64,000 nucleotides of DNA from Brumimicrobium salinarum. GTDB taxonomy: Bacteria > Bacteroidota > Bacteroidia > Flavobacteriales_D > Crocinitomicaceae. The stretch covers positions 186,001-250,000 of the forward strand of contig NZ_PJNI01000002.1 in assembly GCF_002844555.1 (NCBI RefSeq), written 5' to 3'. A program made the translations under genes and the position numbers. Shown here piece by piece: positions 1 to 64,000 of the stretch; positions within the stretch are counted from its first letter, which is position 1, and each line of letters begins with the position of its first letter. Below the pieces are notes generated by a model. It did no database searches. It saw only the letters and a program-made list of their open reading frames with translations, and was not told the origin of the DNA.

Positions 1-2
1 TA

Positions 3-1520
3 ATTGTACCTACTCCTGTTTATATTCGTTTGAACGGAACAGTAGCAGCTAATCCATCAAATGGAGATCTTTTAGTAACTTCTGCAGGAGCGACTGATTT
101 AACAGTGAATTTGGAAGGTGAAATTTCAGCACCTTCGCCAACCATTACGGCTTCAGAAACAAGTATTTCAGGTTTTTCTCATTTTGTGGGGACACCATCA
201 GATGCTGATTCAGTTAATGTAGAAGGTTTCAATCTGACAGGTGATATAACAGTTACTGCGCCAACTAGCTTTGAAGTAGCGACAGCATTGGCGGGTCCTT
301 ACAGCACTACAGTTACTTTAACAAATGTTTCAGGTACTGTTGCTTCTACTAAAGTTTATGTTCGTTTGGATGGTCCTACTTATAACTTGTCTCAATCTGG
401 TAATTTAGTATTATCTACACCGTCAGCTACAGATGTCAATGTTGCATTGTCAGGAGAAACTTTAGATTATCTTACATCAACAATTGGTGCCGTTACAGGC
501 GTAGATGCCAATGGTGTTGGGACATCTATCGGAGACTTTGTAGAAATTACAGGTGTTGTTCATTGTGGTAACTTTAGAAGTTCAGGTTATGAAGTAACTG
601 TAATTGATGGTAGTGGTGATGGAATTACAATGTTCAATTTTGATAATGTAGATGGTTACACAGCAGCTGAAGGTGATGAATTAACGATCGAAGGAGAAGT
701 TAAACAGTACAACGGGTTAATGCAGATTGAACCAGCTTCTATAACTGTGTCTTCTACTGGAAATACATTGCAAACAGCACTTGTGTCTACAGTTCTAGAC
801 GAGTCTATTGAAAATAAATACATTAAACTAGAAAATTTAACGTTACCCAACGGAGAAACAAGTTGGCCAAGTAATGGTAATATTGATGTTTTTGATGGAA
901 CAAATACTTATGCGGTAAGAGTCCCAAGTGCTTCTCCAATTGCAGGAACTACAACACCAATTGGACCATTCCATTTAACAGGTGTTGGGAAACAATACGA
1001 CAACAATAGTCCATACGATTCTGGATATCAGTTATTCCCATGTGGAGTTGAAGATTTGTGTAACATTGATATCACTACAACATTGGTGGATGAAACCATT
1101 ACAGCAAACCAAACAGGTGTTAATTACCAGTGGATTGACTGTGCTGATAACTCTTTCATAGTAGGTGAAACAAATGCTTCATTTACAGCAACTGAAACAG
1201 GTGATTATGCAGTGATTTTAACTGACGGACTTTGTGTTGACACATCAGCTTGCGTAAGTGTTTCAATTGTTGGATTGGGACAGGAAGATTTTTCAGGTGT
1301 TTCTGTTTATCCAAATCCAGTTAATGATCAGCTGAAGGTTACTAATCAAAACGGAAATATTGATTCAATAGAAATCGTTGCTGTAACAGGAAAAATTGTT
1401 TATAATTCAACAATTGCTTCAGATAATTACATTATAAACACTTCAAATTATAATGCAGGTGTTTATTTCGTTAATGTTCGTACAGAAAACAGTACAAAAA
1501 CATATAAGATTATCAAATAA
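3..1520 (+). CDS. Secreted repeat protein with type IX sorting domain, 5'-truncated
   Basis: The reading frame is open from the first bases, so the true start lies outside the window; the in-frame TTG at 30 is not a real start. What remains is the C-terminal part of a large extracellular protein. It holds two related beta-sandwich repeats of about 115 residues, each ending in a VY(I/V)RL(N/D)G strand and a closing V(N/A)L(E/S)GE. Next comes an OB-fold-like segment (ITGVVHCGN... with GDGITMFNF), then a region with paired cysteines. The last ~75 residues are a type A T9SS sorting domain (VYPNPVNDQLKV ... YNAGVYFVNVRT ... KIIK), which directs export through the outer membrane and surface attachment or release. 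OB-fold plus such repeats occur in Bacteroidota secreted nucleases and adhesins; the catalytic part, if any, is upstream and unseen. A strong terminator follows. Confidence 0.88.
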   Translation: MVPTPVYIRLNGTVAANPSNGDLLVTSAGATDLTVNLEGEISAPSPTITASETSISGFSHFVGTPSDADSVNVEGFNLTGDITVTAPTSFEVATALAGPYSTTVTLTNVSGTVASTKVYVRLDGPTYNLSQSGNLVLSTPSATDVNVALSGETLDYLTSTIGAVTGVDANGVGTSIGDFVEITGVVHCGNFRSSGYEVTVIDGSGDGITMFNFDNVDGYTAAEGDELTIEGEVKQYNGLMQIEPASITVSSTGNTLQTALVSTVLDESIENKYIKLENLTLPNGETSWPSNGNIDVFDGTNTYAVRVPSASPIAGTTTPIGPFHLTGVGKQYDNNSPYDSGYQLFPCGVEDLCNIDITTTLVDETITANQTGVNYQWIDCADNSFIVGETNASFTATETGDYAVILTDGLCVDTSACVSVSIVGLGQEDFSGVSVYPNPVNDQLKVTNQNGNIDSIEIVAVTGKIVYNSTIASDNYIINTSNYNAGVYFVNVRTENSTKTYKIIK

Positions 1521-1544
1521 TCTACATTCAAATTAATTTTAAAA

Positions 1545-1573
1545 GCCTCGACATAAAGTCGGGGCTTTTTTTT
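1545..1573 (+). terminator. Rho-independent terminator
   Basis: An 8-bp stem (GCCTCGAC / GTCGGGGC with one G-T pair), a 5-nt loop and a run of eight T. It ends the T9SS protein transcript and insulates it from the metallo-hydrolase gene. Confidence 0.9.
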
Positions 1574-1606
1574 ATCTATTATCTTTAATAAAACAGATAT
1601 AGTTTC

Positions 1607-1614
1607 TATTTTTG
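1607..1614 (+). promoter_or_regulatory. Bacteroidota -7 element TATTTTTG
   Basis: A perfect TAnnTTTG element six bases before the ATG at 1621, so the transcript would be nearly leaderless. It argues against using the TTG at 1612 as the start, because that codon lies inside the promoter element. Confidence 0.5.
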
Positions 1615-1620
1615 AAAAAC

Positions 1621-2400
1621 ATGAAAAATAAATTTGAAGTTAGAGTTTTAGGTTCAGGAACATCACAAGGTGTGCCTGTTATTGGATGTAATTGTGAGGT
1701 TTGTCGTTCCAATAATCAAAAAGATAAGCGTTTAAGAAGTTCAATATTATTTTCATGGAACAACCAAAATTATGTTATTGATTCAGGTCCTGACTTCAGG
1801 CAGCAAATGTTGCGCGAAGACATAACCAGTTTAAGAGCTGTAATTTATACTCATGAACATAAAGACCATGTTGCTGGAATGGATGATGTGCGTGCTTTTA
1901 ATTTCATAGAAAAAAGAGATATGGAGTTATTCTGCACAGAAGCCGTAGCGACCACGCTAAGGCGAGAGTTTCATTATGCATTTGGCGAAAACTTATATCC
2001 AGGTGTGCCGAGAGTAAAAATAAATTTAATAGATAACGCACCTTTTCAGTTACCAGACGGCCCCATTATTACACCCATTTTAGGATATCATTATAAAATG
2101 CCTGTTTTTGGATATCGAATAGGAGACTTTGCATATATGACAGACGTAAAAACCATTCCTATTGATGAATTGCGCAAGTTAGAGGGCGTAAAAACTTTAA
2201 TCCTAGATTGTTTACGAGAAGAGCCTCATATTTCACATCTCAATTTAGAGGAAGCTCTGGATATCATTAATTATCTAAAACCAGATAAAACATATTTAAC
2301 CCACATATCTCATTTTTTTGGAACTCATGAAGGTATATCAAAAAAATTACCAAATTCTGTTCGTCCTGCGTACGATGGATTAAGAATAGTAATAAGTTAA
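1621..2400 (+). CDS. MBL-fold metallo-hydrolase, PhnP-like
   Basis: Predicted 259-residue cytosolic metallo-beta-lactamase-fold hydrolase. The metal-binding signature is clear: H78-x-H80-x-D82-H83 (THEHKDH), followed downstream by TDVKTIP and a THISHFFG histidine segment. An N-terminal cysteine cluster (C23, C25, C28) after the GSGTSQGVP strand is the structural metal site typical of the PhnP branch, whose studied members cleave cyclic phosphodiesters. The substrate here cannot be told: no phosphonate (phn) genes are nearby, and this branch is common in Bacteroidota without them. The ATG at 1621 was preferred over the TTG nine bases upstream because a promoter element overlaps the latter. The gene appears monocistronic. 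Confidence 0.87.
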   Translation: MKNKFEVRVLGSGTSQGVPVIGCNCEVCRSNNQKDKRLRSSILFSWNNQNYVIDSGPDFRQQMLREDITSLRAVIYTHEHKDHVAGMDDVRAFNFIEKRDMELFCTEAVATTLRREFHYAFGENLYPGVPRVKINLIDNAPFQLPDGPIITPILGYHYKMPVFGYRIGDFAYMTDVKTIPIDELRKLEGVKTLILDCLREEPHISHLNLEEALDIINYLKPDKTYLTHISHFFGTHEGISKKLPNSVRPAYDGLRIVIS

Positions 2401-2520
2401 TTGAGTTTCTTTTTGATTGATAGTAACATAATTAACAATTCGCCGTTAAAAAATTTTGCTGTTTTTTATTGAAAAGTCAAAAGACTTGTTAACTTTATCG
2501 AAAATATTAAAAATATAATT

Positions 2521-3246
2521 ATGAAAAGAATTATTTTAACAGGATGTCTAGCAGTATCTGCTTTATTTGCAAGTAATGTTAATGCACAAACGTATGCAGA
2601 GGTTGAAAAAGCAACAGATGCTACTCCATTTTCAATTGAGACAGTTGTTACAACTGGACAAACAGGAATTAACTGGAATGCTCCAGCATTACGAGGGCGC
2701 TATTTTGTTAACGATAACATTGCAGTTCGTTTACAATTAGGTTTAGGTGATGGTTCTGGTAACCCAATGACTGAAAAAAATCGTTATTATGAATTCAATG
2801 ACGGTACGAAAGGAGGGGAAGGACTCGAAACGATCAAGAGAAGTGCTTTAAATATCCAAATAGGAGGTGAATATCACTTCTTAGGAACGCAAAAATTAGA
2901 CCCTTACGCATCTTTTGGTGTGAATATTAGTAATGGTAGCCAAAAAACAACTTGGGATAAATTCGATGGATCTACTTATAACGTAGCCTATGAAAGTGTG
3001 CAAGAAGGTGGTTACTTTGGAATTGGTGCGCAATTAGGACTAGGTATGGATTTCTACTTTGTAGAAAATGTATACTTAGGCGTTGAATTAGGAGTTGGAA
3101 TACATTCATTTACACATGATGATAGTGTAGGAGAAACAACAGTTACAATGGGAGGTACTCAAACTACAATGGTTTCAGAAACAGCAGGTTTCAAAGAGTC
3201 ATTTCTTTCAAACTTTGCATCTTTTCGTCTAGGTTGGAGATTCTAA
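2521..3246 (+). CDS. Outer-membrane beta-barrel protein
   Basis: 241 residues. A signal peptide (residues 1-22, hydrophobic core LAVSALFAS, cleavage after NVNA) precedes a series of amphipathic strands rich in Gly and aromatic residues (NIAVRLQLGLG, NIQIGGEYHF, GYFGIGAQLGLGMDFYFV, VYLGVELGVGIHSF), ending in FRLGWRF with the terminal aromatic residue expected of BAM-assembled barrels. The size suits an 8-10-strand barrel of the OmpW/OmpX or general porin-like superfamily. No peptidoglycan-binding OmpA domain is present. It is a single gene with its own terminator. The function beyond outer-membrane location is unknown. Confidence 0.85.
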   Translation: MKRIILTGCLAVSALFASNVNAQTYAEVEKATDATPFSIETVVTTGQTGINWNAPALRGRYFVNDNIAVRLQLGLGDGSGNPMTEKNRYYEFNDGTKGGEGLETIKRSALNIQIGGEYHFLGTQKLDPYASFGVNISNGSQKTTWDKFDGSTYNVAYESVQEGGYFGIGAQLGLGMDFYFVENVYLGVELGVGIHSFTHDDSVGETTVTMGGTQTTMVSETAGFKESFLSNFASFRLGWRF

Positions 3247-3270
3247 GCTCGTAATTTTAGATTAATTATT

Positions 3271-3303
3271 AAGAGGCTGTTATTTTTAACAGCCTCTTTT
3301 TTT
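3271..3303 (+). terminator. Rho-independent terminator
   Basis: A perfect 12-bp stem AAGAGGCTGTTA / TAACAGCCTCTT with a TTTT loop and a trailing T run. The T run merges into the -7 element of the next gene, so terminator and promoter are packed end to end. Confidence 0.93.
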
Positions 3304-3310
3304 AATTTTG
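3303..3310 (+). promoter_or_regulatory. Bacteroidota -7 element TAATTTTG
   Basis: A TAnnTTTG match 16 bases before the FKBP start, directly abutting the preceding terminator. No clear -33 TTG was seen. Confidence 0.42.
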
Positions 3311-3326
3311 ACGAAAAATATTTGAA

Positions 3327-3788
3327 ATGAAAATTATACCATTTTTAATTTTAGGACTTTTACTTTTTTCAACAGCTTGCAAAAAGAAATTAAGTTCTGA
3401 AGAACAATTAAAAGCCGATATTGAAATTATAAAAGATTATTGCAAAGAAAATAATCTTGAGGCAACTGAAACAAAATCTGGTCTTCATTATATTATCGAA
3501 GAACAAGGCAATGGAAACCATCCTTTTGCTAATGATAATGTTAGGGTTAGATATAAAGGATACACTACTGATAATAAGGTTTTTGATGAAAGTGATTCAG
3601 AAGGAATAACATTCAATCTTCAAAATGTAATTAAAGGATGGACAGAAGGCATACCTAAATTTAAAGAAGGCGGAAAAGGTGTTTTATTGATTCCCTCGAA
3701 ACTGGCTTATGGCGAGAAAGGAAATTCGTCAATTCCACCAAATACAGTACTTATATTTGATGTAGAACTGTTAACAATTGTTGAATAA
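3327..3788 (+). CDS. FKBP-type peptidyl-prolyl isomerase lipoprotein
   Basis: 153 residues. The N-terminus is a lipoprotein signal with lipobox STAC (C18) followed by three lysines. In Bacteroidota a lipoprotein without an acidic export signal would normally stay on the periplasmic side of a membrane. After a short helical linker comes a single FKBP domain (about residues 45-152): VRVRYKGYTTDNKVFDES, VIKGWTEGIPKFKEGGKGVLLIPSKLAYGEKG, IPPNTVLIFDVELL, which keep the usual aromatic pocket residues. It should catalyse cis-trans isomerisation of prolyl bonds during folding of periplasmic or outer-membrane proteins. It is shorter than FkpA-type enzymes and lacks their long dimerisation domain. Confidence 0.92.
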   Translation: MKIIPFLILGLLLFSTACKKKLSSEEQLKADIEIIKDYCKENNLEATETKSGLHYIIEEQGNGNHPFANDNVRVRYKGYTTDNKVFDESDSEGITFNLQNVIKGWTEGIPKFKEGGKGVLLIPSKLAYGEKGNSSIPPNTVLIFDVELLTIVE

Positions 3789-3836
3789 TTTGAATTTTAC
3801 TTCATTTGTGTTTATATTGAAAACAAAAAAAGTACA

Positions 3837-4070
3837 ATGAATTATACACCAGAATTATACGAACAAAAATTAGTTGAGTTTTTTGAACGACATGATGAAT
3901 CTCAAAAGCATTTAGCACCCAAAATTGCGACAAAATTTCCAAAACGTCAAGAGGAGGTTTTTAAACACCTGACAGCAGTTTATGCCGAAAAAGAAGGGAA
4001 TTTAGATGCTGTAATCAATGAGGAAAGTATAATGGCCGTTCCGCCAAGTCCACACACAGGTGTTGGATAA
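3837..4070 (+). CDS. Small conserved-type hypothetical protein (77 aa)
   Basis: A 77-residue soluble protein, mostly helical (YEQKLVEFFERHDE, KRQEEVFKHLTAVYAEKEG) with a proline-glycine tail PPSPHTGVG. No signal peptide or membrane segment is present. I do not recognise the family. It sits between two independently terminated units and is followed by a strong terminator, which supports it being a real, separately transcribed gene. Confidence 0.7.
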   Translation: MNYTPELYEQKLVEFFERHDESQKHLAPKIATKFPKRQEEVFKHLTAVYAEKEGNLDAVINEESIMAVPPSPHTGVG

Positions 4071-4095
4071 AAGTGCATTACATAATGTGGAACTT

Positions 4096-4122
4096 AGGTA
4101 GGAGTTAAGCTTCTACCTTTTT
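4096..4122 (+). terminator. Rho-independent terminator
   Basis: A 9-bp stem AGGTAGGAG / CTTCTACCT (one G-T pair) with loop TTAAG, followed by seven T. It ends the 77-residue gene. Confidence 0.85.
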
Positions 4123-4224
4123 TTATTTTCTTTTTTCTAATGAAAAGATACCAAACGTACAAAACCATTGAAGGAAGATTTAGTTTTCGCATACGCATGC
4201 AGATAAAAATTGTATCTTAGCAAT

Positions 4225-5655
4225 ATGTTTGATGAAGAAAATAATGATGATTGGTTAAATTCAGATTTGAATAAACAATTAGCAGATTTCGAGAGAATGT
4301 ATTCAACCAAAGAATACACCTTTTTAGATTCAAGTGAAGTTGAATATATTTTAGACCACTTGATGATTACCAATCAATTAAAAAAAGCAAAATGGGCAGC
4401 AGAACAGGCCCTTACCCATTTCCCGAATAACGGTTCACTTATAGCGCGCTACGCTCAAATCCTTTCATTTTCAGGTAATATTAACGCAGCGCTTAAACTA
4501 TTGGTTAATTTAGAACGGTTAGAATCAAATAATATCGATGTTCTTTTATCGATTGCTACTTGTTACAGTCAGTTAAAAGATAACGAACTAGCCATAAAAT
4601 ACTTTGAAAAAGCATTCCAAGCTTCTACGGGTGAAGAGAAGTCTGATATTGCTATTGATTTAGCAATGGAATATGAAAATAAGGATGATTATAACGCGGC
4701 CATCAATGTGCTAAAAAAAGCCATAAATACGGGTAAGATTAATGATTTATTGATCTATGAATTAGCACATTGTTATGAAAAGATAAATGATTACGAAAAT
4801 GCTACAAAGTGTTTTATTGACTATATTGATGAAGAACCATACTCCTATACGACTTGGTATAATTTGGGGAATATCTACGCCAAAATTAATGACGTAGAAA
4901 AAGCAATATGGGCGTATGAGTATGCTATTTTAATAAATGATGAATTTATTCCTGCAATATACAACCTTGCCAATGCACATTTAGATGCCAACAATATTGA
5001 AGAAGCAGTCAATCATTACAAAAAATGTTTAACCCTTGATAAAGATGATCCTATGGTTTATTGTTCTCTTGGTGAATGTTACGAAGAACTAGAGTCATTT
5101 GAAAAAGCCTACCAAATGTATGATAAAAGTACTTCATTACTTCCAAATCTTTCTGATGCTTGGCTGGGAAAAGGAATAATGAGTGATTTAATGGGATTTA
5201 AAAAACGTGCTATTGAGGAAATAAGAGTAGCGCTCAATTTATCCAACGATAAAGCAGATGGATGGTGTGCCTTGGGAAATGCTTATGAACATGATGATCA
5301 GGAAGAAGAAGCACTCAAGGCTTATGAAAAAGCAATTGAGCTGGCACCAAATGATAAGGAAATTATTATAGATTATCTGTCATTTTTAGCAGGGATTGAG
5401 ATAAACATGGTTTTTAAGGCAATTGAAGAAAACCCCACATTGGCTGAAAGTTTGATTGCGAAAGTAGTGCTTAGTTACTGTCATTGGATGATTGGAAATC
5501 AATCGGAATCTATGATGTTTTTTAACGAAGTACTCGAAAATGATGCTAATTTAGCAAAAAGTTTATTTTTGCATTTTCCAGAAATGAACAAAGTATCATA
5601 TTTTATTGATCGTTTAGAAGAATTTGAAGAAAATACAGATAATGAAGAATTTTGA
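4225..5655 (+). CDS. Tetratricopeptide-repeat protein
   Basis: 476 residues from the ATG at 4225. The TTG at 4210 is less likely because TATCTTAG at 4213-4220, a near -7 element, overlaps the extension. The protein is almost wholly TPR: successive helical pairs such as DNELAIKYFEKAFQ, AAINVLKKAI, YENATKCFIDYI, VEKAIWAYEYAI, IEEAVNHYKKCL, FEKAYQMYDKS and EEEALKAYEKAIELAP, about ten repeats, with an acidic N-terminus and C-terminus. There is no signal peptide, so it is probably a cytosolic scaffold. Its 3' end overlaps the next gene, the ComA-like enzyme, so the two are translationally coupled. From memory, TPR plus ComA-like pairing recurs in flavobacteria, but the partner of the TPR is unknown. 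Confidence 0.88.
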   Translation: MFDEENNDDWLNSDLNKQLADFERMYSTKEYTFLDSSEVEYILDHLMITNQLKKAKWAAEQALTHFPNNGSLIARYAQILSFSGNINAALKLLVNLERLESNNIDVLLSIATCYSQLKDNELAIKYFEKAFQASTGEEKSDIAIDLAMEYENKDDYNAAINVLKKAINTGKINDLLIYELAHCYEKINDYENATKCFIDYIDEEPYSYTTWYNLGNIYAKINDVEKAIWAYEYAILINDEFIPAIYNLANAHLDANNIEEAVNHYKKCLTLDKDDPMVYCSLGECYEELESFEKAYQMYDKSTSLLPNLSDAWLGKGIMSDLMGFKKRAIEEIRVALNLSNDKADGWCALGNAYEHDDQEEEALKAYEKAIELAPNDKEIIIDYLSFLAGIEINMVFKAIEENPTLAESLIAKVVLSYCHWMIGNQSESMMFFNEVLENDANLAKSLFLHFPEMNKVSYFIDRLEEFEENTDNEEF

Positions 5656-6463
5656 ATTACCATATATACCTGAACGTCCAGAAAAGCCACGTCAAAAAGG
5701 CTTAACGATGATGATGGACAAAGGATTAAGTTTACAACAAACAGAAGATTTTATAGAAGCTAATGGCGGCTTGACGGATGTAGTGAAATTTGGATTTGGG
5801 ACTGCATTTGTAACGAATCAATTGAAAGAAAAAATTCAGTTGTATAAAAAACATAACATCAGACCTTATTTCGGCGGAACTCTTTTTGAAGCATTCTACG
5901 CGAGAGGTATGTTTGAGGATTACTTAAAGCTAATAGATCAATATGATTTAGATTTAGCAGAAATTTCTGATGGTTCAATTATTATACCGCACGATGAGAA
6001 ATGTGAATTAATTCATCAAATGTCCAAAAAAACTACGGTACTATCTGAGGTTGGTTCAAAGGATTCTGGTATTATTATTTCTCCTAATAAGTGGATACGC
6101 ATGATGAGCTCTGAGTTAGAAGCTGGATCATGGAAGGTTATTGCAGAGGGAAGAGAGAGTGGAAATGTTGGTGTTTTTAGACCAAACGGAACTGCACATA
6201 CTTTTTTGATTAATAAAATCATTGCTAAAATTGATCCAAATGATATTTTATGGGAGGCACCAAAGAAGAATCAACAAGTGTGGTTTATTAAGCTATTTGG
6301 AGCAAACGTTAATTTAGGAAATATCGCTCCTAATGAAGTAATCCCACTAGAATGCTTAAGAATTGGTTTACGTGGTGACACATTTTTTGAAAATTTACCT
6401 GAAGATTTTGCTGAGCGCTTAAAACAAGTGGAATCAGATGAAGAAATAGACGAGGAAGAATAA
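5642..6463 (+). CDS. Phosphosulfolactate synthase-like (ComA family)
   Basis: About 273 residues from the ATG at 5642 (an upstream in-frame ATG at 5624 is possible). The sequence matches the ComA family of TIM barrels: KPRQKGLTMMMDKG, VKFGFGTAF, YFGGTLFEAF, LAEISDGSIIIP, VLSEVGSKD, SWKVIAEGRESGNVGVF, and a late WFIKLFGANVNLGNI ... LRGDTFF. In methanogens ComA adds sulfite to phosphoenolpyruvate in coenzyme M synthesis; a Bacillus homologue serves sulfolactate formation. Here no comB/comC-like genes are adjacent, so the product's fate is open. The gene overlaps the TPR stop by 14 bases and is followed after 11 bases by the WD40 gene, which suggests one operon. The acidic C-terminal tail (EEIDEEE) is unremarkable. 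Confidence 0.87.
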   Translation: MKNFELPYIPERPEKPRQKGLTMMMDKGLSLQQTEDFIEANGGLTDVVKFGFGTAFVTNQLKEKIQLYKKHNIRPYFGGTLFEAFYARGMFEDYLKLIDQYDLDLAEISDGSIIIPHDEKCELIHQMSKKTTVLSEVGSKDSGIIISPNKWIRMMSSELEAGSWKVIAEGRESGNVGVFRPNGTAHTFLINKIIAKIDPNDILWEAPKKNQQVWFIKLFGANVNLGNIAPNEVIPLECLRIGLRGDTFFENLPEDFAERLKQVESDEEIDEEE

Positions 6464-6474
6464 AAATAAATAAC

Positions 6475-7374
6475 ATGGATAATAGTGATTCTCTGCAGCT
6501 TTTAAAAACTATAGAAGGACATAGTGGAGCTATTTATGACATTATTCATGCGGAAGGATTCTTGTTTTCAGCCAGTGCTGATCGTTTTGTAGCGCAATGG
6601 AACCCCTCCACAGGTGAACAAACTAACTTTGCTGTTCAACTCGAACGTGCATCTTACAATGTTGCATACGCTCCTGAAGATCAATTATTGGTGATTGGGA
6701 CTAACAATGGTGGTATTCATGTGGTTGATATTAAAAGTCGGGAAGAAAAAAGGCTGCTCAGTCAACATAAATTTGCTGTTTTCTCATTAACTTATTGTCC
6801 ACATAAAGAAATATTTTACTCAGGAGATAAGGAAGGATATTTATGCGTTTGGAAATCAAAAACTTTTGAATTACTGATTACACTTCCTTTTAATTGTGGA
6901 AAAATACGAGACATATCTATAAGCGAAAAGGGAGAATTTATCGCAATTTGTGGACAGGATGGTATTATTAGAATTTTAGAAACTGAATTTTTCAATGTAA
7001 TCCATGAATTTAAGGCACATAAAGATGGTGTAAATTGTGCGATTTTCAATGAAGAAATTCTCTATACTGGAGGAAAGGATGCGCATATAAAAAAATGGAA
7101 TTGGAGAAAGGAAGAACTTTTGTTAAATATTCCCGCCCATAACTACGCTGTTTATGACCTAGCTCTTTTGAATAATAAAGAGGTGCTAATTTCTGTAAGT
7201 TTCGATAAAAGCATTAAAGTTTGGAATGCAAATGATATTTCAATCAAAGAAAGAGTCGAGTTTAAAAATAAAGGACATCGACATACCGTAAATCGAATTG
7301 CCAAAATTGATGATCATAAATTTGCTACAGTTAGCGATGATAGAAAAATCAAAATTTGGTCTTTAATTAATTAG
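6475..7374 (+). CDS. WD40-repeat protein
   Basis: 299 residues forming what looks like one seven-bladed beta-propeller. Repeats end in WD-like dipeptides: FVAQWN, GYLCVWKSK, AHIKKWNWRK, KSIKVWNAND and RKIKIWSLIN, with GH/SH dipeptides starting blades (EGHSGAIYDII, QHKFAVFSL, AHKDGVNCAIF, AHNYAVYDLAL, GHRHTVNRIA). No signal peptide is present, so it is likely cytosolic. It follows the ComA-like gene by 11 bases. Propeller and TPR proteins in one operon usually mean protein-protein scaffolding; what they assemble with the ComA-like enzyme is unknown. Confidence 0.9.
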   Translation: MDNSDSLQLLKTIEGHSGAIYDIIHAEGFLFSASADRFVAQWNPSTGEQTNFAVQLERASYNVAYAPEDQLLVIGTNNGGIHVVDIKSREEKRLLSQHKFAVFSLTYCPHKEIFYSGDKEGYLCVWKSKTFELLITLPFNCGKIRDISISEKGEFIAICGQDGIIRILETEFFNVIHEFKAHKDGVNCAIFNEEILYTGGKDAHIKKWNWRKEELLLNIPAHNYAVYDLALLNNKEVLISVSFDKSIKVWNANDISIKERVEFKNKGHRHTVNRIAKIDDHKFATVSDDRKIKIWSLIN

Positions 7375-7456
7375 ACTTAATGTTTATTCGGTAATTAGTA
7401 CGCTAAAAATCAATACTATTTTATTGACAAGACCCTTTGGAAAACAACTAGAAATA

Positions 7457-7489
7457 AGTTTTGTGTTTGCGCATCAGGATGACAAACTC
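7457..7489. repeat. Dispersed intergenic repeat, copy A
   Basis: A stretch with core GCATCAGGATGA preceded by AGTTTTGTGTTTGC and followed by ACTC closely matches copy B at 61934-61968 (about 85% by eye, with one length difference). Both lie between convergent or terminal gene ends. This may be a dispersed REP-like element. Confidence 0.45.
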
Positions 7490-7531
7490 AGAAAAAAAGG
7501 GGGGAATGGGTGGATATTTAGATTTTTATTC

Positions 7532-7574
7532 AATCGGAATAACGAACTCAGCAACTAAATTCGTTATCCCGATT
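7532..7574. repeat. 15-bp inverted repeat (hairpin) in intergenic gap
   Basis: Arms AATCGGAATAACGAA and TTCGTTATCCCGATT are complementary except for one base, with a 13-base loop. It is not followed by a T run on either strand, so it is not a classical terminator; it lies between the converging WD40 and YrdC-family genes and may still stabilise transcript ends. Confidence 0.65.
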
Positions 7575-7635
7575 AGATTATTCAGTAGTTAAATCAATTA
7601 TTCTGCATGTTTTTTAAACTTTTCATACAAATCGA

Positions 7636-8247
7636 TTATAATTTCCCTACACCTTCACGAATCATCTCAGGTTGGTCTCCTGTACAATCAATTACAGTTG
7701 AAGCTTCTAGTTTACCAGGCCCGCCATCAATAATCGTATTTACTTTGTCGTCAAATTGTTCATATATTTTGTAAGGATCAATAAAATATTCGAGCATATC
7801 ATCTTCTGTATTATGAAGCGAGGTCGTTACCAAAGGATTGCCCAAAGCCTCTACTATTTCCAAAACAATATTATTATCAGGTATTTTAATACCCAATTCT
7901 GTTCTGGAAGTATCAAAGAGTTTTGTGACTTCATTTGAAGCATTTAAAATATAGGTAAAAGGTCCTGGTAAGGTTCGTTTCATTACTTTAAAGGTAGGTT
8001 GTGGAAGATGTTTAACATATTCAGAAACCTGGCTTAAGTTTTTACAAATAATAGAAAATTTAGTTTGTTTTAATTTTTTCCCTTTGAATTTAGCTAACTT
8101 TTCAAGCGCTTTTTTATTTTTTAAATCACATCCAATTGCATAAACCGAATCCGTCGGATAAATAATAATTTCACCATTCTTTAAGGCTTTTACAACGTCT
8201 TCAATTAATCTTGAATCGATATTTTTTTCATTGATTTCTATTAACAT
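7636..8247 (-). CDS. YrdC/TsaC family protein, YciO-like
   Basis: A 203-residue single-domain YrdC-fold protein. Key stretches: GEIIIYPTDSVYAIGCDLKN near the N-terminus, FSIICKNLSQVSEYV, a LPGPFTYIL segment, LGIKIPDN, PLVTTSLH and a C-terminal STVIDCTGDQPEMIREGVG. The layout resembles the YciO branch more than canonical TsaC: there is no standard KxRP motif and the family-type C-terminus is kept. TsaC/Sua5 makes threonylcarbamoyl-AMP for the t6A37 tRNA modification; YciO relatives share the fold, with weaker or unclear activity. Whether this is the cell's only TsaC cannot be told from this window. A TAATTTTG -7 element at 8290-8297 (minus) serves as likely promoter. It is monocistronic. Confidence 0.82.
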   Translation of the reverse strand: MLIEINEKNIDSRLIEDVVKALKNGEIIIYPTDSVYAIGCDLKNKKALEKLAKFKGKKLKQTKFSIICKNLSQVSEYVKHLPQPTFKVMKRTLPGPFTYILNASNEVTKLFDTSRTELGIKIPDNNIVLEIVEALGNPLVTTSLHNTEDDMLEYFIDPYKIYEQFDDKVNTIIDGGPGKLEASTVIDCTGDQPEMIREGVGKL

Positions 8248-8289
8248 ATTTCAAGGTTTTAGAATTACTATTTGGTGTATTAAATTAGT

Positions 8290-8297
8290 CAAAATTA
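8290..8297 (-). promoter_or_regulatory. -7 element TAATTTTG for YrdC-family gene
   Basis: A TAnnTTTG match on the minus strand 42 bases before the start codon. The surrounding 190-bp gap shows nothing else. Confidence 0.4.
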
Positions 8298-8440
8298 TTG
8301 GTTAAAGTCCGTGCAAATTGATAAAAAAAGTAAATTATGCAATAAGGAACTTTAACCTAAAGGGTTTTAATCAAATAATTTTAGTTAGCGTTCAACTTTA
8401 AAATTGATTTCTACAGAATAAAAAGTTGTGAAGATTATTT

Positions 8441-8932
8441 TTAATAATGTCTAAGTCGAATTGTAGTAGCAACATTAGGAGAATTTACCTTTATTTTAGC
8501 TTCATTAAAAGAGGGCGGACCAAAAGCTCCCATAACGTTTTGACTCATTCCAACAGCTTCTTGCGGAATTCCAAATAAATTAGTTTCCAGCTTTCCATTA
8601 TTATTTTCATCATGAATTACACTTATGGCATAATTTCCATATGGAACATCTTCAAGAGTGAATTGAGCTGATTGATTTTTTATTTTAGAAGATAGGAGGT
8701 AAGCGGCTTTTTCTGATTCATCAGGAAAACCATTATTATCTTTGAAAATGCTAAGTAGAACCTTTCCATCATTGTTTTTGAATTCTGTTATATTAATTGT
8801 AAAGTTTGATTTGGAGCTTTCTTGAGTAAAGGTAATAAATGAAATATTTAAAAAGCATAAAGTAACAAACACGGATAGAAAGACCGAAATTAATGATGGT
8901 TGAGAATTTACAGTATTTTTAGTTTTGTGCAT
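8441..8932 (-). CDS. DUF2141 exported protein
   Basis: 163 residues. A long N-terminal hydrophobic segment (SVFLSVFVTLCFLNISFITF, residues ~16-35) serves as signal or anchor. The mature part matches DUF2141: ITEFKNNDGKVLLSIFKD, FTLEDVPYGNYAISVIHDENNNGKLETNLFGIPQEAVGMS, GPPSFNEAKIKV. The DENNNGKLETN stretch looks like a calcium-binding loop in a small beta-sandwich. The family is widespread in periplasmic or surface proteins of Bacteroidota and Proteobacteria; no biochemical role is established. Standing alone between two gaps, it has no informative neighbour. Confidence 0.87.
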   Translation of the reverse strand: MHKTKNTVNSQPSLISVFLSVFVTLCFLNISFITFTQESSKSNFTINITEFKNNDGKVLLSIFKDNNGFPDESEKAAYLLSSKIKNQSAQFTLEDVPYGNYAISVIHDENNNGKLETNLFGIPQEAVGMSQNVMGAFGPPSFNEAKIKVNSPNVATTIRLRHY

Positions 8933-9131
8933 TGTTTATTTTTAAGATAACTCTAAAACAGATTTATCAAGATATTGTTCTATCGTCACCTTAATTAATA
9001 CCGTGTTGAAAATACAACTGCACGTTTGGATAAAAGTTTGGAGTTGTAAATTTCGACTTATAAATTTATTAACCTTGTGGTTTAAATACCTTTCAAGTCT
9101 TGATATAAAATGAAAGCATTACCAAAAAAAA

Positions 9132-9160
9132 AAATCGCTAAAGAAGAACTTTAGCGATTT
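9132..9160 (-). terminator. Rho-independent terminator of pyrG-yidC
   Basis: A perfect 12-bp stem (AAATCGCTAAAG / CTTTAGCGATTT) with loop AAGAA; on the minus strand it is followed by a long U tract (A11 on the plus strand just to the left). Confidence 0.9.
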
Positions 9161-9180
9161 AATTTATTTATTTCGAAAAA

Positions 9181-11142
9181 CTATTTCTTTTTATTTTTCA
9201 GTTTTTCTTGTTGTGCTTTTTGCATTTCCTCTAGACGTTCTTGAAATTTAGATTTACCTTTCTTTTTATCGCCTTTCTTACTTGCGTCTTGCTTCTTCGC
9301 CATTTTAGCCTTCAGTTTCTCTTCATTAACGAAAACATTTTTAATTAAAATCATCGTTAGAATAGACATTAATGTGGATATAAAGTAATAGTAACTCAAT
9401 CCAGAAGCATAATTGTTGAAGAAGAAAATCATCATAATAGGTAAAAAGTACATGATAATTTTCATGTTAGGCATTCCTGGTTGCGATGGTTGCTGCATAT
9501 TACTACTGTTCAAAATTGTGTAGAACAAAGTTGTAGTTGCCATTAATAGCGTAAACAAACTTACGTGTGCACCATAAAATGGAATGTTAAAACTTAAATC
9601 TAAAATAGAATCGTAACTCGATAAGTCTTCAGCCCATAAAAAACCTTCTTGACGCAATGTAAAAGTACTCGGGAAAAACCTAAATACAGCAAATAGAATT
9701 GGCATTTGAATAAGCATAGGAATACACCCAGCTAATGGACTTGCACCAGATTCGCGATAAAGCGTCATCATTTCCATTTGCTTTTTCATCGCATCGTCTT
9801 TTTCTGGATACTTCTTGTTGATTTCCTCAACTTCCGGTTTTAGAATTCTCATTTTAGCAGATGAAGCATACATTTTCCATTGAATAGGAGTGAGTACCAA
9901 CTTAACAATAACAGTTAACAACAAAATGGCAATTCCTAAGTTCATACCGAACCCTGCTAACCAAACAAAAAGTGGCTGAATAGCATAGATATTAATCCAT
10001 CTAAACAATCCCCAACCGTAATTAATAATATCTTCAGTTCCATTTGCGTAAGATTCTAACAAGTCATAGTCATTTGGACCAAAAAACCAATTTATTTCAG
10101 CGCTACCGTTAGCTGTATTGGTCATGCCCAAATTAATGGTAGATGTATATGCTTTTATATGTGTAGAATCCTTTTTGGATCCTTCTTCGTAATTAGAAAT
10201 TTCAAAATGCGTTCCCTCTTTCTTAAAACTTTGTTTGGGCATCATAATAGAGGAGAAGTAACTTTGTTTAAAAGCAACCCAGTCAACATCGGTTTTTGCC
10301 GCAAATTCATCATCAGAAAATTCAGATAAATAATCGTATGATCCATTTTTTTCCTTAAAGAAAACTGTAGATATTCTTCTTTGCTCAGATAATAAACGCT
10401 CTGTTTTTAAAAGCTCAACATGCCAATCTAAATAAACCTCGTTTGGATTTACCTCAGATTCAAAGCCGTTCATTTTCACTTCATAGTTGATGTGATATTG
10501 CTCTGGAGTTATGGTATAGATTTGTTCAATTGATTTTCCTTCTCCAAAACGAGCAATCATTGAAACATAATTTTCTGTTTGTTTTAATACTTCAAAAGCA
10601 ATGTTAGAGGTATGGATTTCCCTTCCATCAATTTTGAATTTCAAGCCATTAGAGGCGATCTCTTCATCAAATAATTGAAGTGGAGTTATTTCTCCAGTTT
10701 CTTCATTTTTTCTAAAATCATCATAATCTTGATGCTCTTTAAGAAACACAGACTTTACACCTCCACCTTTATTGGTTAAAATCACATTTAACTTCTCATT
10801 CTCAAGATTAACTGTTTGTTCTTTAACCGATGATGCTTTTTGAATCCCTTCTTTCTTTACAACAGCGCGATTATTTTCCACTGAATTTACAGTATCTTTT
10901 TGATCGACAACATTTCCCAAGCTGTCCATTACTTGATTGTCCTCGTTATCTAACAAAGATTCTGGAGCTATCTCATCAGCATTGTTTGCAGTTTCTTCAG
11001 CAGCTTTTTTATTTTCTTCTGTCAATTGCTCTTGCTGAGCCATTCGCTCTTTTAACTCTTCTTCAGAAGGTTGATTGTAAAAGGTAAATAAAGCTAAAAT
11101 AACACCTATTAAACCTAAACCTATTAATGTATTCTTATCCAT
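9181..11142 (-). CDS. yidC: Membrane protein insertase YidC
   Basis: 653 residues, the usual size for Bacteroidota YidC. The first ~20 residues are a membrane anchor (LIGLGLIGVILALFTFY), followed by an acidic linker and the large periplasmic beta domain (about 100-370, with GGGVKSVFLKEH, WHVELLKTERLL, VDWVAFKQSYFSSIMMP). The conserved Oxa1 core follows (NYGWGLFRWINIYAIQPLFVWL, LTVIVKLVLTPIQWKMYASSAKMRILKPEVEEI, ASPLAGCIPMLIQMPILFAVFRFFP), then the last helices and a Lys-rich C-terminal tail that can contact ribosomes. It inserts and folds inner-membrane proteins, with SecYEG or alone. It lies 15 bases downstream of pyrG in the same transcript, a Bacteroidota arrangement, and the SRP RNA is encoded just upstream of the pair. 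Confidence 0.97.
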   Translation of the reverse strand: MDKNTLIGLGLIGVILALFTFYNQPSEEELKERMAQQEQLTEENKKAAEETANNADEIAPESLLDNEDNQVMDSLGNVVDQKDTVNSVENNRAVVKKEGIQKASSVKEQTVNLENEKLNVILTNKGGGVKSVFLKEHQDYDDFRKNEETGEITPLQLFDEEIASNGLKFKIDGREIHTSNIAFEVLKQTENYVSMIARFGEGKSIEQIYTITPEQYHINYEVKMNGFESEVNPNEVYLDWHVELLKTERLLSEQRRISTVFFKEKNGSYDYLSEFSDDEFAAKTDVDWVAFKQSYFSSIMMPKQSFKKEGTHFEISNYEEGSKKDSTHIKAYTSTINLGMTNTANGSAEINWFFGPNDYDLLESYANGTEDIINYGWGLFRWINIYAIQPLFVWLAGFGMNLGIAILLLTVIVKLVLTPIQWKMYASSAKMRILKPEVEEINKKYPEKDDAMKKQMEMMTLYRESGASPLAGCIPMLIQMPILFAVFRFFPSTFTLRQEGFLWAEDLSSYDSILDLSFNIPFYGAHVSLFTLLMATTTLFYTILNSSNMQQPSQPGMPNMKIIMYFLPIMMIFFFNNYASGLSYYYFISTLMSILTMILIKNVFVNEEKLKAKMAKKQDASKKGDKKKGKSKFQERLEEMQKAQQEKLKNKKK

Positions 11143-11157
11143 TTCTTAAATTTTCTA

Positions 11158-12789
<1,632 letters not shown>

Positions 12790-12799
12790 CTACGGGGGG

Positions 12800-12807
12800 C
12801 AAAGATA
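12800..12807 (-). promoter_or_regulatory. -7 element TATCTTTG of pyrG-yidC
   Basis: A perfect TAnnTTTG on the minus strand. The leader would contain a run of six C (the GGGGGG at 12794-12799 on the plus strand) right after the -7 element, around the transcription start. In other bacteria an initial C/G run mediates reiterative-transcription control of pyrG by CTP level; a similar effect here is only a possibility. Confidence 0.55.
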
Positions 12808-12991
12808 CAACAATACTTAGGAGTAGAATCTTTTCTGAAATAAATTTTCTGGAAATTTTCAATTAAGATATAAGACTCGTCGAAAGAAATACTGAATGCA
12901 TAGATTATTGAAATAAGTGATTTGAAAATTTAAGTTGTCATGAAAAAGATTAGGGCGATGTTTTCGTATACTGTGAGAATTAACGAAAAAA

Positions 12992-13016
12992 CCCACTTTT
13001 AGGTAAAAAAAGTGGG
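12992..13016 (-). terminator. Rho-independent terminator of the SRP RNA gene
   Basis: A 9-bp stem CCCACTTTT / AAAAGTGGG with a 7-base loop, followed on the minus strand by a run of seven U. Its upstream arm overlaps the 3' end of the SRP RNA. Confidence 0.85.
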
Positions 13017-13112
13017 GTAAGCTACTTGAATCGCACCGCTACAACCTCTTACCCTTGCTACGTTCCCGTCCTGGGGGATTCAGAGGGAGCTGGTCGTACA
13101 AGACTTACCCCA
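13013..13112 (-). ncRNA. ffs: Signal recognition particle RNA, small bacterial type
   Basis: About 100 nt. The ends pair perfectly (TGGGGTAAG with CTTACCCCA), and the apical part, read on the minus strand, is CCCAGGACGGGAACGTAGCA followed by AGGGT. This is the SRP domain IV signature: the GGAA tetraloop flanked by the conserved asymmetric and symmetric internal loops (cf. E. coli AGGUCCGGAAGGAAGCAGCC). It binds Ffh to target membrane proteins to SecYEG and YidC. It has its own consensus promoter and terminator and lies just upstream of pyrG-yidC. Confidence 0.95.
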
Positions 13113-13115
13113 GCG

Positions 13116-13145
13116 CAAAAGTACGAATTAGATTTAATTTAACAA
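13116..13145 (-). promoter_or_regulatory. Consensus Bacteroidota promoter of the SRP RNA
   Basis: On the minus strand a TTG at -33 is followed, 19 bases later, by TACTTTTG (TAnnTTTG, 13116-13123). The predicted transcription start falls at about the first base of the RNA (13112). This is the best promoter match in the window and anchors the RNA 5' end. Confidence 0.8.
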
Positions 13146-13166
13146 GCCCTATCTTAAAAAAAAAAA

Positions 13167-14396
13167 TTATTTTTCAACTTCTAAACCTGCAATAACTTTA
13201 TTAACATCTTTAGTATCATCGAAGTAGCTCAAAAGCTTGTGTAAAACACGATCTACAACAGCGTCCGGACAAGAAGCTCCAGAGGTGAGGACAATATCAA
13301 CAGTGCTTTTCTTAGGCAGATAATTCTCGGATTCTTTGACTGTTTTTTCATGAATATCAAAATGCGAAACTGTGGTGTCGTTGAGTAAGTCATTTTCCGT
13401 ATTAATAAAATAGGTAGGATATTGGTCTTCCAGCAATTCAACTAAATGTGTTGTATTCGAACTGTTGTAACCACCAACAACCACGGCTAAATCTGCGTTT
13501 GCTTTCATTAGTCCGTAAGTTGAATTCTGATTATCATTGGTTGCATAACATAAAGTATCACGTGTGTCTGCAAAATGAGATTTAATATTCTCTTCTCCGT
13601 ATTTTTTTGTCATGGCTTTTTTAACGTAATCAGCTATTTCTTGTGTTTCCGTTGCCAACATTGTTGTTTGATTAACCACTCCAAGTTTTTGAAGGTCTTT
13701 CTTTACATCAAATCCTTCTGTATAGCGGTCTTTAAAATAAGTATAAAAAGAATCCTCTGGTTCATTACCCAAAACAATATCCATTAAAAATGCGGTATCC
13801 TCAATGTCCTTAACGATAACTGATGGAGCATTTGAAGCACTATGAGAAAACGTCGCACGGGTTTCTTCGTGTTTGTGTTTTCCGTGTATAATAATGCTGT
13901 GTTCTTTTTCTCCTAGTTTTTTAGATCTATTCCATACCTTTTCCACAAATGGACAAGTGGTATTATAAGATTGAATATCAACACCAATATTTTCTAATTT
14001 AGAAATGGTTTCGATAGGCGCTCCAAAAGCAGGTACAATAACGACGTCGCTGGGTTTTAATTTGCTAAAAGGTATTAATTCATTACCTTCTGTATCTTGT
14101 AAGAACTGAATACCATTATCTAATAAATCGGCATTTACATTTGGATTATGAATCATTTGACTCAATAGAAAAATGCGTTTTCCGCGGTTCTCTACAATAG
14201 CTTTGTAGGATATTTCAATTGCATTTTCAACACCATAACAAAACCCAAAATGTCGTGCGATGTAGAAACGAACAGGACCAAAGTCTAAAACGGTTGGAGA
14301 AAAATCTTTTTTTCTAGGGTCCAATACCTTTCGTATATTTTTTACTTTAGATATAATCGGGGAGCGGTAAAACTCAGGAATATCAAATTGCTTCAT
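13167..14396 (-). CDS. ispH: 4-hydroxy-3-methylbut-2-enyl diphosphate reductase
   Basis: 409 residues. This is the long plant/cyanobacterial-type IspH rather than the ~315-residue E. coli type, with an extra N-terminal segment (about 40 residues) and insertions. The iron-sulfur cluster cysteines are C53 (HFGFCYGV), C148 (NTTCPFV) and C283 (DTLCYATNDNQ). Other conserved stretches are SQMIHNP, HGKHKHEET and VVVGGYNSSNTTHL. It performs the last step of the MEP pathway, giving IPP and DMAPP, in the cytosol with a [4Fe-4S] cluster. It is monocistronic, with a TATCTTTG -7 element ahead. The 3' end lies 50 bases from the SRP RNA promoter. Confidence 0.96.
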   Translation of the reverse strand: MKQFDIPEFYRSPIISKVKNIRKVLDPRKKDFSPTVLDFGPVRFYIARHFGFCYGVENAIEISYKAIVENRGKRIFLLSQMIHNPNVNADLLDNGIQFLQDTEGNELIPFSKLKPSDVVIVPAFGAPIETISKLENIGVDIQSYNTTCPFVEKVWNRSKKLGEKEHSIIIHGKHKHEETRATFSHSASNAPSVIVKDIEDTAFLMDIVLGNEPEDSFYTYFKDRYTEGFDVKKDLQKLGVVNQTTMLATETQEIADYVKKAMTKKYGEENIKSHFADTRDTLCYATNDNQNSTYGLMKANADLAVVVGGYNSSNTTHLVELLEDQYPTYFINTENDLLNDTTVSHFDIHEKTVKESENYLPKKSTVDIVLTSGASCPDAVVDRVLHKLLSYFDDTKDVNKVIAGLEVEK

Positions 14397-14421
14397 AATT
14401 TTCTAAACTCTATTAACGCAT

Positions 14422-14429
14422 CAAAGATA
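14422..14429 (-). promoter_or_regulatory. -7 element TATCTTTG of ispH
   Basis: A perfect TAnnTTTG on the minus strand, 25 bases before the ATG of ispH. Confidence 0.55.
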
Positions 14430-14698
14430 GTGTATATTTAATGAAACACCATGTAAATATGCTTGTCATTACTTTGTTAAATATGAAGGTGTTTTTTTTA
14501 ACTTAAATTGGGATGGATACTTGTGTTTATAGCAGCAGTTATTGTGAATAACAACTATTGAATTAAAAGTTAAGATGATATAGCATAAACAACTTGTAGT
14601 CAATCTATATGATTATTTTTGTTAAACTTATTGGTTAATATATATTATAGTGCAAAAACTGTACAATTATATTATCGGTGTCATTATTAAAAACAAGG
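14430..14698. other. AT-rich intergenic gap
   Basis: The gap between ispH and the unknown regulator-like gene contains no ORF with coding character. Only a weak AAACACC / GGTGTTT pair (about 40 bases apart, near 14443-14493) was noted. I see no terminator with a convincing stem for the gene ending at 14699. Confidence 0.5.
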
Positions 14699-15796
14699 TT
14701 AAATTGCTTGGGCGTTTCGAGTATTTTCGCATAATTCTTTTATGGGTCGAATTCCTACGCGTGTCAAGCCCCATTTATTAGGGTATTGTTTTAATAAATA
14801 AGCAATTTTAGTTTTGTTCTTTTTTACTGCGTCAGTTATAGCAGGGGGAGTTACTGGAGGATCCATCATTGCAGCGATATTTTTGCCATTCAACGCTTTA
14901 CCGTTGCTTTTAACCTTTTCAGCAGCGCTTTCATAACGATCGAGCAATACAGATGTTTTTTGACGTGTATCGATAGATGGTTTTACGCTTACAGGTGTAA
15001 TTGATTCCTGATTTAATTGAATATGTTCAGCGTTAACACGAATTTGCTGTTCAGAAAGATTAAGGTTATAAGCCAGGTAAATAGCATTATGCACTGTATT
15101 TTCAATCTCTATAATCGTCAAGCGCTCTTTGGCCAATTTATATATTACAGTTTCATCAAAAATAAATTCCTTGCCAAGTTCTTTTTCAAGTTTAGTTTTG
15201 AATTCCCCAACTATATTTCCAATAGCTGAACTATAAAGCAATTCAGTGGACCTGAGGTTTTCTTTTAATTCTTTGACTTTTTCTGCTTGCTGTTTATTAA
15301 TGCGTTCAATTTGTTTAAGCAACTTCATTTCATCGTAAGCCCGTTTATATTCTGCTGATAAAATTGAAATTAAAACATGGCTTAAAATATGTTTTTCTTG
15401 TGCGTTAATTCCTTTGAATTCAGTGTTTAAACTTTTTAAAAATACATTAGGAGGGAATTCAATGACAAGTATGTCCTTTTTCTGGTCTACTGGAGAGGTG
15501 AAAAATAATTTAAGAACATTTAAACGATCTTCGTCTGCTAAGCTCAATTGATTCAAGTTCTGATTACTTGTAGAAAAAAGATCTGTTGTTGATGTCCATT
15601 CGCTGGTTACATTTGTTAATCTTAGTTGTTGTCCCTGAACTTTTAAGTAATCTCTTAACGGGTGAACATCATTTGAAGTGTATAATTCGCTATCGTACCC
15701 CATCCATAAAGCATTTGTTTCAGTAACACCAGGTAAATAGTGAGTGATTCGTTCCAACAAATAGGGAATGGGGTGATATGTTCCTGCGAGCCTCAT
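14699..15796 (-). CDS. Unrecognised regulator-like protein (365 aa)
   Basis: I do not recognise a full-length family. Residues 1-150 look like a globular sensor-type domain, possibly GAF/PAS-like by strand-helix pattern. Residues ~150-190 form a charged coiled coil (EYKRAYDEMKLLKQIERINKQQAEKVKELKE, cut here into its heptads). Residues ~215-260 (KLAKERLTIIEIENTVHNAI ... LNLSEQQIRVNAEHI) resemble the helical segment that follows the AAA+ core in NtrC-type activators (VRELENxxxRAxxL ... ItxexL), but no AAA+ domain is present. The C-terminal ~70 residues are basic and helical (KNKTKIAYLLKQYPNKWG), fitting nucleic-acid binding. It is transcribed away from an array of ACTTAA boxes, which could be its operator. 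A regulatory role is inference. Confidence 0.72.
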   Translation of the reverse strand: MRLAGTYHPIPYLLERITHYLPGVTETNALWMGYDSELYTSNDVHPLRDYLKVQGQQLRLTNVTSEWTSTTDLFSTSNQNLNQLSLADEDRLNVLKLFFTSPVDQKKDILVIEFPPNVFLKSLNTEFKGINAQEKHILSHVLISILSAEYKRAYDEMKLLKQIERINKQQAEKVKELKENLRSTELLYSSAIGNIVGEFKTKLEKELGKEFIFDETVIYKLAKERLTIIEIENTVHNAIYLAYNLNLSEQQIRVNAEHIQLNQESITPVSVKPSIDTRQKTSVLLDRYESAAEKVKSNGKALNGKNIAAMMDPPVTPPAITDAVKKNKTKIAYLLKQYPNKWGLTRVGIRPIKELCENTRNAQAI

Positions 15797-15814
15797 TTTA
15801 ACAAAAATAGAAAA

Positions 15815-15908
15815 ACTTAACTTAATTCAATACTTAATCGTCAACTTAATTTACTAAATCAACTTAATTAAGTTTAATCCTACTACTTAATCTAAGTTTA
15901 CTACTTAA
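15815..15908. repeat. ACTTAA box array in divergent promoter region
   Basis: Seven ACTTAA hexamers on the plus strand begin at 15815, 15820, 15832, 15844, 15862, 15885 and 15903, with one perfect 12-bp palindrome ACTTAATTAAGT at 15862-15873 and reverse-orientation TAAGTTTA at 15893. It sits between the regulator-like gene (minus) and the 141-residue gene (plus). The density far exceeds chance for a 95-bp stretch even at this base composition. Likely a multi-site operator. Confidence 0.7.
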
Positions 15909-15959
15909 TAAACAAAAAGGTTACGTTAATCCTGATGATATTTGTAAAAAAGAAAAGAT

Positions 15960-16385
15960 ATGCAGATTACAATTTCACAAGAACAACACATTTTATTAAA
16001 CGATTTAAAAAAAGAATTACTTAATATTAAGCAAAAATCAATCAGGTTAAGCTTTAAGCTATTATTCGAAATTAAATCCTTGCTCTGGCAATTTTTAATC
16101 AGTTATAAAGAGTATTCTTTAGCTAATATTAGGCAACGAGGATTAGCGGAGGTTTTAATGACAAGAGCATTGAGATTTTTCGGGTTAGAGGAGGAGCAGG
16201 ATAAAACTAAAGCTAAGATTATACAACAGAAGTCTAATAAAAAGAACACTAAATTAAGTTTTCGTAAGCTTATAAGATTGATATTAACACCTTTATATTG
16301 GATAATTCTGGGATTGAAATTTATGTCAGGCGCACGAAAGTCTCAAAACAAAGTCCATAAATTTAAAAATGTATACAAAGAATAA
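15960..16385 (+). CDS. Basic hypothetical protein (141 aa)
   Basis: 141 residues, rich in Lys and Arg and helical. There are hydrophobic stretches (LSFKLLFEIKSLLWQFLI, LILTPLYWIILGLKFM) that could be amphipathic or membrane-associated, separated by a very basic linker (KTKAKIIQQKSNKKNTK). No family was recognised. It is divergent from the regulator-like gene across the ACTTAA array and could be its target. Base composition is as AT-rich as the surrounding accessory stretch. Confidence 0.6.
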   Translation: MQITISQEQHILLNDLKKELLNIKQKSIRLSFKLLFEIKSLLWQFLISYKEYSLANIRQRGLAEVLMTRALRFFGLEEEQDKTKAKIIQQKSNKKNTKLSFRKLIRLILTPLYWIILGLKFMSGARKSQNKVHKFKNVYKE

Positions 16386-16516
16386 ACTACTGAAATATTG
16401 TTAGTTATAATTGCTTCAGTCAATAATAGGTTGAGGTAAAATTGAGAATTGTCAATTTAAATGTAACCATTTGAATCAATGGGCGTAAGTATGTTTTGAA
16501 TATAATTTTTTTGAAG

Positions 16517-16714
16517 ATGAAAAATAGATATGTAATCGCATTTAATCGTGGAATATTTAGAGACAAGCCTCTTCATAATAATAATGATGAGGAAATTTCT
16601 GAGGAAATGTACACGCCACAAGCATACGCCAAATTGATGGATGTTGTGCGTAAATTTCCGAAACATAAAATTAATCGTGATGATTTATTTACTTGTGGAT
16701 TCATAAAAAATTAA
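16517..16714 (+). CDS. Small hypothetical protein (65 aa)
   Basis: From the ATG at 16517 the product is 65 residues: KNRYVIAFNRGIFRDKPL, an acidic stretch (NNNDEEISEEM), then YTPQAYAKLMDVVRKFPKHK. The in-frame TTG at 16496 is less likely. The family is not recognised. Codon use and composition are plausible for a real soluble protein, but the evidence is only an intact frame in an otherwise poorly coding region. Confidence 0.5.
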   Translation: MKNRYVIAFNRGIFRDKPLHNNNDEEISEEMYTPQAYAKLMDVVRKFPKHKINRDDLFTCGFIKN

Positions 16715-17440
16715 ATTGATCTTTTTATTCATTCTTCTCATTGTCTGAGATTACAATAACATTTGATCATTAGATAATGAATAATGCTTACACTGTATCA
16801 AGTATTTATTTCTGTGTGAATTGAATATAAATATGGATCACAAGACATTCAATAATCACGAGCCTATCTTCAGATGAACTTTTTTACTTAGTTGGTAATA
16901 ATAGAAACTTCTAGCATGTGTCAATTTTTTCAATAGAAAACTTGTTCTACAGATCTAATCCAATACTTTATTCATGAAGATTTACCACGTACAGCAGAAT
17001 TATTGGCGTTCATATCGATTCAACTATTAATCTTAATCCAGATTAATGTTGAATACACCCAAATTATATTTTTTTGTCAAACTAGATTTGGACTCATGGT
17101 TGGCCTTTCTTGACTATAGATTTACATTATCATTTAAGCAGGCAATTGTACATAGTATCTAATTCTAACAAAAAAACAACAGGATAAGATAGAGTAGTGG
17201 TATTTTTTTGAAAAAGGTTTTATTCTTATGTTTCTCATTACGTTATATGAATAAACTATATCTATGCTTGTTAGCCATACTGACTTTTATGAATAATAAA
17301 ATATTAAGAAGTAAAAGACTTTATACACATGAGATATACTTATGTGGATTGTTGAATTTTATACTAATCTATATTTACGTTAAGCCGTTTACAATTGTTT
17401 ATTTTTTCGAATTACTCCATTATCTAATCTTGTAATACAT
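16715..17440. other. AT-rich stretch without a convincing gene
   Basis: About 0.7 kb with stops in all frames at short intervals. The longest frame (17208-17435, 75 codons from a TTG) is hydrophobic and of doubtful reality. An inverted repeat ATTAATC / GATTAAT lies at 17026-17047. Possibly a decayed gene or an untranslated region; nothing recognisable remains. Confidence 0.5.
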
Positions 17441-17518
17441 TTACATTTGTATAAATCTACACATCAAAATAGTATACATAAGTCAATTCAGATTAAAATT
17501 ATTTAGTTACATTTGTAT
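17441..17518. promoter_or_regulatory. XRE gene promoter with two TTACATTTGTAT operators
   Basis: TTACATTTGTAT occurs at 17441-17452 and again at 17507-17518. The second copy contains TACATTTG (17508-17515), a perfect TAnnTTTG -7 element, so a repressor bound there would block its own transcription start. The same half-sites, TTACA and TGTAA, recur three times at 19310-19417. The most economical reading is autoregulation by the XRE protein encoded directly downstream. Confidence 0.65.
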
Positions 17519-17542
17519 ACGACAACATATAAAATAAAACTT

Positions 17543-18025
17543 ATGTCTATTAACGAACGTTTACAAATGGTAATTAAAATGAATGACATGACCAATGCAG
17601 CATTTGCAGACAAGATAGGAGTGCAGCGATCAAGCATCTCCCATGTCCTCGCTGGTCGAAATAAACCAAGTGTTGACTTTATACAGAAAATACTGAAAAA
17701 CTTTCCAAAGGTTGATCCAGGATGGTTGATAACGGGAGAACGTGTAGGTAAAACAAGTCAAGAACAAAATGCTAACGTAGATAAAGACCTAGTAGAATCT
17801 TTTTCCTCTAGCGACAAAGATTTAGACGGGCAGATAGTTGGTGAGCCTAGCGAGCTTAAGTCACAAACATTCGAAGACAAGGTTTCTGATGAAGGACCTT
17901 TAATTTATGGAGGTAAAATCATTGGGAAAGCTTGTAAAAACAACAATTCAGATCAGGAAGATAGAAAAATAGATCAAATAATTGTTTTTTATAATGACGG
18001 AACATACGAAACGTTATCGAGTTAA
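17543..18025 (+). CDS. XRE-family HTH transcriptional regulator
   Basis: 160 residues from the ATG at 17543. The TTG at 17513 lies within the promoter element and is rejected. Residues ~3-60 form a Cro/C1-type helix-turn-helix (INERLQMVIKMNDMTNAAF ... KIGVQRSSISHVLAGRNKPS ... FPKVDPGWLITG). A flexible, charged Ser/Asp/Glu-rich linker follows, and the C-terminus KIDQIIVFYNDGTYE is the short strand pair that commonly ends Bacteroidota members of this regulator family. It is cytosolic and DNA-binding, probably a homodimer. The matched operator pairs at its own promoter and in the mnmA divergent region suggest that it represses itself and regulates at least one surface protein gene. Confidence 0.88.
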   Translation: MSINERLQMVIKMNDMTNAAFADKIGVQRSSISHVLAGRNKPSVDFIQKILKNFPKVDPGWLITGERVGKTSQEQNANVDKDLVESFSSSDKDLDGQIVGEPSELKSQTFEDKVSDEGPLIYGGKIIGKACKNNNSDQEDRKIDQIIVFYNDGTYETLSS

Positions 18026-18067
18026 ATAAACGAATAGTGACGCCAGTCAAAGATGTCTAATTAGATA

Positions 18068-19246
18068 TTAATTAATAACACCAGATCCTAAAAGTTCATC
18101 ATTATCATTATAAAATGCACAAAACTGACCAGGAGTAATACCTCGCTGTAACTCATCGAATAGGACGTAGGTTTGTTTGTCTTTAACAAGTACTTTAGCG
18201 TCTTGTAAAGATTGTCGATACCTTATTCTGGCCTTTACCTTTATAGGTTTATTTGGAGCGAACTGATTGTTTAAGTTGGCATATTTAATCGATTCATTAT
18301 CTATACTTAAGGCGATTTTATTCAAACCTAAATGAGAATCAAGCTGACCACTAAAGACTAAATTATTTTCAGTATCAATTTGTAAAACAAAAGAAGGATT
18401 AGGTCTTCCACCAATTTGAAGTCCTTTACGTTGTCCGACTGTATAAAAGTGAGCGCCTTGATGTTCTGCAACTGGGGTTCCATCTTCTTCTTTAAAATTA
18501 AATGGAGCGATCAATGTTTCGATGTTCTCAAAGTTACGAGGTGTTTCATGATACTTAATAAGAGATGGTAAATCATTTGGAATTTCGATCACTTTACCTT
18601 TTTGAACACTTAGCTTTTGTTGTAAAAAAGTTGGTAAACTCACTTTTCCAATAAAACAGAGTCCTTGCGAATCTTTTTTATCTGCAGTTATTAAACCTTG
18701 CTCTTTTGCTATTCTTCTGACTTCTTCCTTTTGAAGATTACCAACCGGGAAAAGGGCTTTTTCAAGCTGGTTTTGTTCCAGTTGACATAGGAAATATGAT
18801 TGGTCTTTGTTTCGGTCCAAGCCAGCGAGAAGACTCACCGATCCATCCTCATTATCTTTTCTTCGACAGTAATGACCAGTTGCAACAAAATCAGCCCCAA
18901 GCGCCAAAGCGTGCTTTAAAAAAACATCAAATTTAATTTCTCGATTACACAAAACATCTGGATTAGGGGTGCGACCATTAGCGTATTCATCAAACATATA
19001 CTCAACAATGCGGTCACGATATTCCTCACTCAGATCAATAACTTGAAAAGGAATTCCTAACTTGTCGGCCACGAGAAGGGCATCGTTTGAGTCATCAATC
19101 CAAGGGCACTCATCTGAAAGCGTTACAGACTCGTCATGCCAATTTTTCATGAATAAACCAATTACTTCATAACCTTCTTCTTTTAAAAGATAGGCAGCAA
19201 CACTCGAATCAACACCTCCAGAAAGTCCTACAACAACTCTTTTCAT
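18068..19246 (-). CDS. mnmA: tRNA-specific 2-thiouridylase MnmA
   Basis: 392 residues, a normal size. The PP-loop SGGVDSS is at residues 9-15; the catalytic cysteines are C100 (PNPDVLCN) and C197 (QGLCFIG), which carry the persulfide sulfur; ATGHYCR and YTVGQRKG are present. It forms s2U34 in tRNA-Lys, -Glu and -Gln in the cytosol, using ATP and sulfur relayed from a cysteine desulfurase. A TAAATTTG -7 element lies at 19267-19274 (minus strand). The same intergenic region contains three putative XRE operators, so its expression might be touched by the regulator encoded just beyond its 3' end. Confidence 0.97.
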   Translation of the reverse strand: MKRVVVGLSGGVDSSVAAYLLKEEGYEVIGLFMKNWHDESVTLSDECPWIDDSNDALLVADKLGIPFQVIDLSEEYRDRIVEYMFDEYANGRTPNPDVLCNREIKFDVFLKHALALGADFVATGHYCRRKDNEDGSVSLLAGLDRNKDQSYFLCQLEQNQLEKALFPVGNLQKEEVRRIAKEQGLITADKKDSQGLCFIGKVSLPTFLQQKLSVQKGKVIEIPNDLPSLIKYHETPRNFENIETLIAPFNFKEEDGTPVAEHQGAHFYTVGQRKGLQIGGRPNPSFVLQIDTENNLVFSGQLDSHLGLNKIALSIDNESIKYANLNNQFAPNKPIKVKARIRYRQSLQDAKVLVKDKQTYVLFDELQRGITPGQFCAFYNDNDELLGSGVIN

Positions 19247-19266
19247 ATCCTACATTAATTAGCCGA

Positions 19267-19274
19267 CAAATTTA
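19267..19274 (-). promoter_or_regulatory. -7 element TAAATTTG of mnmA
   Basis: A TAnnTTTG match on the minus strand, 21 bases before the mnmA ATG. Confidence 0.45.
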
Positions 19275-19309
19275 GTTCTATTTTAGTGCTTATCAAAATA
19301 ATAATCTAT

Positions 19310-19417
19310 TTACAAATGTGTATTAACGGAAATCTTAAAAACATATATGAAGTTACATTTGTAAGTAGTGCTGGGTTTTGTATTTTTATTAAAGTCTTCT
19401 CTTAATTACAAATGTAA
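19310..19417. promoter_or_regulatory. Three TTACA-WW-TGTAA operators between mnmA and the 19457 gene
   Basis: TTACAAATGTGT at 19310-19321, TTACATTTGTAA at 19353-19364 and TTACAAATGTAA at 19406-19417. The last two are perfect inverted half-sites TTACA/TGTAA. They match the two sites at the XRE promoter near 17.5 kb. Centre-to-centre distances are 43 and 53 bases. Confidence 0.7.
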
Positions 19418-19425
19418 ATAACGTT

Positions 19426-19457
19426 ATTTACCTTTAAATTTTCTATATTTACCTTTA
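19426..19457 (+). repeat. Direct repeat ATTTACCTTTA x2 at the start codon
   Basis: ATTTACCTTTA occurs at 19426-19436 and 19447-19457, 21 bases apart (two helical turns). The second copy runs into the ATG of the carboxypeptidase-regulatory-like gene. It may be a regulator half-site pair or part of a degenerate -7 region (TACCTTTA). Confidence 0.5.
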
Positions 19458-20182
19458 TGTATAAATATCTATGTGTTTTTATTTTTTTGGGACTTAATTT
19501 TTTAGTTCAGTCACAGTGTGAACAAGTTTACATAAAAGGAAAGGTGATTGATTCTTTAAATCAGCCTGGTTTTTACAACCTTATGGTGATCAACTTAACA
19601 ACACAACAAGGAGTTTTTGGTCAGGCAAGTGGTGGATTCGCCGTTTACGCACGACCAGGAGATAGAATTGCATTTTCTGTTAAAGGTTATCGCAAAAAAT
19701 ATATTGAAGTTCCTGAACAAAATGAAAAGGAGTGTCATTTTGATACATTGATTTATATCACTAAAGATGTGCAGGAATTCGAGGCTGTGACTGTATATCC
19801 TATAAAATCTTTAGAGCAAATAAAAGAAGAACGAGAATCTCTAAGTATGCGAGAAACAAGAACTGTTACGGGAGTAAATGTGTTTGACAGTCCGATAACT
19901 GCTCTTTATGAACGATTCAGTAAAAAAGCACAATCAAAAAGGTTAGTAGCTCAAATGGAATATAGAGATAATAAAAACATGATTGTAAAAGAATTGTTGC
20001 GGGCTTATGTTTCCTATGATGTTGTTTACCTAGAAGAAGAACAGTTTACTGCTTTTATTAACTTTTTAAATATTGATGAAAGCTTCTTAAAAACTGCTTC
20101 TGACTATGATTTAATTATGTATATTCAAGACAAGCTTGAACACTATAAATCACTTCACCCAGAATTGTTTAATTTGAAGTAA
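19457..20182 (+). CDS. Exported carboxypeptidase-regulatory-like protein
   Basis: 241 residues. The signal peptide (LCVFIFLGLNFLVQSQ, residues ~4-19) is followed by a beta-sandwich of the carboxypeptidase-D regulatory-like type: CEQVYIKGKVIDSLNQPG, YNLMVINLTTQQG, GRIAFSVKGYRKKYIEV-like strands and a YITKDVQEFEAVTVYP segment. The C-terminal half (residues ~120-241) is helical with many charged residues and no recognised domain. In Bacteroidota such proteins sit on the periplasmic or outer-membrane side and often go with cell-envelope remodelling. The promoter region is crowded with putative XRE operators and an 11-bp direct repeat, so it is probably tightly regulated. It faces mnmA divergently. 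Confidence 0.82.
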   Translation: MYKYLCVFIFLGLNFLVQSQCEQVYIKGKVIDSLNQPGFYNLMVINLTTQQGVFGQASGGFAVYARPGDRIAFSVKGYRKKYIEVPEQNEKECHFDTLIYITKDVQEFEAVTVYPIKSLEQIKEERESLSMRETRTVTGVNVFDSPITALYERFSKKAQSKRLVAQMEYRDNKNMIVKELLRAYVSYDVVYLEEEQFTAFINFLNIDESFLKTASDYDLIMYIQDKLEHYKSLHPELFNLK

Positions 20183-20210
20183 TTGACAATCAAATTAAAT
20201 CTTAAATCAC

Positions 20211-20600
20211 CTATTCTTTATTTCTTTTTCTTCTTGGTCGCATGACTCTGCGTTCGCTAGTTTTAACTTCCTTAACCCTCTTAGGTTCCCTTGGAGCACG
20301 AGGGGCACTTGCTTTGCGACCTTCTTTAACTTTGTTCATGTTTTGCGGACGCTTGTCTTTAGGGGTTGCCAATTTAACGTCCAAAACTCTTCCATTAACC
20401 TCCATTCCGTTTAAGGCTCCAATTGCAGCATTTGCTTGAGAAAGATCTTCCATCTCTACATACCCATATCCTTTAGACTTTTTGGTTTTGTTGTCATATA
20501 CAACATGTGAATAAGATACTTCTCCGAATTGTGAAAAGGTGGCTTTTAAGTCTTCTGAGGTAATGCCAAAATCTAGGTTGGCGATAAAAATATTTGTCAT
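20211..20600 (-). CDS. RRM RNA-binding protein
   Basis: 129 residues. One RRM domain fills residues 1-80: RNP2 is IFIANL (residues 4-9) and RNP1 is KGYGYVEM (43-50), both with the aromatic residues for RNA stacking. The C-terminal ~50 residues are Arg/Lys/Pro-rich and disordered (APREPKRVKE, RRVMRPRRKRN). Small RRM proteins with basic tails are frequent in Bacteroidota and cyanobacteria, and are thought to act as global RNA-binding factors in a phylum lacking Hfq in many members. Single gene; a TAAATTTG element at 20629-20636 (minus) is the likely promoter. Confidence 0.93.
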   Translation of the reverse strand: MTNIFIANLDFGITSEDLKATFSQFGEVSYSHVVYDNKTKKSKGYGYVEMEDLSQANAAIGALNGMEVNGRVLDVKLATPKDKRPQNMNKVKEGRKASAPRAPREPKRVKEVKTSERRVMRPRRKRNKE

Positions 20601-20628
20601 AGTTTAATTATGTCGTCTCCAATTAGTG

Positions 20629-20636
20629 CAAATTTA
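20629..20636 (-). promoter_or_regulatory. -7 element TAAATTTG of the RRM gene
   Basis: A TAnnTTTG match on the minus strand, 28 bases before the ATG. Confidence 0.45.
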
Positions 20637-20735
20637 ATGTATAGATTTGGAATCTCACAATTTTAGGTGAATTATGAGTGAAATTTTAACAACAATTAAT
20701 TTTCATTAGAAATACCGGTAAAAAAACGTGTCAAA

Positions 20736-20768
20736 TAGATTCCATTTGTTTGGTTAGATTCCATCTGT
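20736..20768. repeat. Direct repeat TAGATTCCATYTGT x2
   Basis: TAGATTCCATTTGT (20736-20749) and TAGATTCCATCTGT (20755-20768), 19 bases apart, lie upstream of the MarR promoter. Possible activator or regulator half-sites. Confidence 0.55.
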
Positions 20769-20833
20769 AAATTGTTTTTATTCAATTTAAACAATGGTTT
20801 TTTGAAAAGAAATAATGCTAAAACGAGTTTTTG

Positions 20834-20854
20834 TTACCAAGGTAATTATCTTTG
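20834..20854 (+). promoter_or_regulatory. MarR gene promoter with TTACC-AA-GGTAA operator
   Basis: TATCTTTG (20847-20854) is a perfect -7 element ten bases before the ATG. The inverted repeat TTACCAAGGTAA (20834-20845; half-sites TTACC/GGTAA) lies immediately upstream, inside the promoter spacer, a typical place for MarR-type autorepression. Confidence 0.6.
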
Positions 20855-20863
20855 TTGAAGATT

Positions 20864-21310
20864 ATGAAAAAAATAGAGGAAATAGTTTCGCCAAACTTCA
20901 AGAATGAAATTCATAAGGCGGTTATCAATATTAGATATACCTCTAACTATATTGGACTTTTATACAATAACCAACTCAATAAATTTGATTTAACCTTAGC
21001 TCAATTTAATATTTTAAGAATATTGAGGGGCTCTGATGAGAAATTAAGTATTAAGACCATCAAAAATCGAATGCTCGAGGTTTCTCCCAACACCACGCGT
21101 TTAATAGATAAATTAATTGCTAAAAATTGTGTTGAGCGTATCCGATCAGAAAAAGATAGAAGGATTGTCTATATTTCAATTACAGAAGATGGATTGGCGA
21201 TTTTAAAAGAGTTAGATAAACAATTTGAAGAAGCTTATTTTGACCAGAATCTCACCAAAGAAGAGGCGCAAACACTGAATTACTTACTTGATAAGTTCAG
21301 AAATGAATAA
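20864..21310 (+). CDS. MarR-family transcriptional regulator
   Basis: 148 residues from the ATG at 20864 (the TTG codons at 20852/20855 overlap the -7 element). It is a winged helix-turn-helix of MarR type: FDLTLAQFNILRILRG, LSIKTIKNRMLEVSPNTTRLIDKLIAKNCVERI, with the wing SEKDRRIVYISITEDG and a C-terminal dimerisation helix. It is cytosolic and binds palindromic DNA as a dimer, released by small ligands in studied members. A palindrome fit for it sits in its own promoter. The TonB-type receptor gene 98 bases downstream is in the same direction and is a candidate target. Confidence 0.92.
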   Translation: MKKIEEIVSPNFKNEIHKAVINIRYTSNYIGLLYNNQLNKFDLTLAQFNILRILRGSDEKLSIKTIKNRMLEVSPNTTRLIDKLIAKNCVERIRSEKDRRIVYISITEDGLAILKELDKQFEEAYFDQNLTKEEAQTLNYLLDKFRNE

Positions 21311-21381
21311 ACTTTTTCGGTCATGATTTGTTTTGAAATGTTAGTATTCGGTTAATTTTATGGTTGTTCTTTTTGAATATC

Positions 21382-21389
21382 TATTTTTG
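21382..21389 (+). promoter_or_regulatory. -7 element TATTTTTG of the receptor gene
   Basis: A TAnnTTTG match 20 bases before the ATG at 21409. It lies inside the artificially extended upstream frame and supports the ATG as the start. Confidence 0.5.
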
Positions 21390-21408
21390 TGCTTTAAACT
21401 TATATTGT

Positions 21409-23825
21409 ATGCGATTTATCATTTTATTTATTGCTTTATTTTTTTCACTTTATACTCAGGCTCAAGGTCAGTTATCTTTAAAAATTGTGGATGAAAATAA
21501 AAGTGCAATTGAATATGCAAATTTTCGTTTGTTTTCTGTTGTGGACTCTTCTGTTGTTGCAGGTGAATATTCCAATAGTAAGGGTAAGGTAATAATAAGT
21601 GATATTCCATTCGGTAAGTATTACGGTAAGATAACCTTTTTTGATTTTAAAGATAAAATTGTAAACGAAATTGTTTTTTCATCTGATCAAAAAAAAACAA
21701 CTTAGGAGAGATAGAGTTGGTGAAAATTAAAAGTCAAAATCTCGAAGAGGTAGTAATTAGAGGTGAGTCGAGTCTTATGGAAACAAGTATTGACAAAAGA
21801 ACCTATAATGTTGAAGAGGACATGACTGCCGTGGGAGGTGGTTTAACGGAAGTATTAAATAATATTCCTTCGGTTGAGGTCGATAATGACGGTAACGTTT
21901 CATTGAGAGGAAGTGGAAGCGTGACCATCCTAATCGACGGTCGACAAAGTGCGTTATCCAGTGGAGATGGAGCTTTAGACGGTATTCCTGCTAGCGCGAT
22001 TGAACGCATTGAGTTGGTTACAAATCCTTCTGCTAAGTATAATCCTGAAGGGACAGCTGGAATAATTAACATCGTACTTAAAAAGAAAAAATTAAGAGGA
22101 ATTAATACAAATGTCCAGCTTTCTGCAGCAAGTGAAAACCTTTTTAGTGGATCTTTAGGATTTAATATTAGAAATGAGAAGTTTAATTTTTACGTTAATT
22201 ATTCATATCGCCACAGAGAAGGTTTCAGGAATAACTTTAATGAAAGAACTTCTTTTTATGATAATACCACTGAATTTCTTAAACAAGGCCGATTAGGAAC
22301 TGATTTTCGTGAATCACATACGGGTAAAGTAGGTAGTGACTTTTTTATTAGCGAGAATCAAGTTTTAGGAATTTCTGTTTCTGGTACAAATACCGATAGA
22401 ATTAGAAGAGGAAAACAAGAAAATGAACGCTACATTGATGATAATTTAACACAAATGTGGGACAGAAAAGTATATGACCCAAGAAATAGGAAATCTATCG
22501 ATATTAATGCAAATTACAAACTTGATTTTAACGATAAAAAAGGAAATATCATTATCGCTGCGACGCAATCCATAGGGGATGAGGATGCTATCGGTGAATT
22601 TGAGGAGTTTTATCTTAATCCTAATGGTACAACGCCGAGTAATCCGTATCGTTTTCAGAATCAAATTCGTTCTGATTTCAGAAGTAAGTTTACATTCTCT
22701 GCAGATTTAGAACGCAGCATAAATGATAAAATGAAATATGATGCTGGGCTGCAAGCTATCATTAATCGACAAAATGAATCGAACTTTTTAGAATATTACG
22801 ACACGCTAACAGGTCAAGTAGTGCCAGATCCTAATGTAAATAATGAGTTGGTTTTCAATGAGAATATTCTCTCTGCTTATGGAATTTTTGGACATCAAGT
22901 GTCAGAAAAATTCAAGTATCAAGCGGGTGTTAGATTAGAACAAGCTTTAACAGAGCCAAAGCTGCTGACTACAAACGAATCATTTGAAAACAATTATTTT
23001 AGTTTTTTCCCATCACTTCATTTGACCTATGGTAATGATAAACAGGGATCTTTCTTTGGTAGTTATAGCCGAAGAATCAATCGCCCTTCTACTTGGTCAT
23101 TAAATCCATTCCCTGTTTATAGCGACCCTCTAAATTTAAGAAAAGGAAATCCGGAAATTCAACCTGAATACATAAATTCTTATGAACTTGGGTATGAAAA
23201 AATATGGAAATCTGCAAGTATAACTGGTACTGTGTATTTTAAAGAGACTGTTAATCGTATTCAACGTATCCGTCAGTTTTTTGATGACGGGGTAAGTGTT
23301 ACCACCTTTGCAAATGTAGATGAAAGTTATGATTACGGAGTTGAAGTTGTTTCAACATATTCACCATTTTCTTGGTGGAAAAATATGCTTGCATTAAATG
23401 CCTATGAAAGTCGACTTTCTGCAAATATTGATGGGACAAGATTAAGCAATAAGGGGGTAAGTTGGGACGTAAAATTAAACTCGACATTCTCCTTCTTTGA
23501 TAACACAACAGCTATTCAAATAAATGCACAATATATTGCTCCTCGATATACCGTTCAAGGATATTACCAAAGAAACCCGGGTATTGATATTGGTTTTACA
23601 CGTACTTTACTTGATAAGAAGATGGTTCTCGGTGTGCGTGTTTCAGATGTGTTTAATCAAAAAGGATTCTATTTTGAGATCAACGATGGCGATGTAATCC
23701 AAGAAACCGATTATAAATGGACAACAAGAAGACTTTATCTAACACTTTCATATAAATTTGGTAATTTAACAACAAAAAACAAAGAATTGAGAGAGAAAAT
23801 TAAAGACGCAGAGATTCCTAATTAA
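21409..23825 (+). pseudogene. TonB-dependent receptor-type outer-membrane protein, frameshifted at an A9 run
   Basis: The gene is split into two frames. The first (21409-21705) has a signal peptide (IILFIALFFSLYTQAQ) and a carboxypeptidase-regulatory beta-sandwich, and ends in a stop soon after nine A at 21689-21697. The second frame (-1) continues directly with the expected sequence (NLGEIELVKIKSQNLEEVVIRGE), the plug (DKRTYNVEEDMTAVGGG ... VTILIDGRQSAL ... IERIELVTNPSAKYNPEG) and a long beta-barrel of the OMP_b-brl type, ending with SYKFGNL and a short tail. No other damage was found; about 800 residues would result if restored. Causes: a one-base loss in the homopolymer (real phase variation or sequencing error) or programmed -1 slippage. 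The MarR gene upstream may regulate it; substrate unknown. Confidence 0.85.
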
Positions 23826-23859
23826 AAAAGATACCTTTATGATACAAGCTTTTAATTTG

Positions 23860-23892
23860 AAGAAGTAATATATTTCGCGCCTTCTTTTTTTT
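23860..23892 (+). terminator. Weak Rho-independent terminator
   Basis: AAGAAG and CTTCTT can pair across a 15-base loop, followed by a run of T. A plausible end of the receptor transcript. Confidence 0.45.
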
Positions 23893-23934
23893 ACATATCG
23901 TTTTATTCTTATATTTTTGTAAAAAATCATTAGA

Positions 23935-25167
23935 ATGGGTATAAAAATTGGTGTTTTAAGAGAGGGGAAAGTTCCTCCAGATCAAAGAGTTCCGTTGTCT
24001 CCTGAACAATGTGTTCGCGTAATGGAAGAATATCCAAACGTTGAACTTGTTGTTCAGAGTAGTAAAATACGTGCTTTTAAAGATCAAGAATACGCCAATT
24101 TAGGAATTAAAATCGTTGAAGACCTTACAGATTGCGATATCATTTTTGGTGTTAAAGAGGTTAATATAGAGGATTTAATCCCTAATAAACAGTTTTTCTT
24201 TTTCTCACATACGTTTAAAGAACAACCCTACAATCGCGATTTATTGCAAGCAATTTTAGATCGCAAAATACAATTAACAGATTACGAAGTTTTAACCGAT
24301 AAATTTGATAAACGTATTATTGGTTTTGGACGTTATGCTGGAATAGTTGGATGTTATAATGGATTTTTAACCTATGGTTTAAAACACAATTTATATGAAT
24401 TAAAACCAGCTCACCGTTGCAAGGATAGAAAAGAAATGGAGAGCGAACTTTCAAAGGTTCAACTTCCTAATGATACTAAAATTGTGTTGACAGGTTTTGG
24501 TAGAGTTGGACATGGAGCACTAGAAATCATCAATCAATTGCCTATTACTGAAGTGAGTCCGGAGGAGTTTTTAAACGATTCTTTTGATACGCCAGTTTTT
24601 ACACATCTCACCACTTCAGATTATGTTGCCCGTGATGATGGAAAAGATATAGATATTCATGCCTTTTATGAGGATGGTTCAGGTCATCATTCAACTTTTC
24701 CCCGTTTTTTGAAAAAATGTGATTTATACATTGCTTGTCACTATTGGGAGCAAGGTTCTCCTTATTTATTTACGAGAGAGGATTTAAAGGATAAAGAGGT
24801 GAGAACTTCAGTTGTAGCTGATATTTCATGCGATATAGATGGTCCGGTGGCTTCAACAATACGTCCAAGCACGATTGCCAATCCAATTTATGGATACGAC
24901 CCAATTCGTGAAGAAGAGGTTGATTTTAAACAAGAAAACGCTATTGCAGTAATGGCTGTTGATAATTTGCCTTGTGAACTGCCTTTAGATGCATCTATTG
25001 ACTTTGGAAACGAGTTAATAAAACATGTTCTACCTGCATTATTTGGTGAAGACCCTGATAAGGTTATAGCTAGGGGTTCAGAAACAACAAAAGAAGGCGA
25101 ACTATCTGAATATTTTGAATATCTTACAGATTATTTAGAGGGTAAAGAAGCCCTCGATTCAGTTTAG
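23935..25167 (+). CDS. NAD(P)-dependent dehydrogenase, alanine/saccharopine dehydrogenase-like
   Basis: 410 residues. The N-terminus is the AlaDH/PNT fold: KIGVLREGKVPPDQRVPLSPEQC with the paired Arg and Lys used for the carboxylate, then DIIFGVKEV and FFFSHTFKEQPYNR. A Rossmann segment follows (IVLTGFGRVGHGALEII; GxGxxG). The C-terminal part has VVADISCDIDGP and NPIYGYDP. This is the LYS1-like saccharopine dehydrogenase branch, which in bacteria often has no proven lysine role. It is expected to be a cytosolic NAD(P) oxidoreductase on an amino-acid-type substrate. The next gene starts 16 bases later, so the two may be co-transcribed, though with no obvious functional link. Confidence 0.85.
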   Translation: MGIKIGVLREGKVPPDQRVPLSPEQCVRVMEEYPNVELVVQSSKIRAFKDQEYANLGIKIVEDLTDCDIIFGVKEVNIEDLIPNKQFFFFSHTFKEQPYNRDLLQAILDRKIQLTDYEVLTDKFDKRIIGFGRYAGIVGCYNGFLTYGLKHNLYELKPAHRCKDRKEMESELSKVQLPNDTKIVLTGFGRVGHGALEIINQLPITEVSPEEFLNDSFDTPVFTHLTTSDYVARDDGKDIDIHAFYEDGSGHHSTFPRFLKKCDLYIACHYWEQGSPYLFTREDLKDKEVRTSVVADISCDIDGPVASTIRPSTIANPIYGYDPIREEEVDFKQENAIAVMAVDNLPCELPLDASIDFGNELIKHVLPALFGEDPDKVIARGSETTKEGELSEYFEYLTDYLEGKEALDSV

Positions 25168-25183
25168 TCAATAATTGCTCATT

Positions 25184-27268
25184 ATGAACGGTTTCTACAG
25201 TGATATTCCCGTTTGGTCGCTTCTTATTTGGGGAGCTTTTGTAGTTTTGTTTTCTTTTATTTTCTATCGTAGAAAATCATGGGTGAAAGAGATTTCTAAA
25301 TTTAATAGGGGGATTTTAATTGCCCTCAGAAGTTTAGGGTTATTTTTAATCGGTTTACTATTGCTGGGTTTATTAATAAAAGGTACGAGTACAGATGTTG
25401 ACAAACCACTAATTATAACTTTGCTCGATGATTCAGAATCAATGCTTAACTATAGCGATAGTGCTAAGGTTAAAGAGAAGACTTTGAATTTTAAAAACGA
25501 TCTCATTTCACAGTTTAAAGAAAAGTACAACTCTTTATTCTTTACTTTAGATAGTCAACTCGAAAATACTGATTCTATAAGTTTTAAGGGTAGTAAAACA
25601 AATTTAAGTAAAGGACTCAATTCTATTTATAATAATTATTACGGACGAAATATTGGTGCCCTTATTGTGCTTTCTGATGGTAATTTTAATGACGGAACTT
25701 CCCCTTTAATTTTTGCAGACCAATTTAAAAATACTCCTATTTATTCGCTTTCTGTTGGTGATACTATACAAAAAGTTGATCATCTCGTTAAGAATATAAA
25801 TACAAATGAAATAGCTTTTTTAGGTAATCAATTTCCTGTAGAGGTCGTTATAGAAGGGAACCTTACGCAAGAAAAAACATTTAAAATTCAATTATTCAAA
25901 AATGATAAGCAAATTTTAGAAACACAATTAAAACACGAAGATGATGTTTATAGCTTGATAAAAGAAGAGTTTATTTTGGATGCAGATCAAATTGGGATGC
26001 ACGAATATACAGTCCGAATAGCGTCTTTATCGAATGAGTATAATTTGGAGAATAATACTTATTCATTTTATGTTGAAGTATTAGACGACAGAAACAAGAT
26101 TCTATTGGTGGGAGAGTCTTTAAATCCTGATATTGGTGCCATTCGGAGTGCATTAATTACCGAAAAAAACTTGGAAGTTAAAACGGCAACGATTGATGAA
26201 CTTCCTGAAGATTTACAGGCGTTTGACTTAGTTATTTGGCATAATCCAGGAGTTGCGCGTAAAAATCAAGAGTTTAATAAAATTGCAGCTTTAAAGGTAC
26301 CCAAATGGATGATTCTAAGTCCGCAAACTAAAAGTGGTTCTTTTTCAAAATTAAATTTGAAGGCAAGTATCAAAACTACAGGACAAAAAGATGATGTTGG
26401 TGCACGAATAAATACTAACTTTTCCCTTTTTAATTTATCCGAAAAGACTCAAAAGCTAATCAGTACTTTTCCTCCACTTCAAGCTCATTATGGGACTGTT
26501 AAATATGGTAATAATTCAAATATCTTAGCTTTTCAACAAGTAGGAAGTGTTACTAAAACAGATCCGCTAATGTATTTTGATAAGCATCAAGGGGTGAAAT
26601 TTGGGGTCACCTTTGCTGGTGGATTATGGAGTTGGAGATTAGCAGATTATCAAATAAATAAAGTTCATGACCATTTTGATGAACTTGTTCGTAAAACTGT
26701 TCAGTATTTGGTCTTAAAGGAAAATACATCTCGATTACGTATTAGTTTACCTACAATTGCTTCGAGTGATCAAGATTTTTTGTTAAACGCTTCGTTTTAT
26801 AATGAGAGTTATGAACCAATAACAGGACCAAATATCAGTTTATCACTTACTCATCCAAATGGTGACGATTTTGAATATGCTTTTCTGGGGTCAGGTGATG
26901 GGTATCAACTGAATTTAGGTCGGTTAACAGCTGGAAAGTACAAATGGAAAGCCGAAGCAACTTATGATGGTCGTACATTTGAAAAAGAAGGAACTTTCGC
27001 TATAAAATCATTGTCAATAGAAAAACGTGCAACAAAGTCTAATCATCAATTAATGCGACAATTGGCAGAAAATAGTGATGGGAATTTTGCCAAATTAATG
27101 GATTATCAAAAGGTGTTGGATGAAATTGATCAGCGCAAGGACATCGTTCCTGTTGCGTATGAATCGAGTACTTATCACAAATTGATTGATTATGTGTGGC
27201 TTTTGCTAATCATCGTTGGACTGTTCACCACTGAATGGACTTTTAGAAGGTATCTTGGAGGATATTAA
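25184..27268 (+). CDS. VWA-domain membrane protein (BatA-like architecture)
   Basis: 694 residues from the ATG at 25184 (a TTG at 25175 is possible). Two N-terminal membrane segments (WSLLIWGAFVVLFSFIFY, ALRSLGLFLIGLLLLGLLI) precede a VWA-type domain with the MIDAS-like start ITLLDDSESM, then GSKTNLSKGL and LIVLSDGNFNDG. The middle holds Ig-like strands and a glutamine-amidotransferase-like fold (ILLVGESLNPDIGAIRSAL, FDLVIWHNPG). A last helix (YVWLLLIIVGLFTTEWTF) anchors the C-terminus. The architecture matches large uncharacterised flavobacterial proteins of the inner membrane whose bulk faces the periplasm. It has no adjacent BatA/MoxR partner on this strand, but a MoxR-VWA pair converges from the other side. 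Confidence 0.82.
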   Translation: MNGFYSDIPVWSLLIWGAFVVLFSFIFYRRKSWVKEISKFNRGILIALRSLGLFLIGLLLLGLLIKGTSTDVDKPLIITLLDDSESMLNYSDSAKVKEKTLNFKNDLISQFKEKYNSLFFTLDSQLENTDSISFKGSKTNLSKGLNSIYNNYYGRNIGALIVLSDGNFNDGTSPLIFADQFKNTPIYSLSVGDTIQKVDHLVKNINTNEIAFLGNQFPVEVVIEGNLTQEKTFKIQLFKNDKQILETQLKHEDDVYSLIKEEFILDADQIGMHEYTVRIASLSNEYNLENNTYSFYVEVLDDRNKILLVGESLNPDIGAIRSALITEKNLEVKTATIDELPEDLQAFDLVIWHNPGVARKNQEFNKIAALKVPKWMILSPQTKSGSFSKLNLKASIKTTGQKDDVGARINTNFSLFNLSEKTQKLISTFPPLQAHYGTVKYGNNSNILAFQQVGSVTKTDPLMYFDKHQGVKFGVTFAGGLWSWRLADYQINKVHDHFDELVRKTVQYLVLKENTSRLRISLPTIASSDQDFLLNASFYNESYEPITGPNISLSLTHPNGDDFEYAFLGSGDGYQLNLGRLTAGKYKWKAEATYDGRTFEKEGTFAIKSLSIEKRATKSNHQLMRQLAENSDGNFAKLMDYQKVLDEIDQRKDIVPVAYESSTYHKLIDYVWLLLIIVGLFTTEWTFRRYLGGY

Positions 27269-27314
27269 GTAATGATGAATGATGAATTTTGGTGGGTTTT
27301 AATTCCTTATCCTA

Positions 27315-27359
27315 GAATCTCTCCCTCTCCCTGGAATCTCTCCCTAGAATCTCTCTCTA
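27315..27359. repeat. Short tandem GAATCTCTCCCT repeat at a gene end
   Basis: GAATCTCTCCCT at 27315-27326 and 27334-27345 and GAATCTCTCTCT at 27348-27359. The last unit encodes the C-terminal residues and stop of the VWA gene on the minus strand. It looks like a duplication by slippage. Confidence 0.6.
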
Positions 27360-28534
27360 TTTTTAAGTGCTTCCACCGCTTCTTCAATTCCACCAATGGT
27401 CAATGGGAACATTCTGTTTTTCATTATCTTTTGAATCATGCCGATGGATTGCGTGTATTTCCATTCGTTTTTATCAACGGGATTGAGCCAGGCAAAGTAG
27501 GGGAAGTGTTCAATCATGCGTTGTAGCCAAACTTGACCTGCTTCGTCGTTGTAATGTTCAACGCTTCCCATACGCGAAACAATTTCGTAGGGCGACATTG
27601 AAGCGTCTCCAACAAAAATCACACGGTAATCTTCATTAAATGTATTGAAAATCGTTTCTGTAGGTGTCTTTTCTTCCCAGCGGCGTTCATTGTTTTTCCA
27701 CACATTTTCGTATAAACAGTTGTGGAAATAGTAAAACTCTAAATGCTTGAATTCATACTTCGCTGCTGAAAAGAGTTGAGAGCACAATTCAATATGATCG
27801 TCCATAGAACCACCGATATCAAAGAGCAGCAAGACTTTTACAACATTCTTTTTCGAAGGAACCATTTCCACTTCTAGCATTCCGCTGTTTTTAGCCGTAC
27901 TTTTTATGGTTTTGTCTAAATCTATTTCTTCTGTTCGACCTTCCCGACTCAAAATGCGTAGCTTGCGAAGTGCCATTTTTATGTTTCTGGTTTCGAGTTC
28001 TTCATCCTGACTTAAATCTTTGAAATTACGCTTGTCCCACACTTTTATCGCGCTTCTGTGTCGGCTTTTGTCTTGACCAATGCGTATTCCCTCAGGATTA
28101 TAACCATAAGCACCGAAAGGAGAAGTTCCTCCCGTTCCTATCCATTTGTTTCCGCCTTGGTGACGCTCTTTTTGCTCTTTTAACAATTCGGCCATTCTGT
28201 CGAGTAAACTTTCTAAATCGCCTTGACTTTTAATCTTTTCCAATTCTTCTTTTGAGAATAAGCGCTCGCCATTCTTTCGTAGCCATTCATCTGGAATATT
28301 GAGAATGTCAGATGACTGAATCTGCTCAATTCCTTTAAAATAAGCGCCAAAAACCTGATCATAAAGATCTAAATGTTCTTCACGTTTCACCAAAACAGTG
28401 CGTGACAGAAAATAGAAATCATCGATATTATATTCTGCGATATTTGCATCTAAAGCAGCTAAAAGATCAAGATATTCACGCAAAGTAACGGGAATTCCTT
28501 TTTCGCGAAGCAATAAGAAAAAATCTAAAAACAT
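27344..28534 (-). CDS. VWA (CoxE-like) protein, partner of MoxR ATPase
   Basis: 396 residues, no signal peptide. N-terminal helical region FLLLREKGIPVTLREYLDLLAALDA, then a charged linker with GGNKWIGTGGTSPFGAYGYNPEG, and a C-terminal VWA domain (about 200-360) with VKVLLLFDIGGSMDDHI as the MIDAS start (DxGGS rather than DxSGS), FYYFHNCLYENVW, and VIFVGDASMSPYEI. This CoxE/YehP-like layout accompanies MoxR-type AAA+ ATPases, which act as chaperones for metallo-enzyme or complex maturation. It starts 12 bases downstream of the MoxR gene on the same strand. The Gly in the MIDAS motif leaves the metal-binding Asp and final Ser in place. Confidence 0.88.
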   Translation of the reverse strand: MFLDFFLLLREKGIPVTLREYLDLLAALDANIAEYNIDDFYFLSRTVLVKREEHLDLYDQVFGAYFKGIEQIQSSDILNIPDEWLRKNGERLFSKEELEKIKSQGDLESLLDRMAELLKEQKERHQGGNKWIGTGGTSPFGAYGYNPEGIRIGQDKSRHRSAIKVWDKRNFKDLSQDEELETRNIKMALRKLRILSREGRTEEIDLDKTIKSTAKNSGMLEVEMVPSKKNVVKVLLLFDIGGSMDDHIELCSQLFSAAKYEFKHLEFYYFHNCLYENVWKNNERRWEEKTPTETIFNTFNEDYRVIFVGDASMSPYEIVSRMGSVEHYNDEAGQVWLQRMIEHFPYFAWLNPVDKNEWKYTQSIGMIQKIMKNRMFPLTIGGIEEAVEALKNRERF

Positions 28535-28546
28535 GAATTGTATATT

Positions 28547-29362
28547 TTATCTAATCAAGGCTTTGTCGTGCTCATTCTTAAGTAAAGCTCCAAGATATGG
28601 AGTGCCGCTATTTCCTGCCATAACTTCATCGAGTTCTTGCGCATTGATTTTTCCAACCATCAAAAGCTTAATCCAATCGATTAACTCACTTGTCGAAGGT
28701 TTTTTCTTTAAGTTACGCTGATTTCGGATCGCATAAAACAATTGCATTGCTTTTTCAACTAATTCATCTTCTAAATTAGGATAATGCACCGCCACGATTT
28801 CTTTTAAAATTTCTCTATCAGGAAAAGAAATGTAGTGGAAGAAGCAACGACGCAGAAAAGCATCGGGTAATTCCTTTTCATTGTTTGATGTGATGATAAT
28901 GATTGGACGGTGTTTAGCGACAATTTCCTGACCCGTTTCATAACAGAAAAACTGCATTTTATCGAGTTCTAATAATAAGTCATTCGGAAATTCAATGTCT
29001 GCCTTGTCAATTTCATCAATTAACAAAATTACACGCTCATCCGCTTCAAAAGCTTGCCATAACTTTCCTTTATTGATATAATTTGCAATGTCATTCACCT
29101 TTTCGTCACCCAGTTGTGAATCACGCAAACGTGAAACAGCATCATATTCATACAAACCTTGCTGTGCAGTAGTTGTAGACTTAACATGCCAAGTATATAG
29201 CGGTTTATCTAAAGCTTTTGCAATTTCATGTGCCAACAAAGTTTTTCCCGTTCCAGGTTCTCCTTTAATTAACAAAGGTTTCTCTAATGTTATGGCAGCA
29301 TTCACAGCTACTTTAAGATCATTTGAAGCGATATAATTCGAAGTTCCTTGAAATTTGTTCAT
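28547..29362 (-). CDS. MoxR-family AAA+ ATPase
   Basis: 271 residues from the ATG at 29362. The 8-residue longer frame from a TTG overlaps a promoter element and is rejected. Walker A is GEPGTGKT (near residue 34), Walker B is VILLIDEIDKAD, sensor 1 is IIITSNNEKELPDAFLRRC, with the arginine finger nearby. It is a cytosolic AAA+ hexamer that remodels client proteins together with the adjacent CoxE-like VWA protein (compare RavA-ViaA and CoxD-CoxE). The pair forms a two-gene operon with a TATTTTTG element upstream. The client is not encoded nearby. Confidence 0.93.
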   Translation of the reverse strand: MNKFQGTSNYIASNDLKVAVNAAITLEKPLLIKGEPGTGKTLLAHEIAKALDKPLYTWHVKSTTTAQQGLYEYDAVSRLRDSQLGDEKVNDIANYINKGKLWQAFEADERVILLIDEIDKADIEFPNDLLLELDKMQFFCYETGQEIVAKHRPIIIITSNNEKELPDAFLRRCFFHYISFPDREILKEIVAVHYPNLEDELVEKAMQLFYAIRNQRNLKKKPSTSELIDWIKLLMVGKINAQELDEVMAGNSGTPYLGALLKNEHDKALIR

Positions 29363-29383
29363 TGTTCTAATTGAATTTGAATG

Positions 29384-29391
29384 CAAAAATA
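29384..29391 (-). promoter_or_regulatory. -7 element TATTTTTG of the MoxR-VWA operon
   Basis: A TAnnTTTG match on the minus strand, 21 bases before the ATG at 29362. Confidence 0.5.
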
Positions 29392-29565
29392 AGAAATGTT
29401 TGTTGGAATAGGGTTGAAGGTAGTGTTTATCATTGATTCGGTTTTAAAGATAGACACCGAAACATTTATGTATTTGATTTTTAGTAGTTCGAGATAATAA
29501 TCATGCTAGCACTAGGTTTTTATATGTTTTTTTTTAAGTTTGTTTGTTATTCAATTTATTCAATT

Positions 29566-29853
29566 ATGAAACGATTTTTATTTTTATCTTCCGCTATTGC
29601 TTTGACATTAATTTCCTGTAAAAAAGAATACACTTGTTCATGTGTACAGACCGTAACAACGTCTGCTTATGAACAGTATGGAACTTATCATCCTCAAGCC
29701 ACAACGGCAAACACTTTTAGCAATACGATAAAAGCCAAACAAGATGAAGTGGAATCGAAGTGTAAAAAAGGTGAAAATTTAAACATTCAAACGTATGGCA
29801 CCGGCGAGGCTCAGCGTACTGTAACAGAAACAGTAACCTGTGAGGTGTTATAA
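29566..29853 (+). CDS. Small lipoprotein, hypothetical (95 aa)
   Basis: 95 residues from the ATG at 29566. A lipoprotein signal (FLFLSSAIALTLISC; Cys at residue 18) is followed by KKEYTCSC, a cysteine pair, then a Thr/Ala-rich segment and two further Cys (KCKKG, VTCEVL) that could form disulfides. No known domain. It should reside in the periplasm or on the outer membrane. Both neighbours are on the minus strand, so it is a single gene. Confidence 0.75.
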   Translation: MKRFLFLSSAIALTLISCKKEYTCSCVQTVTTSAYEQYGTYHPQATTANTFSNTIKAKQDEVESKCKKGENLNIQTYGTGEAQRTVTETVTCEVL

Positions 29854-29924
29854 AACTTGTATAAGATATGTTCGGAATGTTTATTCCTTAAAAAACACCG
29901 ACATTAAGTGTAACTATCAAGTGA

Positions 29925-30374
29925 TTAATGAACTACCGAAATCTTTATTCTATCTACTTTAAAAGTTAAGTTATCTCCATCTTGATTTTCGAATTGTATT
30001 TCTCCAGATAAAGGTTGTTGTATGTTTTTGGGAATTTCTCTAATATTGTTTCTGTAAAGTAATTCGTTTTTACCTCCAAATGTATCGCTGTCGAATTTCG
30101 TGTACTTAATTCCGTTAATTTCAAAGGAGGTCAACCTCCAATTATTATCAAGGTTACCTGAATTTAAACGTAAACTAACGATTGCATACATGTACTTTCT
30201 AGGGGTTTGAGAAGGCATTCGATTATCAATTACTTCAATATTAAAGACATAATTTTCTTTCATTTTTTCAGATTCAATGGATGTTTTTTCTGAGCCCTCA
30301 ACAACAGTGGATTTAGAATTACTGCACGAACATAAAATAGATGCGATCAAAAGAATTAAATATATTGTTTTCAT
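29925..30374 (-). CDS. Lipoprotein, hypothetical (149 aa)
   Basis: 149 residues with a lipoprotein signal (LILLIASILCSC; lipobox near residues 14-17) and a Ser/Glu-rich linker. The mature part is a beta-rich fold: YVFNIEVIDNR, YMYAIVSLRLNSG, LTSFEINGIKY, PLSGEIQFENQDGD. No family recognised. The start codon overlaps the stop of the thioesterase gene, so it is the third gene of a nitronate monooxygenase / thioesterase / lipoprotein operon. Confidence 0.72.
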   Translation of the reverse strand: MKTIYLILLIASILCSCSNSKSTVVEGSEKTSIESEKMKENYVFNIEVIDNRMPSQTPRKYMYAIVSLRLNSGNLDNNWRLTSFEINGIKYTKFDSDTFGGKNELLYRNNIREIPKNIQQPLSGEIQFENQDGDNLTFKVDRIKISVVH

Positions 30375-30847
30375 GATTTCACTTTTACAGAAATTTCCAT
30401 ATCAAAAGTAGCAACCACCTCACCATCCGTGTTTTTGGCCTCAACTTTTACCCATTTGTTTACTCTTTCTTTGGTTTCCATGGCTTCGTCAAAAACTTGT
30501 TTTACGAGCTGACCTTCATCAGAGTTAAAATAAACATCTGTGGTTGCGCGTTTCACAAACTCAGCTTTAACGGCCTTAAAGGCAAATGAAACTTTTACAC
30601 CCGATTCTTCGGCAAAATAAAAAGCATGTAAACCAGCGGCTATATCTGCTCCAACAGCCAAACTCCCGAAATACATGGATTTTAAATGATTTTTTGTCCT
30701 TCTCTTTAATTTGATGCGAACTTGCGAACAATTTTCGTCCAATAACATGAGTTTTGGTCGAACATAAGCAATCATGGGAATCTTAAAAACACCCATCATC
30801 CAAAGGAGTCGACGCATTTTTTTGAGTGAAATTTTACTTTTCTTCAT
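30371..30847 (-). CDS. DUF4442 hotdog-fold protein
   Basis: 158 residues. Its pattern (LLWMMGVFKIPMIAYVRPKLM, CSQVRIKLKRRTKNHLKSMYFGSLAVGADIAAGLHAFY, VSFAFKAVKAEFVKRAT) matches DUF4442, a hotdog-fold family related to PaaI-type acyl-CoA thioesterases. It probably hydrolyses or binds an acyl-CoA in the cytosol; the substrate is unknown. The start overlaps the 3' end of the nitronate monooxygenase gene by 14 bases, and its stop overlaps the lipoprotein start, a tightly coupled operon. Confidence 0.85.
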   Translation of the reverse strand: MKKSKISLKKMRRLLWMMGVFKIPMIAYVRPKLMLLDENCSQVRIKLKRRTKNHLKSMYFGSLAVGADIAAGLHAFYFAEESGVKVSFAFKAVKAEFVKRATTDVYFNSDEGQLVKQVFDEAMETKERVNKWVKVEAKNTDGEVVATFDMEISVKVKS

Positions 30848-31808
30848 GGTATTCTCTTACAAGTTGATCTATTATGTCTTTAATGGGTCGAATTGATTTT
30901 ACATTTTCAATGGAAGGACCAGCGCACCAAAGCGTTTTGTATGTTGCACTAAATGCCGCTTTTTGTAAGGATTTCATTCCCCGCATAAAGGTAAATGCCT
31001 TAAACCATTTTTTTAGCTTTCTATTTTTATTGAGTAAACGTTCTAACCAATTTTGCTTAGTTCCAATTTTCTCCACATAAGGCGTTTTGATCACTGTGCA
31101 AGGCGTTCCCGAAAGCTTGGAGGTCATTACAATGTCATTTTCACCATAATCTACACACGCTTGCTTGTATTCTTCACTCACATCAGCTTCTTCAGTAGCA
31201 ATGAATAAAGAACCCACCGAACACCCATCGGCGCCAAGCTCCAAGGCTTCTTTTAATTCGTATCCGTTTCCAACACCACCTGCCGAAATAACGGGAATTG
31301 AACAGTTTTTCTTTAACTCAGGAACTAAATCTTTAATGGAAATATTTCCGGCATGTCCACCAGCTTCTTTGTTTACCGCAATAATTGCATCAGCGCCTAA
31401 AGATTCTACTTTTTTGGCGTATTTTAAATTCGTCACATCACAAAAAACTTTTATTCCCGCTTTATGGGCTTCTTTTATGGTTTCTCCTGGCGAACCTAAA
31501 CTTGTGATGATATAGTCTACTTTTTCCTCACAAATAATGGCCAATTGTTCCTTGTATGTGAAATTACTTTTATTGACAATGAGATTGATTCCAAAAGGAC
31601 CATCAACAGCCGATTTAACTTCTTGAATCGCTGTTCTCAATTCTTCAGTCGTTCTATAATTCATTGCGGGAATCGCTCCTGTTGCTCCGGCTTTGATTCC
31701 TGCAATGATCATTTTTGTATTGGAAACCAAAAACATAGGAGCGATTATGATAGGGTAGCGGATGTTTAGAATCTGACTAAGTTCCGCATTAATTCTTTCT
31801 TGTGTCAT
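30834..31808 (-). CDS. Nitronate monooxygenase family (FMN TIM barrel)
   Basis: 324 residues. The first strand YPIIIAPMFLVSNTKMIIAG starts the TIM barrel of the NMO / 2-nitropropane dioxygenase family; DGPFGINLIVNK, GIKVFCDVTNLKYAKKVESLGADAIIA-like strands (split), NKEAGGHAGN (the His-Ala-Gly loop near the catalytic base) and VISAGGVGNGYELKEALELGADG follow. It is FMN-dependent, oxidising nitronates or acting as an enoyl reductase in related branches. The C-terminal ~80 residues are basic helices. Leading gene of an operon with a thioesterase-like hotdog protein, which would suit a fatty-acyl-related role. Confidence 0.9.
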   Translation of the reverse strand: MTQERINAELSQILNIRYPIIIAPMFLVSNTKMIIAGIKAGATGAIPAMNYRTTEELRTAIQEVKSAVDGPFGINLIVNKSNFTYKEQLAIICEEKVDYIITSLGSPGETIKEAHKAGIKVFCDVTNLKYAKKVESLGADAIIAVNKEAGGHAGNISIKDLVPELKKNCSIPVISAGGVGNGYELKEALELGADGCSVGSLFIATEEADVSEEYKQACVDYGENDIVMTSKLSGTPCTVIKTPYVEKIGTKQNWLERLLNKNRKLKKWFKAFTFMRGMKSLQKAAFSATYKTLWCAGPSIENVKSIRPIKDIIDQLVREYHEEK

Positions 31809-31861
31809 GAAGCTAAATTAATCAAATTATTTATGTATGCATAGTAAAAGCTGTATAAATT

Positions 31862-32995
31862 TTAATTCCACAAATCAATTATTCCTGATACACCTACATA
31901 TAGATTGTGGTTACTCGGTGAATCTTTTAATTCAAAAACTTGTTTTTTCGCCGAAAGTATTCTTCCTTCTACACGAATCATAAAAATTTCTCCTAAATGA
32001 CAATCAACATTTAAGGAACCTCCAAAACTTTCTAACCCGTCAATATTCTGAAGTTGCGCGACACTATTGCTAGGATCTAAATAATATTCTCCACGAATTG
32101 TAGCAGACCAATTTTTATGAAATTGATACCTAAAAATACCCGCAATACCAACCCAGCTTCCTAAATCATTATTGTTTTCAACCAATTGATCTACTCCAAA
32201 ATCAATTCCACCTATAATACCAATTTTATCTTTTTCATATTTCGCATAAAAGTTATGAAAAATACGGTATTCTTTTCTTGTTAGTAAGGGAACCGCTCCA
32301 GGTAGCTTAACTCTCCCCAAAAAAGAGCTACTATTAATAAGCCAATTTTCATTCGGTTTGTATTTAACCGTGTGTCCAAAGGAAGGATAACCATGTACCA
32401 TTTGTTGCCACCCATTGGAAAATAAGAATTCAAATTCCCATTTGTTATTTTGAGTGAGATAGGATAGTTTAGCCGCATTCAGGTAAAATGGAGAGCTTTC
32501 AGCCAGCAAAGTTCGGGTCAGCGTATAACAATTGGCGCTCATCGCACTTTCAAACCCAAGGTTAGATTCCATAATCCCTACATCTAGCCAAAACTCATGT
32601 TTTTTGAGTAATTTTACACCTAAATTAGCCTCGTAGATATGATTGAAGACCTTCGGTTCACCAGATAAATTTTCTTGAGCATAAGAACCCAAAATAAATG
32701 AAAGATTACTTCTTATTCGTTTTCCTGAATAGTTTAATCCAATCATTCCTGTGTTTAATGAGAACTGATTATGGTCGGTAAAATTATAAAAAACAGCTGG
32801 TCTCTTTTGATTTTCTGGTTTTCCAAAATCATAACCGTAGTATGCTTCAAAATAAGCTTTTAGTTGTAGTTCTGAAGTAATCGATACATTTCTTTTTTCT
32901 TGACTAATAAGTTTATTAGCAAATAATAACAATACAATAATTAAAGTAGTGGTATAAGTGTTTTTTAACATGAAAAAGTTCTTTAAATAATTCAT
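31862..32995 (-). CDS. Outer-membrane beta-barrel (porin-like) protein
   Basis: 377 residues (ATG at 32995; an internal ATG at 32971 gives a neater signal peptide, LKNTYTTTLIIVLLLFANKLISQ). The mature part is a long series of amphipathic strands: LKAYFEAYYGYDFG, FSLNTGMIGLNYSG, LSFILGSYAQENL, YEANLGVKLLKKHEFWLDVG, GIAGIFRYQFHKNWSATIRGEYYLDP, ending in LYVGVSGIIDLWN. The form is that of flavobacterial porin/OmpL-type barrels of about 16 strands. Substrate is unknown. It is a single gene; a TATTTTTG -7 element at 33023-33030 (minus) precedes it. Confidence 0.85.
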   Translation of the reverse strand: MNYLKNFFMLKNTYTTTLIIVLLLFANKLISQEKRNVSITSELQLKAYFEAYYGYDFGKPENQKRPAVFYNFTDHNQFSLNTGMIGLNYSGKRIRSNLSFILGSYAQENLSGEPKVFNHIYEANLGVKLLKKHEFWLDVGIMESNLGFESAMSANCYTLTRTLLAESSPFYLNAAKLSYLTQNNKWEFEFLFSNGWQQMVHGYPSFGHTVKYKPNENWLINSSSFLGRVKLPGAVPLLTRKEYRIFHNFYAKYEKDKIGIIGGIDFGVDQLVENNNDLGSWVGIAGIFRYQFHKNWSATIRGEYYLDPSNSVAQLQNIDGLESFGGSLNVDCHLGEIFMIRVEGRILSAKKQVFELKDSPSNHNLYVGVSGIIDLWN

Positions 32996-33022
32996 ATAAA
33001 TTTAGTATCTTCGTAAAGATTA

Positions 33023-33030
33023 CAAAAATA
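33023..33030 (-). promoter_or_regulatory. -7 element TATTTTTG of the porin-like gene
   Basis: A TAnnTTTG match on the minus strand, 27 bases before the first ATG. Confidence 0.5.
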
Positions 33031-33108
33031 ACTTGGCTTTTAAAAGCTATTAACTATTCATCGTGAATAACCTTATAGCTGAATGCTAAATTACTAAGAA
33101 ATAGATAT

Positions 33109-33116
33109 TATATTTG
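33109..33116 (+). promoter_or_regulatory. -7 element TATATTTG of parE-parC
   Basis: A TAnnTTTG match 30 bases before the parE ATG; no clear -33 TTG was seen. Confidence 0.45.
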
Positions 33117-33146
33117 TTAGGACACTCAAAAATCGCTTAAAAAATT

Positions 33147-35030
33147 ATGGCTCAAGAGAATAATTATACAGAAGACAATATTCGTTCACTCGATTGGAAA
33201 GAGCATATTCGCTTACGTCCAGGAATGTACATCGGGAAACTCGGAGATGGTGCTTCTGCTGATGATGGAATTTATATTCTCATGAAAGAGGTCATTGATA
33301 ACTGTATCGATGAATTCGTTATGGGAAATGGAAAGCGAATTGATATTAAAGCTAAAGACGGAAAAGTCTCTATTCGTGATTATGGTCGTGGGATTCCGCT
33401 TGGAAAAGTAGTAGATGTAGTTTCTAAAATCAACACGGGTGGAAAATATGACTCTAAGGCTTTTAAAAAGTCGGTAGGATTGAATGGAGTAGGTACAAAA
33501 GCGGTGAATGCTTTGAGTAGCTATTTTATGGTTTATGCAGTGCGAGACGGTGAAAAGAAAAGTGCTACTTTTGAACGTGGTGTACTAGTTGACGATCCGA
33601 AAATTGAAAAAACTGAGGAACGAAACGGTACTTATGTTGAGTTTTATCCCGACGAAGAAATATTTAAAAAATTCGCATTTAAAGTTCCCTATATCGAGAA
33701 GATGATATGGAATTATTGTTATTTGAATAGGGGATTGGCCATCTATTTTAATGGAGAGAAATATCAATCTAAAAATGGATTGAAAGACCTTTTGGAAAAC
33801 AACCAAGATGGAGATCCATTGTATCCAATTATTCACTTAGAAGGCGATGATATTGAAGTTGCTTTTACGCATGGAAGAACTTACGGAGAAGATTATTATT
33901 CTTTCGTGAATGGTCAGCACACTACACAAGGAGGTACGCACCACAGTGCTTTTAGAGAATCTGTAGCACGTGTGATTAAAGATTTTTACAATAAAAATTA
34001 CGAAGCTTCTGATATTCGTCAGTCTATCGTAGCTGCGGTTTCTGTTAAAGTAATGGAACCAATTTTTGAATCTCAAACCAAAACAAAACTTGGTTCTCAA
34101 GAGGTTGAACAAGGTGGGAAATCAATGCGTGCTTTTATCAATGATTTTCTAAAAACAAAGCTTGATAATTATTTACATAAAAATGTAGAAACGGCAGAAA
34201 TTCTAGAAAAGAAGATTAAACAATCTGAAAAGGAAAGAAAAGAACTATCTGGAATTCGTAAAATTGCGCGTGATAGAGCTAAAAAGGCTAGTTTACACAA
34301 TAAAAAATTGCGTGATTGTCGTGTGCACCTTACTGACTTAAAGAATGACCGACGCGATGAAACAACCTTATTCATTACCGAGGGAGATTCAGCTTCTGGT
34401 TCAATTACAAAATCGAGAGATGTAAATACGCAAGCTGTTTTTAGTTTACGTGGTAAACCTTTGAATACGCATGGATTGACCAAAAAGGTAGTCTATGAAA
34501 ATGAGGAGTTTAACCTGATTCAAGCTGCTTTGGATATCGAGGATGATATGGATGATTTGCGTTACAACAAGATTGTCATTGCAACAGATGCCGATGTTGA
34601 TGGAATGCACATTCGTATGTTATTATTGACCTTCTTTTTGCGTTTCTTCCCAGATTTAGTGAAAAGAAATCACGTGTATGTGCTGCAAACACCACTTTTC
34701 CGCGTGCGTAATAAAAAGAAAACGCGTTACTGTTATTCAGAGGAAGAAAGAAAAGAAGCCTTGGAAGAACTGGGTAAAACAGCAGAAATTACTCGATTTA
34801 AAGGATTGGGTGAGATTTCTCCAGATGAGTTTAAATATTTCATTGGTGAAGACATCCGTTTAGAACCTGTAATGCTAAGTAAAGGCGCCTCAATCGAAGA
34901 AGTACTTTCTTTCTACATGGGGAAAAACACACCGTCTCGACAAGAATTTATCATTGATAATTTACGTGTAGAGAAAGACATCGGTGAAGAGGTTAAAAAA
35001 GATAAAGAAGAAATAGAAAAAGCATCTTAA
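33147..35030 (+). CDS. parE: DNA topoisomerase IV subunit B
   Basis: 627 residues, the size of ParE without the GyrB insert. GHKL ATPase motifs: EVIDNCIDE (Mg-binding Asn), DYGRGIPLG, and [15 protein letters not shown] (ATP lid). The transducer domain has the QTKTKLGS loop (QTK, gamma-phosphate Lys). The TOPRIM domain has [10 protein letters not shown] and DADVDGMHI, and [19 protein letters not shown] and RFKGLGE follow. It powers strand passage and decatenates chromosomes in the cytosol together with ParC, encoded 4 bases downstream. The pairing with a parC-type gene favours topoisomerase IV over gyrase. Confidence 0.95.
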
Positions 35031-35034
35031 AAAT

Positions 35035-38004
35035 ATGGCAGAAGACAATACTCCTGAGGAAGAAGAAAACAACAACATTCCTGATAATGATGCTGAAAAT
35101 GATGATCACAAAGACGTCAACGGCAAAAAGAAAGTGGATGAAAATATCATTTCACTAGATGGACTTTATGAAAATTGGTTTCTTGATTACGCCTCGTATG
35201 TAATTTTGGAACGTGCTGTTCCTGGATTAAATGATGGATTAAAACCCGTTCAGCGAAGAATTTTGCACTCCATGAGAGAAATGGAGGATGGAAGATATAA
35301 TAAGGTAGCCAACATCATCGGTAACACCATGAAGTTTCACCCGCACGGAGATGCTTCTATTGGAGATGCTTTGGTGCAACTCGGACAAAAAGAGTTACTT
35401 ATTGATATGCAAGGTAACTGGGGAAACACACTCACCGGCGATGGTGCAGCTGCTCCACGTTATATTGAGGCACGTTTATCTAAATTTGCGCTTCACGTTG
35501 CGTTTAATGCGAAAACCACAAAATGGCTGACCAGTTACGACGGAAGAAATAAGGAACCAGAGGATTTACCCATGAAGTTCCCGCTTTTATTAGCGCAAGG
35601 AGCAGAGGGAATTGCTGTTGGATTGGCTTGTAAAATCCTTCCACACAACTTTATCGAGTTAATTGATAATTCAATCAATCATTTACGTGGTAAAAAAGTG
35701 GAAATTCTACCAGACTTTTTAACTGGGGGAATGGCTGACTTCACCAACTACAATGACGGATTGCGTGGAGGAAAAGTTCGAGTAAGAGCAAAAATAAATA
35801 AGGTTGACAATAAAACCTTAAGCATAACAGAAATTCCTTTTGGTACGACAACAACTTCCTTAATCGACTCTATTCTTAGGGCCAACGATAAAGGAAAGAT
35901 TAAAATCAAGAGGATTGATGACAATACAGCTGCTGAAGCGGAAATTTTAATTCATCTGGCGAGCAATGTTTCTCCCGATAAATTAATTGATGCTTTATAT
36001 GCTTTTACTGATTGTGAAGTTTCTATTTCGCCAAACTCTACGGTAATTGACGATGAAACGCCACGTTTCTTAGGAATGAGCGAAATCCTTCGTCGCAATA
36101 CTGATAAAACGGTCGGATTACTTAAAAAAGAACTGGAAATTCGCAAAGGAGAGCTGGAGGAACAATGGCATTTTAGTTCATTGGAGAAAATCTTTATCGA
36201 GAACAAAGTCTACAGTTTAATTGAAGAGGAAGAAACCTGGGAAGGTGTAATTTCTGCAATTGATAATGGTTTAAAACCGCATATTAAACATCTTAAAAGA
36301 GAAGTTACGCGCGATGACATTATTCGTTTAACGGAAATTAAAATTAAACGAATTTCTAAGTTCGATAAATTCAAAGCAGATGAAATAATCAAACGCATTG
36401 AAGAAGAATTGGCGGAAGTCATTCACAACATTGAAAATATTATCGATTTTGCTGTTGAGTACTTTAAGGATTTAAAAAAGAGATTCGGAAAAGGAAAAGA
36501 ACGTAAAACAGAAATTCGTGTTTTTGATAATATTAATGCTTCCAAGGTAATTATTGCCAATGAAAAGCTTTATGTAGATTATAAAGAAGGATTTATTGGA
36601 TACAAACTAAGAAAGGCTGAATATGTTCAAGATTGTTCTGAAATTGATGATGTAATCGTTTTTTTCAAAACAGGAAAAATGATGGTAACCAAAATTGCCG
36701 ATAAAAAGTTTGTGGGTAAAGGAATTGTTCATGCTGCAATCTGGAAACGGGGCGATAAACGTACGATTTATCACTTTATTTATAAAGATGGCAAAACTGG
36801 ACATACATTCATGAAGCGTTTCTTTGTGAAATCAATTACGAGAGACAAAGAATATGATTTAACGACAGGTAAAAAAGGATCAAAACTACTTTATTTTGCG
36901 GCTCATCCAAACGGAGAGCGTGAAGTAGTAAGCATTACGCTTAAAGCAAGAACACATCTTAAAAAGCTGAAATTTGATCTGGATTTAGGAGAGCAACTGA
37001 TTAAAAGTCGCTCGGCTAAAGGAAATATCGTGAGTAAAGAAGATGTTTCTAAAATCGTTCAAAAAGAAGTCGGAGGTTCGACATTGGCTGCTCGTAAGAT
37101 TTGGTATGATGAGATTGTTGGACGTTTAAATGATGATCAAAGAGGAACTTTCTTAGGTCGATTTAGAGGTGATGATAAGATTCTTACCTTATATAAAAAC
37201 GGAGAATATCGTTTATCAAGTTTCGATTTAACAACGCATTTCGATGATGATATGTTCCATATTGAAAAGTGGAATCCAGAGCATGCGATTTCCGCTGTTT
37301 ATTATGATGGAGAAAAAGAAATTCACTACGCAAAGAGATTTGTATGTGAAGTAACCACGGACAGAAGAGTTCCATTTATTCCAGAAACAGAAGGAACTGA
37401 GTTGGATGTAGCTACTACAGCTTATGAGCCAGAGGTAAGAATTATTTATAACAAACTACTCAAAGCAACAAAGCATCTACCTGATAGAATCGTAAGGATT
37501 GATGAATTCATCGATGTTAAGGGAATGAAGTCTATTGGAAATCAGTTGGAAAAGTTGCGTGTCAAGGAAATCGAGCTGACTCATCCAGTAAAAGGAGAAA
37601 CGCCTTGGCCAGACGATGAGGAAGTCAACGAGGAAGAAGAAAATGAAAATGACAACTCCGATTCTCAAGGTAACAAGGGAAAGGATGATAACAACAAGGA
37701 CAATGGAAGTGATGCTTCTGATGAATCGAATGATTCGGGAGATGACGATCCAGATGGCGAAGGGCCTAAAAAAGATGGACCAAAGTCGGGGAGTGGTGCT
37801 AGTAAAAAGGTAGATAAGAAAGAAACTAGCGATGCAAAAGAAGCAGACGATAAAAAGTCAGCTCCAAAATCGGAACATAAAAAGGAAGACGATGATAAAC
37901 CAAAGCCAAAACCAAGAAAACGAAGTTTATCGCGACGACCAGTTAAAGATAAACCCGCAAAAACAGTAGAATGGGATTTGTTTAGTCAATCCGATTCCGA
38001 TTAG
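35035..38004 (+). CDS. parC: DNA topoisomerase IV subunit A with long charged C-terminal tail
   Basis: 989 residues, longer than usual ParC (about 750-880). N-terminal acidic residues 1-38 are disordered. The breakage-reunion domain then has YENWFLDYASYVILERAVPGL-type sequence, LKPVQRRIL, FHPHGDASIGDALV, and the catalytic tyrosine Y143 in APRYIEARLS. A coiled-coil and C-gate precede the C-terminal beta-pinwheel blades (residues ~520-800). Residues ~860-989 form an extreme low-complexity tail: first Asp/Glu/Asn/Ser-rich, then Lys/Asp/Pro-rich with RKRSLSRRPVKDKP, ending in EWDLFSQSDSD. It probably modulates DNA or partner binding. Co-transcribed with parE; a terminator follows. Confidence 0.95.
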   Translation: MAEDNTPEEEENNNIPDNDAENDDHKDVNGKKKVDENIISLDGLYENWFLDYASYVILERAVPGLNDGLKPVQRRILHSMREMEDGRYNKVANIIGNTMKFHPHGDASIGDALVQLGQKELLIDMQGNWGNTLTGDGAAAPRYIEARLSKFALHVAFNAKTTKWLTSYDGRNKEPEDLPMKFPLLLAQGAEGIAVGLACKILPHNFIELIDNSINHLRGKKVEILPDFLTGGMADFTNYNDGLRGGKVRVRAKINKVDNKTLSITEIPFGTTTTSLIDSILRANDKGKIKIKRIDDNTAAEAEILIHLASNVSPDKLIDALYAFTDCEVSISPNSTVIDDETPRFLGMSEILRRNTDKTVGLLKKELEIRKGELEEQWHFSSLEKIFIENKVYSLIEEEETWEGVISAIDNGLKPHIKHLKREVTRDDIIRLTEIKIKRISKFDKFKADEIIKRIEEELAEVIHNIENIIDFAVEYFKDLKKRFGKGKERKTEIRVFDNINASKVIIANEKLYVDYKEGFIGYKLRKAEYVQDCSEIDDVIVFFKTGKMMVTKIADKKFVGKGIVHAAIWKRGDKRTIYHFIYKDGKTGHTFMKRFFVKSITRDKEYDLTTGKKGSKLLYFAAHPNGEREVVSITLKARTHLKKLKFDLDLGEQLIKSRSAKGNIVSKEDVSKIVQKEVGGSTLAARKIWYDEIVGRLNDDQRGTFLGRFRGDDKILTLYKNGEYRLSSFDLTTHFDDDMFHIEKWNPEHAISAVYYDGEKEIHYAKRFVCEVTTDRRVPFIPETEGTELDVATTAYEPEVRIIYNKLLKATKHLPDRIVRIDEFIDVKGMKSIGNQLEKLRVKEIELTHPVKGETPWPDDEEVNEEEENENDNSDSQGNKGKDDNNKDNGSDASDESNDSGDDDPDGEGPKKDGPKSGSGASKKVDKKETSDAKEADDKKSAPKSEHKKEDDDKPKPKPRKRSLSRRPVKDKPAKTVEWDLFSQSDSD

Positions 38005-38020
38005 AATGAATATAGATGTA

Positions 38021-38053
38021 AAAAAAGGTAATCAGAAAAGGTTACCTTTTTTT
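38021..38053 (+). terminator. Rho-independent terminator of parE-parC
   Basis: Stem AAAAAAGGTAA / TTACCTTTTTT with a 10-base loop; the T run is part of the descending arm. Confidence 0.85.
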
Positions 38054-38222
38054 ATTTAACAAAACTAAATGAAATATTCTAGAAAAAAACATTAAAAATC
38101 TACTGATTACCTAACTTTTAAAATGAAAAATAATAGTTATTGTGGTTCTTCATTTAGATAAGAAGCAACCTTAAGAAATGGAGTTACGTTATAGTAATAA
38201 CACAAAAAAAAAACACTATATT

Positions 38223-39779
38223 ATGAAAAATTTACTAGCAATATTTTTATTATTTACAATAACAGCACAAATCAATGCCCAACATTTCATCGATACTTAT
38301 ATTCATATTAAACCAGATTATTACGGTGGAATAGGGGAGTTATTAATCATGGATTGTCACGATCCTTTAGCAACAGTATCCAGAACTGTGACCTTTGAAG
38401 GCAATCCATTACCAGGAATGCAAGCAACTGGAATAATTGCCTCAGGCCCTAAAACCCTTCATTATCAAGCTAACGATGGAACAAACACATACGAGTTTGT
38501 AGCAGAAATAGACTTTAATGGTTTAAATCCAACAATTTCCTATACAACAAGTCCAACGATTGAACCTATGTCGGTAATTGAGAAATATAAGTCAGCATCT
38601 CCAGCTTGTGATGGTGAGATTGAACTAATTATTTCTGGAGGTAATGCTCCAATTTCAACCAAATGGTTTGACGAAAATGGGAGTGAAGTAGTATCAAATG
38701 CCAACCAACTACAATTCAGTGGATTATGCGCAAACACTTATGGATATAGTTTTGGAGATGCATCAACATTCACATGCTTAGGAGCAGGAAATGGTTTTAG
38801 TAATCCATTTAATGTTACCATCGATTTATTAGATTGTATAGTTCAAACAACGGATGTTAGTTGTGTTGGCACTTGCGATGGCTCTGCTGAATTAATTACA
38901 GTTGGAGGTCTTGGTATTATGAATTCATTTATAACCCATCAAAACGGAAATAATCACCCTCTTCAATTAACCAATGAATGTTCAGGAAATGTGCATGGTG
39001 AATTTATGGATTTCACAGGAGCAATAGCCCAATGCATGAATGACATAGGATCACCTGATTTAATCAATTTCACCTTAAATACCACTGATTTAACAGGTCC
39101 AGGAAGTAATGATGGAACAGCAGAGGTAAGTGTAACGCAAGGAGCTGCGCCAATTACTTATGAATGGACAGGACCAAATAGTTACAATTCAACGGGTACA
39201 AATCAAGTAAATGGATTAGAAGATGGAGCTTATGACTTAACAATGACTTACAACAACGGCCAGTGTGATACCACAACAAGTTTTCAAATTTATGATGCTT
39301 TGCAAATTATTATTTCTTCGGTAGAACCACATACTGTGAATCCACCAAACGGGGCTGTATATTTTTCAATTGCTGGAGGCAAAGAGCCTTATGACACAAT
39401 TTTAGATGACGGGCAAAACCAAATAAGTGGAGGTCCATTCACAGGATTAAGCTTTGGACAATATACACTAATCGTTAATGATGCCAACGGAAATAGCGTT
39501 GATTCAACCTTTATGATTAACACATTTGTTTCCGTGAATAAAGAAGCTTTAAATGAATTTACCATTTATCCAAACCCAGCGACTAATAATATTAGTATTA
39601 AAGGTGATTATTTGATTTCAGCAACATTTTATGATCTAAATGGTCGTATTGTTTTAACGACTAATTTAAACGAAAATCAAACACAATCGATTAATGTTTC
39701 TAATTTAGAGGCTGGAATTTACACGGTAAGTCTGCGTTCAGAGAAAGGGGAACACATGGAAAAGGTGATAATTAAATAG
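38223..39779 (+). CDS. Secreted SprB-like repeat protein with type IX sorting domain
   Basis: 518 residues from the ATG at 38223, which starts a clean signal peptide (NLLAIFLLFTITAQINAQ); the ATG at 38178 would add 15 polar residues before it. The body contains SprB-type beta-sandwich repeats of the kind CDGEIELIISGGNAPISTKW and GSNDGTAEVSVTQGAAPITYEW, each with a G-D-G-x-A/E start and a Y-W end, and several Cys. The last ~75 residues are a type A T9SS sorting domain (FTIYPNPATNNISIKG ... LEAGIYTVSLRSE ... KVIIK). The protein should be exported by the T9SS and displayed or released. SprB-like repeats are known from gliding adhesins, so adhesion is a fair guess. Confidence 0.9.
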   Translation: MKNLLAIFLLFTITAQINAQHFIDTYIHIKPDYYGGIGELLIMDCHDPLATVSRTVTFEGNPLPGMQATGIIASGPKTLHYQANDGTNTYEFVAEIDFNGLNPTISYTTSPTIEPMSVIEKYKSASPACDGEIELIISGGNAPISTKWFDENGSEVVSNANQLQFSGLCANTYGYSFGDASTFTCLGAGNGFSNPFNVTIDLLDCIVQTTDVSCVGTCDGSAELITVGGLGIMNSFITHQNGNNHPLQLTNECSGNVHGEFMDFTGAIAQCMNDIGSPDLINFTLNTTDLTGPGSNDGTAEVSVTQGAAPITYEWTGPNSYNSTGTNQVNGLEDGAYDLTMTYNNGQCDTTTSFQIYDALQIIISSVEPHTVNPPNGAVYFSIAGGKEPYDTILDDGQNQISGGPFTGLSFGQYTLIVNDANGNSVDSTFMINTFVSVNKEALNEFTIYPNPATNNISIKGDYLISATFYDLNGRIVLTTNLNENQTQSINVSNLEAGIYTVSLRSEKGEHMEKVIIK

Positions 39780-39807
39780 TAAGTTATATTTCATAATAAC
39801 AATAACA

Positions 39808-39840
39808 AAAAAGTGCTGTCGATAATAGACAGCACTTTTT
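39808..39840 (+). terminator. Rho-independent terminator
   Basis: A perfect 13-bp stem AAAAAGTGCTGTC / GACAGCACTTTTT with loop GATAATA; works in both directions because of the flanking A and T runs. Confidence 0.93.
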
Positions 39841-39892
39841 ATTTAACAACTCTATTTAACATAATATTAATTATAAGACAAAAGTAGTAAAT

Positions 39893-40538
39893 CACGTATA
39901 GCTTGCTATTTAATATAAAATCAGATATAATGACTTTAGTCTTATATCGTTAGCGATTTTATGTTAAAGTGATTTACGTGTTAAAAAGAGAGATTCTTTT
40001 CCTTACAAAAATAGAATTCATGCATATATTACACGTATAGCTTGCTATTTAATATAAAATCAGATATAACGACTTTAGTCTTATATCGTTAGCGATTTTA
40101 TGTTAAAGTGATTTACGGTGTTAAAAAGAGAGAGATTATTTTCCTTACAAAAATAGAATTCATGCATATATTACACGTATAGCTTGCTATTTAATATAAA
40201 ATCAGATATAATGACTTTAGTCTTATATCGTTAGCGATTTTATGTTAAGTGATTTACGGTGTTAAAAAGAGAGAGATTATTTTCCTTACAAAAATAGAAT
40301 TCATGCATATATTACACGTATAGCTTGCTATTTAATATAAAATCAGGTATAACGACTTTAGTCTTATATCGTTAGCGTTTTTATGTTAAAGTGATTTACG
40401 GTGTTAAAAAGAGAGAGATTATTTTCCTTACAAAATAGAATTCATGCATATATTACACGTATAGCTTGCTATTTAATATAAAATCAGATATAATGACTTT
40501 AGTCTTATATCGTTAGCGATTTTATGTTAAAGTGATTT
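39893..40538. repeat. Tandem array of five ~141-bp palindromic units
   Basis: Units begin with CACGTATAGCTTGCTATT at 39893, 40032, 40174, 40315 and 40456; lengths 139, 142, 141 and 141, then a partial last unit of ~83. Each unit contains a long imperfect hairpin (e.g. 39893-39980): outer CACGTA/TACGTG, a 13-bp stem TTAATATAAAATC / GATTTTATGTTAA with one G-T pair, a 7-bp stem GATATAA / TTATATC, and a GAC-TTTA-GTC tip. The spacer part carries a GAATTCATGCATATATTA segment and, on the minus strand, a TATTTTTG element. Units differ only by single substitutions and one-base indels, so expansion is recent. No ORF crosses them. Confidence 0.93.
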
Positions 40539-40687
40539 GGGACTTATATTTGATCCGTTGTGGTCATAAAAACAAAATTCTAGGTTGAGACTTAAAATAA
40601 CATTACCTACATCATTCTTTTGACCATAATTTACAACGATTCTGACATAGTCCGTTTTATTTCGATAATAAACCTATAAAAATAGAT

Positions 40688-40714
40688 TACAGACTTTTAT
40701 TGTCTGTATTTTTG
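40688..40714 (+). promoter_or_regulatory. Promoter with TACAGAC-N7-GTCTGTA palindrome
   Basis: The -7 element TATTTTTG (40707-40714) shares its first bases with the right arm of a perfect 7-bp inverted repeat TACAGAC / GTCTGTA (40688-40708). Placement across the promoter spacer suggests a repressor site controlling the J-domain gene. Confidence 0.6.
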
Positions 40715-40731
40715 CACAAAATTTATATATA

Positions 40732-41181
40732 ATGAAGCGTATTAATCAATACAAAAAGCTTTTCAATATCGACGCTGACATTGAATTGAGTCACCTTAAA
40801 AAAACGTACCGAACGCTTGTTAAACTTTGGCATCCAGATAAATTCATTGAAGAAAATGAAAAATCTAAGGAAGCTGAGTTGATGAGTAGAGAAATTACAC
40901 AAGGTTATGAATTTCTGGTAAGTATAGCGCCTGAAACGGCAAAGAAAAACTTGGATCAGTATAATGAAATGTTAAATAATTGTCCAATAGTTGATTACCA
41001 ATGGTCGAAACAAGTGTTAGAAGTTGACTTTTCAAATGGAGCAACTTATGAATATTTTGGTGTTTCTAGAAAACTCTACCTTAAGTTTCTTAATGCAGAT
41101 AATCAACATAGATTTGGAAAAAGAAACATCTTTAATAAAAATTTGTACCGAAAATCAAAGTCAGCTGCACTTGCAGTTTAA
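40732..41181 (+). CDS. J-domain / KTSC-domain fusion protein
   Basis: 149 residues. Residues ~5-65 are a short J domain with the HPD motif at 34-36 (LWHPDKF), needed to stimulate DnaK ATPase. After a helical linker, residues ~88-140 match a KTSC-type domain: VLEVDFSNGATYEYFGVSRKLYLKFLNA (strand-helix pattern), HRFGKRNIF. There is no glycine-rich region or zinc finger, so it is not canonical DnaJ. It is cytosolic, probably recruiting DnaK to a specific target. Its promoter carries a strong operator-like palindrome, and the tandem palindromic array lies just upstream. Confidence 0.88.
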   Translation: MKRINQYKKLFNIDADIELSHLKKTYRTLVKLWHPDKFIEENEKSKEAELMSREITQGYEFLVSIAPETAKKNLDQYNEMLNNCPIVDYQWSKQVLEVDFSNGATYEYFGVSRKLYLKFLNADNQHRFGKRNIFNKNLYRKSKSAALAV

Positions 41182-41222
41182 AATAGCTCCACTACTCTAC
41201 TGTTCATATTAAAATGAAAAAA

Positions 41223-41279
41223 AAACCGTCTCATATATTTAATCTTATCGATCAAATAGCTGAGACGGTTTAACTTTTT
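41223..41279. terminator. Bidirectional terminator between convergent genes
   Basis: An 11-bp perfect stem AAACCGTCTCA / TGAGACGGTTT with a 27-base loop, and A runs on the left and T runs on the right. It can serve both the J-domain gene and the cold-shock gene. Confidence 0.8.
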
Positions 41280-41291
41280 TAAGTAAAAGAA

Positions 41292-41747
41292 CTACGCTAA
41301 TTCTACGTTAACTGCATCCATTCCTTTACGGCCACGTACAACATCGTAAGTTACTTTGTCGTTCTCTTGAATTTCAAAATTCACATTATTAATATGGAAG
41401 AAATATTTTTCTCCATTGTTATTGTCATTAATAAATCCAAATCCTTTGCTGGTGTCATAAAAAGCTACTGTTCCAATATTCACATCTGGTTCTCCAGAAT
41501 CTTCTTTTGGCGGAACACCAATTACAATATCTTCAGCCTCAATCTCCTCTGGCTCTCGCTCTTGATCCTCTGGTGGCTTATCTGTTAGATTCCCGTAAGC
41601 ATCAACATAAGCAATCATATCATCCAAGCTTCCGCCTTGATTATTCTCTTCCTGCCTCTGTTCTTTTTTAAGCTGTTTTTCTTTTTTCTTTTTTGCTTTT
41701 TTCTTTTCTTTCTCTCGTTTACTAAACGATTCTTGTGATCTACCCAT
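41292..41747 (-). CDS. Cold-shock domain protein with charged N-terminal extension
   Basis: 151 residues, versus ~70 for simple Csp. Residues 1-40 are Lys/Glu-rich (EKEKKKAKKKKEKQLKKEQ), 40-85 acidic, and the C-terminal ~62 residues form one cold-shock domain with RNP1 KGFGFI and RNP2 YFFHI (residues ~108-122). The domain binds single-stranded RNA or DNA. This extended form is common in flavobacteria, where the lysine-rich head may contact ribosomes or RNA. It ends at a shared bidirectional terminator. Confidence 0.92.
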   Translation of the reverse strand: MGRSQESFSKREKEKKKAKKKKEKQLKKEQRQEENNQGGSLDDMIAYVDAYGNLTDKPPEDQEREPEEIEAEDIVIGVPPKEDSGEPDVNIGTVAFYDTSKGFGFINDNNNGEKYFFHINNVNFEIQENDKVTYDVVRGRKGMDAVNVELA

Positions 41748-41885
41748 TTATATTTTTAAAGAATTTTTGTGCTTTGGGTTATTCAAAGCGAATTAATTGT
41801 TTTCCTTTTCGGGAATTTGGTATAACCAATCCAATATCAACAAAATTAAGCAAATATTAGCTAAAAACACAAAGATTAACAAGTA

Positions 41886-42422
41886 TTAGTTTTCAATCCA
41901 TTGTATTATTGCTTCGTCTTGCGGATTTGTTTTTGAATAATATACTGATTCAAGCTTACCTTCTTCATTAACTAAATACTTCTGAAAGTTCCATTTCACA
42001 TTGCTATCGCTATGTCCATTTAACTCTTTTCGTGTAAGAAATTGATAAAGTGGAATCTGTTTCTCGCCCTTTACGCTTACTTTAGACATCATTGGAAATG
42101 TTACGCCATAATTCTTTTCGCAAAAAGTAGCTATTTCTTGGTCTGTTCCGGGTTCTTGTTTCATAAAATCGTTGGATGGAAAACCTAAAATAACAAACCC
42201 CTTGTCTTTATAGGTCTCATATAAATTTTGCAAGTCTTCATATTGCGGAGTGAAACCACATTTTGACGCTGTGTTAACAATCATTATTTTTTTACCCCGA
42301 AACTTTGATAAACTTATGGATTTACCATCAATGGTTTCTACTTCATATTTATAAATATCTTGAGCATGCACGAATGAAAACAGGAATAATCCTATCAAAG
42401 TTATAAATGTATTTTTAATCAT
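41886..42422 (-). CDS. Exported glutathione-peroxidase family protein
   Basis: 178 residues from the ATG at 42422, chosen because it begins a signal peptide (NTFITLIGLFLFSFVHAQ, residues 3-20) and leaves a normal gap to the upstream gene; a longer in-frame ORF runs into that gene. The GPx fold shows NTASKCGFTPQY with peroxidatic C55, PSNDFMKQEPG (Gln) and the KWNFQKYLV Trp-Asn motif. It is a thioredoxin-type (Cys) peroxidase expected in the periplasm. It follows the Smr-domain gene by 49 bases and may be the third gene of that operon. Confidence 0.92.
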   Translation of the reverse strand: MIKNTFITLIGLFLFSFVHAQDIYKYEVETIDGKSISLSKFRGKKIMIVNTASKCGFTPQYEDLQNLYETYKDKGFVILGFPSNDFMKQEPGTDQEIATFCEKNYGVTFPMMSKVSVKGEKQIPLYQFLTRKELNGHSDSNVKWNFQKYLVNEEGKLESVYYSKTNPQDEAIIQWIEN

Positions 42423-42471
42423 TTTAAAGTTTTTAAAAGTTGGAGAAAGAACAACAGAAGATGAAAATTGT

Positions 42472-43005
42472 TTAAAGATATGAAATTTCAATTGTGGTCG
42501 CTCCTTTTCCATAATCTTTGAAATCTGCATCATAATAATCTACATTTTCTTGATTATTTAAAAAATAACGTACCTCCGATTTTAAAACTCCTTGTCCTAC
42601 TCCGTGAATTACTATTAGTTTTCGTATATTTTTGTCACAAGCCTTTCGAAAAAACCTCTTAAACTCAAGCATTTGACGATTTAATAATTCTCCATTAGAG
42701 TATCCACGTTCGGTGTCCATAAATGCATGTGTGTGTAAGTCAATTTCCCAAAAATTTCTATCTTCAAAAACCTCACCTAAATTTTTCTGATGATTAGCTG
42801 TTTCTTCAGCAATATCTTGAATATCAAAATCTTCTTGTAAAATATTACTTTGATCTCCATGAATCTTTGCCAAATCTGTTTCAATAAATTCACGATCAAA
42901 GCCTTCATCTTCAACAATTACAATTTGTTGGTTTTTATAAGCCTTTACTGTCCCACCTCCTACTTCATTTAAGAAGCTAACTTTTTCACCTATTTTGAAA
43001 CGCAT
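42472..43005 (-). CDS. Smr-domain protein (short DUF2027 type)
   Basis: 177 residues, shorter than the ~300-370-residue DUF2027 proteins. The N-terminus RFKIGEKVSFLNEVGGGTVKAYKNQQIVIVEDEGFDREFIETDL is the beta-rich DUF2027-type start. The rest is a C-terminal Smr nuclease-like domain: EIDLHTHAF (LDLHxxxxx), MLEFKRFFRKACDKNIRKLIVIHGVGQGVLKSEVR (HGxGxGxLr), VDYYDADFKDYGKGATTIEI. The middle portion of usual DUF2027 proteins is absent. Smr domains bind or nick branched nucleic acids or stalled-ribosome mRNA; the exact role is unknown. Its start overlaps the site-2 protease stop by 20 bases. Confidence 0.9.
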   Translation of the reverse strand: MRFKIGEKVSFLNEVGGGTVKAYKNQQIVIVEDEGFDREFIETDLAKIHGDQSNILQEDFDIQDIAEETANHQKNLGEVFEDRNFWEIDLHTHAFMDTERGYSNGELLNRQMLEFKRFFRKACDKNIRKLIVIHGVGQGVLKSEVRYFLNNQENVDYYDADFKDYGKGATTIEISYL

Positions 43006-43936
43006 GAATTATTGTGTTAAAATCAATTGAAAATAGCGCATAAAAAGAAATAAAGATTCCTCCTGCCCACAGAATCATCATAAAAATTTTAAAAAATACG
43101 GAGGCATCTTTTGTCGTTGGAGGAAATAAAACACCATCCACCTGTTTTGCAACTATTTGATTGTATTTTTCTTCTTCATTATGAACCTCTATTTCTTTTA
43201 AAATGGGTGTAAACTCGATAATTATTTGTTTGATCTTCGAATAAGTTTTATTAGATAAGTCATCATAATTCGTTTCATAAAAGATTTCATCATCTTTCAT
43301 TTCCTTTCGAATTAAATAAAGCTTGTGTTTATTTTTGATTCTAAATCCTAGTAACAACCCTAAAATTATTAATATCCAAGAATTGAAGTAAAGACCTAGT
43401 CCTGCAATAGCAAGTGAAGATAAGGCAGTAAAAATTAATTGGGTGAGTTCATAGTTATTGAAAAATAGTATACGCATCAACTGACCACCATCTAAGGGGT
43501 CTATTGGAATTAAATTCATGACATTTAAGGCGATTAGTAATACGCCAATTTGAATTGAAACAGCTGTAGGTTCGATCCAGCCAAACATAATTAAAGAGGC
43601 ACCTAGTAAAATTCCGGGTAATGGACCTGCAATGACCATTAAGGCACTTTCAATTTGAGAATACCTTTCTTTTCTTCCCGAAACCATAGCCCCCATAAAA
43701 GGGATGAAAAGCATATTCAACTCCTCATATTTAAAGAGCTTCATCATTAAAAAATGTCCTAATTCATGAAACAATAAGACTCCCAACAATACAGCAATGA
43801 GGTAGTAATCATCGAGAATAAAAGAGAAAGTAATAGCAAAAATAACCATTGATAAAATCGTTATTGAAATATGTCCATTACTTTTTCGCTTAAGTAAAAC
43901 TGGTTTTTGTGGGTATTGTGATTCAAATTCTTCCAT
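42986..43936 (-). CDS. Site-2 protease family (M50) membrane protein
   Basis: 316 residues with about six membrane segments. The zinc motif HELGH lies at residues 57-61 (VLLFHELGHFLMMKL), and the third ligand region is NLIPIDPLDGGQL (NPxDG-like). The C-terminal ~130 residues are mixed and end in another hydrophobic helix (FFKIFMMILWAGGIFISFYALF). Intramembrane metalloproteases of this type cleave membrane proteins, often anti-sigma factors. Whether this one has a regulatory substrate is unknown. First gene of an operon with the Smr and GPx genes; TATTTTTG at 43945-43952 (minus) is its promoter. Confidence 0.9.
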   Translation of the reverse strand: MEEFESQYPQKPVLLKRKSNGHISITILSMVIFAITFSFILDDYYLIAVLLGVLLFHELGHFLMMKLFKYEELNMLFIPFMGAMVSGRKERYSQIESALMVIAGPLPGILLGASLIMFGWIEPTAVSIQIGVLLIALNVMNLIPIDPLDGGQLMRILFFNNYELTQLIFTALSSLAIAGLGLYFNSWILIILGLLLGFRIKNKHKLYLIRKEMKDDEIFYETNYDDLSNKTYSKIKQIIIEFTPILKEIEVHNEEEKYNQIVAKQVDGVLFPPTTKDASVFFKIFMMILWAGGIFISFYALFSIDFNTIIHAFQNR

Positions 43937-43944
43937 CTCTTCAA

Positions 43945-43952
43945 CAAAAATA
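43945..43952 (-). promoter_or_regulatory. -7 element TATTTTTG of the site-2 protease operon
   Basis: A TAnnTTTG match on the minus strand, 8 bases before the ATG, implying a very short leader. Confidence 0.45.
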
Positions 43953-43999
43953 ACTTAATTCTACTTTATACACAAATTATATATTATTTTCGTCCATCT

Positions 44000-44650
44000 A
44001 TGATTCAAGCAAAAAACATATCCAAGGCCTATGATAAGGTTGAAGTACTCAAGGGAATCGACCTCACAGTTAAAGAAAGTGAGTTAATTTCGATAGTAGG
44101 TGCTTCAGGAGCTGGAAAAACAACATTTCTTCAAATATTAGGTACATTAGAACGCCCGGACAGCGGCGAGTATCACGTAGATAACAAGCAACCTTTTAAC
44201 TTGTCTCAAAAACAACTGGCACAATTTCGAAATGAGTCGATTGGATTTGTTTTTCAATTTCATCAATTATTACCTGAATTTTCTGCCATTGAGAATGCAA
44301 TTTTACCTGCATTAATTCGAGGTGATCATAAACATACAGCAGAAAAAAGAGCGAAAGAGCTTTTCTCTTTTCTTAATCTTAAAAATAGAGACCACCATAA
44401 ACCTTCGGCACTTTCTGGAGGAGAGCAACAAAGAGTTGCCGTTGCTCGAGCTTTAATGAATAATCCAAAAATGATTTTAGCGGATGAACCTTCTGGTAAT
44501 CTCGACACCAAAAATTCAGAAGAATTGCATCAATTGTTTTTTAATTTACGAGAAAATTTTGGCCAAACATTTATTATCGTCACGCACAATACGCAACTTG
44601 CAGATATTTCTGATCGCAAATTAGAAATGGCTGACGGAAAGTTCTTATAA
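44000..44650 (+). CDS. ABC transporter ATPase, LolD/MacB type
   Basis: 216 residues. Walker [10 protein letters not shown] (about residue 34), Q-loop [14 protein letters not shown] (the FQ..LLPE typical of LolD/FtsE/MacB-type ATPases), signature [15 protein letters not shown] and Walker [13 protein letters not shown] are all intact. LolD with LolC/E releases lipoproteins from the inner membrane for outer-membrane sorting; MacB relatives power efflux. The membrane partner is not adjacent, as usual for lone LolD genes in Bacteroidota. The TIGR02757 gene begins 1 base after the stop, so the two are co-transcribed. Substrate assignment is by family likeness only. Confidence 0.92.
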
Positions 44651-44651
44651 A

Positions 44652-45422
44652 ATGGAAATTAAAGAGATAGAAGCCTTACTTAATGTAAAGGTTAATCAGT
44701 TTAATACGAAAGATTTCATAAAAGACGACCCGATACTTTTACCCCATCGCTTTCAACGTAAACAAGATATCGAAATCATAGGGTTTATCGTAGCCTTAAT
44801 TGCTTGGGGAAAAAGAAAAATGATTATTGATAACGGAAATAAACTCATTCAAATCATGGGGAATGCTCCATTTGAATACGTTCAAGCCTATACAACTGGA
44901 ATGCTCGACGATAAAAAATTTGTGCATAGAACGTTTAATACGATAGATCTTGATTTTATAATTCGCGCTTTACAAAAGTGTTACCGCAAACACGACTCCT
45001 TGGAGGCTTGGTTTTCATTAAAAAATAATGAAAAGGGAATAAAACAAAGGATTATTAACTTTCGAACTGCATTTATGGAAGTTGAACATGAAAAAAGAAG
45101 TGAAAAGCACATAGCCAATCCTGAAAAAGGCTCCGCTGCGAAAAGAATCAACATGTTCTTACGTTGGATGGTTAGAAAAGATGAGCAAGGTGTAGATTTT
45201 GGGATTTGGAAAAATATTGACATGAGCGAACTATATGTTCCATTGGATGTGCATACGGGAAATGTTGCTCGTAAATTGGGACTAATCACCAGGAAACAAA
45301 ATGATTGGAGAGCTTTGGAAGAAATGATGCTCAGACTTCAAAAAATGAATGTGGAAGATCCTTGTAAATACGATTTTGCTCTTTTTGGACTTGGTGTTAG
45401 CGGTGAATTGGAAGAAAAATGA
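44652..45422 (+). CDS. TIGR02757 family protein
   Basis: 256 residues. Characteristic stretches: DPILLPHRFQRKQDIEIIGFIVALIAWGKRKMII, a FRTAFMEVEHEKRSEKHIANPEKGSAAKRINMFLRWMVRKDE-like region (given here by its flanks) and ELYVPLDVHTGNVARKLGLI, PCKYDFALFGLG. The helix-hairpin-helix pattern and end segment remind of base-excision glycosylases (HhH-GPD), but a function has not been established to my knowledge. It is cytosolic. It directly follows the LolD-like ATPase and precedes the YhhN gene by 4 bases, so it is central in a compact operon. Confidence 0.88.
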   Translation: MEIKEIEALLNVKVNQFNTKDFIKDDPILLPHRFQRKQDIEIIGFIVALIAWGKRKMIIDNGNKLIQIMGNAPFEYVQAYTTGMLDDKKFVHRTFNTIDLDFIIRALQKCYRKHDSLEAWFSLKNNEKGIKQRIINFRTAFMEVEHEKRSEKHIANPEKGSAAKRINMFLRWMVRKDEQGVDFGIWKNIDMSELYVPLDVHTGNVARKLGLITRKQNDWRALEEMMLRLQKMNVEDPCKYDFALFGLGVSGELEEK

Positions 45423-45426
45423 GGTT

Positions 45427-46071
45427 ATGGCAATTACAATAGGTTCTTTAATTATTACCCTATCCGCTTTAATGGCAATAATTTTTCGTCAAAAGAATAA
45501 AAAATTAATGTTTGCAATTTTCAAACCGCTGACAACTATTTTAATCATTGGTTTGGCATTTTATATCCAAAACAATACGAATGAAGATTATTCTTATTAC
45601 ATGATCTTAGCCTTGGTCTTTGCGCTAATGGGTGATATTTTCCTTCTTGACAAAAAATTTTTTATTTATGGTCTCACTTCTTTTTTAATAGCACATATCA
45701 TTTTTATTATTGGCTTTGTTACCTTATACGGACTAAGCTCTCCAATTTTACCGCTTTTAGGACTTTTAGTAATAGGGCTTTTATTTTTCAATTACATGCG
45801 TAAATCATTAGGAAATTTAGTTATTCCAGTGGTTGTTTATATCCTAGCTATCTTATTTATGAATTGGCAAGCCATCGGTCTACTGTATCATAATCAATCT
45901 TTAGTTTTTATTTTTTTAGGTATAGGCTCTCTATTGTTTACTTTTTCTGATGCAATTTTAGCGATAGATATGTTTAAAAAACCAATACAATATGCTGAAA
46001 TTCTTATTCTTTCATCTTATTGGTCTGCTATATTTATATTTACTTTGGCTGGTAACTTTATTGCTATTTAA
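45427..46071 (+). CDS. YhhN/TMEM86-type lysoplasmalogenase family membrane protein
   Basis: 214 residues from the ATG at 45427; longer in-frame starts lie wholly within the previous gene. It has about eight hydrophobic helices. The family signature ALMGDIFLLD in helix 3 and SLLFTFSDAILAIDMF near the C-terminus (the paired acidic residues in the membrane) match YhhN/TMEM86, whose mammalian members hydrolyse the vinyl-ether bond of lysoplasmalogens. Bacterial members are mostly untested. An inner-membrane location is expected. It is the last gene of the operon with the LolD-like and TIGR02757 genes. Confidence 0.87.
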   Translation: MAITIGSLIITLSALMAIIFRQKNKKLMFAIFKPLTTILIIGLAFYIQNNTNEDYSYYMILALVFALMGDIFLLDKKFFIYGLTSFLIAHIIFIIGFVTLYGLSSPILPLLGLLVIGLLFFNYMRKSLGNLVIPVVVYILAILFMNWQAIGLLYHNQSLVFIFLGIGSLLFTFSDAILAIDMFKKPIQYAEILILSSYWSAIFIFTLAGNFIAI

Positions 46072-46123
46072 ATAGGTAAAACTCTTAAAAATCTATTAAG
46101 TTTGACCGAAATAGATTTAACAT

Positions 46124-46579
46124 ATGAACATTACAATTTTTATTATCATTTGTGTACTGACCTTATCAATATTAGCTCCTTTCATTGCCATCTATGCGGT
46201 ATCATTTATTAAAATGAAAAAGTATAAAACCCACATCAAGATACATAAATGGTTGTTTTGGGTTTGTATCGCTGCACTGCTTGTACTTGAGATACAAATC
46301 CGCGTAGCTGGCGGCTCTGGAAGTTTAGTGGAAGGCAGCGAATATATGGGAACGACAGCTTTTAAAGTGCTTTTAATTGCTCACATTATTGGTGCGGTGC
46401 TGACCTATATTCTTTGGGGAATCACGATTTTCTTGTCCAATAAAAAATGGAAAAAACGCAAAACTTTGCCTGGAGGTTTTTCAATCACCCATAAAAGAAT
46501 GGGCATAATTGTAATTATTGGTTTGTTTTATATTGCTATTACTGCCTTTTTTGTGAGTTTATTTGCTTTCTTTTTGTGA
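46124..46579 (+). CDS. DUF420-like membrane protein
   Basis: 151 residues with four membrane helices (IIICVLTLSILAPFIAIYAVSF, WLFWVCIAALLVLEIQI, FKVLLIAHIIGAVLTYILWGITIFL, MGIIVIIGLFYIAITAFFVSLFAFFL). His residues at IKIHKW, LIAHIIGA and ITHKRMG are spaced as in DUF420 proteins, which are related to small heme-a/oxidase-associated membrane proteins. The function is unproven; a respiratory chain or heme-associated role is a guess. The TlpA gene starts 18 bases downstream, so co-expression is likely. Confidence 0.75.
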   Translation: MNITIFIIICVLTLSILAPFIAIYAVSFIKMKKYKTHIKIHKWLFWVCIAALLVLEIQIRVAGGSGSLVEGSEYMGTTAFKVLLIAHIIGAVLTYILWGITIFLSNKKWKKRKTLPGGFSITHKRMGIIVIIGLFYIAITAFFVSLFAFFL

Positions 46580-46597
46580 AATGAATAGCTTTAGGTT

Positions 46598-48016
46598 ATG
46601 ACTAATCAAATACTTATTCTTCTTTATTTATTTGCATTTTGTAACTTCTTCTCTATTGGTCAAATCCATATCTCTGGTCATATCACCAACGCTCCGGATA
46701 GTGGGCGCTTTAGAATTGTATTCTACAATAATCATTTTGAATTTAAAGAGTTAACTGCGGTGGATCTACCATTGAATAATAAAGGAAAATATTCTGCTCG
46801 TTTTGAATGGGAAAAACCGCAGGAGGCAACCTTGAATGTCGGTGATGAATATTCAGATCTCTTTCTTTCTCCTGGTGATAGTCTACACATAACAGCAAAT
46901 TACGAGGACTTTGATGCTACACTTCAATACAAGGGCAAAGGAGAAGAAAACAACAACTATTTAGCTGCGCAAATTCAACATTTTTTTGACAAGCGCGCAT
47001 ATCGACATTCCAAAAATCAAGACCCTTTTGAATATTTAGCATATGTGGATAGCATTAAAAATGCCAATATCGATTTTTATTACTCCTTTGATACGACTTT
47101 ATTAACCCCTGGATTCAAACTTCATATGCAGCATTATCTTAATTACCGTTTTATTGATCCACGCTGGATGTTTAAAGTTGATTTCAGTCAATTTGATGAG
47201 AATGGAAATCCGTTTTACAAAAAACTTCCTGCAAAATACTATCAATTTATTTGGGAACTCGATTTGAATGATCAAAAAGCTTTTGATGACTCCCGCTACT
47301 CAAATGCTTTACAGCGTTATATATACGAAGCAATGCAAAAGGAAGACCTGCTTGATTCATTAAATTTAAATGAAGATCTCCCTTTTTATGCCAAAAGATA
47401 TTACTTCATTAAATCGGCCTTTAGTGGTAAAATTTTAGATTTTCAATTGACCAAATTCATGCACCATTACATCCCGACTAAATACGAGAACAAGCACTGG
47501 GTTGCTTTGATGAAAGACTATAAAAGCACCTGTCAAAATCAAGATTATCTTGCTTTTATAGACAATAAGTTTAAACGTATAAAGCAACTTACCTATGGCA
47601 AAAAAGCTCCTGATTTTTTATTAGAAAGCCTCGATGGAGATACGGTTTCTTTGACTTCATTTAAAGGTAAAGTTGTTTTTATAGATTTTTGGGCTACTTG
47701 GTGTTCCCCCTGTATTAGCGCAATACCTAAAATGGAAGTCTTAGTTGAACAATTTAAACATGAAAAAGAAATAATTATCCTTTTCATTAATGTGGAGGAT
47801 TCAAAATCCAAATGGAAGAAATATCTAGAAGAAAATGAAATCAAAGGTCTTCATTTGTATGCCAACAAACAAAAGTCGAAGGAATTATTTGAGAAATTTA
47901 GCTTTAGTGGAATTCCACATTACGTTTTAATCGGTAAAGATGGCAAAATCATTGATGCGAATGTTGAATTTAACGGCGCTTTGAAGAAAAGAATAAAGGC
48001 ATTATATAGCAATTAA
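46598..48016 (+). CDS. TlpA-family thiol-disulfide oxidoreductase
   Basis: 472 residues. Signal peptide (ILILLYLFAFCNFFSIGQ), an N-terminal DUF4369-like beta domain (IHISGHITNAPDSGRF ... LSPGDSLHITANY), a helical middle (residues ~130-320), and a C-terminal thioredoxin domain (about 330-472): APDFLLESLDGDTVSLTSFKGKVVFIDFWATW and C369-S-P-C372, with cis-Pro in FSGIPHYVLIGKDG. It is a periplasmic reductase of Bacteroidota ResA/TlpA type, likely reducing disulfides in exported proteins. It follows the DUF420 gene closely. Confidence 0.93.
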   Translation: MTNQILILLYLFAFCNFFSIGQIHISGHITNAPDSGRFRIVFYNNHFEFKELTAVDLPLNNKGKYSARFEWEKPQEATLNVGDEYSDLFLSPGDSLHITANYEDFDATLQYKGKGEENNNYLAAQIQHFFDKRAYRHSKNQDPFEYLAYVDSIKNANIDFYYSFDTTLLTPGFKLHMQHYLNYRFIDPRWMFKVDFSQFDENGNPFYKKLPAKYYQFIWELDLNDQKAFDDSRYSNALQRYIYEAMQKEDLLDSLNLNEDLPFYAKRYYFIKSAFSGKILDFQLTKFMHHYIPTKYENKHWVALMKDYKSTCQNQDYLAFIDNKFKRIKQLTYGKKAPDFLLESLDGDTVSLTSFKGKVVFIDFWATWCSPCISAIPKMEVLVEQFKHEKEIIILFINVEDSKSKWKKYLEENEIKGLHLYANKQKSKELFEKFSFSGIPHYVLIGKDGKIIDANVEFNGALKKRIKALYSN

Positions 48017-48114
48017 GTTACATCCGCATCCTGATAACCATTTATTTAACGCTTATTTAGAATAAGCATAATGATTTTTCCTTAAATTTATCTGTAATAT
48101 TAAAAAATCCGAAA

Positions 48115-48279
48115 ATGAAGAAGTTTATTGTAATAACCTTGTTGATTCTGATCACTTTGACAGTTGCAGTTTTGACCTTTATTATAGGAGCCATAAAAAT
48201 GATTGTTGGTGGAATAGCATTAGGTGTCTTGGTGGTTTTACTGCTAATCGTTTGGTTGGTTTGGAAAATTAATGATTAA
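48115..48279 (+). CDS. Small two-helix membrane protein (54 aa)
   Basis: An intact 54-codon frame with a clear start after AAAAAATCCGAAAATG. Two hydrophobic helices (residues ~4-25 and ~31-50, the latter with IVWLVW) are joined by a short loop with one Lys, and the tail is KIND. No homologue is recognised. It is followed 11 bases later by the Rho-N-like gene, suggesting a short operon of stress-type small proteins. The frame is too short for usual ORF filters but has good coding character. Confidence 0.68.
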   Translation: MKKFIVITLLILITLTVAVLTFIIGAIKMIVGGIALGVLVVLLLIVWLVWKIND

Positions 48280-48290
48280 AAACTATAGAA

Positions 48291-48539
48291 ATGGCAAAAG
48301 AACACGGAAAACAAATCAAAAATGACGAACAATACGAAGCTTTAAGAGATGAAGGCATGAGTAAAGAAAAAGCAGCTCGCATAGCCAACACTGAAAATGC
48401 AGGTGAAAAAGGCGGGAGAGCAACTAAATATGAAAACCGTACCAAAGAAGAGTTAGTAGAAAAAGCTAAAGAAATAGGGATTTCTGGTTATTCAAAAATG
48501 AACAAAGACGAACTTATAGATGCTTTGAGAGAAGACTAA
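48291..48539 (+). CDS. Rho N-terminal (SAP-like) domain protein
   Basis: 82 residues, highly charged. The first half contains DEQYEALRDEGMSKEKAARIANTEN (as in DUF7218-type proteins), then GEKGG. The last 35 residues are a Rho N-terminal/SAP-like helix-extended-loop-helix: RTKEELVEKAKEIGISGYSKMNKDELIDALRE. Such small proteins are thought to bind nucleic acid; no further role is known. Located right after the 54-residue membrane protein gene. Confidence 0.85.
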   Translation: MAKEHGKQIKNDEQYEALRDEGMSKEKAARIANTENAGEKGGRATKYENRTKEELVEKAKEIGISGYSKMNKDELIDALRED

Positions 48540-48605
48540 TTAAATGTGATCTTTGTTACGAATAAAATCATCAACTTCATTTATTTTTGAATTCTATAAA
48601 ATATC

Positions 48606-48803
48606 ATGAAAGAAAGAATTCTCAAAAATTGGTCATTTATTAGGATTGCCTATCTCCTACTCGGTTTATTAATTGTCATTCAGTCTGTAATGGCTCATGA
48701 ATGGCTTCTGGTTGCTTTTGGTGGATATTTTGTCGCTATGGGTCTCTTTGCTTTTGGGTGTGCATCTGGGAATTGTAATGGTGGAAATTGTGATGTTGAT
48801 TAA
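48606..48803 (+). CDS. Small membrane protein with Cys-rich tail (65 aa)
   Basis: 65 residues, two hydrophobic helices (IRIAYLLLGLLIVIQSVMA, WLLVAFGGYFVAMGLFAFGC) followed by the tail CASGNCNGGNCDVD with three Cys. The form is common in Bacteroidota and related to DUF2892/YgaP-type membrane pieces. The Cys-rich tail hints at metal or persulfide binding, but this is speculation. Single gene or linked to the small genes upstream. Confidence 0.8.
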   Translation: MKERILKNWSFIRIAYLLLGLLIVIQSVMAHEWLLVAFGGYFVAMGLFAFGCASGNCNGGNCDVD

Positions 48804-48941
48804 GGTTTAATGACTTTATCAAAAATTAACACTTGTTCGGATTATCTGTTCGTAAAACACTTGATATCTCTCTATTGTTTTAATATATTATTGGTAAATT
48901 ATTTAATAACAAGGAGCAGCACGTTCCAAAAAATAACATAA

Positions 48942-49670
48942 ATGATAAACAAATATAAAATCAATTTTTTTACACCACTTAGTTTAATTTTTCTTTTCAG
49001 TCTAACAGTCATCGGAAATGCCAAGGCGCAATTGCCAACCCCAATTGATGGGGTTATCGAACACAATGATAAAGAACGTCCATGTCTATTCGTTGCTAAT
49101 TTAGATCCAGAACCTAAACCGCTTAAAAAAGCATGGAAATCATATTTAAAAGATAATTATGACTTTAAAATTAAAGGGATTGGTTTTTTAAGCAATAAGG
49201 ATTTACTCTATGCAGAGGATGTTGTTATTGAAAAAGTCTCATCTAAACGCATGAACTTTTACACTTATATTGTTGAAGATGAAGTTGGTTCTCATATGAA
49301 GGTATTCGGTTCTTTTGGCTATGATATATATATCGATAAAAATGAAACTCCAGAAGAATACCGAGTGATGAGAAAAATGTTTTCTGATTTTTTAGATGAA
49401 TATCTGACCGAATATTATCAAGGTGAATTAAAGGATACCGAAAAAAGGGTTAAGAAGTTAAGCAAGGAAGTAGAAGGCTTACAAAGTGATATCGAAGATA
49501 ATAACGCGGATGTTAAAGATCTAAACGAGGATATAGAAGATGCTAAAAAAGAAATCGAGGATTTAAATAAAGATACTTCTGAAAAGGAAAAAGAACTAGA
49601 ATCGGCAAGTTCCAAATTGGAAAACAGACAAGAAAAATTGAAACGTGTAAAAAGTAAACTAAAAAAGTAA
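48942..49670 (+). CDS. Exported protein with C-terminal coiled coil (242 aa)
   Basis: 242 residues. The signal peptide (FTPLSLIFLFSLTVIGNAKAQ, residues ~10-30) is followed by a globular part (LPTPIDGVIEHNDKERPCLFVANLDP, VGSHMKVFGSFGYDIYI) and a ~85-residue acidic/basic coiled coil (LKDTEKRVKKLSKEVEGL, DIEDNNADVKDLNEDI, ENRQEKLKRVKSKLKK). Residues AEDVVIEKVSSKRMNFY lie in the middle. Family unknown to me. It should be periplasmic, perhaps oligomeric by the coiled coil. A strong terminator follows. Confidence 0.8.
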   Translation: MINKYKINFFTPLSLIFLFSLTVIGNAKAQLPTPIDGVIEHNDKERPCLFVANLDPEPKPLKKAWKSYLKDNYDFKIKGIGFLSNKDLLYAEDVVIEKVSSKRMNFYTYIVEDEVGSHMKVFGSFGYDIYIDKNETPEEYRVMRKMFSDFLDEYLTEYYQGELKDTEKRVKKLSKEVEGLQSDIEDNNADVKDLNEDIEDAKKEIEDLNKDTSEKEKELESASSKLENRQEKLKRVKSKLKK

Positions 49671-49721
49671 AAAAGTAAAAAAAACTATGTTTATTTCAAT
49701 CTAATAAGAACCATTGAAGTT

Positions 49722-49764
49722 AATCTCAGTCTTTCTTGAAATCAGGAGGGACTGAGATTTTTTT
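49722..49764 (+). terminator. Rho-independent terminator
   Basis: A perfect 10-bp stem AATCTCAGTC / GACTGAGATT with an 18-base loop and a run of T. Confidence 0.85.
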
Positions 49765-49848
49765 GTAATAGATAAACATTCATTTCATCATTTTCTACTG
49801 GCCTAATTCAAACTCTTGCTGATGCGAGATCACAATAGCAAACTAAAC

Positions 49849-52800
49849 CTACAATGCTACTCCCACTCCAATCTTCTCCAATAAATACATATTGTGCTCC
49901 ACCACCAACACATCATTTTCTTCACTCAATTCTTCTAACAAGGGAAACAGCAAATCAATATCTTTGTAATGCAATCCTGTACTCGGTTCGTCGAGAATAA
50001 ATAATTCGTTTTTTGGATTTTCTTTGAGCCAGTTTAAAATCAATAAACGCTGTTTTTCTCCTGACGACAAGGATTGAACTGGCTGCGCTAATTGTAAATG
50101 CTGTAAGCCAACCTTATGAAGTTGCTCCAAAACTTCTTTGCTCTTTTTACCAATTTTATAGGCTGACAACCAAATACTCAATGCTTCAATCGACAGAGAC
50201 AATACATCCGCAATTGATTTTCCGTCAATTTTATGTATTAAAATTTCCGATTGATAACGTTGTCCTTCACACATTTCACATACTTCTATGGCGTTGGAAG
50301 TAATGTCTAAACTCGTTTCTAAGGTTCCTTTTCCTTTACAATTCGGACATTGACTGCTTTTCGTTTTATAGGAAAAGTCTTTCGGTTTTAATGCTGTTTC
50401 TTTCCCAAATAGTTTTGTGAGTTCTTTCAGTAAACCTAAATAATCAATCAACAATGTGCTTTCGTAAGTGCGCAATGGCTTGATCTCAAAGTAATGGGCG
50501 TTTTCGTATTTTTTTGGAAAATCAATGGAAGCGCAATGCACCGGATTTCCACTTTTAACGCTTGGAATCAATATTTCCTTGACTAAAGTTGTTTTTCCTA
50601 CACCCGATTTCCCTGTTAAAGCAGTGATTCCTCCAATGGGAATAGATAAATTACGTTTTTGTAATGAATATCTAGAAATGTCTGTGAATTCAATCTTTTG
50701 CTGACTCGATTTTAATTGGAAATCGCTTGTCTCTTCTTTAAAAAACGGATGACAATCGGCTTGTTGTATTAGTTCTTTTGGATTTCCTTCAAAAGTCACC
50801 TCTCCTCCATTTCTTCCTGCTTTTGGGCCTAACTCAACCAAGTATTCTGCTGCCATTAGAATTTCTTTGTTGTGTTCAATCACAATCACAGTATTTCCTT
50901 TGGCGATTAATTCCTGCAATATTTGAATTAAATCGGGAATATTGTCGTTGGATAGTCCCGCTGAAGGTTCGTCGAGTAAATAGGTAATGCCTTTAAGTGG
51001 ACTATTAAGTTGCTGAATCAATTCTACCCGCTGATTTTCACCGCCAGAAAGTGTTGCTGCTTTTCGATTCAATTGCAAATGATTAATGTGTAATTGCTTT
51101 GCACGTTGTGTTGTTGCCGCTACCTTGCCTTGAATGCGTTGTTTTAATTTCTGATCAATTTCTACCGATGTCGATTTATTCAACCATTTTTCCATCTCTA
51201 CAAAATCCATTGATTTGATGTCATCAATAGATTTTCCATCGACTAGAATCGATAAACGTTCGGGTAAAAGTCCGCTGCCATCGCATTCTTCACACTTTTC
51301 ATAAGTCAATAATGCACGCAGATTTTTAATGTTTTTATTTTTTCGTGTTTTATAATATTCCACTTTCAAATAATTAAACACTCCTTTCCAAGGCATTTTT
51401 AAATCCTGTGTTCCTGTACGTGTCTTAGTTTGGTACCTCCAAGTTGTACTCCACTCCTTCTCTCCTGTTCCATTGAAAATCAAATCCTTTTGTTGGGAAT
51501 TCATTTCAGAAAACGAGGTATTTAAATCAAACCCATTTTCTTTCCCAACTTCAGCGAGAATAGCCATGTATTGACTTCCAGCGTGTCCGTAATACGATAA
51601 CGCTTTGTTGTGTTCAAAAACTCCTTCAGAGATGCTTAAAGCTGCATCTTTAACCAAAAGATTTTCTGTGGGCAATAACTCTTCTCCAACTCCTTCACAA
51701 ATTGGACATCTTCCCAATTCATGTGCATTAGAAAAATGACTTGCAGAAAGTTCTTCGCCTTCGTACATTGCTTTTCGAGAAAATACAAAACGCAAGATTT
51801 TATCCATTCCCGTTTGCTTAGCGATGTCTGTTCGTAATGAATAACTCTTCTGTTTACGAGTTACGCAGATTGTTGGCGTTAACCCAGTGATATTATCTAC
51901 TTCAAATTGAAAGTTTACGCCTACTCTTGACTGTTGGTAACTTGAAAATTGCTTTGACATTTCTTGCAGACCATAACCATGCAAAGTATCAATGACCAAA
52001 GAAGATTTTCCTGCGCCAGAAATCCCAGTTACTGCAGAAAACTGATTTTTGGGAAATGACAAATTCAAATCTTTTAAATGATGCGTCTTTGCTCCTGTAA
52101 TTTCAATTTGATTTCTTTGTTGTTGCGGTTCTTGAACGAGATTTTCAGTAGTAACCACCTTTTCATTGTCCAACAAAGCATCGGCGTTTTGTTGAAACAA
52201 TTCATGATTTTCAAAACAAACAATTCCCGCAGTATTTTCTTTTAATTGATGCAGGGCGTCAACTAATTGTTGCGCGTTTTGATAATGTAATCCAATGCTG
52301 GGTTCTTCCAATAATAAAACAGCATTTTTGGTTGGTTTAGCAAAGTGTTTGGTCAATTTTATTCGTTGTGCTTCACCACCCGACAAAGTATTGGAAGGCT
52401 GTCCTAATTTGATGTAACCTAAACCTAATTGCATCATCAAAGCCAATATTTTTGTGATTTTCTTTTCAGAAGCAAAAAACTCGTGTGCTTCGCGAATGCT
52501 TAAATCATAAATGGCAGCAATGTTTTTACCCTTCCACTCGACTTGTAAAACTTCAGGTTTAAAGCGCTGACCATTACACGTCGGACAAACTTGATTGACA
52601 TTGCCCATTACGCTCATCGACAAAATGATAACGCCTGCACCTTCGCAAGCTGGACAACGACCTGTTTTATTGTTAAATGAAAATACACCTTTCTTTAGTT
52701 CTCGTTCTTTTGCCATTGGAGTTTTGGCCAATAAATCCCGAATTTTATCTGCTAATCCCACATAAGTTGAAGGATTACTCCGCGGAGTTTTCCCAATGGC

Positions 52801-54330
52801 TTGGTCGGTAACCGTAATATTTTTCAATTCATTTTGATGACAAAAATCCTCAATCTGATGAACAAGTTGTTCTGTTTTTTTGGTGATTACTGTTAACTTT
52901 TGCGGTACAATTGAAAAATTATTTTCTTTTAACTTATTAGGTTTAAAAACTTTATTTACAGTCTTTTGACTTAAAGCATCTAAAGTTGGACTTTCAATAT
53001 TTTTAGCTTGTAAAAAGTCGGAAAGTTTTCCATTGAATATAACTTCTCCTCCATCAATTCCAGCTTTTGGACCTAACTCCACAATCCAATCGGCACTTTG
53101 GATAAACTCCAAATCATGTTCTACCACCATCACTGTATTTCCACGTCGAATTAGTCGCTGTAAAATGTGCAATAAATAAGCCTGATAATTAGCCGATAAA
53201 CCAATAGAAGGTTCATCAAAAACATAAAGGATTCCTTGCAAATTACAATTCACCTGATTAATCAACTTGATGCGCTGTGCATCGCCCGATGAAATAGAAG
53301 TACTTGGAGAGTTGAGGTGATAGTCACCCATTCCTAAGCGGATCAAATCGTACAACTGTGTCTGCAATTGCTCAACCAAAGCCATTTCTCCTGTGGAAAA
53401 GCTTTTATCTTCCAAAGCAGCATACATTTCCTCCAAGGAAAGCGTCATCCATTCATCAAAATTTCGGCCTTGCCATTGAAACTTTAAATGCTCTGCTTTG
53501 ATGCGTGCCCCTTTACAGCTGGGACATAAGCGGGAACTTACAAACTTTAGAATATTGGGGTTTCTATCGGTTTTAAGAATATAACTCATAATGGGCAAAA
53601 CACCTTTGTAATAGCCTTCTTCTCGAGGTTTTGCTTTTAGTCCTTGCCAGCGCAACCGCGATTCAATGCTGTGTTTTCCATAATAAACTTTCGTGCGTTC
53701 ACTTCCGTTTAAAACTACATTTTTTTGTTCCTCCGTGAGATCTTTCCATGGAATATCTACATTAAAATCGTGCGTTTTACAGAGTTTATTCAATTCTTCG
53801 ACAGTAACTTGCGAATAAACGATATATCCATTCGGCAAAGTAGTTACGATTGCTCCTTCTCGTAAAGTCTTATGCTCATCGCCAATCAATTTGTCTAAAT
53901 CAATATATTCCTCCTCCCCGATTCCATTGCAAACCTCACAAGCGCCTTTGGGATGATTAAAAGAAAATAAAGATTTACTCATTTTTTCCTCTCCAGCATA
54001 CCGAGCAAATAAGATCCTAAAAATGGAACTCAATTCAGAAAGCGTCCCAAAAGTAGTATTCACCGATTGAAAGCGCTTGGTTTGTTCTACTTTTATGACC
54101 GGCGGCAAATCGTTAATTTCATCGACTTCAGCCGTAGGAATAGATTGCGAATTCTGTTGATAAGCCGGCAAACTCTCTAAAAAATATCGGTATCCTTCAT
54201 TTCCAATTACATCCATCGCCAAAGAAGATTTCCCCGATCCCGAAAGTCCAGTCACTACAATTAATTGATGTTCAGGAAGCGATAAATCAATATGCTTTAA
54301 ATTATTCTGATAAGCGTTTTGAATTTTCAT
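49849..54330 (-). CDS. Double UvrA-like ABC ATPase (1493 aa)
   Basis: Two UvrA-like units are fused head to tail, giving four ABC halves where UvrA has two. Walker A motifs: GLSGSGKSS at residue 28, GISGAGKSS near 769 and GKSGVGKTT near 1240. The second half (near 474) has lost Walker A ([11 protein letters not shown] instead), although its signature [11 protein letters not shown] and Walker [11 protein letters not shown] remain. Signatures [21 protein letters not shown] and LSSGEKQRL are intact. Four zinc-type CxxC pairs occur (CEVCNG/CPSCKG, CPACEG/CPTCNG, CPICEG/CEECDG, CPNCKG/CEMCEG). Length per unit (~740) is below UvrA (~940), consistent with loss of the UvrB-binding and insertion domains as in UvrA2 branches. 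Probably DNA repair, resistance or export-linked; not housekeeping NER. No uvrB/uvrC nearby. Confidence 0.85.
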
Positions 54331-54508
54331 GAAGGAAATATTGTTTGAGCTTTAAAGATAAAAAGAATGAGGTGTTGAGCAAGGTAGTGATCTATTCAAA
54401 GAATTACATATACAACTTATTCTGAAAGCAAATTTTTACAATATCCAAAATCCCAAGGAAACAAACGTTTTATTTCATTATTTAGATGATTCATTGTATA
54501 GTTTATTC

Positions 54509-54516
54509 TATTTTTG
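54509..54516 (+). promoter_or_regulatory. -7 element TATTTTTG of the glycan operon
   Basis: A TAnnTTTG match inside the 5' extension of the flippase frame. If transcription starts a few bases downstream, the ATG at 54486 is not on the mRNA, which favours the TTG at 54543 as the start. No good -33 TTG at the usual distance. Confidence 0.5.
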
Positions 54517-54542
54517 TCAGGATTGCAAAAAACGAATTAAAA

Positions 54543-56033
54543 TTGGGAATTGTACAACGACAAAGTTTAAAAAACTCCATTGTAAACTATCTTGGAATTG
54601 GTATAGGCGGTTTAAGTACAATGTTTATTTATCCTTTAGACTGGGATTTATATGGAGAAATACAATTTATTTTATCGACCTCTATTTTACTTAGTTCTTT
54701 GTTTGCCATGGGCAGTCACACTCTTGTCAATAAATACTTCCCCTATTTCAAAGCAAACAAAATTAAAGGTTTTCTTTCTTTGCTCTTTATTTACAGTTCC
54801 GTCAATATTTTAATTGTTTCTATATTACTTTTTTTATTTAAAGAACCCTTCACAACTGCGATTTCCCTGGGAGGTTTTGATGTAAATAAAATTGAGCGTA
54901 ATTTATTTGTCATTTTCCCTCTTGGAATCTTATTTGTTTATTTTGCAATTCTTCGAGCGCAAAGCTTTAACTATGCACGAATAGTTGTTCCTGATGTTAT
55001 TTCTAATTTCAGTTTAAAATTACTTATTCCCATATTGGTAATATTAAGTTATTTTTCAATCATTAACGATCAACAAGTTGGTTGGATTCTAATCATATAC
55101 AATTTTTTAATTATAGTTTTACTTCTTAAATACATTCATTCGTTAGGCGGACTAGATTTTAAATGGAATGTTATAAAAAAGGTAGCGTTTGGAAAACATG
55201 TAGAAATGATCCGTTATATGATATACGGTGCAATGAATCATGTAGGAAATATTTTAGTTTACAAGATAGATATTGTAATGATTGGTCTTTTACTTTCAAC
55301 AACTAAAGTTGGTTACTACAGTATATTTCTTTTTCTCTCGGTTGTTATTGAAGTTCCAACAAAGGCCATTTTTCAGATTACGGGTCCCATAATCTCAAAA
55401 TCATTTGAAACAAATCAACTTTTAGAGATTCGTAAGCTATACAAAAATTCATCCATCAATCTTTATTTAATAGGGGTAGTATTATTTTCTATTATTTGGT
55501 TAAACATCAATACGTTTTTTACAATTATGACCAATGGAGAAGATTTGATTATTTACAAAACAGTTTTTTTATTACTGGCTTTTACTAAGTTGGTTGACAT
55601 GGTAACGAGTATTAATTTTCATATCATTTCCTATTCCAAATATTTTAGAGCAAATACACTCTTCATTGCTATTTTAGCGGTATCAAATATTCTTTTTAAT
55701 TACTATTTAATCAATAAATACGATATTATTGGCGCTGCTTTAGCAACAGGCATATCCATGCTTTTATTTAATTTAATGAAAACAATCTTTGTCTTTATTC
55801 AGTTTAAAATGCATCCGTTTCGAAAAGAATTATTGCTTTTAACATTGTTTTTAATTGGCGCTACTTTACTACCAATTTTATTTGAAGGTATATTCAATTC
55901 AATATTTTTCTCTTTAATAATTTCTATAGGATTTGTAATACTGTTGATTTTTGTCGCCTTTAAACTTAATATTTCACTAGAATTAAATAATTTTATTAAA
56001 AAATACCGCGATAAGCTAATAAATAAAAAATAA
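54543..56033 (+). CDS. Polysaccharide flippase (MATE/PST-type Wzx family)
   Basis: About 496 residues from the TTG at 54543; the longer ATG frame (54486) would begin upstream of the predicted transcription start and yields an odd N-terminus. The start GIVQRQSLKNSIVNYLGIGIGGLS is that of oligosaccharide flippases. Roughly 12-14 hydrophobic helices follow, with conserved IRYMIYGAMNHVGNILVYKIDIVMIG and GYYSIFLFLSVVIEVPTKAI. It should translocate lipid-linked glycan units across the inner membrane. It leads a seven-gene same-strand operon with gaps of 1-20 bases or slight overlaps. Confidence 0.88.
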   Translation: MGIVQRQSLKNSIVNYLGIGIGGLSTMFIYPLDWDLYGEIQFILSTSILLSSLFAMGSHTLVNKYFPYFKANKIKGFLSLLFIYSSVNILIVSILLFLFKEPFTTAISLGGFDVNKIERNLFVIFPLGILFVYFAILRAQSFNYARIVVPDVISNFSLKLLIPILVILSYFSIINDQQVGWILIIYNFLIIVLLLKYIHSLGGLDFKWNVIKKVAFGKHVEMIRYMIYGAMNHVGNILVYKIDIVMIGLLLSTTKVGYYSIFLFLSVVIEVPTKAIFQITGPIISKSFETNQLLEIRKLYKNSSINLYLIGVVLFSIIWLNINTFFTIMTNGEDLIIYKTVFLLLAFTKLVDMVTSINFHIISYSKYFRANTLFIAILAVSNILFNYYLINKYDIIGAALATGISMLLFNLMKTIFVFIQFKMHPFRKELLLLTLFLIGATLLPILFEGIFNSIFFSLIISIGFVILLIFVAFKLNISLELNNFIKKYRDKLINKK

Positions 56034-56034
56034 A

Positions 56035-56757
56035 ATGAAGATTCAAAGGATTGTTATTGTTGGAAATTCTGTTGCACTTCGTAATCGGCCACATAATAAT
56101 TTAACGAGTAAAAATTATGGTCAACTCATTGAAGAAAGTTTAAATAAAGATTCAAAAAACAAAATTACTCTAGTTAAAAATCTTGCTTTTACACGTGCTA
56201 CAATGTATGATTTACATAAAGTTTATCCTGAAATCATAAATAGTTACGGAGATATATATATTATCAACATAGGCACTTCAGATGCACCAAACAGAGAAAT
56301 GCCACGTTGGTTTGCCGACTATTTATTTTCAAACAAACGTAATTTAGTAATAAAAGTTTTAAAAGGTTTCCATTACTACTTTATTAGACCCAACCGTTCA
56401 TTCTTCGTTAAATTAAGAGGGAAAAGACCTTGGACTTCTCCAAAAGTATTTCGAGAAGAATATAAAAAGCTTATCTATCAAATACAACACAACACAAATG
56501 GTAAAGTAATATGTTTATCAATTAATTTGCCAAATGATCGTGTTGAAAAAGAAGTTCCTGGAAGTACAAGAAATTACATTAAATACAATCAAATTATAAA
56601 AGAAGTTTGTACTGAAAAGGAGGCACTTTTAATACCCATTGAAGACTTGAAACCAGATGTCCACTACCCTGATGGAACCCATTTTTCAGAAGAAGGAAAT
56701 AAAGAAGTGGCAAATCGAATACTTCAAACAATTACAAATAATCAATTAATGAAGTAA
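56035..56757 (+). CDS. SGNH-hydrolase-like protein
   Basis: 240 residues without a signal peptide. SGNH blocks: I = VGNSVA (Ser12 in GNS), III = INIGTSDAPN (the Gly-x-Asn position is altered to GTSD), V = D213-G-T-H216 (DGTHFSEEGN). The catalytic Ser and Asp-His are present, and the block III Asn is changed. It probably acts as an esterase or acyltransferase on a glycan or its precursor, e.g. removing or adding an acetyl group. It is one base after the flippase, in the glycan operon. Confidence 0.8.
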   Translation: MKIQRIVIVGNSVALRNRPHNNLTSKNYGQLIEESLNKDSKNKITLVKNLAFTRATMYDLHKVYPEIINSYGDIYIINIGTSDAPNREMPRWFADYLFSNKRNLVIKVLKGFHYYFIRPNRSFFVKLRGKRPWTSPKVFREEYKKLIYQIQHNTNGKVICLSINLPNDRVEKEVPGSTRNYIKYNQIIKEVCTEKEALLIPIEDLKPDVHYPDGTHFSEEGNKEVANRILQTITNNQLMK

Positions 56758-56762
56758 TACGC

Positions 56763-57446
56763 ATGACAGAAACACAAAACAAAGTAATAGGTGTACTAGG
56801 GGGATATGGACCTTATGCAACAGCTGATTTTTATCGATTAATTTTAGACGCTACTCCGGCTGAGAAAGATTGGGATCATCCACATGTAGTTATTGATTCG
56901 AATCCAAAAATTCCAAGTCGAGCAAGAGCTTTTTTATATAATGAAGAATCACCGTTGAAGTATATGATTGAAGGAGTAAAACGATTAAAAAATGCAGGTG
57001 CTCATTTTTTTGTTTGTCCGTGTAACTCTGCGCATTATTTCATAAAGAAAGCCATAGACAAATTTGATCTTCCTTTTTTAGACATGACAGAAGTTGTTGT
57101 TAAAAAAGTTGTTGAATCAGGTAAAAAGAAAATAGGTGTCATTGGTTCGGAAGTAACAGTTGAAGGAAAGGTTTATGATCATATTTTAGCTAAAAATAAA
57201 ATAGAAACAGTTCATGTAAATGATTTATCCAAGGTTAGAAAAATCATCGAACATGGTAAACATAACAAAGATCTAGAAGAAGGAAAAACTTTGCTGAGGG
57301 AGCTTATTGAAGAATTGAAAAACAAAGGAGCTGAAGGAATTATTTATGCATGTACAGAATTACCAATTGTTTTACCATCAGAAGAAGTAGATTTTCTTAT
57401 TTTTGATACCAGTAAAATTTTAGCGCAAAGCGCAACCTATTATTAA
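56763..57446 (+). CDS. Aspartate/glutamate racemase family protein
   Basis: 227 residues. The start GVLGGYGPYATADFYRLI is characteristic of the Asp/Glu racemase family, and both catalytic cysteines are present: C87 (CPCNSAH) and C197 (YACTELP). The enzyme should interconvert L- and D-Asp or Glu (or act as a hydantoin/related racemase) in the cytosol without cofactor. In this glycan operon it may supply a D-amino acid decoration for a sugar, or for a CDP-linked head group; this is inference. Confidence 0.88.
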   Translation: MTETQNKVIGVLGGYGPYATADFYRLILDATPAEKDWDHPHVVIDSNPKIPSRARAFLYNEESPLKYMIEGVKRLKNAGAHFFVCPCNSAHYFIKKAIDKFDLPFLDMTEVVVKKVVESGKKKIGVIGSEVTVEGKVYDHILAKNKIETVHVNDLSKVRKIIEHGKHNKDLEEGKTLLRELIEELKNKGAEGIIYACTELPIVLPSEEVDFLIFDTSKILAQSATYY

Positions 57447-57467
57447 ATAATAATTAACAGTAATTAA

Positions 57468-58091
57468 ATGTCAAATAGCGAGAAATATTGGGAGAGAATG
57501 TCTAAAAATATTAGAGATCAATCACAAACTTATAATAAGCATTCAGACATCTCGTCCAAAGATGCTTCTTTTGTAAAAAAATATCTTTCAAAAACGGATA
57601 ACATTCTTGATATTGGCAGTGGTTCTGGTGCTGTTACAAATAAATTACTTGAACATGTTAATCATGTTACCGCAGTTGAAACTTTCAGAGGTTTAAGTGA
57701 ATTTATCAACAAAGGAGAAAATATTATTGTAATTAATGCAAAAATTGAAGGATTTTATATTCACAAACAATTTGATGCAGTTATTTCAACCGGGGTGTTA
57801 CAGTTCTTTAAAAAAATTGATGCCGAGGATATTTATACCAATATATACGAAATGGTCAAACCTGGAGGTCTTTTTATCATGCGATTACACTGCGGATTAA
57901 AAGAAACCGTTGTCATCAACCATTCTAAAGAATTAGACCAAGAGTACTTTGCTGAATTCAGACAAGTAGATGAGGAGAAAAAATTATTAGAACAAATTGG
58001 TTTTTCAGAGGTTCAAATAATTGATGAAGCTCCAGAGGAATTGAATGTGTACGACAACACCCGCCACTTTATGTTTGTTTGCAAAAAATAA
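57468..58091 (+). CDS. Class I SAM-dependent methyltransferase
   Basis: 207 residues. Motif I ILDIGSGSGAV (near residue 45) and VTAVETF, then FDAVISTGVLQFF and VKPGGLFIMRLHCG, form the Rossmann-type SAM site. There is no signal peptide. Substrate unknown: in this operon it probably methylates a glycan, a sugar nucleotide or an amine head group. It follows the racemase by 21 bases. Confidence 0.9.
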   Translation: MSNSEKYWERMSKNIRDQSQTYNKHSDISSKDASFVKKYLSKTDNILDIGSGSGAVTNKLLEHVNHVTAVETFRGLSEFINKGENIIVINAKIEGFYIHKQFDAVISTGVLQFFKKIDAEDIYTNIYEMVKPGGLFIMRLHCGLKETVVINHSKELDQEYFAEFRQVDEEKKLLEQIGFSEVQIIDEAPEELNVYDNTRHFMFVCKK

Positions 58092-58096
58092 TTATT

Positions 58097-58702
58097 ATGA
58101 AAACTGCATTTTGTTTTGACCTAGATGGAACAGTAACCAAACAAGAGATTTTACCTTTAATATCGAAAGAGGTTGAATTACATGAGGAAATAAGTTTACT
58201 CACACAACTTACACTTGATGGTTTAATAGCATTTCAAACATCTTTTAAATTAAGAGTTAAATTGCTTTCAACAATTCCAATAAGTAAAGTAGCAGAAGTT
58301 GTCGACAAGGTTATTCTCGATGAAAACATAGTGAAATTTATTCACGAGAATAAAGAAAATTGTTTTATCGTCACTGGAAATCTTGATGTTTGGGTCAAAA
58401 ATATTATAGAAACAAAACTTCAATGTAAGTTCTACTCTTCTGTCGCTGAATTTCAAGGTGACCAATTAACAGGCATTACTAAAGTCTTAGATAAAGCACA
58501 TGCGATTAAAGAAATACGTAAAGATTATGATCGAATTATAGCCATTGGAGATAGTATGAACGATTGTAGCATGTTTCAAAAAGCAGATATTGGAATAGCT
58601 TATGGAGGAACCCATAATCCGGTGAATTCACTTGTTAAACTATCCAACTTTGTTACATTTGATGCTCAATCATTGACTAGAACTTTACAAAACTATAAAT
58701 AA
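58097..58702 (+). CDS. HAD-family phosphatase (SerB-like)
   Basis: 201 residues from the ATG at 58097 (a TTG at 58079 overlaps the previous gene's end). HAD motif I is FDLDGT (D8, D10), motif II FIVTGN, motif III/IV IAIGDSMNDCSMF with the acidic pair. It resembles SerB/MtnX-type HAD-IB phosphatases and may dephosphorylate a phosphorylated amino alcohol, amino acid or sugar. Its stop overlaps the nucleotidyltransferase start by one base, so the two are coupled. Confidence 0.9.
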   Translation: MKTAFCFDLDGTVTKQEILPLISKEVELHEEISLLTQLTLDGLIAFQTSFKLRVKLLSTIPISKVAEVVDKVILDENIVKFIHENKENCFIVTGNLDVWVKNIIETKLQCKFYSSVAEFQGDQLTGITKVLDKAHAIKEIRKDYDRIIAIGDSMNDCSMFQKADIGIAYGGTHNPVNSLVKLSNFVTFDAQSLTRTLQNYK

Positions 58703-59346
58703 TGAAAATTAAAAATGCAGTGATCTGCGCCGCTGGATTAGGAAGTAGATTAGGTCTTGACACCCCAAAGTGTTTAGTGAAATTAGGAAAACATCGCCTT
58801 ATTTATTATCTGCTAGATATATTAAAAGATGTAGAAAATGTTAGAATCGTTGTTGGATTTAAAGAAGAAGAGGTAATTGCATATGTCAAAAATATCCGAG
58901 AAGATGTTGTATTCGTAAGGAATCCAGATTATAGCACTACTTCAAACTCTTATAGTCTTTACTTAGGTTCTCATGATTTGGATGAACCATTTATTAGTAT
59001 AGATGGAGATATGATTATTGATCATGATAATTTTAAAAATTTTGTTGATGCAATAGATGTAAATGAAGACTTAATTGCTGTCACAAAAGCTAAAACCGAA
59101 GACGCTGTTTTTGCAAAAGTCAATGAAACTAATTTTATTACAGAATTTAGTAGAAAACCAATCAGTAAATATGAGTGGTCGGGCGTTGCTTATTTTGCCA
59201 ACTTTAAAGTTAGTAAAAATGGAAAGTATGTGTATCAAGAAATTGAACCAAACCTACCTGTAAAAGCAGTAGAAATGGAATGTTGGGAAATTGATACACC
59301 GGGTGACTTGGATTTAGTGATGAATGAAGTTTCTCATATATTTTAA
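58702..59346 (+). CDS. Nucleotidyltransferase, LicC-like
   Basis: 214 residues. The NTP-transferase signature is ICAAGLGSRLGLDTPKCLVKLG (Lys23 in the TPKCL motif), then IDGDMI and WEIDTPGDLDLV. It resembles LicC-type CTP:phosphocholine cytidylyltransferases and short sugar nucleotidyltransferases. It should activate a phosphorylated head group or sugar with CTP or another NTP in the cytosol. Pairing with LicD immediately downstream supports a CDP-linked head group. Confidence 0.87.
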   Translation: MKIKNAVICAAGLGSRLGLDTPKCLVKLGKHRLIYYLLDILKDVENVRIVVGFKEEEVIAYVKNIREDVVFVRNPDYSTTSNSYSLYLGSHDLDEPFISIDGDMIIDHDNFKNFVDAIDVNEDLIAVTKAKTEDAVFAKVNETNFITEFSRKPISKYEWSGVAYFANFKVSKNGKYVYQEIEPNLPVKAVEMECWEIDTPGDLDLVMNEVSHIF

Positions 59347-59355
59347 GAAAAGAAG

Positions 59356-60255
59356 ATGAATATTGAAGCTATTCAAAAATCCCAAAGCGCTCTCTTGTCG
59401 ATGGCTATTGATATTGATAAGCTTTGTAGGAAACACGGTATAACCTACTGGATCGATGGAGGTACAACGTTAGGAGCTGTAAGGAATGGTGGTTTTATAC
59501 CCTGGGATGATGACTTAGATTTTTGTTTTCTTGTTGATGATTTTCATCGATTAAGGAAAGCCATCAAAAAAGAATTGATTCCTAACAATCCAAAATATAT
59601 TTTATACAATGACCACCGCCCATTTCCTCATTATTCGGAATATCTTGCAGATACTAGTATAGTTAAGAATAACTTTTATCCTGTAAAAATTGATTTACTA
59701 AAAGTCAAAGCCATTCCGAACACCCCGGAGGCCATACAGAAAGATAAAGATTGGGTAAATATGCTTTCTTTTCTATTTAATAAGATAGATGAATTAAAGG
59801 TTAAAGATCAAAACTTCATTCAAAAACACCTTTATTCAGGTAGTTTTCTATTTCGCAGAGAACGTTTTAATGAACAATTTATTAAATACATTGATAGCCT
59901 CAATGAAGTAAATGAGCATAAGCTATTCTGCTATCCTTACAACGATATGTATGTTGCAAAAACACGTGAATATTACACTTATGACGATATTTTCCCTGTT
60001 CAAGAAATTGAGTTTGAAGGAATAAAATTTTATGCGCCAAATAATACAAAGTCATATCTTACAAAACTGTACGGTAAAAACTATATGAGTCCCCCGCCAA
60101 TTGAAAAACAAGTTTCTTTATCAAAATCACTTGGTAAATCACCATTTCCAAGGTGGTTGAGTAAATTTAATATTTGGCTCCTCTACTATTTAAAAGCGAT
60201 TAAGAATAGCTTTACAATTATTGGGAAAATAAAAAGAAAAGTAACTAAGAAATAA
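59356..60255 (+). CDS. LicD family phosphotransferase
   Basis: 299 residues. The LicD hallmark YWIDGGTTLGAVRNGGFI followed by PWDDDLDF (residues ~31-56) is intact, and the nucleotidyltransferase-fold acidic pair D52/D53 is present. The rest has few motifs; the C-terminus is basic with a hydrophobic stretch (LSKFNIWLLYYLKAI). LicD transfers phosphocholine (or a similar head group) from a CDP carrier to a surface glycan. It is the last gene of the operon that starts with the flippase; the next gene is convergent. Confidence 0.93.
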   Translation: MNIEAIQKSQSALLSMAIDIDKLCRKHGITYWIDGGTTLGAVRNGGFIPWDDDLDFCFLVDDFHRLRKAIKKELIPNNPKYILYNDHRPFPHYSEYLADTSIVKNNFYPVKIDLLKVKAIPNTPEAIQKDKDWVNMLSFLFNKIDELKVKDQNFIQKHLYSGSFLFRRERFNEQFIKYIDSLNEVNEHKLFCYPYNDMYVAKTREYYTYDDIFPVQEIEFEGIKFYAPNNTKSYLTKLYGKNYMSPPPIEKQVSLSKSLGKSPFPRWLSKFNIWLLYYLKAIKNSFTIIGKIKRKVTKK

Positions 60256-60256
60256 G

Positions 60257-60766
60257 TCATAACATTTCAATTGCTTCTTTAACTATAGATCTCAGATCTT
60301 CAGAAAGCAACATAGATTCCTTTTCGATTGAAACATCCGTTTTGTAAAGCGACATTTCAACTGCCACGTGTGCTTTCATCGTCTTCAACGAAAATAATAA
60401 AGATTGCATTGCATATTTTCCTCTTGGCTCTTGCGGTGTAAAAGTAATTGGTAAAACAGGTTTGTGCTCAAATTCACCAGAATGTGTGCACCACTCTAAC
60501 ATGTTCTTGAGAACAGCAGGAATGTTATGGGTATATTCTGGTGTTGAAATAATGACAGCATCAGCTTCTGTAAGAAGATTTTTGAATTCTTTTACGGGTG
60601 ATGGCACACCTTTGTCAAGTTTTTCTGGGGTAAATAACGGAAAATCGGCCAAATCATTAAAGTAGATAAAGTCGTGCTGATCTTCAAACATCTCCCCTAT
60701 TGCGGAAAGTAACAATAAATTTGAACTCTTTTTACGGGCTGATCCCGAAATCATTAATATTTTCAT
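60257..60766 (-). CDS. NADPH-dependent FMN reductase
   Basis: 169 residues from the ATG at 60766 (a longer frame begins 51 bases upstream with a poor N-terminus). The flavodoxin-like start KILMISGSARKKSSN, then STPEYTHNIPAVLKNMLEW (SxPEYN-like FMN loop) and TFTPQEPRGKYAMQSL, identify the NADPH:FMN reductase / azoreductase family. It is cytosolic, transferring electrons from NAD(P)H to FMN or quinone-like acceptors. Convergent with the LicD gene, one base apart. Confidence 0.92.
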   Translation of the reverse strand: MKILMISGSARKKSSNLLLLSAIGEMFEDQHDFIYFNDLADFPLFTPEKLDKGVPSPVKEFKNLLTEADAVIISTPEYTHNIPAVLKNMLEWCTHSGEFEHKPVLPITFTPQEPRGKYAMQSLLFSLKTMKAHVAVEMSLYKTDVSIEKESMLLSEDLRSIVKEAIEML

Positions 60767-61034
60767 TTTATTCTTTTTGAAGACTTGATCGAATGTAAAA
60801 CGAATGAGGTAATTCACAAAATTTAAGCATGAAATTCTTCTTAGTTAAGTCTTTTTTGATCTACAAAGACATAAAATGCTATTAATTCTGCTCTCTACAT
60901 TTTAAAACAATGTAATGAAATTAAAAAACTTTGTAAAGTGAAAATTGAAATCCATTTTGAGCATAAAGTTTCAAACGTAATTGAATTAAATCTCAAAAAA
61001 GTTCATAGCTTTACATTTCGTAATTATAGTAGAT

Positions 61035-61859
61035 ATGAAGCTTACAAATCACATTTATAAAGGTGCAAATGAACGAGAATCATTAATTGATTTTCAAGAA
61101 CCCGAGGGTTTCGATTATAAGAATATAATCATTTTTGTTCATGGTTATAAAGGTTATAAAGATTGGGGAGCTTGGAATCTTGTGCAAGACTATTTTGTTA
61201 AAGGCGGATATGCATTCTGTAAATTTAATATGAGTCATAATGGAGGAACAACAGATGAGCCTATCGATTTCCCTGATTTAGATGCATTTTCACGGAATCG
61301 ATACACCTATGAATTAACTGACTTAGAAAGCGTACTTGCATGGATTGAAGAAAAAATTGATATTTCCGATAAAAATATTCATTTGATTGGTCATAGTCGT
61401 GGTGGTGGAATTTCTTTACTGAAAGGTAATGACCCAAGAATTAAGTCAATAGTTACCTGGGCCAGTATTTCGGATATTGGTAGCCGATTTCCTCAAGGAG
61501 AAACTTTAGAAAAATGGAAAGAGAATGGTTCATATACCATCGAAAATGCGCGAACCAAACAAAAAATGCCTCATCAATACATCATGTACGAGGATTTTAT
61601 AAAAAATAAGGATGTATTGAATATTGAATCAAAGGCAAAAGAGCTAAAGAAACCAGTGTTACACATTCACGGTGATAATGACGATTCAGTTTCTATTACG
61701 GAGTCAGAATCTTTAAGCGTTTGGACAGAAGGGAAACTGATTGTTATTAATGAGGCAAATCATACCTTTGGCACCTATCAACCATTCGAGGCGAAGGAAA
61801 TGCCTAATAAATTACATGAAGCCTGTGTTTTATCCCTTCAATTTTTTGAAAAGCTTTAA
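61035..61859 (+). CDS. Alpha/beta hydrolase
   Basis: 274 residues, no signal peptide. Oxyanion segment IIFVHGYKGYKDWGAW, nucleophile S121 in LIGHSRGGG, then VLHIHGDNDDSVS (acid) and EANHTFG (His). It is a cytosolic serine hydrolase of the peptidase S9/dienelactone hydrolase-like group; substrate unknown. The promoter region contains TTACATTTCGTAA, similar to but one base longer than the XRE operator seen elsewhere. Confidence 0.9.
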   Translation: MKLTNHIYKGANERESLIDFQEPEGFDYKNIIIFVHGYKGYKDWGAWNLVQDYFVKGGYAFCKFNMSHNGGTTDEPIDFPDLDAFSRNRYTYELTDLESVLAWIEEKIDISDKNIHLIGHSRGGGISLLKGNDPRIKSIVTWASISDIGSRFPQGETLEKWKENGSYTIENARTKQKMPHQYIMYEDFIKNKDVLNIESKAKELKKPVLHIHGDNDDSVSITESESLSVWTEGKLIVINEANHTFGTYQPFEAKEMPNKLHEACVLSLQFFEKL

Positions 61860-61882
61860 ACTTATATTATTGATTTTAATGC

Positions 61883-61905
61883 TTATCGGTTACTTTTCCC
61901 GATAA
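61883..61905 (+). terminator. Weak hairpin after the hydrolase gene
   Basis: TTATCGG / CCGATAA, a 7-bp perfect stem with a 9-base loop, not followed by a T run. It may be a processing site more than a terminator. Confidence 0.4.
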
Positions 61906-61933
61906 ATAGTGATCCAAAAATCAACAAGAAGGA

Positions 61934-61993
61934 AGTTTTTGTGTTTTTGCATCAGGATGATCGACTCCCCCTCAATATTAGCAGTCATCCTGA
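61934..61993. repeat. Dispersed intergenic repeat, copy B, with hairpin
   Basis: Matches copy A at 7457-7489 (core GCATCAGGATGA and flanks). Here TCAGGATGA (61952-61960) is answered by a perfect complement TCATCCTGA (61985-61993), so copy B is a 9-bp stem with a 24-base loop. Copy A lacks the second arm. Confidence 0.55.
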
Positions 61994-62139
61994 CCTGGTT
62001 GTCTTTTGCTAAAACTACCGTATTTGTTAAAGATTAAAGTAGTATTTCTAATCTATATTGCAATTCAAGTTGTTAAAATGCTAAACGAAATTTTAAGAAA
62101 CATTACCGAATATTTCTATAAAAGTTCATTAGATTATTT

Positions 62140-62147
62140 TAACTTTG
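62140..62147 (+). promoter_or_regulatory. -7 element TAACTTTG of the lipoprotein gene
   Basis: A TAnnTTTG match 32 bases before the ATG at 62180; it lies inside the upstream frame extension and supports the ATG as the start. The 320-base gap before this gene otherwise holds only the hairpin and repeat copy B. Confidence 0.5.
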
Positions 62148-62179
62148 GTAATTATACCATTGAAAATAAAAAAACAAAA

Positions 62180-62671
62180 ATGAAATTCACTTATTACATT
62201 ATTTTAGGATTAATTTTCTTCTCGGCATGTATCAATAAAGAATCCGAAGTTAAAACGAAACAAGATGAGACCAAGGAAAAGATTTCAGAGCAAGATAATA
62301 CTATAACCACGACTAGTAATCCCAAAATCACACATCAATGGATTTTAATTAGCCGTACCAACACAGAAAAAGATAAAACTGTAATGTTTAATACAACTGC
62401 TCCATCTATTATTACGCAATTTGAGGAAAACGGTTTTTTTAGCACTTTTGATTATATTGAAATTGAAAATGATGATAATACATCTCAAAAACTAGAACCG
62501 AGATCTTCTGGTCAGTGGGAGATTCATAACGATAACGAGTTAGTTATGCGTCACAATTTAAGCGATTCAGCTATTAACAATTCATACATTATATTAGAAT
62601 TAAATGATGAGAATTTAATAATTAAAAATAGCGAAAAAGATATGATTGACACTTATAAAAAAAGAAATTAA
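62180..62671 (+). CDS. Lipoprotein, hypothetical (163 aa)
   Basis: 163 residues from the ATG at 62180, which begins a lipoprotein signal (YYIILGLIFFSAC, Cys at residue 17). The start at 62006 would put 58 odd residues before the signal. The mature part begins with a Lys/Glu/Thr-rich linker and then HQWILISRTN and SGQWEIHNDNELVMRHN, resembling lipocalin-like 'dissociated' domains of Bacteroidota lipoproteins by the QW pattern. No firm family. It should be anchored in the inner or outer membrane on the periplasmic side. The 69-residue membrane gene follows 11 bases later. Confidence 0.75.
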   Translation: MKFTYYIILGLIFFSACINKESEVKTKQDETKEKISEQDNTITTTSNPKITHQWILISRTNTEKDKTVMFNTTAPSIITQFEENGFFSTFDYIEIENDDNTSQKLEPRSSGQWEIHNDNELVMRHNLSDSAINNSYIILELNDENLIIKNSEKDMIDTYKKRN

Positions 62672-62682
62672 TTATTATCTAA

Positions 62683-62892
62683 ATGCTTGATCAAATACGA
62701 CAACAAATAAGTAGATTATCAGCATTTCAAAAGTTTATACTTAGAATCGCTTACCCTATTTTTCTGTATGTTTTATTTTACTTTGTTTTGCATCGTTCAT
62801 TTGATTTGCCAATTCAAAATATTCAACTATTTTTTGTGTTATTTTGGGCACTCATAGAATGGCAAATCTTTTTAAAGAAACCGAAAGTATAA
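62683..62892 (+). CDS. Small membrane protein (69 aa)
   Basis: 69 residues with two hydrophobic helices (IAYPIFLYVLFYFVLH, IQLFFVLFWALIEWQIFL), a basic N-terminus and a Lys-Pro tail (KKPKV). The family is unknown. Probably co-transcribed with the preceding lipoprotein gene. Confidence 0.65.
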   Translation: MLDQIRQQISRLSAFQKFILRIAYPIFLYVLFYFVLHRSFDLPIQNIQLFFVLFWALIEWQIFLKKPKV

Positions 62893-62936
62893 ATTAGCAT
62901 GTTATTGATTAATGCATCTTTTGAAAAATCTAAAGG

Positions 62937-64000
62937 TCATTTCACCAGTATTTTTCTAAAATCATCTATCTTTAAAAAGTAGGTTCCTGAAGGAAGACTA
63001 TCTGTTAACAATTTTACTTTGTGGGGAGTCAGTTGGATCCCTTGAATCTTTATTAATGCGCCATATACATTAAATAGTTGAACAGATTTGACATCCAACT
63101 CTTTTGTACTTTCTACAGTGAAGTTATGTTTAAAAGGATTAGGATAAACCGTAATCTTTCCTTTTTCTTTAAAAGATTCATCAACCATTAAAGGACCATT
63201 ATCACTTATTAAAAAGTTATCAAATGCTGCATTTACAATATTATTTTCACTATAGTAATTTGAAGTCTGCACAAACAATTGCATAGTTGATGAAGGAGTT
63301 ATAAAGTCTTCAATTCTTTTTGAAACCCTTAACCACCGTCCTATCGTATTTTCATCATAACCTATTTTATCAATTTCAACAAAATCTGATCCGTTAGAAA
63401 TACCAATTCTAAGGGTGTCATTGAAAGGAATATGTCCATGATAATCAAAAAACCACCGGTCATAGTTCAAATAGGGTTCAGTATAATTTAAAAGATCAAA
63501 AATAGGAGAAATAAGCACCACATCTCCTCCCATTACACTATTATCAGCACTATTTCCAGTAATAAAAGCGTGATTTCCACAATCAAATGGACTATCACTT
63601 ATCGGAACAGAAGGGAATGTAGAGTCTTGTACTGTATAAGGAATTCCTCTTTCCCAAGCGCCTTGATCCGCTGATGATGTTGTAGACCAACCAAAATCAA
63701 AAGAAAAATCGTCAGAATAACCATTATTTAATTGCATAATTACTTCATTTGAGGTTGGTGACAAAACAGTAGTTATGCATTTGGATTGATATCCCCATTT
63801 CCCAGTATGAATTGTAAAAGTATCGCTATAGCTTAATTGTTGATTCACTTCACCTAAACCATTCGTAAATAAATTAAATACTTGATCTTGATGTTTTATT
63901 TTAACCTGCGCATTCAGAATTGGGATGCTGTCTTCATCAACTACCTTTATCTTTACAGGGTATTGTGACAAAGGAACTAAATCAACATCATGCTGAATAA
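62937..64000 (-). CDS. Secreted protein with type IX sorting domain, 5'-truncated
   Basis: The frame remains open to the window edge (IQHDVDLVPLSQYP...), so the start is outside; the TTG at 63971 is not the real start. The visible ~354 residues: a carboxypeptidase-regulatory-like domain (VKIKVVDEDSIPILNAQVKIKHQ), a jelly-roll-like domain as in MAM/immune-inhibitor-type proteases (DQGAWERGIP, GDVVLISPIFDLLNY, YDRWFFDYHG), and a C-terminal type A sorting domain (ITVYPNPFKHNFTVES ... LPSGTYFLKIDD ... KILVK). It fits the end of a large secreted peptidase or adhesin exported by the T9SS. The catalytic domain, if present, is outside the window. Confidence 0.87.
   Translation of the reverse strand, partial: IQHDVDLVPLSQYPVKIKVVDEDSIPILNAQVKIKHQDQVFNLFTNGLGEVNQQLSYSDTFTIHTGKWGYQSKCITTVLSPTSNEVIMQLNNGYSDDFSFDFGWSTTSSADQGAWERGIPYTVQDSTFPSVPISDSPFDCGNHAFITGNSADNSVMGGDVVLISPIFDLLNYTEPYLNYDRWFFDYHGHIPFNDTLRIGISNGSDFVEIDKIGYDENTIGRWLRVSKRIEDFITPSSTMQLFVQTSNYYSENNIVNAAFDNFLISDNGPLMVDESFKEKGKITVYPNPFKHNFTVESTKELDVKSVQLFNVYGALIKIQGIQLTPHKVKLLTDSLPSGTYFLKIDDFRKILVK

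Follow-up and report, generated by a model that had tools for sequence, protein, structure and literature searches.

The window (the whole stretch of 64,000 nucleotides that was analysed) contains a dif site, at which the bacterium separates its replicated chromosomes, and, beside it, a row of hairpins, both lying between two genes of the plus strand. One of these, a 989-aa gene at 35035..38004, we take to encode DNA topoisomerase subunit A, and the other, at 40732..41181, is presumably a J-domain gene. Between them follow a hairpin that resembles an intrinsic terminator as read from the sequence (39810..39840, plus strand), the dif site (39854..39881, minus strand) and the hairpin array. On the plus strand the dif site reads ATTTAACATAA (XerD arm), TATTAA (centre) and TTATAAGACAA (XerC arm), arms which we took to correspond to those of the E. 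coli dif. The assignment of the arms also makes use of the V. cholerae dif table in the available part of PMC3089051.

The array had been described in an earlier note on this DNA as five tandem units of about 141 bp, and tandem repeat analysis with TRF agrees with this description (39893-40538, period 141, 4.6 copies, 97% matches). The units start at 39893, 40032, 40174, 40315 and 40456, i.e. in steps of 139, 142, 141 and 141 bp. They are also nearly identical, as had been claimed: the hairpin parts of 82-83 nt differ by 0-4 edits, those of copies 1 and 5 are identical, and so are spacers 2 and 3. That the copies are not all alike bears on the question of an assembly artefact. The array is non-coding in the sense that it holds no ORF of at least 60 aa. 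The note had also set aside a CRISPR array; such an array would have short repeats and differing spacers, and here the spacers are nearly identical (0-5 edits apart). The five-copy array of the earlier description therefore stands; what it overlooked is the dif site at 39854-39881 and the reduced left outer arm of copies 2-5.

The 13-bp and 7-bp stems given for the unit are correct. Copy 1 (39887..39977, plus strand), which begins 5 bp beyond the end of dif, carries in addition an outer stem and a side hairpin, so that the complete structure consists of the 9-bp outer stem, the 5-bp side hairpin, the 13-bp inner stem and an apical stem of 7+3 bp. This copy was defined by its fold and by its scores, 112 bits with a hairpin-only model and 94.3 bits with a second model, R2. 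Within it, the XerD-like 5' arm of the inner stem occupies 39908-39918, a 6-nt centre 39919-39924, the XerC-like arm 39925-39934 and the inverted arm 39959-39968. Copies 2 (40032..40114), 3 (40174..40255) and 4 (40315..40397) have lost most of the left outer arm, and copy 5 (40456..40538) is truncated in the right outer arm; all four lie on the plus strand, were delimited by TRF, model searches and comparison of the copies, and keep no more than the last part of the left outer arm seen in copy 1. The RNA-fold z-scores on the plus strand are -3.7 for copy 1 and -2.3, -2.4, -1.5 and -1.6 for copies 2-5, so that copies 4 and 5 are unremarkable when taken alone; on the minus strand the two copies that were folded gave -3.8 and -2.2. 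Sequence and model searches found no second locus of the hairpin in the genome of the window (3.41 Mb, 86 contigs).

Shorter rows of hairpins occur in L091, L096, L086, L071 and G367, and the row of the window is the longest seen. In the window, L096, L086, L071 and G367 one repeat passes into the next within the hairpin's left outer arm or close to it, which is why the later copies of a row lose part of that arm. The rows at these five places may share one way of duplication.

A 25-bp core of the dif site was found, with at most 3 mismatches, in 196 of 240 genomes of the family, mostly as a single occurrence, and was without match in 44 of the 240, including 17 of the 151 good-quality ones. 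On the 289-kb contig the cumulative GC skew has its maximum at 227,061, which is 1.2 kb away from dif (contig position 225,854), but it is nearly as high at 270,000. The keto and purine skews reach their maxima at 217,947 and 270,961, and within the window several skew peaks are almost equal; taken together the skew data give supportive but soft backing to the dif site. A profile search of the genome revealed one XerD above the curated cut-off and another recombinase gene of the XerC/D kind. Two more tyrosine recombinase genes adjoin each other elsewhere in the same genome (G000:C23:272784-275369).

The two sides of dif differ in their gene content. In the genus of the window the cluster of the topoisomerase gene is present in all 9 of the genomes fetched, and in all 9 the gene is kept on the XerD side of dif. 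On the XerC side the backbone begins with the gene at 40732..41181, whose cluster is found there in 5 of the 9, and the distance between dif and the common backbone genes on this side ranges from 0.09 to more than 9 kb. In genus g49 each of the ten most widely shared gene clusters (up to 8 of 15 genomes) is situated on the XerD side. In other words, in two genera the XerC flank of dif is variable and the XerD flank is conserved.

The unit itself is a forked hairpin built from dif-like parts. Its 5' strand has a XerD arm, a 6-nt centre and a XerC-like arm, i.e. the same spacing as dif, and its 3' strand is an inverted copy of this dif-like strand with a longer centre. Compared with the dif of its own locus, the XerC-like arm agrees at 5.26 of 9 positions, against 2.70 in shuffled sequences (0/2000). 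Base pairing was investigated in 34 aligned hairpins and shows strong covariation: 93.0% of the cells are paired as compared to 75.8% after shuffling (0/500) and 34-44% when the strands were slid; both sides have changed in 19 of 28 pairs, in an alignment that is the same as the one from which the structure was derived. In the outer stem, whose pairs were not demanded by the search pattern, all 9 pairs vary on both sides and 84.2% of the cells in the 34 hairpins are paired. Two loci in which no hairpin was seen by eye or with R2 (L067 and L084) were left out of the alignment and of the comparison of the XerC arms, and one row (L098) is given with shifted ends and without the right outer arm. 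We note that R2 matches the rows of the alignment by construction, because it was built from them. Inverted dif-like sites with a long and a short centre, predicted to be foldable, occur inside the hairpin and, in relatives, as an outer pair, a pair that was not found in the window.

The earlier note had proposed a search for single copies of the unit in relatives, and such copies were indeed found, in a genome of the same genus (G001, locus L098) and in one of another genus (G026, locus L094); it was these copies that led to dif. In both genomes 37-38 nt separate dif from the XerD-like arm. The hairpin-only model detected the hairpin in 3 of 240 genomes of the family, with dif adjacent every time. 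A pattern scan of the collection genome_contigs, in which dif had to be followed by two inverted XerD-like arms, returned 35 loci, 33 of them with a hairpin; 31 of these are titled Bacteroidota and the remaining two Eubacteriales and Chlorobiota MAGs. Because the pattern required dif and the arms, these 35 loci are no test of the link to dif.

Model R2 matched 11 of 395 genomes in a phylum-wide draw that included the genome of the window. Without the latter the matches are 10 of 394, and 9 of them are the hairpin; the match in G309 is a pair of dif and inverted dif without a hairpin. Immediately ahead of the hairpin there is a dif site (at most 1 mismatch) in G367, G458, G371, G291 and G442, a dif-like site with a long centre in G580 (twice) and G564, and a degenerate dif-like site in G348 and G486. 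The hairpin was matched in 53 of 146 genomes of genus g49 and in 2 of 59 of genus g56. Among the 61 hairpin matches listed for g49, the 29 with new loci were classified together with one of g56, giving 30 loci: the hairpin follows a dif with a 6-nt centre in 20 (at most 2 mismatches in the XerD arm) and a long-centre site in 8, and in the remaining 2, one of which lies at the end of its locus, it follows neither. An inverted dif-like site comes after the hairpin in 19 of the 30, and in 13 of these the offset is constant to within 3 nt. The hairpin thus recurs across Bacteroidota, and with few exceptions it is a dif or dif-like site on whose XerC side it lies.

In the relatives the hairpin has a dif-like site on either side, one with a long centre and one, inverted, with a short centre. 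The full site consists of a dif-like sequence with a 9-11-nt centre, the forked hairpin and an inverted dif-like sequence with a 6-7-nt centre. On the XerC side of dif the dif-distal boundary of a gene block is marked by a long-centre site, typically GTTACATAA-CGCAGAACA-TTATAG, and second hairpins sit behind such sites 3.5-10 kb away; CAAAGC precedes all 8 long-centre sites among the 30 classified loci. Blocks headed by a hairpin include Pycsar in L138 (PycC, 6.5e-146), Gabija in L132 (GajA, 1.7e-153 and GajB, 5e-210), candidate PDC-M65B in L134 (3e-226) and an IrrE/DUF4411 pair in L093. Others are metabolic, with aldehyde and homoserine dehydrogenases in L212, an FMO in L214 and a histidine-specific methyltransferase in L223. 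Further blocks have no hairpin at the head: a short-Argonaute-associated protein in slot 1 of L131 (3.6e-89), a Septu-like pair at dif in G004 and an ssDNA-phage-like block in L132 (9447-16597; Rep PF23343, endolysin phrog_894). In L133 GajA (1.8e-283) precedes the hairpin-bearing site, so this block is not headed by a hairpin either. The PADLOC models matched 9 of 10 hand-picked cargo proteins and 2 of 3 in a second hand-picked set; as the loci were chosen by the hairpin and the proteins by hand, we make no claim of enrichment. Likewise, a set of regions that was chosen for a 6-nt-centre dif beside a hairpin is no measure of prevalence.

The phage-like block of L132 sits between dif and the Gabija block that has the hairpin at its head. 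For most proteins of the phage-like block there is no PHROG match, and the one protein of it that was searched against the phages was unmatched. In G005 (L144) the XerC side is filled, 0.2-6.2 kb behind dif, by proteins of 1081 and 792 aa, and no PADLOC model matched the 1081-aa protein. L091 has, about 330-620 nt from dif and inside a hairpin copy, a small ORF with the inverted repeat CACCCTGTGAAATAA/TTATTTCACAGGG on either side; we take the ORF for a GIY-YIG nuclease by its looks. Several of the loci L046-L054 (genus g2) carry an inverted ATTTAACATAAT motif about 400-500 nt from dif, behind a gene that is presumably SEC-C/YchJ-like.

One block occupies different places in two genomes. It has Lrp, ALDH and homoserine dehydrogenase genes and fills slot 1 in L212 (0.56-3.99 kb from dif) but slot 2 in L214 (5.91-9.34 kb from dif), with 89% DNA identity between the two over 3.44 kb. 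The hairpins at dif in these two loci are 92% identical though the cargo differs, i.e. they are not tied to the shared block. As the hairpin is found at dif and also at the head of swappable blocks, it has the appearance of a docking element for mobile DNA which makes use of the recombinases of its host.

A design of this kind is known from phage CTXphi. In the accessible parts of the published descriptions, its genome has two inverted dif-like sites about 90 bp apart, with centres of 12 nt and 5-7 nt, which fold into a forked hairpin on which XerC alone exchanges one strand, leaving a functional dif and two non-functional sites (PMC4246890, PMC3089051). We think it probable that the unit described here forms the apical fork of a folded attachment site like that of CTXphi, belonging to modules that exploit the XerCD of their host, and that the window holds a row of such forks which is devoid of cargo and was recently amplified. 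The position at dif, the dif-like arms, the conserved fold and the layout of the modules in relatives support this reading. The full site, when single-stranded, would fold so that its XerD and XerC arms pair round a bulged centre, and host XerC/XerD could join this folded strand to dif. Starting from a strand with the order 5'-short-centre site, hairpin, inverted long-centre site-3', one XerC exchange, worked through by hand, would give a rebuilt dif, the hairpin, an inverted short-centre site, the cargo and a long-centre site. This is the order in L138 and others, and since a single exchange would yield it, the hairpin would be the fork, and a hairpin adjacent to dif the footprint of an integration.

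Putative mobile elements with cargo, presumably integrated, are present in relatives, e.g. L138 and L132. Behind the array of the window no outer sites and no cargo were found, the best candidates for such sites being equalled by 192 of 200 mononucleotide shuffles. The outer sites and the cargo may have been lost here, leaving the hairpin alone beside dif, and the hairpin would then have been amplified in place to five copies, recently, by slippage or unequal recombination. As judged by eye, the long-centre site and dif have one base in common next to the XerC cut, as compared to three for CTXphi and dif1. No extrachromosomal carrier of the hairpin was found among viral contigs, phages and plasmids: one pattern scan of viral_contigs gave 2 loci, both with the matches inside coding frames, and another gave 13, none with a hairpin beside dif; a sequence search had no match in the phages and one short Flammeovirga match, covering 15% of the query, in the plasmids; and the conserved module end was unmatched in both. 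The Flammeovirga record of the plasmid collection, of 639,981 bp, has a dif-like stretch of 27 bases (96% identity; NZ_CP076130.1 364233-364259).

A different owner of the hairpin may be considered, namely the host: the structure could be a resident accessory that helps XerCD/FtsK at dif and moves only together with modules inserting beside it. This would agree with the 20 of 30 classified hairpins that lie directly at dif, with the 92% identity of the dif-adjacent hairpins of L212 and L214 despite their different cargo, and with the window, G001 and G026, which carry the hairpin without an identified module. It is, however, at odds with the patchy spread (3 of 240 genomes in the family, 9 of the 394 drawn from the phylum, 2 of 59 in g56), which means that dif functions without the hairpin, and with the additional hairpins that follow long-centre sites at a distance of 3.5-10 kb, which appear as if each module had brought its own. 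A host-owned accessory fits these two observations less well than the CTXphi-like site does, and we regard it as unlikely. A free palindromic repeat of the REP or MITE kind, which landed at dif by chance and multiplied there, would likewise be palindromic, non-coding and tandem, but its confinement to one locus in its own genome, with no dispersed copies, its association with dif in lineages independent of each other (on the XerC side at every locus examined) and the match of its arms to dif make such an origin very improbable. The earlier note had suggested a palindromic element amplified in place or a protein-binding array; both ideas gain from the XerD- and XerC-like arms and the recurrence in relatives, and the part that falls away is a free transposon, as no second locus was found in the genome and the relatives have the element tied to dif.

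Two further readings concern arrays of known kinds. For an array of small RNAs transcribed from spacer promoters on the minus strand one can point to the stable folds on both strands and to TATTTTTG, which is present on the minus strand of spacers 1-3 as reported previously and is one T shorter in spacer 4. This motif is, however, outside the hairpin part common to the relatives, no clear -33 box was seen upstream of it by eye, and the eight Rfam matches of the array (E up to 5) are all below the gathering score, whereas the features that are conserved are the dif-like arms and the position at dif; the suggestion of a small-RNA array is therefore not supported, and its probability is very slight. 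The row of foldable sites and the cassette-like modules of the relatives also recall the attC array of an integron without a nearby integrase. Here the sites carry XerD and XerC arms and are located at dif, and the profile of the integron integrase (TIGR02249) gave 12 matches in the genome of the window, none over the cut-off, so we consider this the least probable of the alternatives.

Returning to the CTXphi-like attachment site, one may ask how far it extends. We tentatively suggest that Bacteroidota could own a phylum-wide, integrase-free capture platform at dif, in which XerC/XerD, acting on folded ssDNA hairpins, stack exchangeable modules (anti-phage, metabolic, ssDNA phages) on the XerC side in an integron-like manner; the window would then be an emptied and amplified docking array. 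In the titles and abstract openings covered, which include few subscription journals, we found no paper that describes, for Bacteroidota, such hairpins at dif, rows of them, or defence modules located there. The point of interest is that a folded-Xer-site design akin to that of CTXphi would recur throughout a phylum, tied to dif and at the head of defence and metabolic modules. If this is true, the combination of dif, forked hairpin and long-centre site becomes a searchable mark of a gene-exchange hotspot of Bacteroidota, and the link between Xer recombination and integron-like capture of cassettes becomes testable in harmless flavobacterial laboratory strains.

Several known systems share some of these traits. 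The attI/attC arrays of integrons are alike in that folded single-strand sites stack gene blocks at one anchor, but here the anchor is dif and no integron integrase exceeds the cut-off in the genome. The pdif modules of Acinetobacter plasmids are gene modules lying between Xer sites, without an integrase of their own. The hairpin-headed blocks resemble them, as far as the partial descriptions go, in both respects, whereas pdif modules reside on plasmids; we know of no forked hairpin in them. Folded single-stranded Xer sites are, to our knowledge, known mainly from phages of the CTXphi type. Xer-using ssDNA proviruses at dif have already been reported, also from Bacteroidetes: the BMV microviruses and PhiCjT23-like proviruses belong to the same phylum and have dif-like flanks, XerC/D has been proposed to act on them, and BMV4-6 have an additional dif-like site, according to the portions of the reports at hand (PMC3091885, PMC9719478). 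Those are virus genomes, however, and the phage-like block of L132 has no hairpin at its head. The closest likeness is to attP(+) of CTXphi and other integrative mobile elements exploiting Xer (IMEX), which, in the available parts of the sources, have inverted dif-like sites with unequal centres that fold round a segment of about 100 nt, integrate at dif without an integrase of their own and leave the order dif, short-centre site, cargo, long-centre site. In contrast to CTXphi, the site of the relatives is found in another phylum and its centre has 9-11 nt instead of 12, the cargo serves defence and metabolism, base homology at the cut is weak, the hairpin also forms rows without cargo, and the intervening segment is itself a conserved, dif-like forked hairpin.
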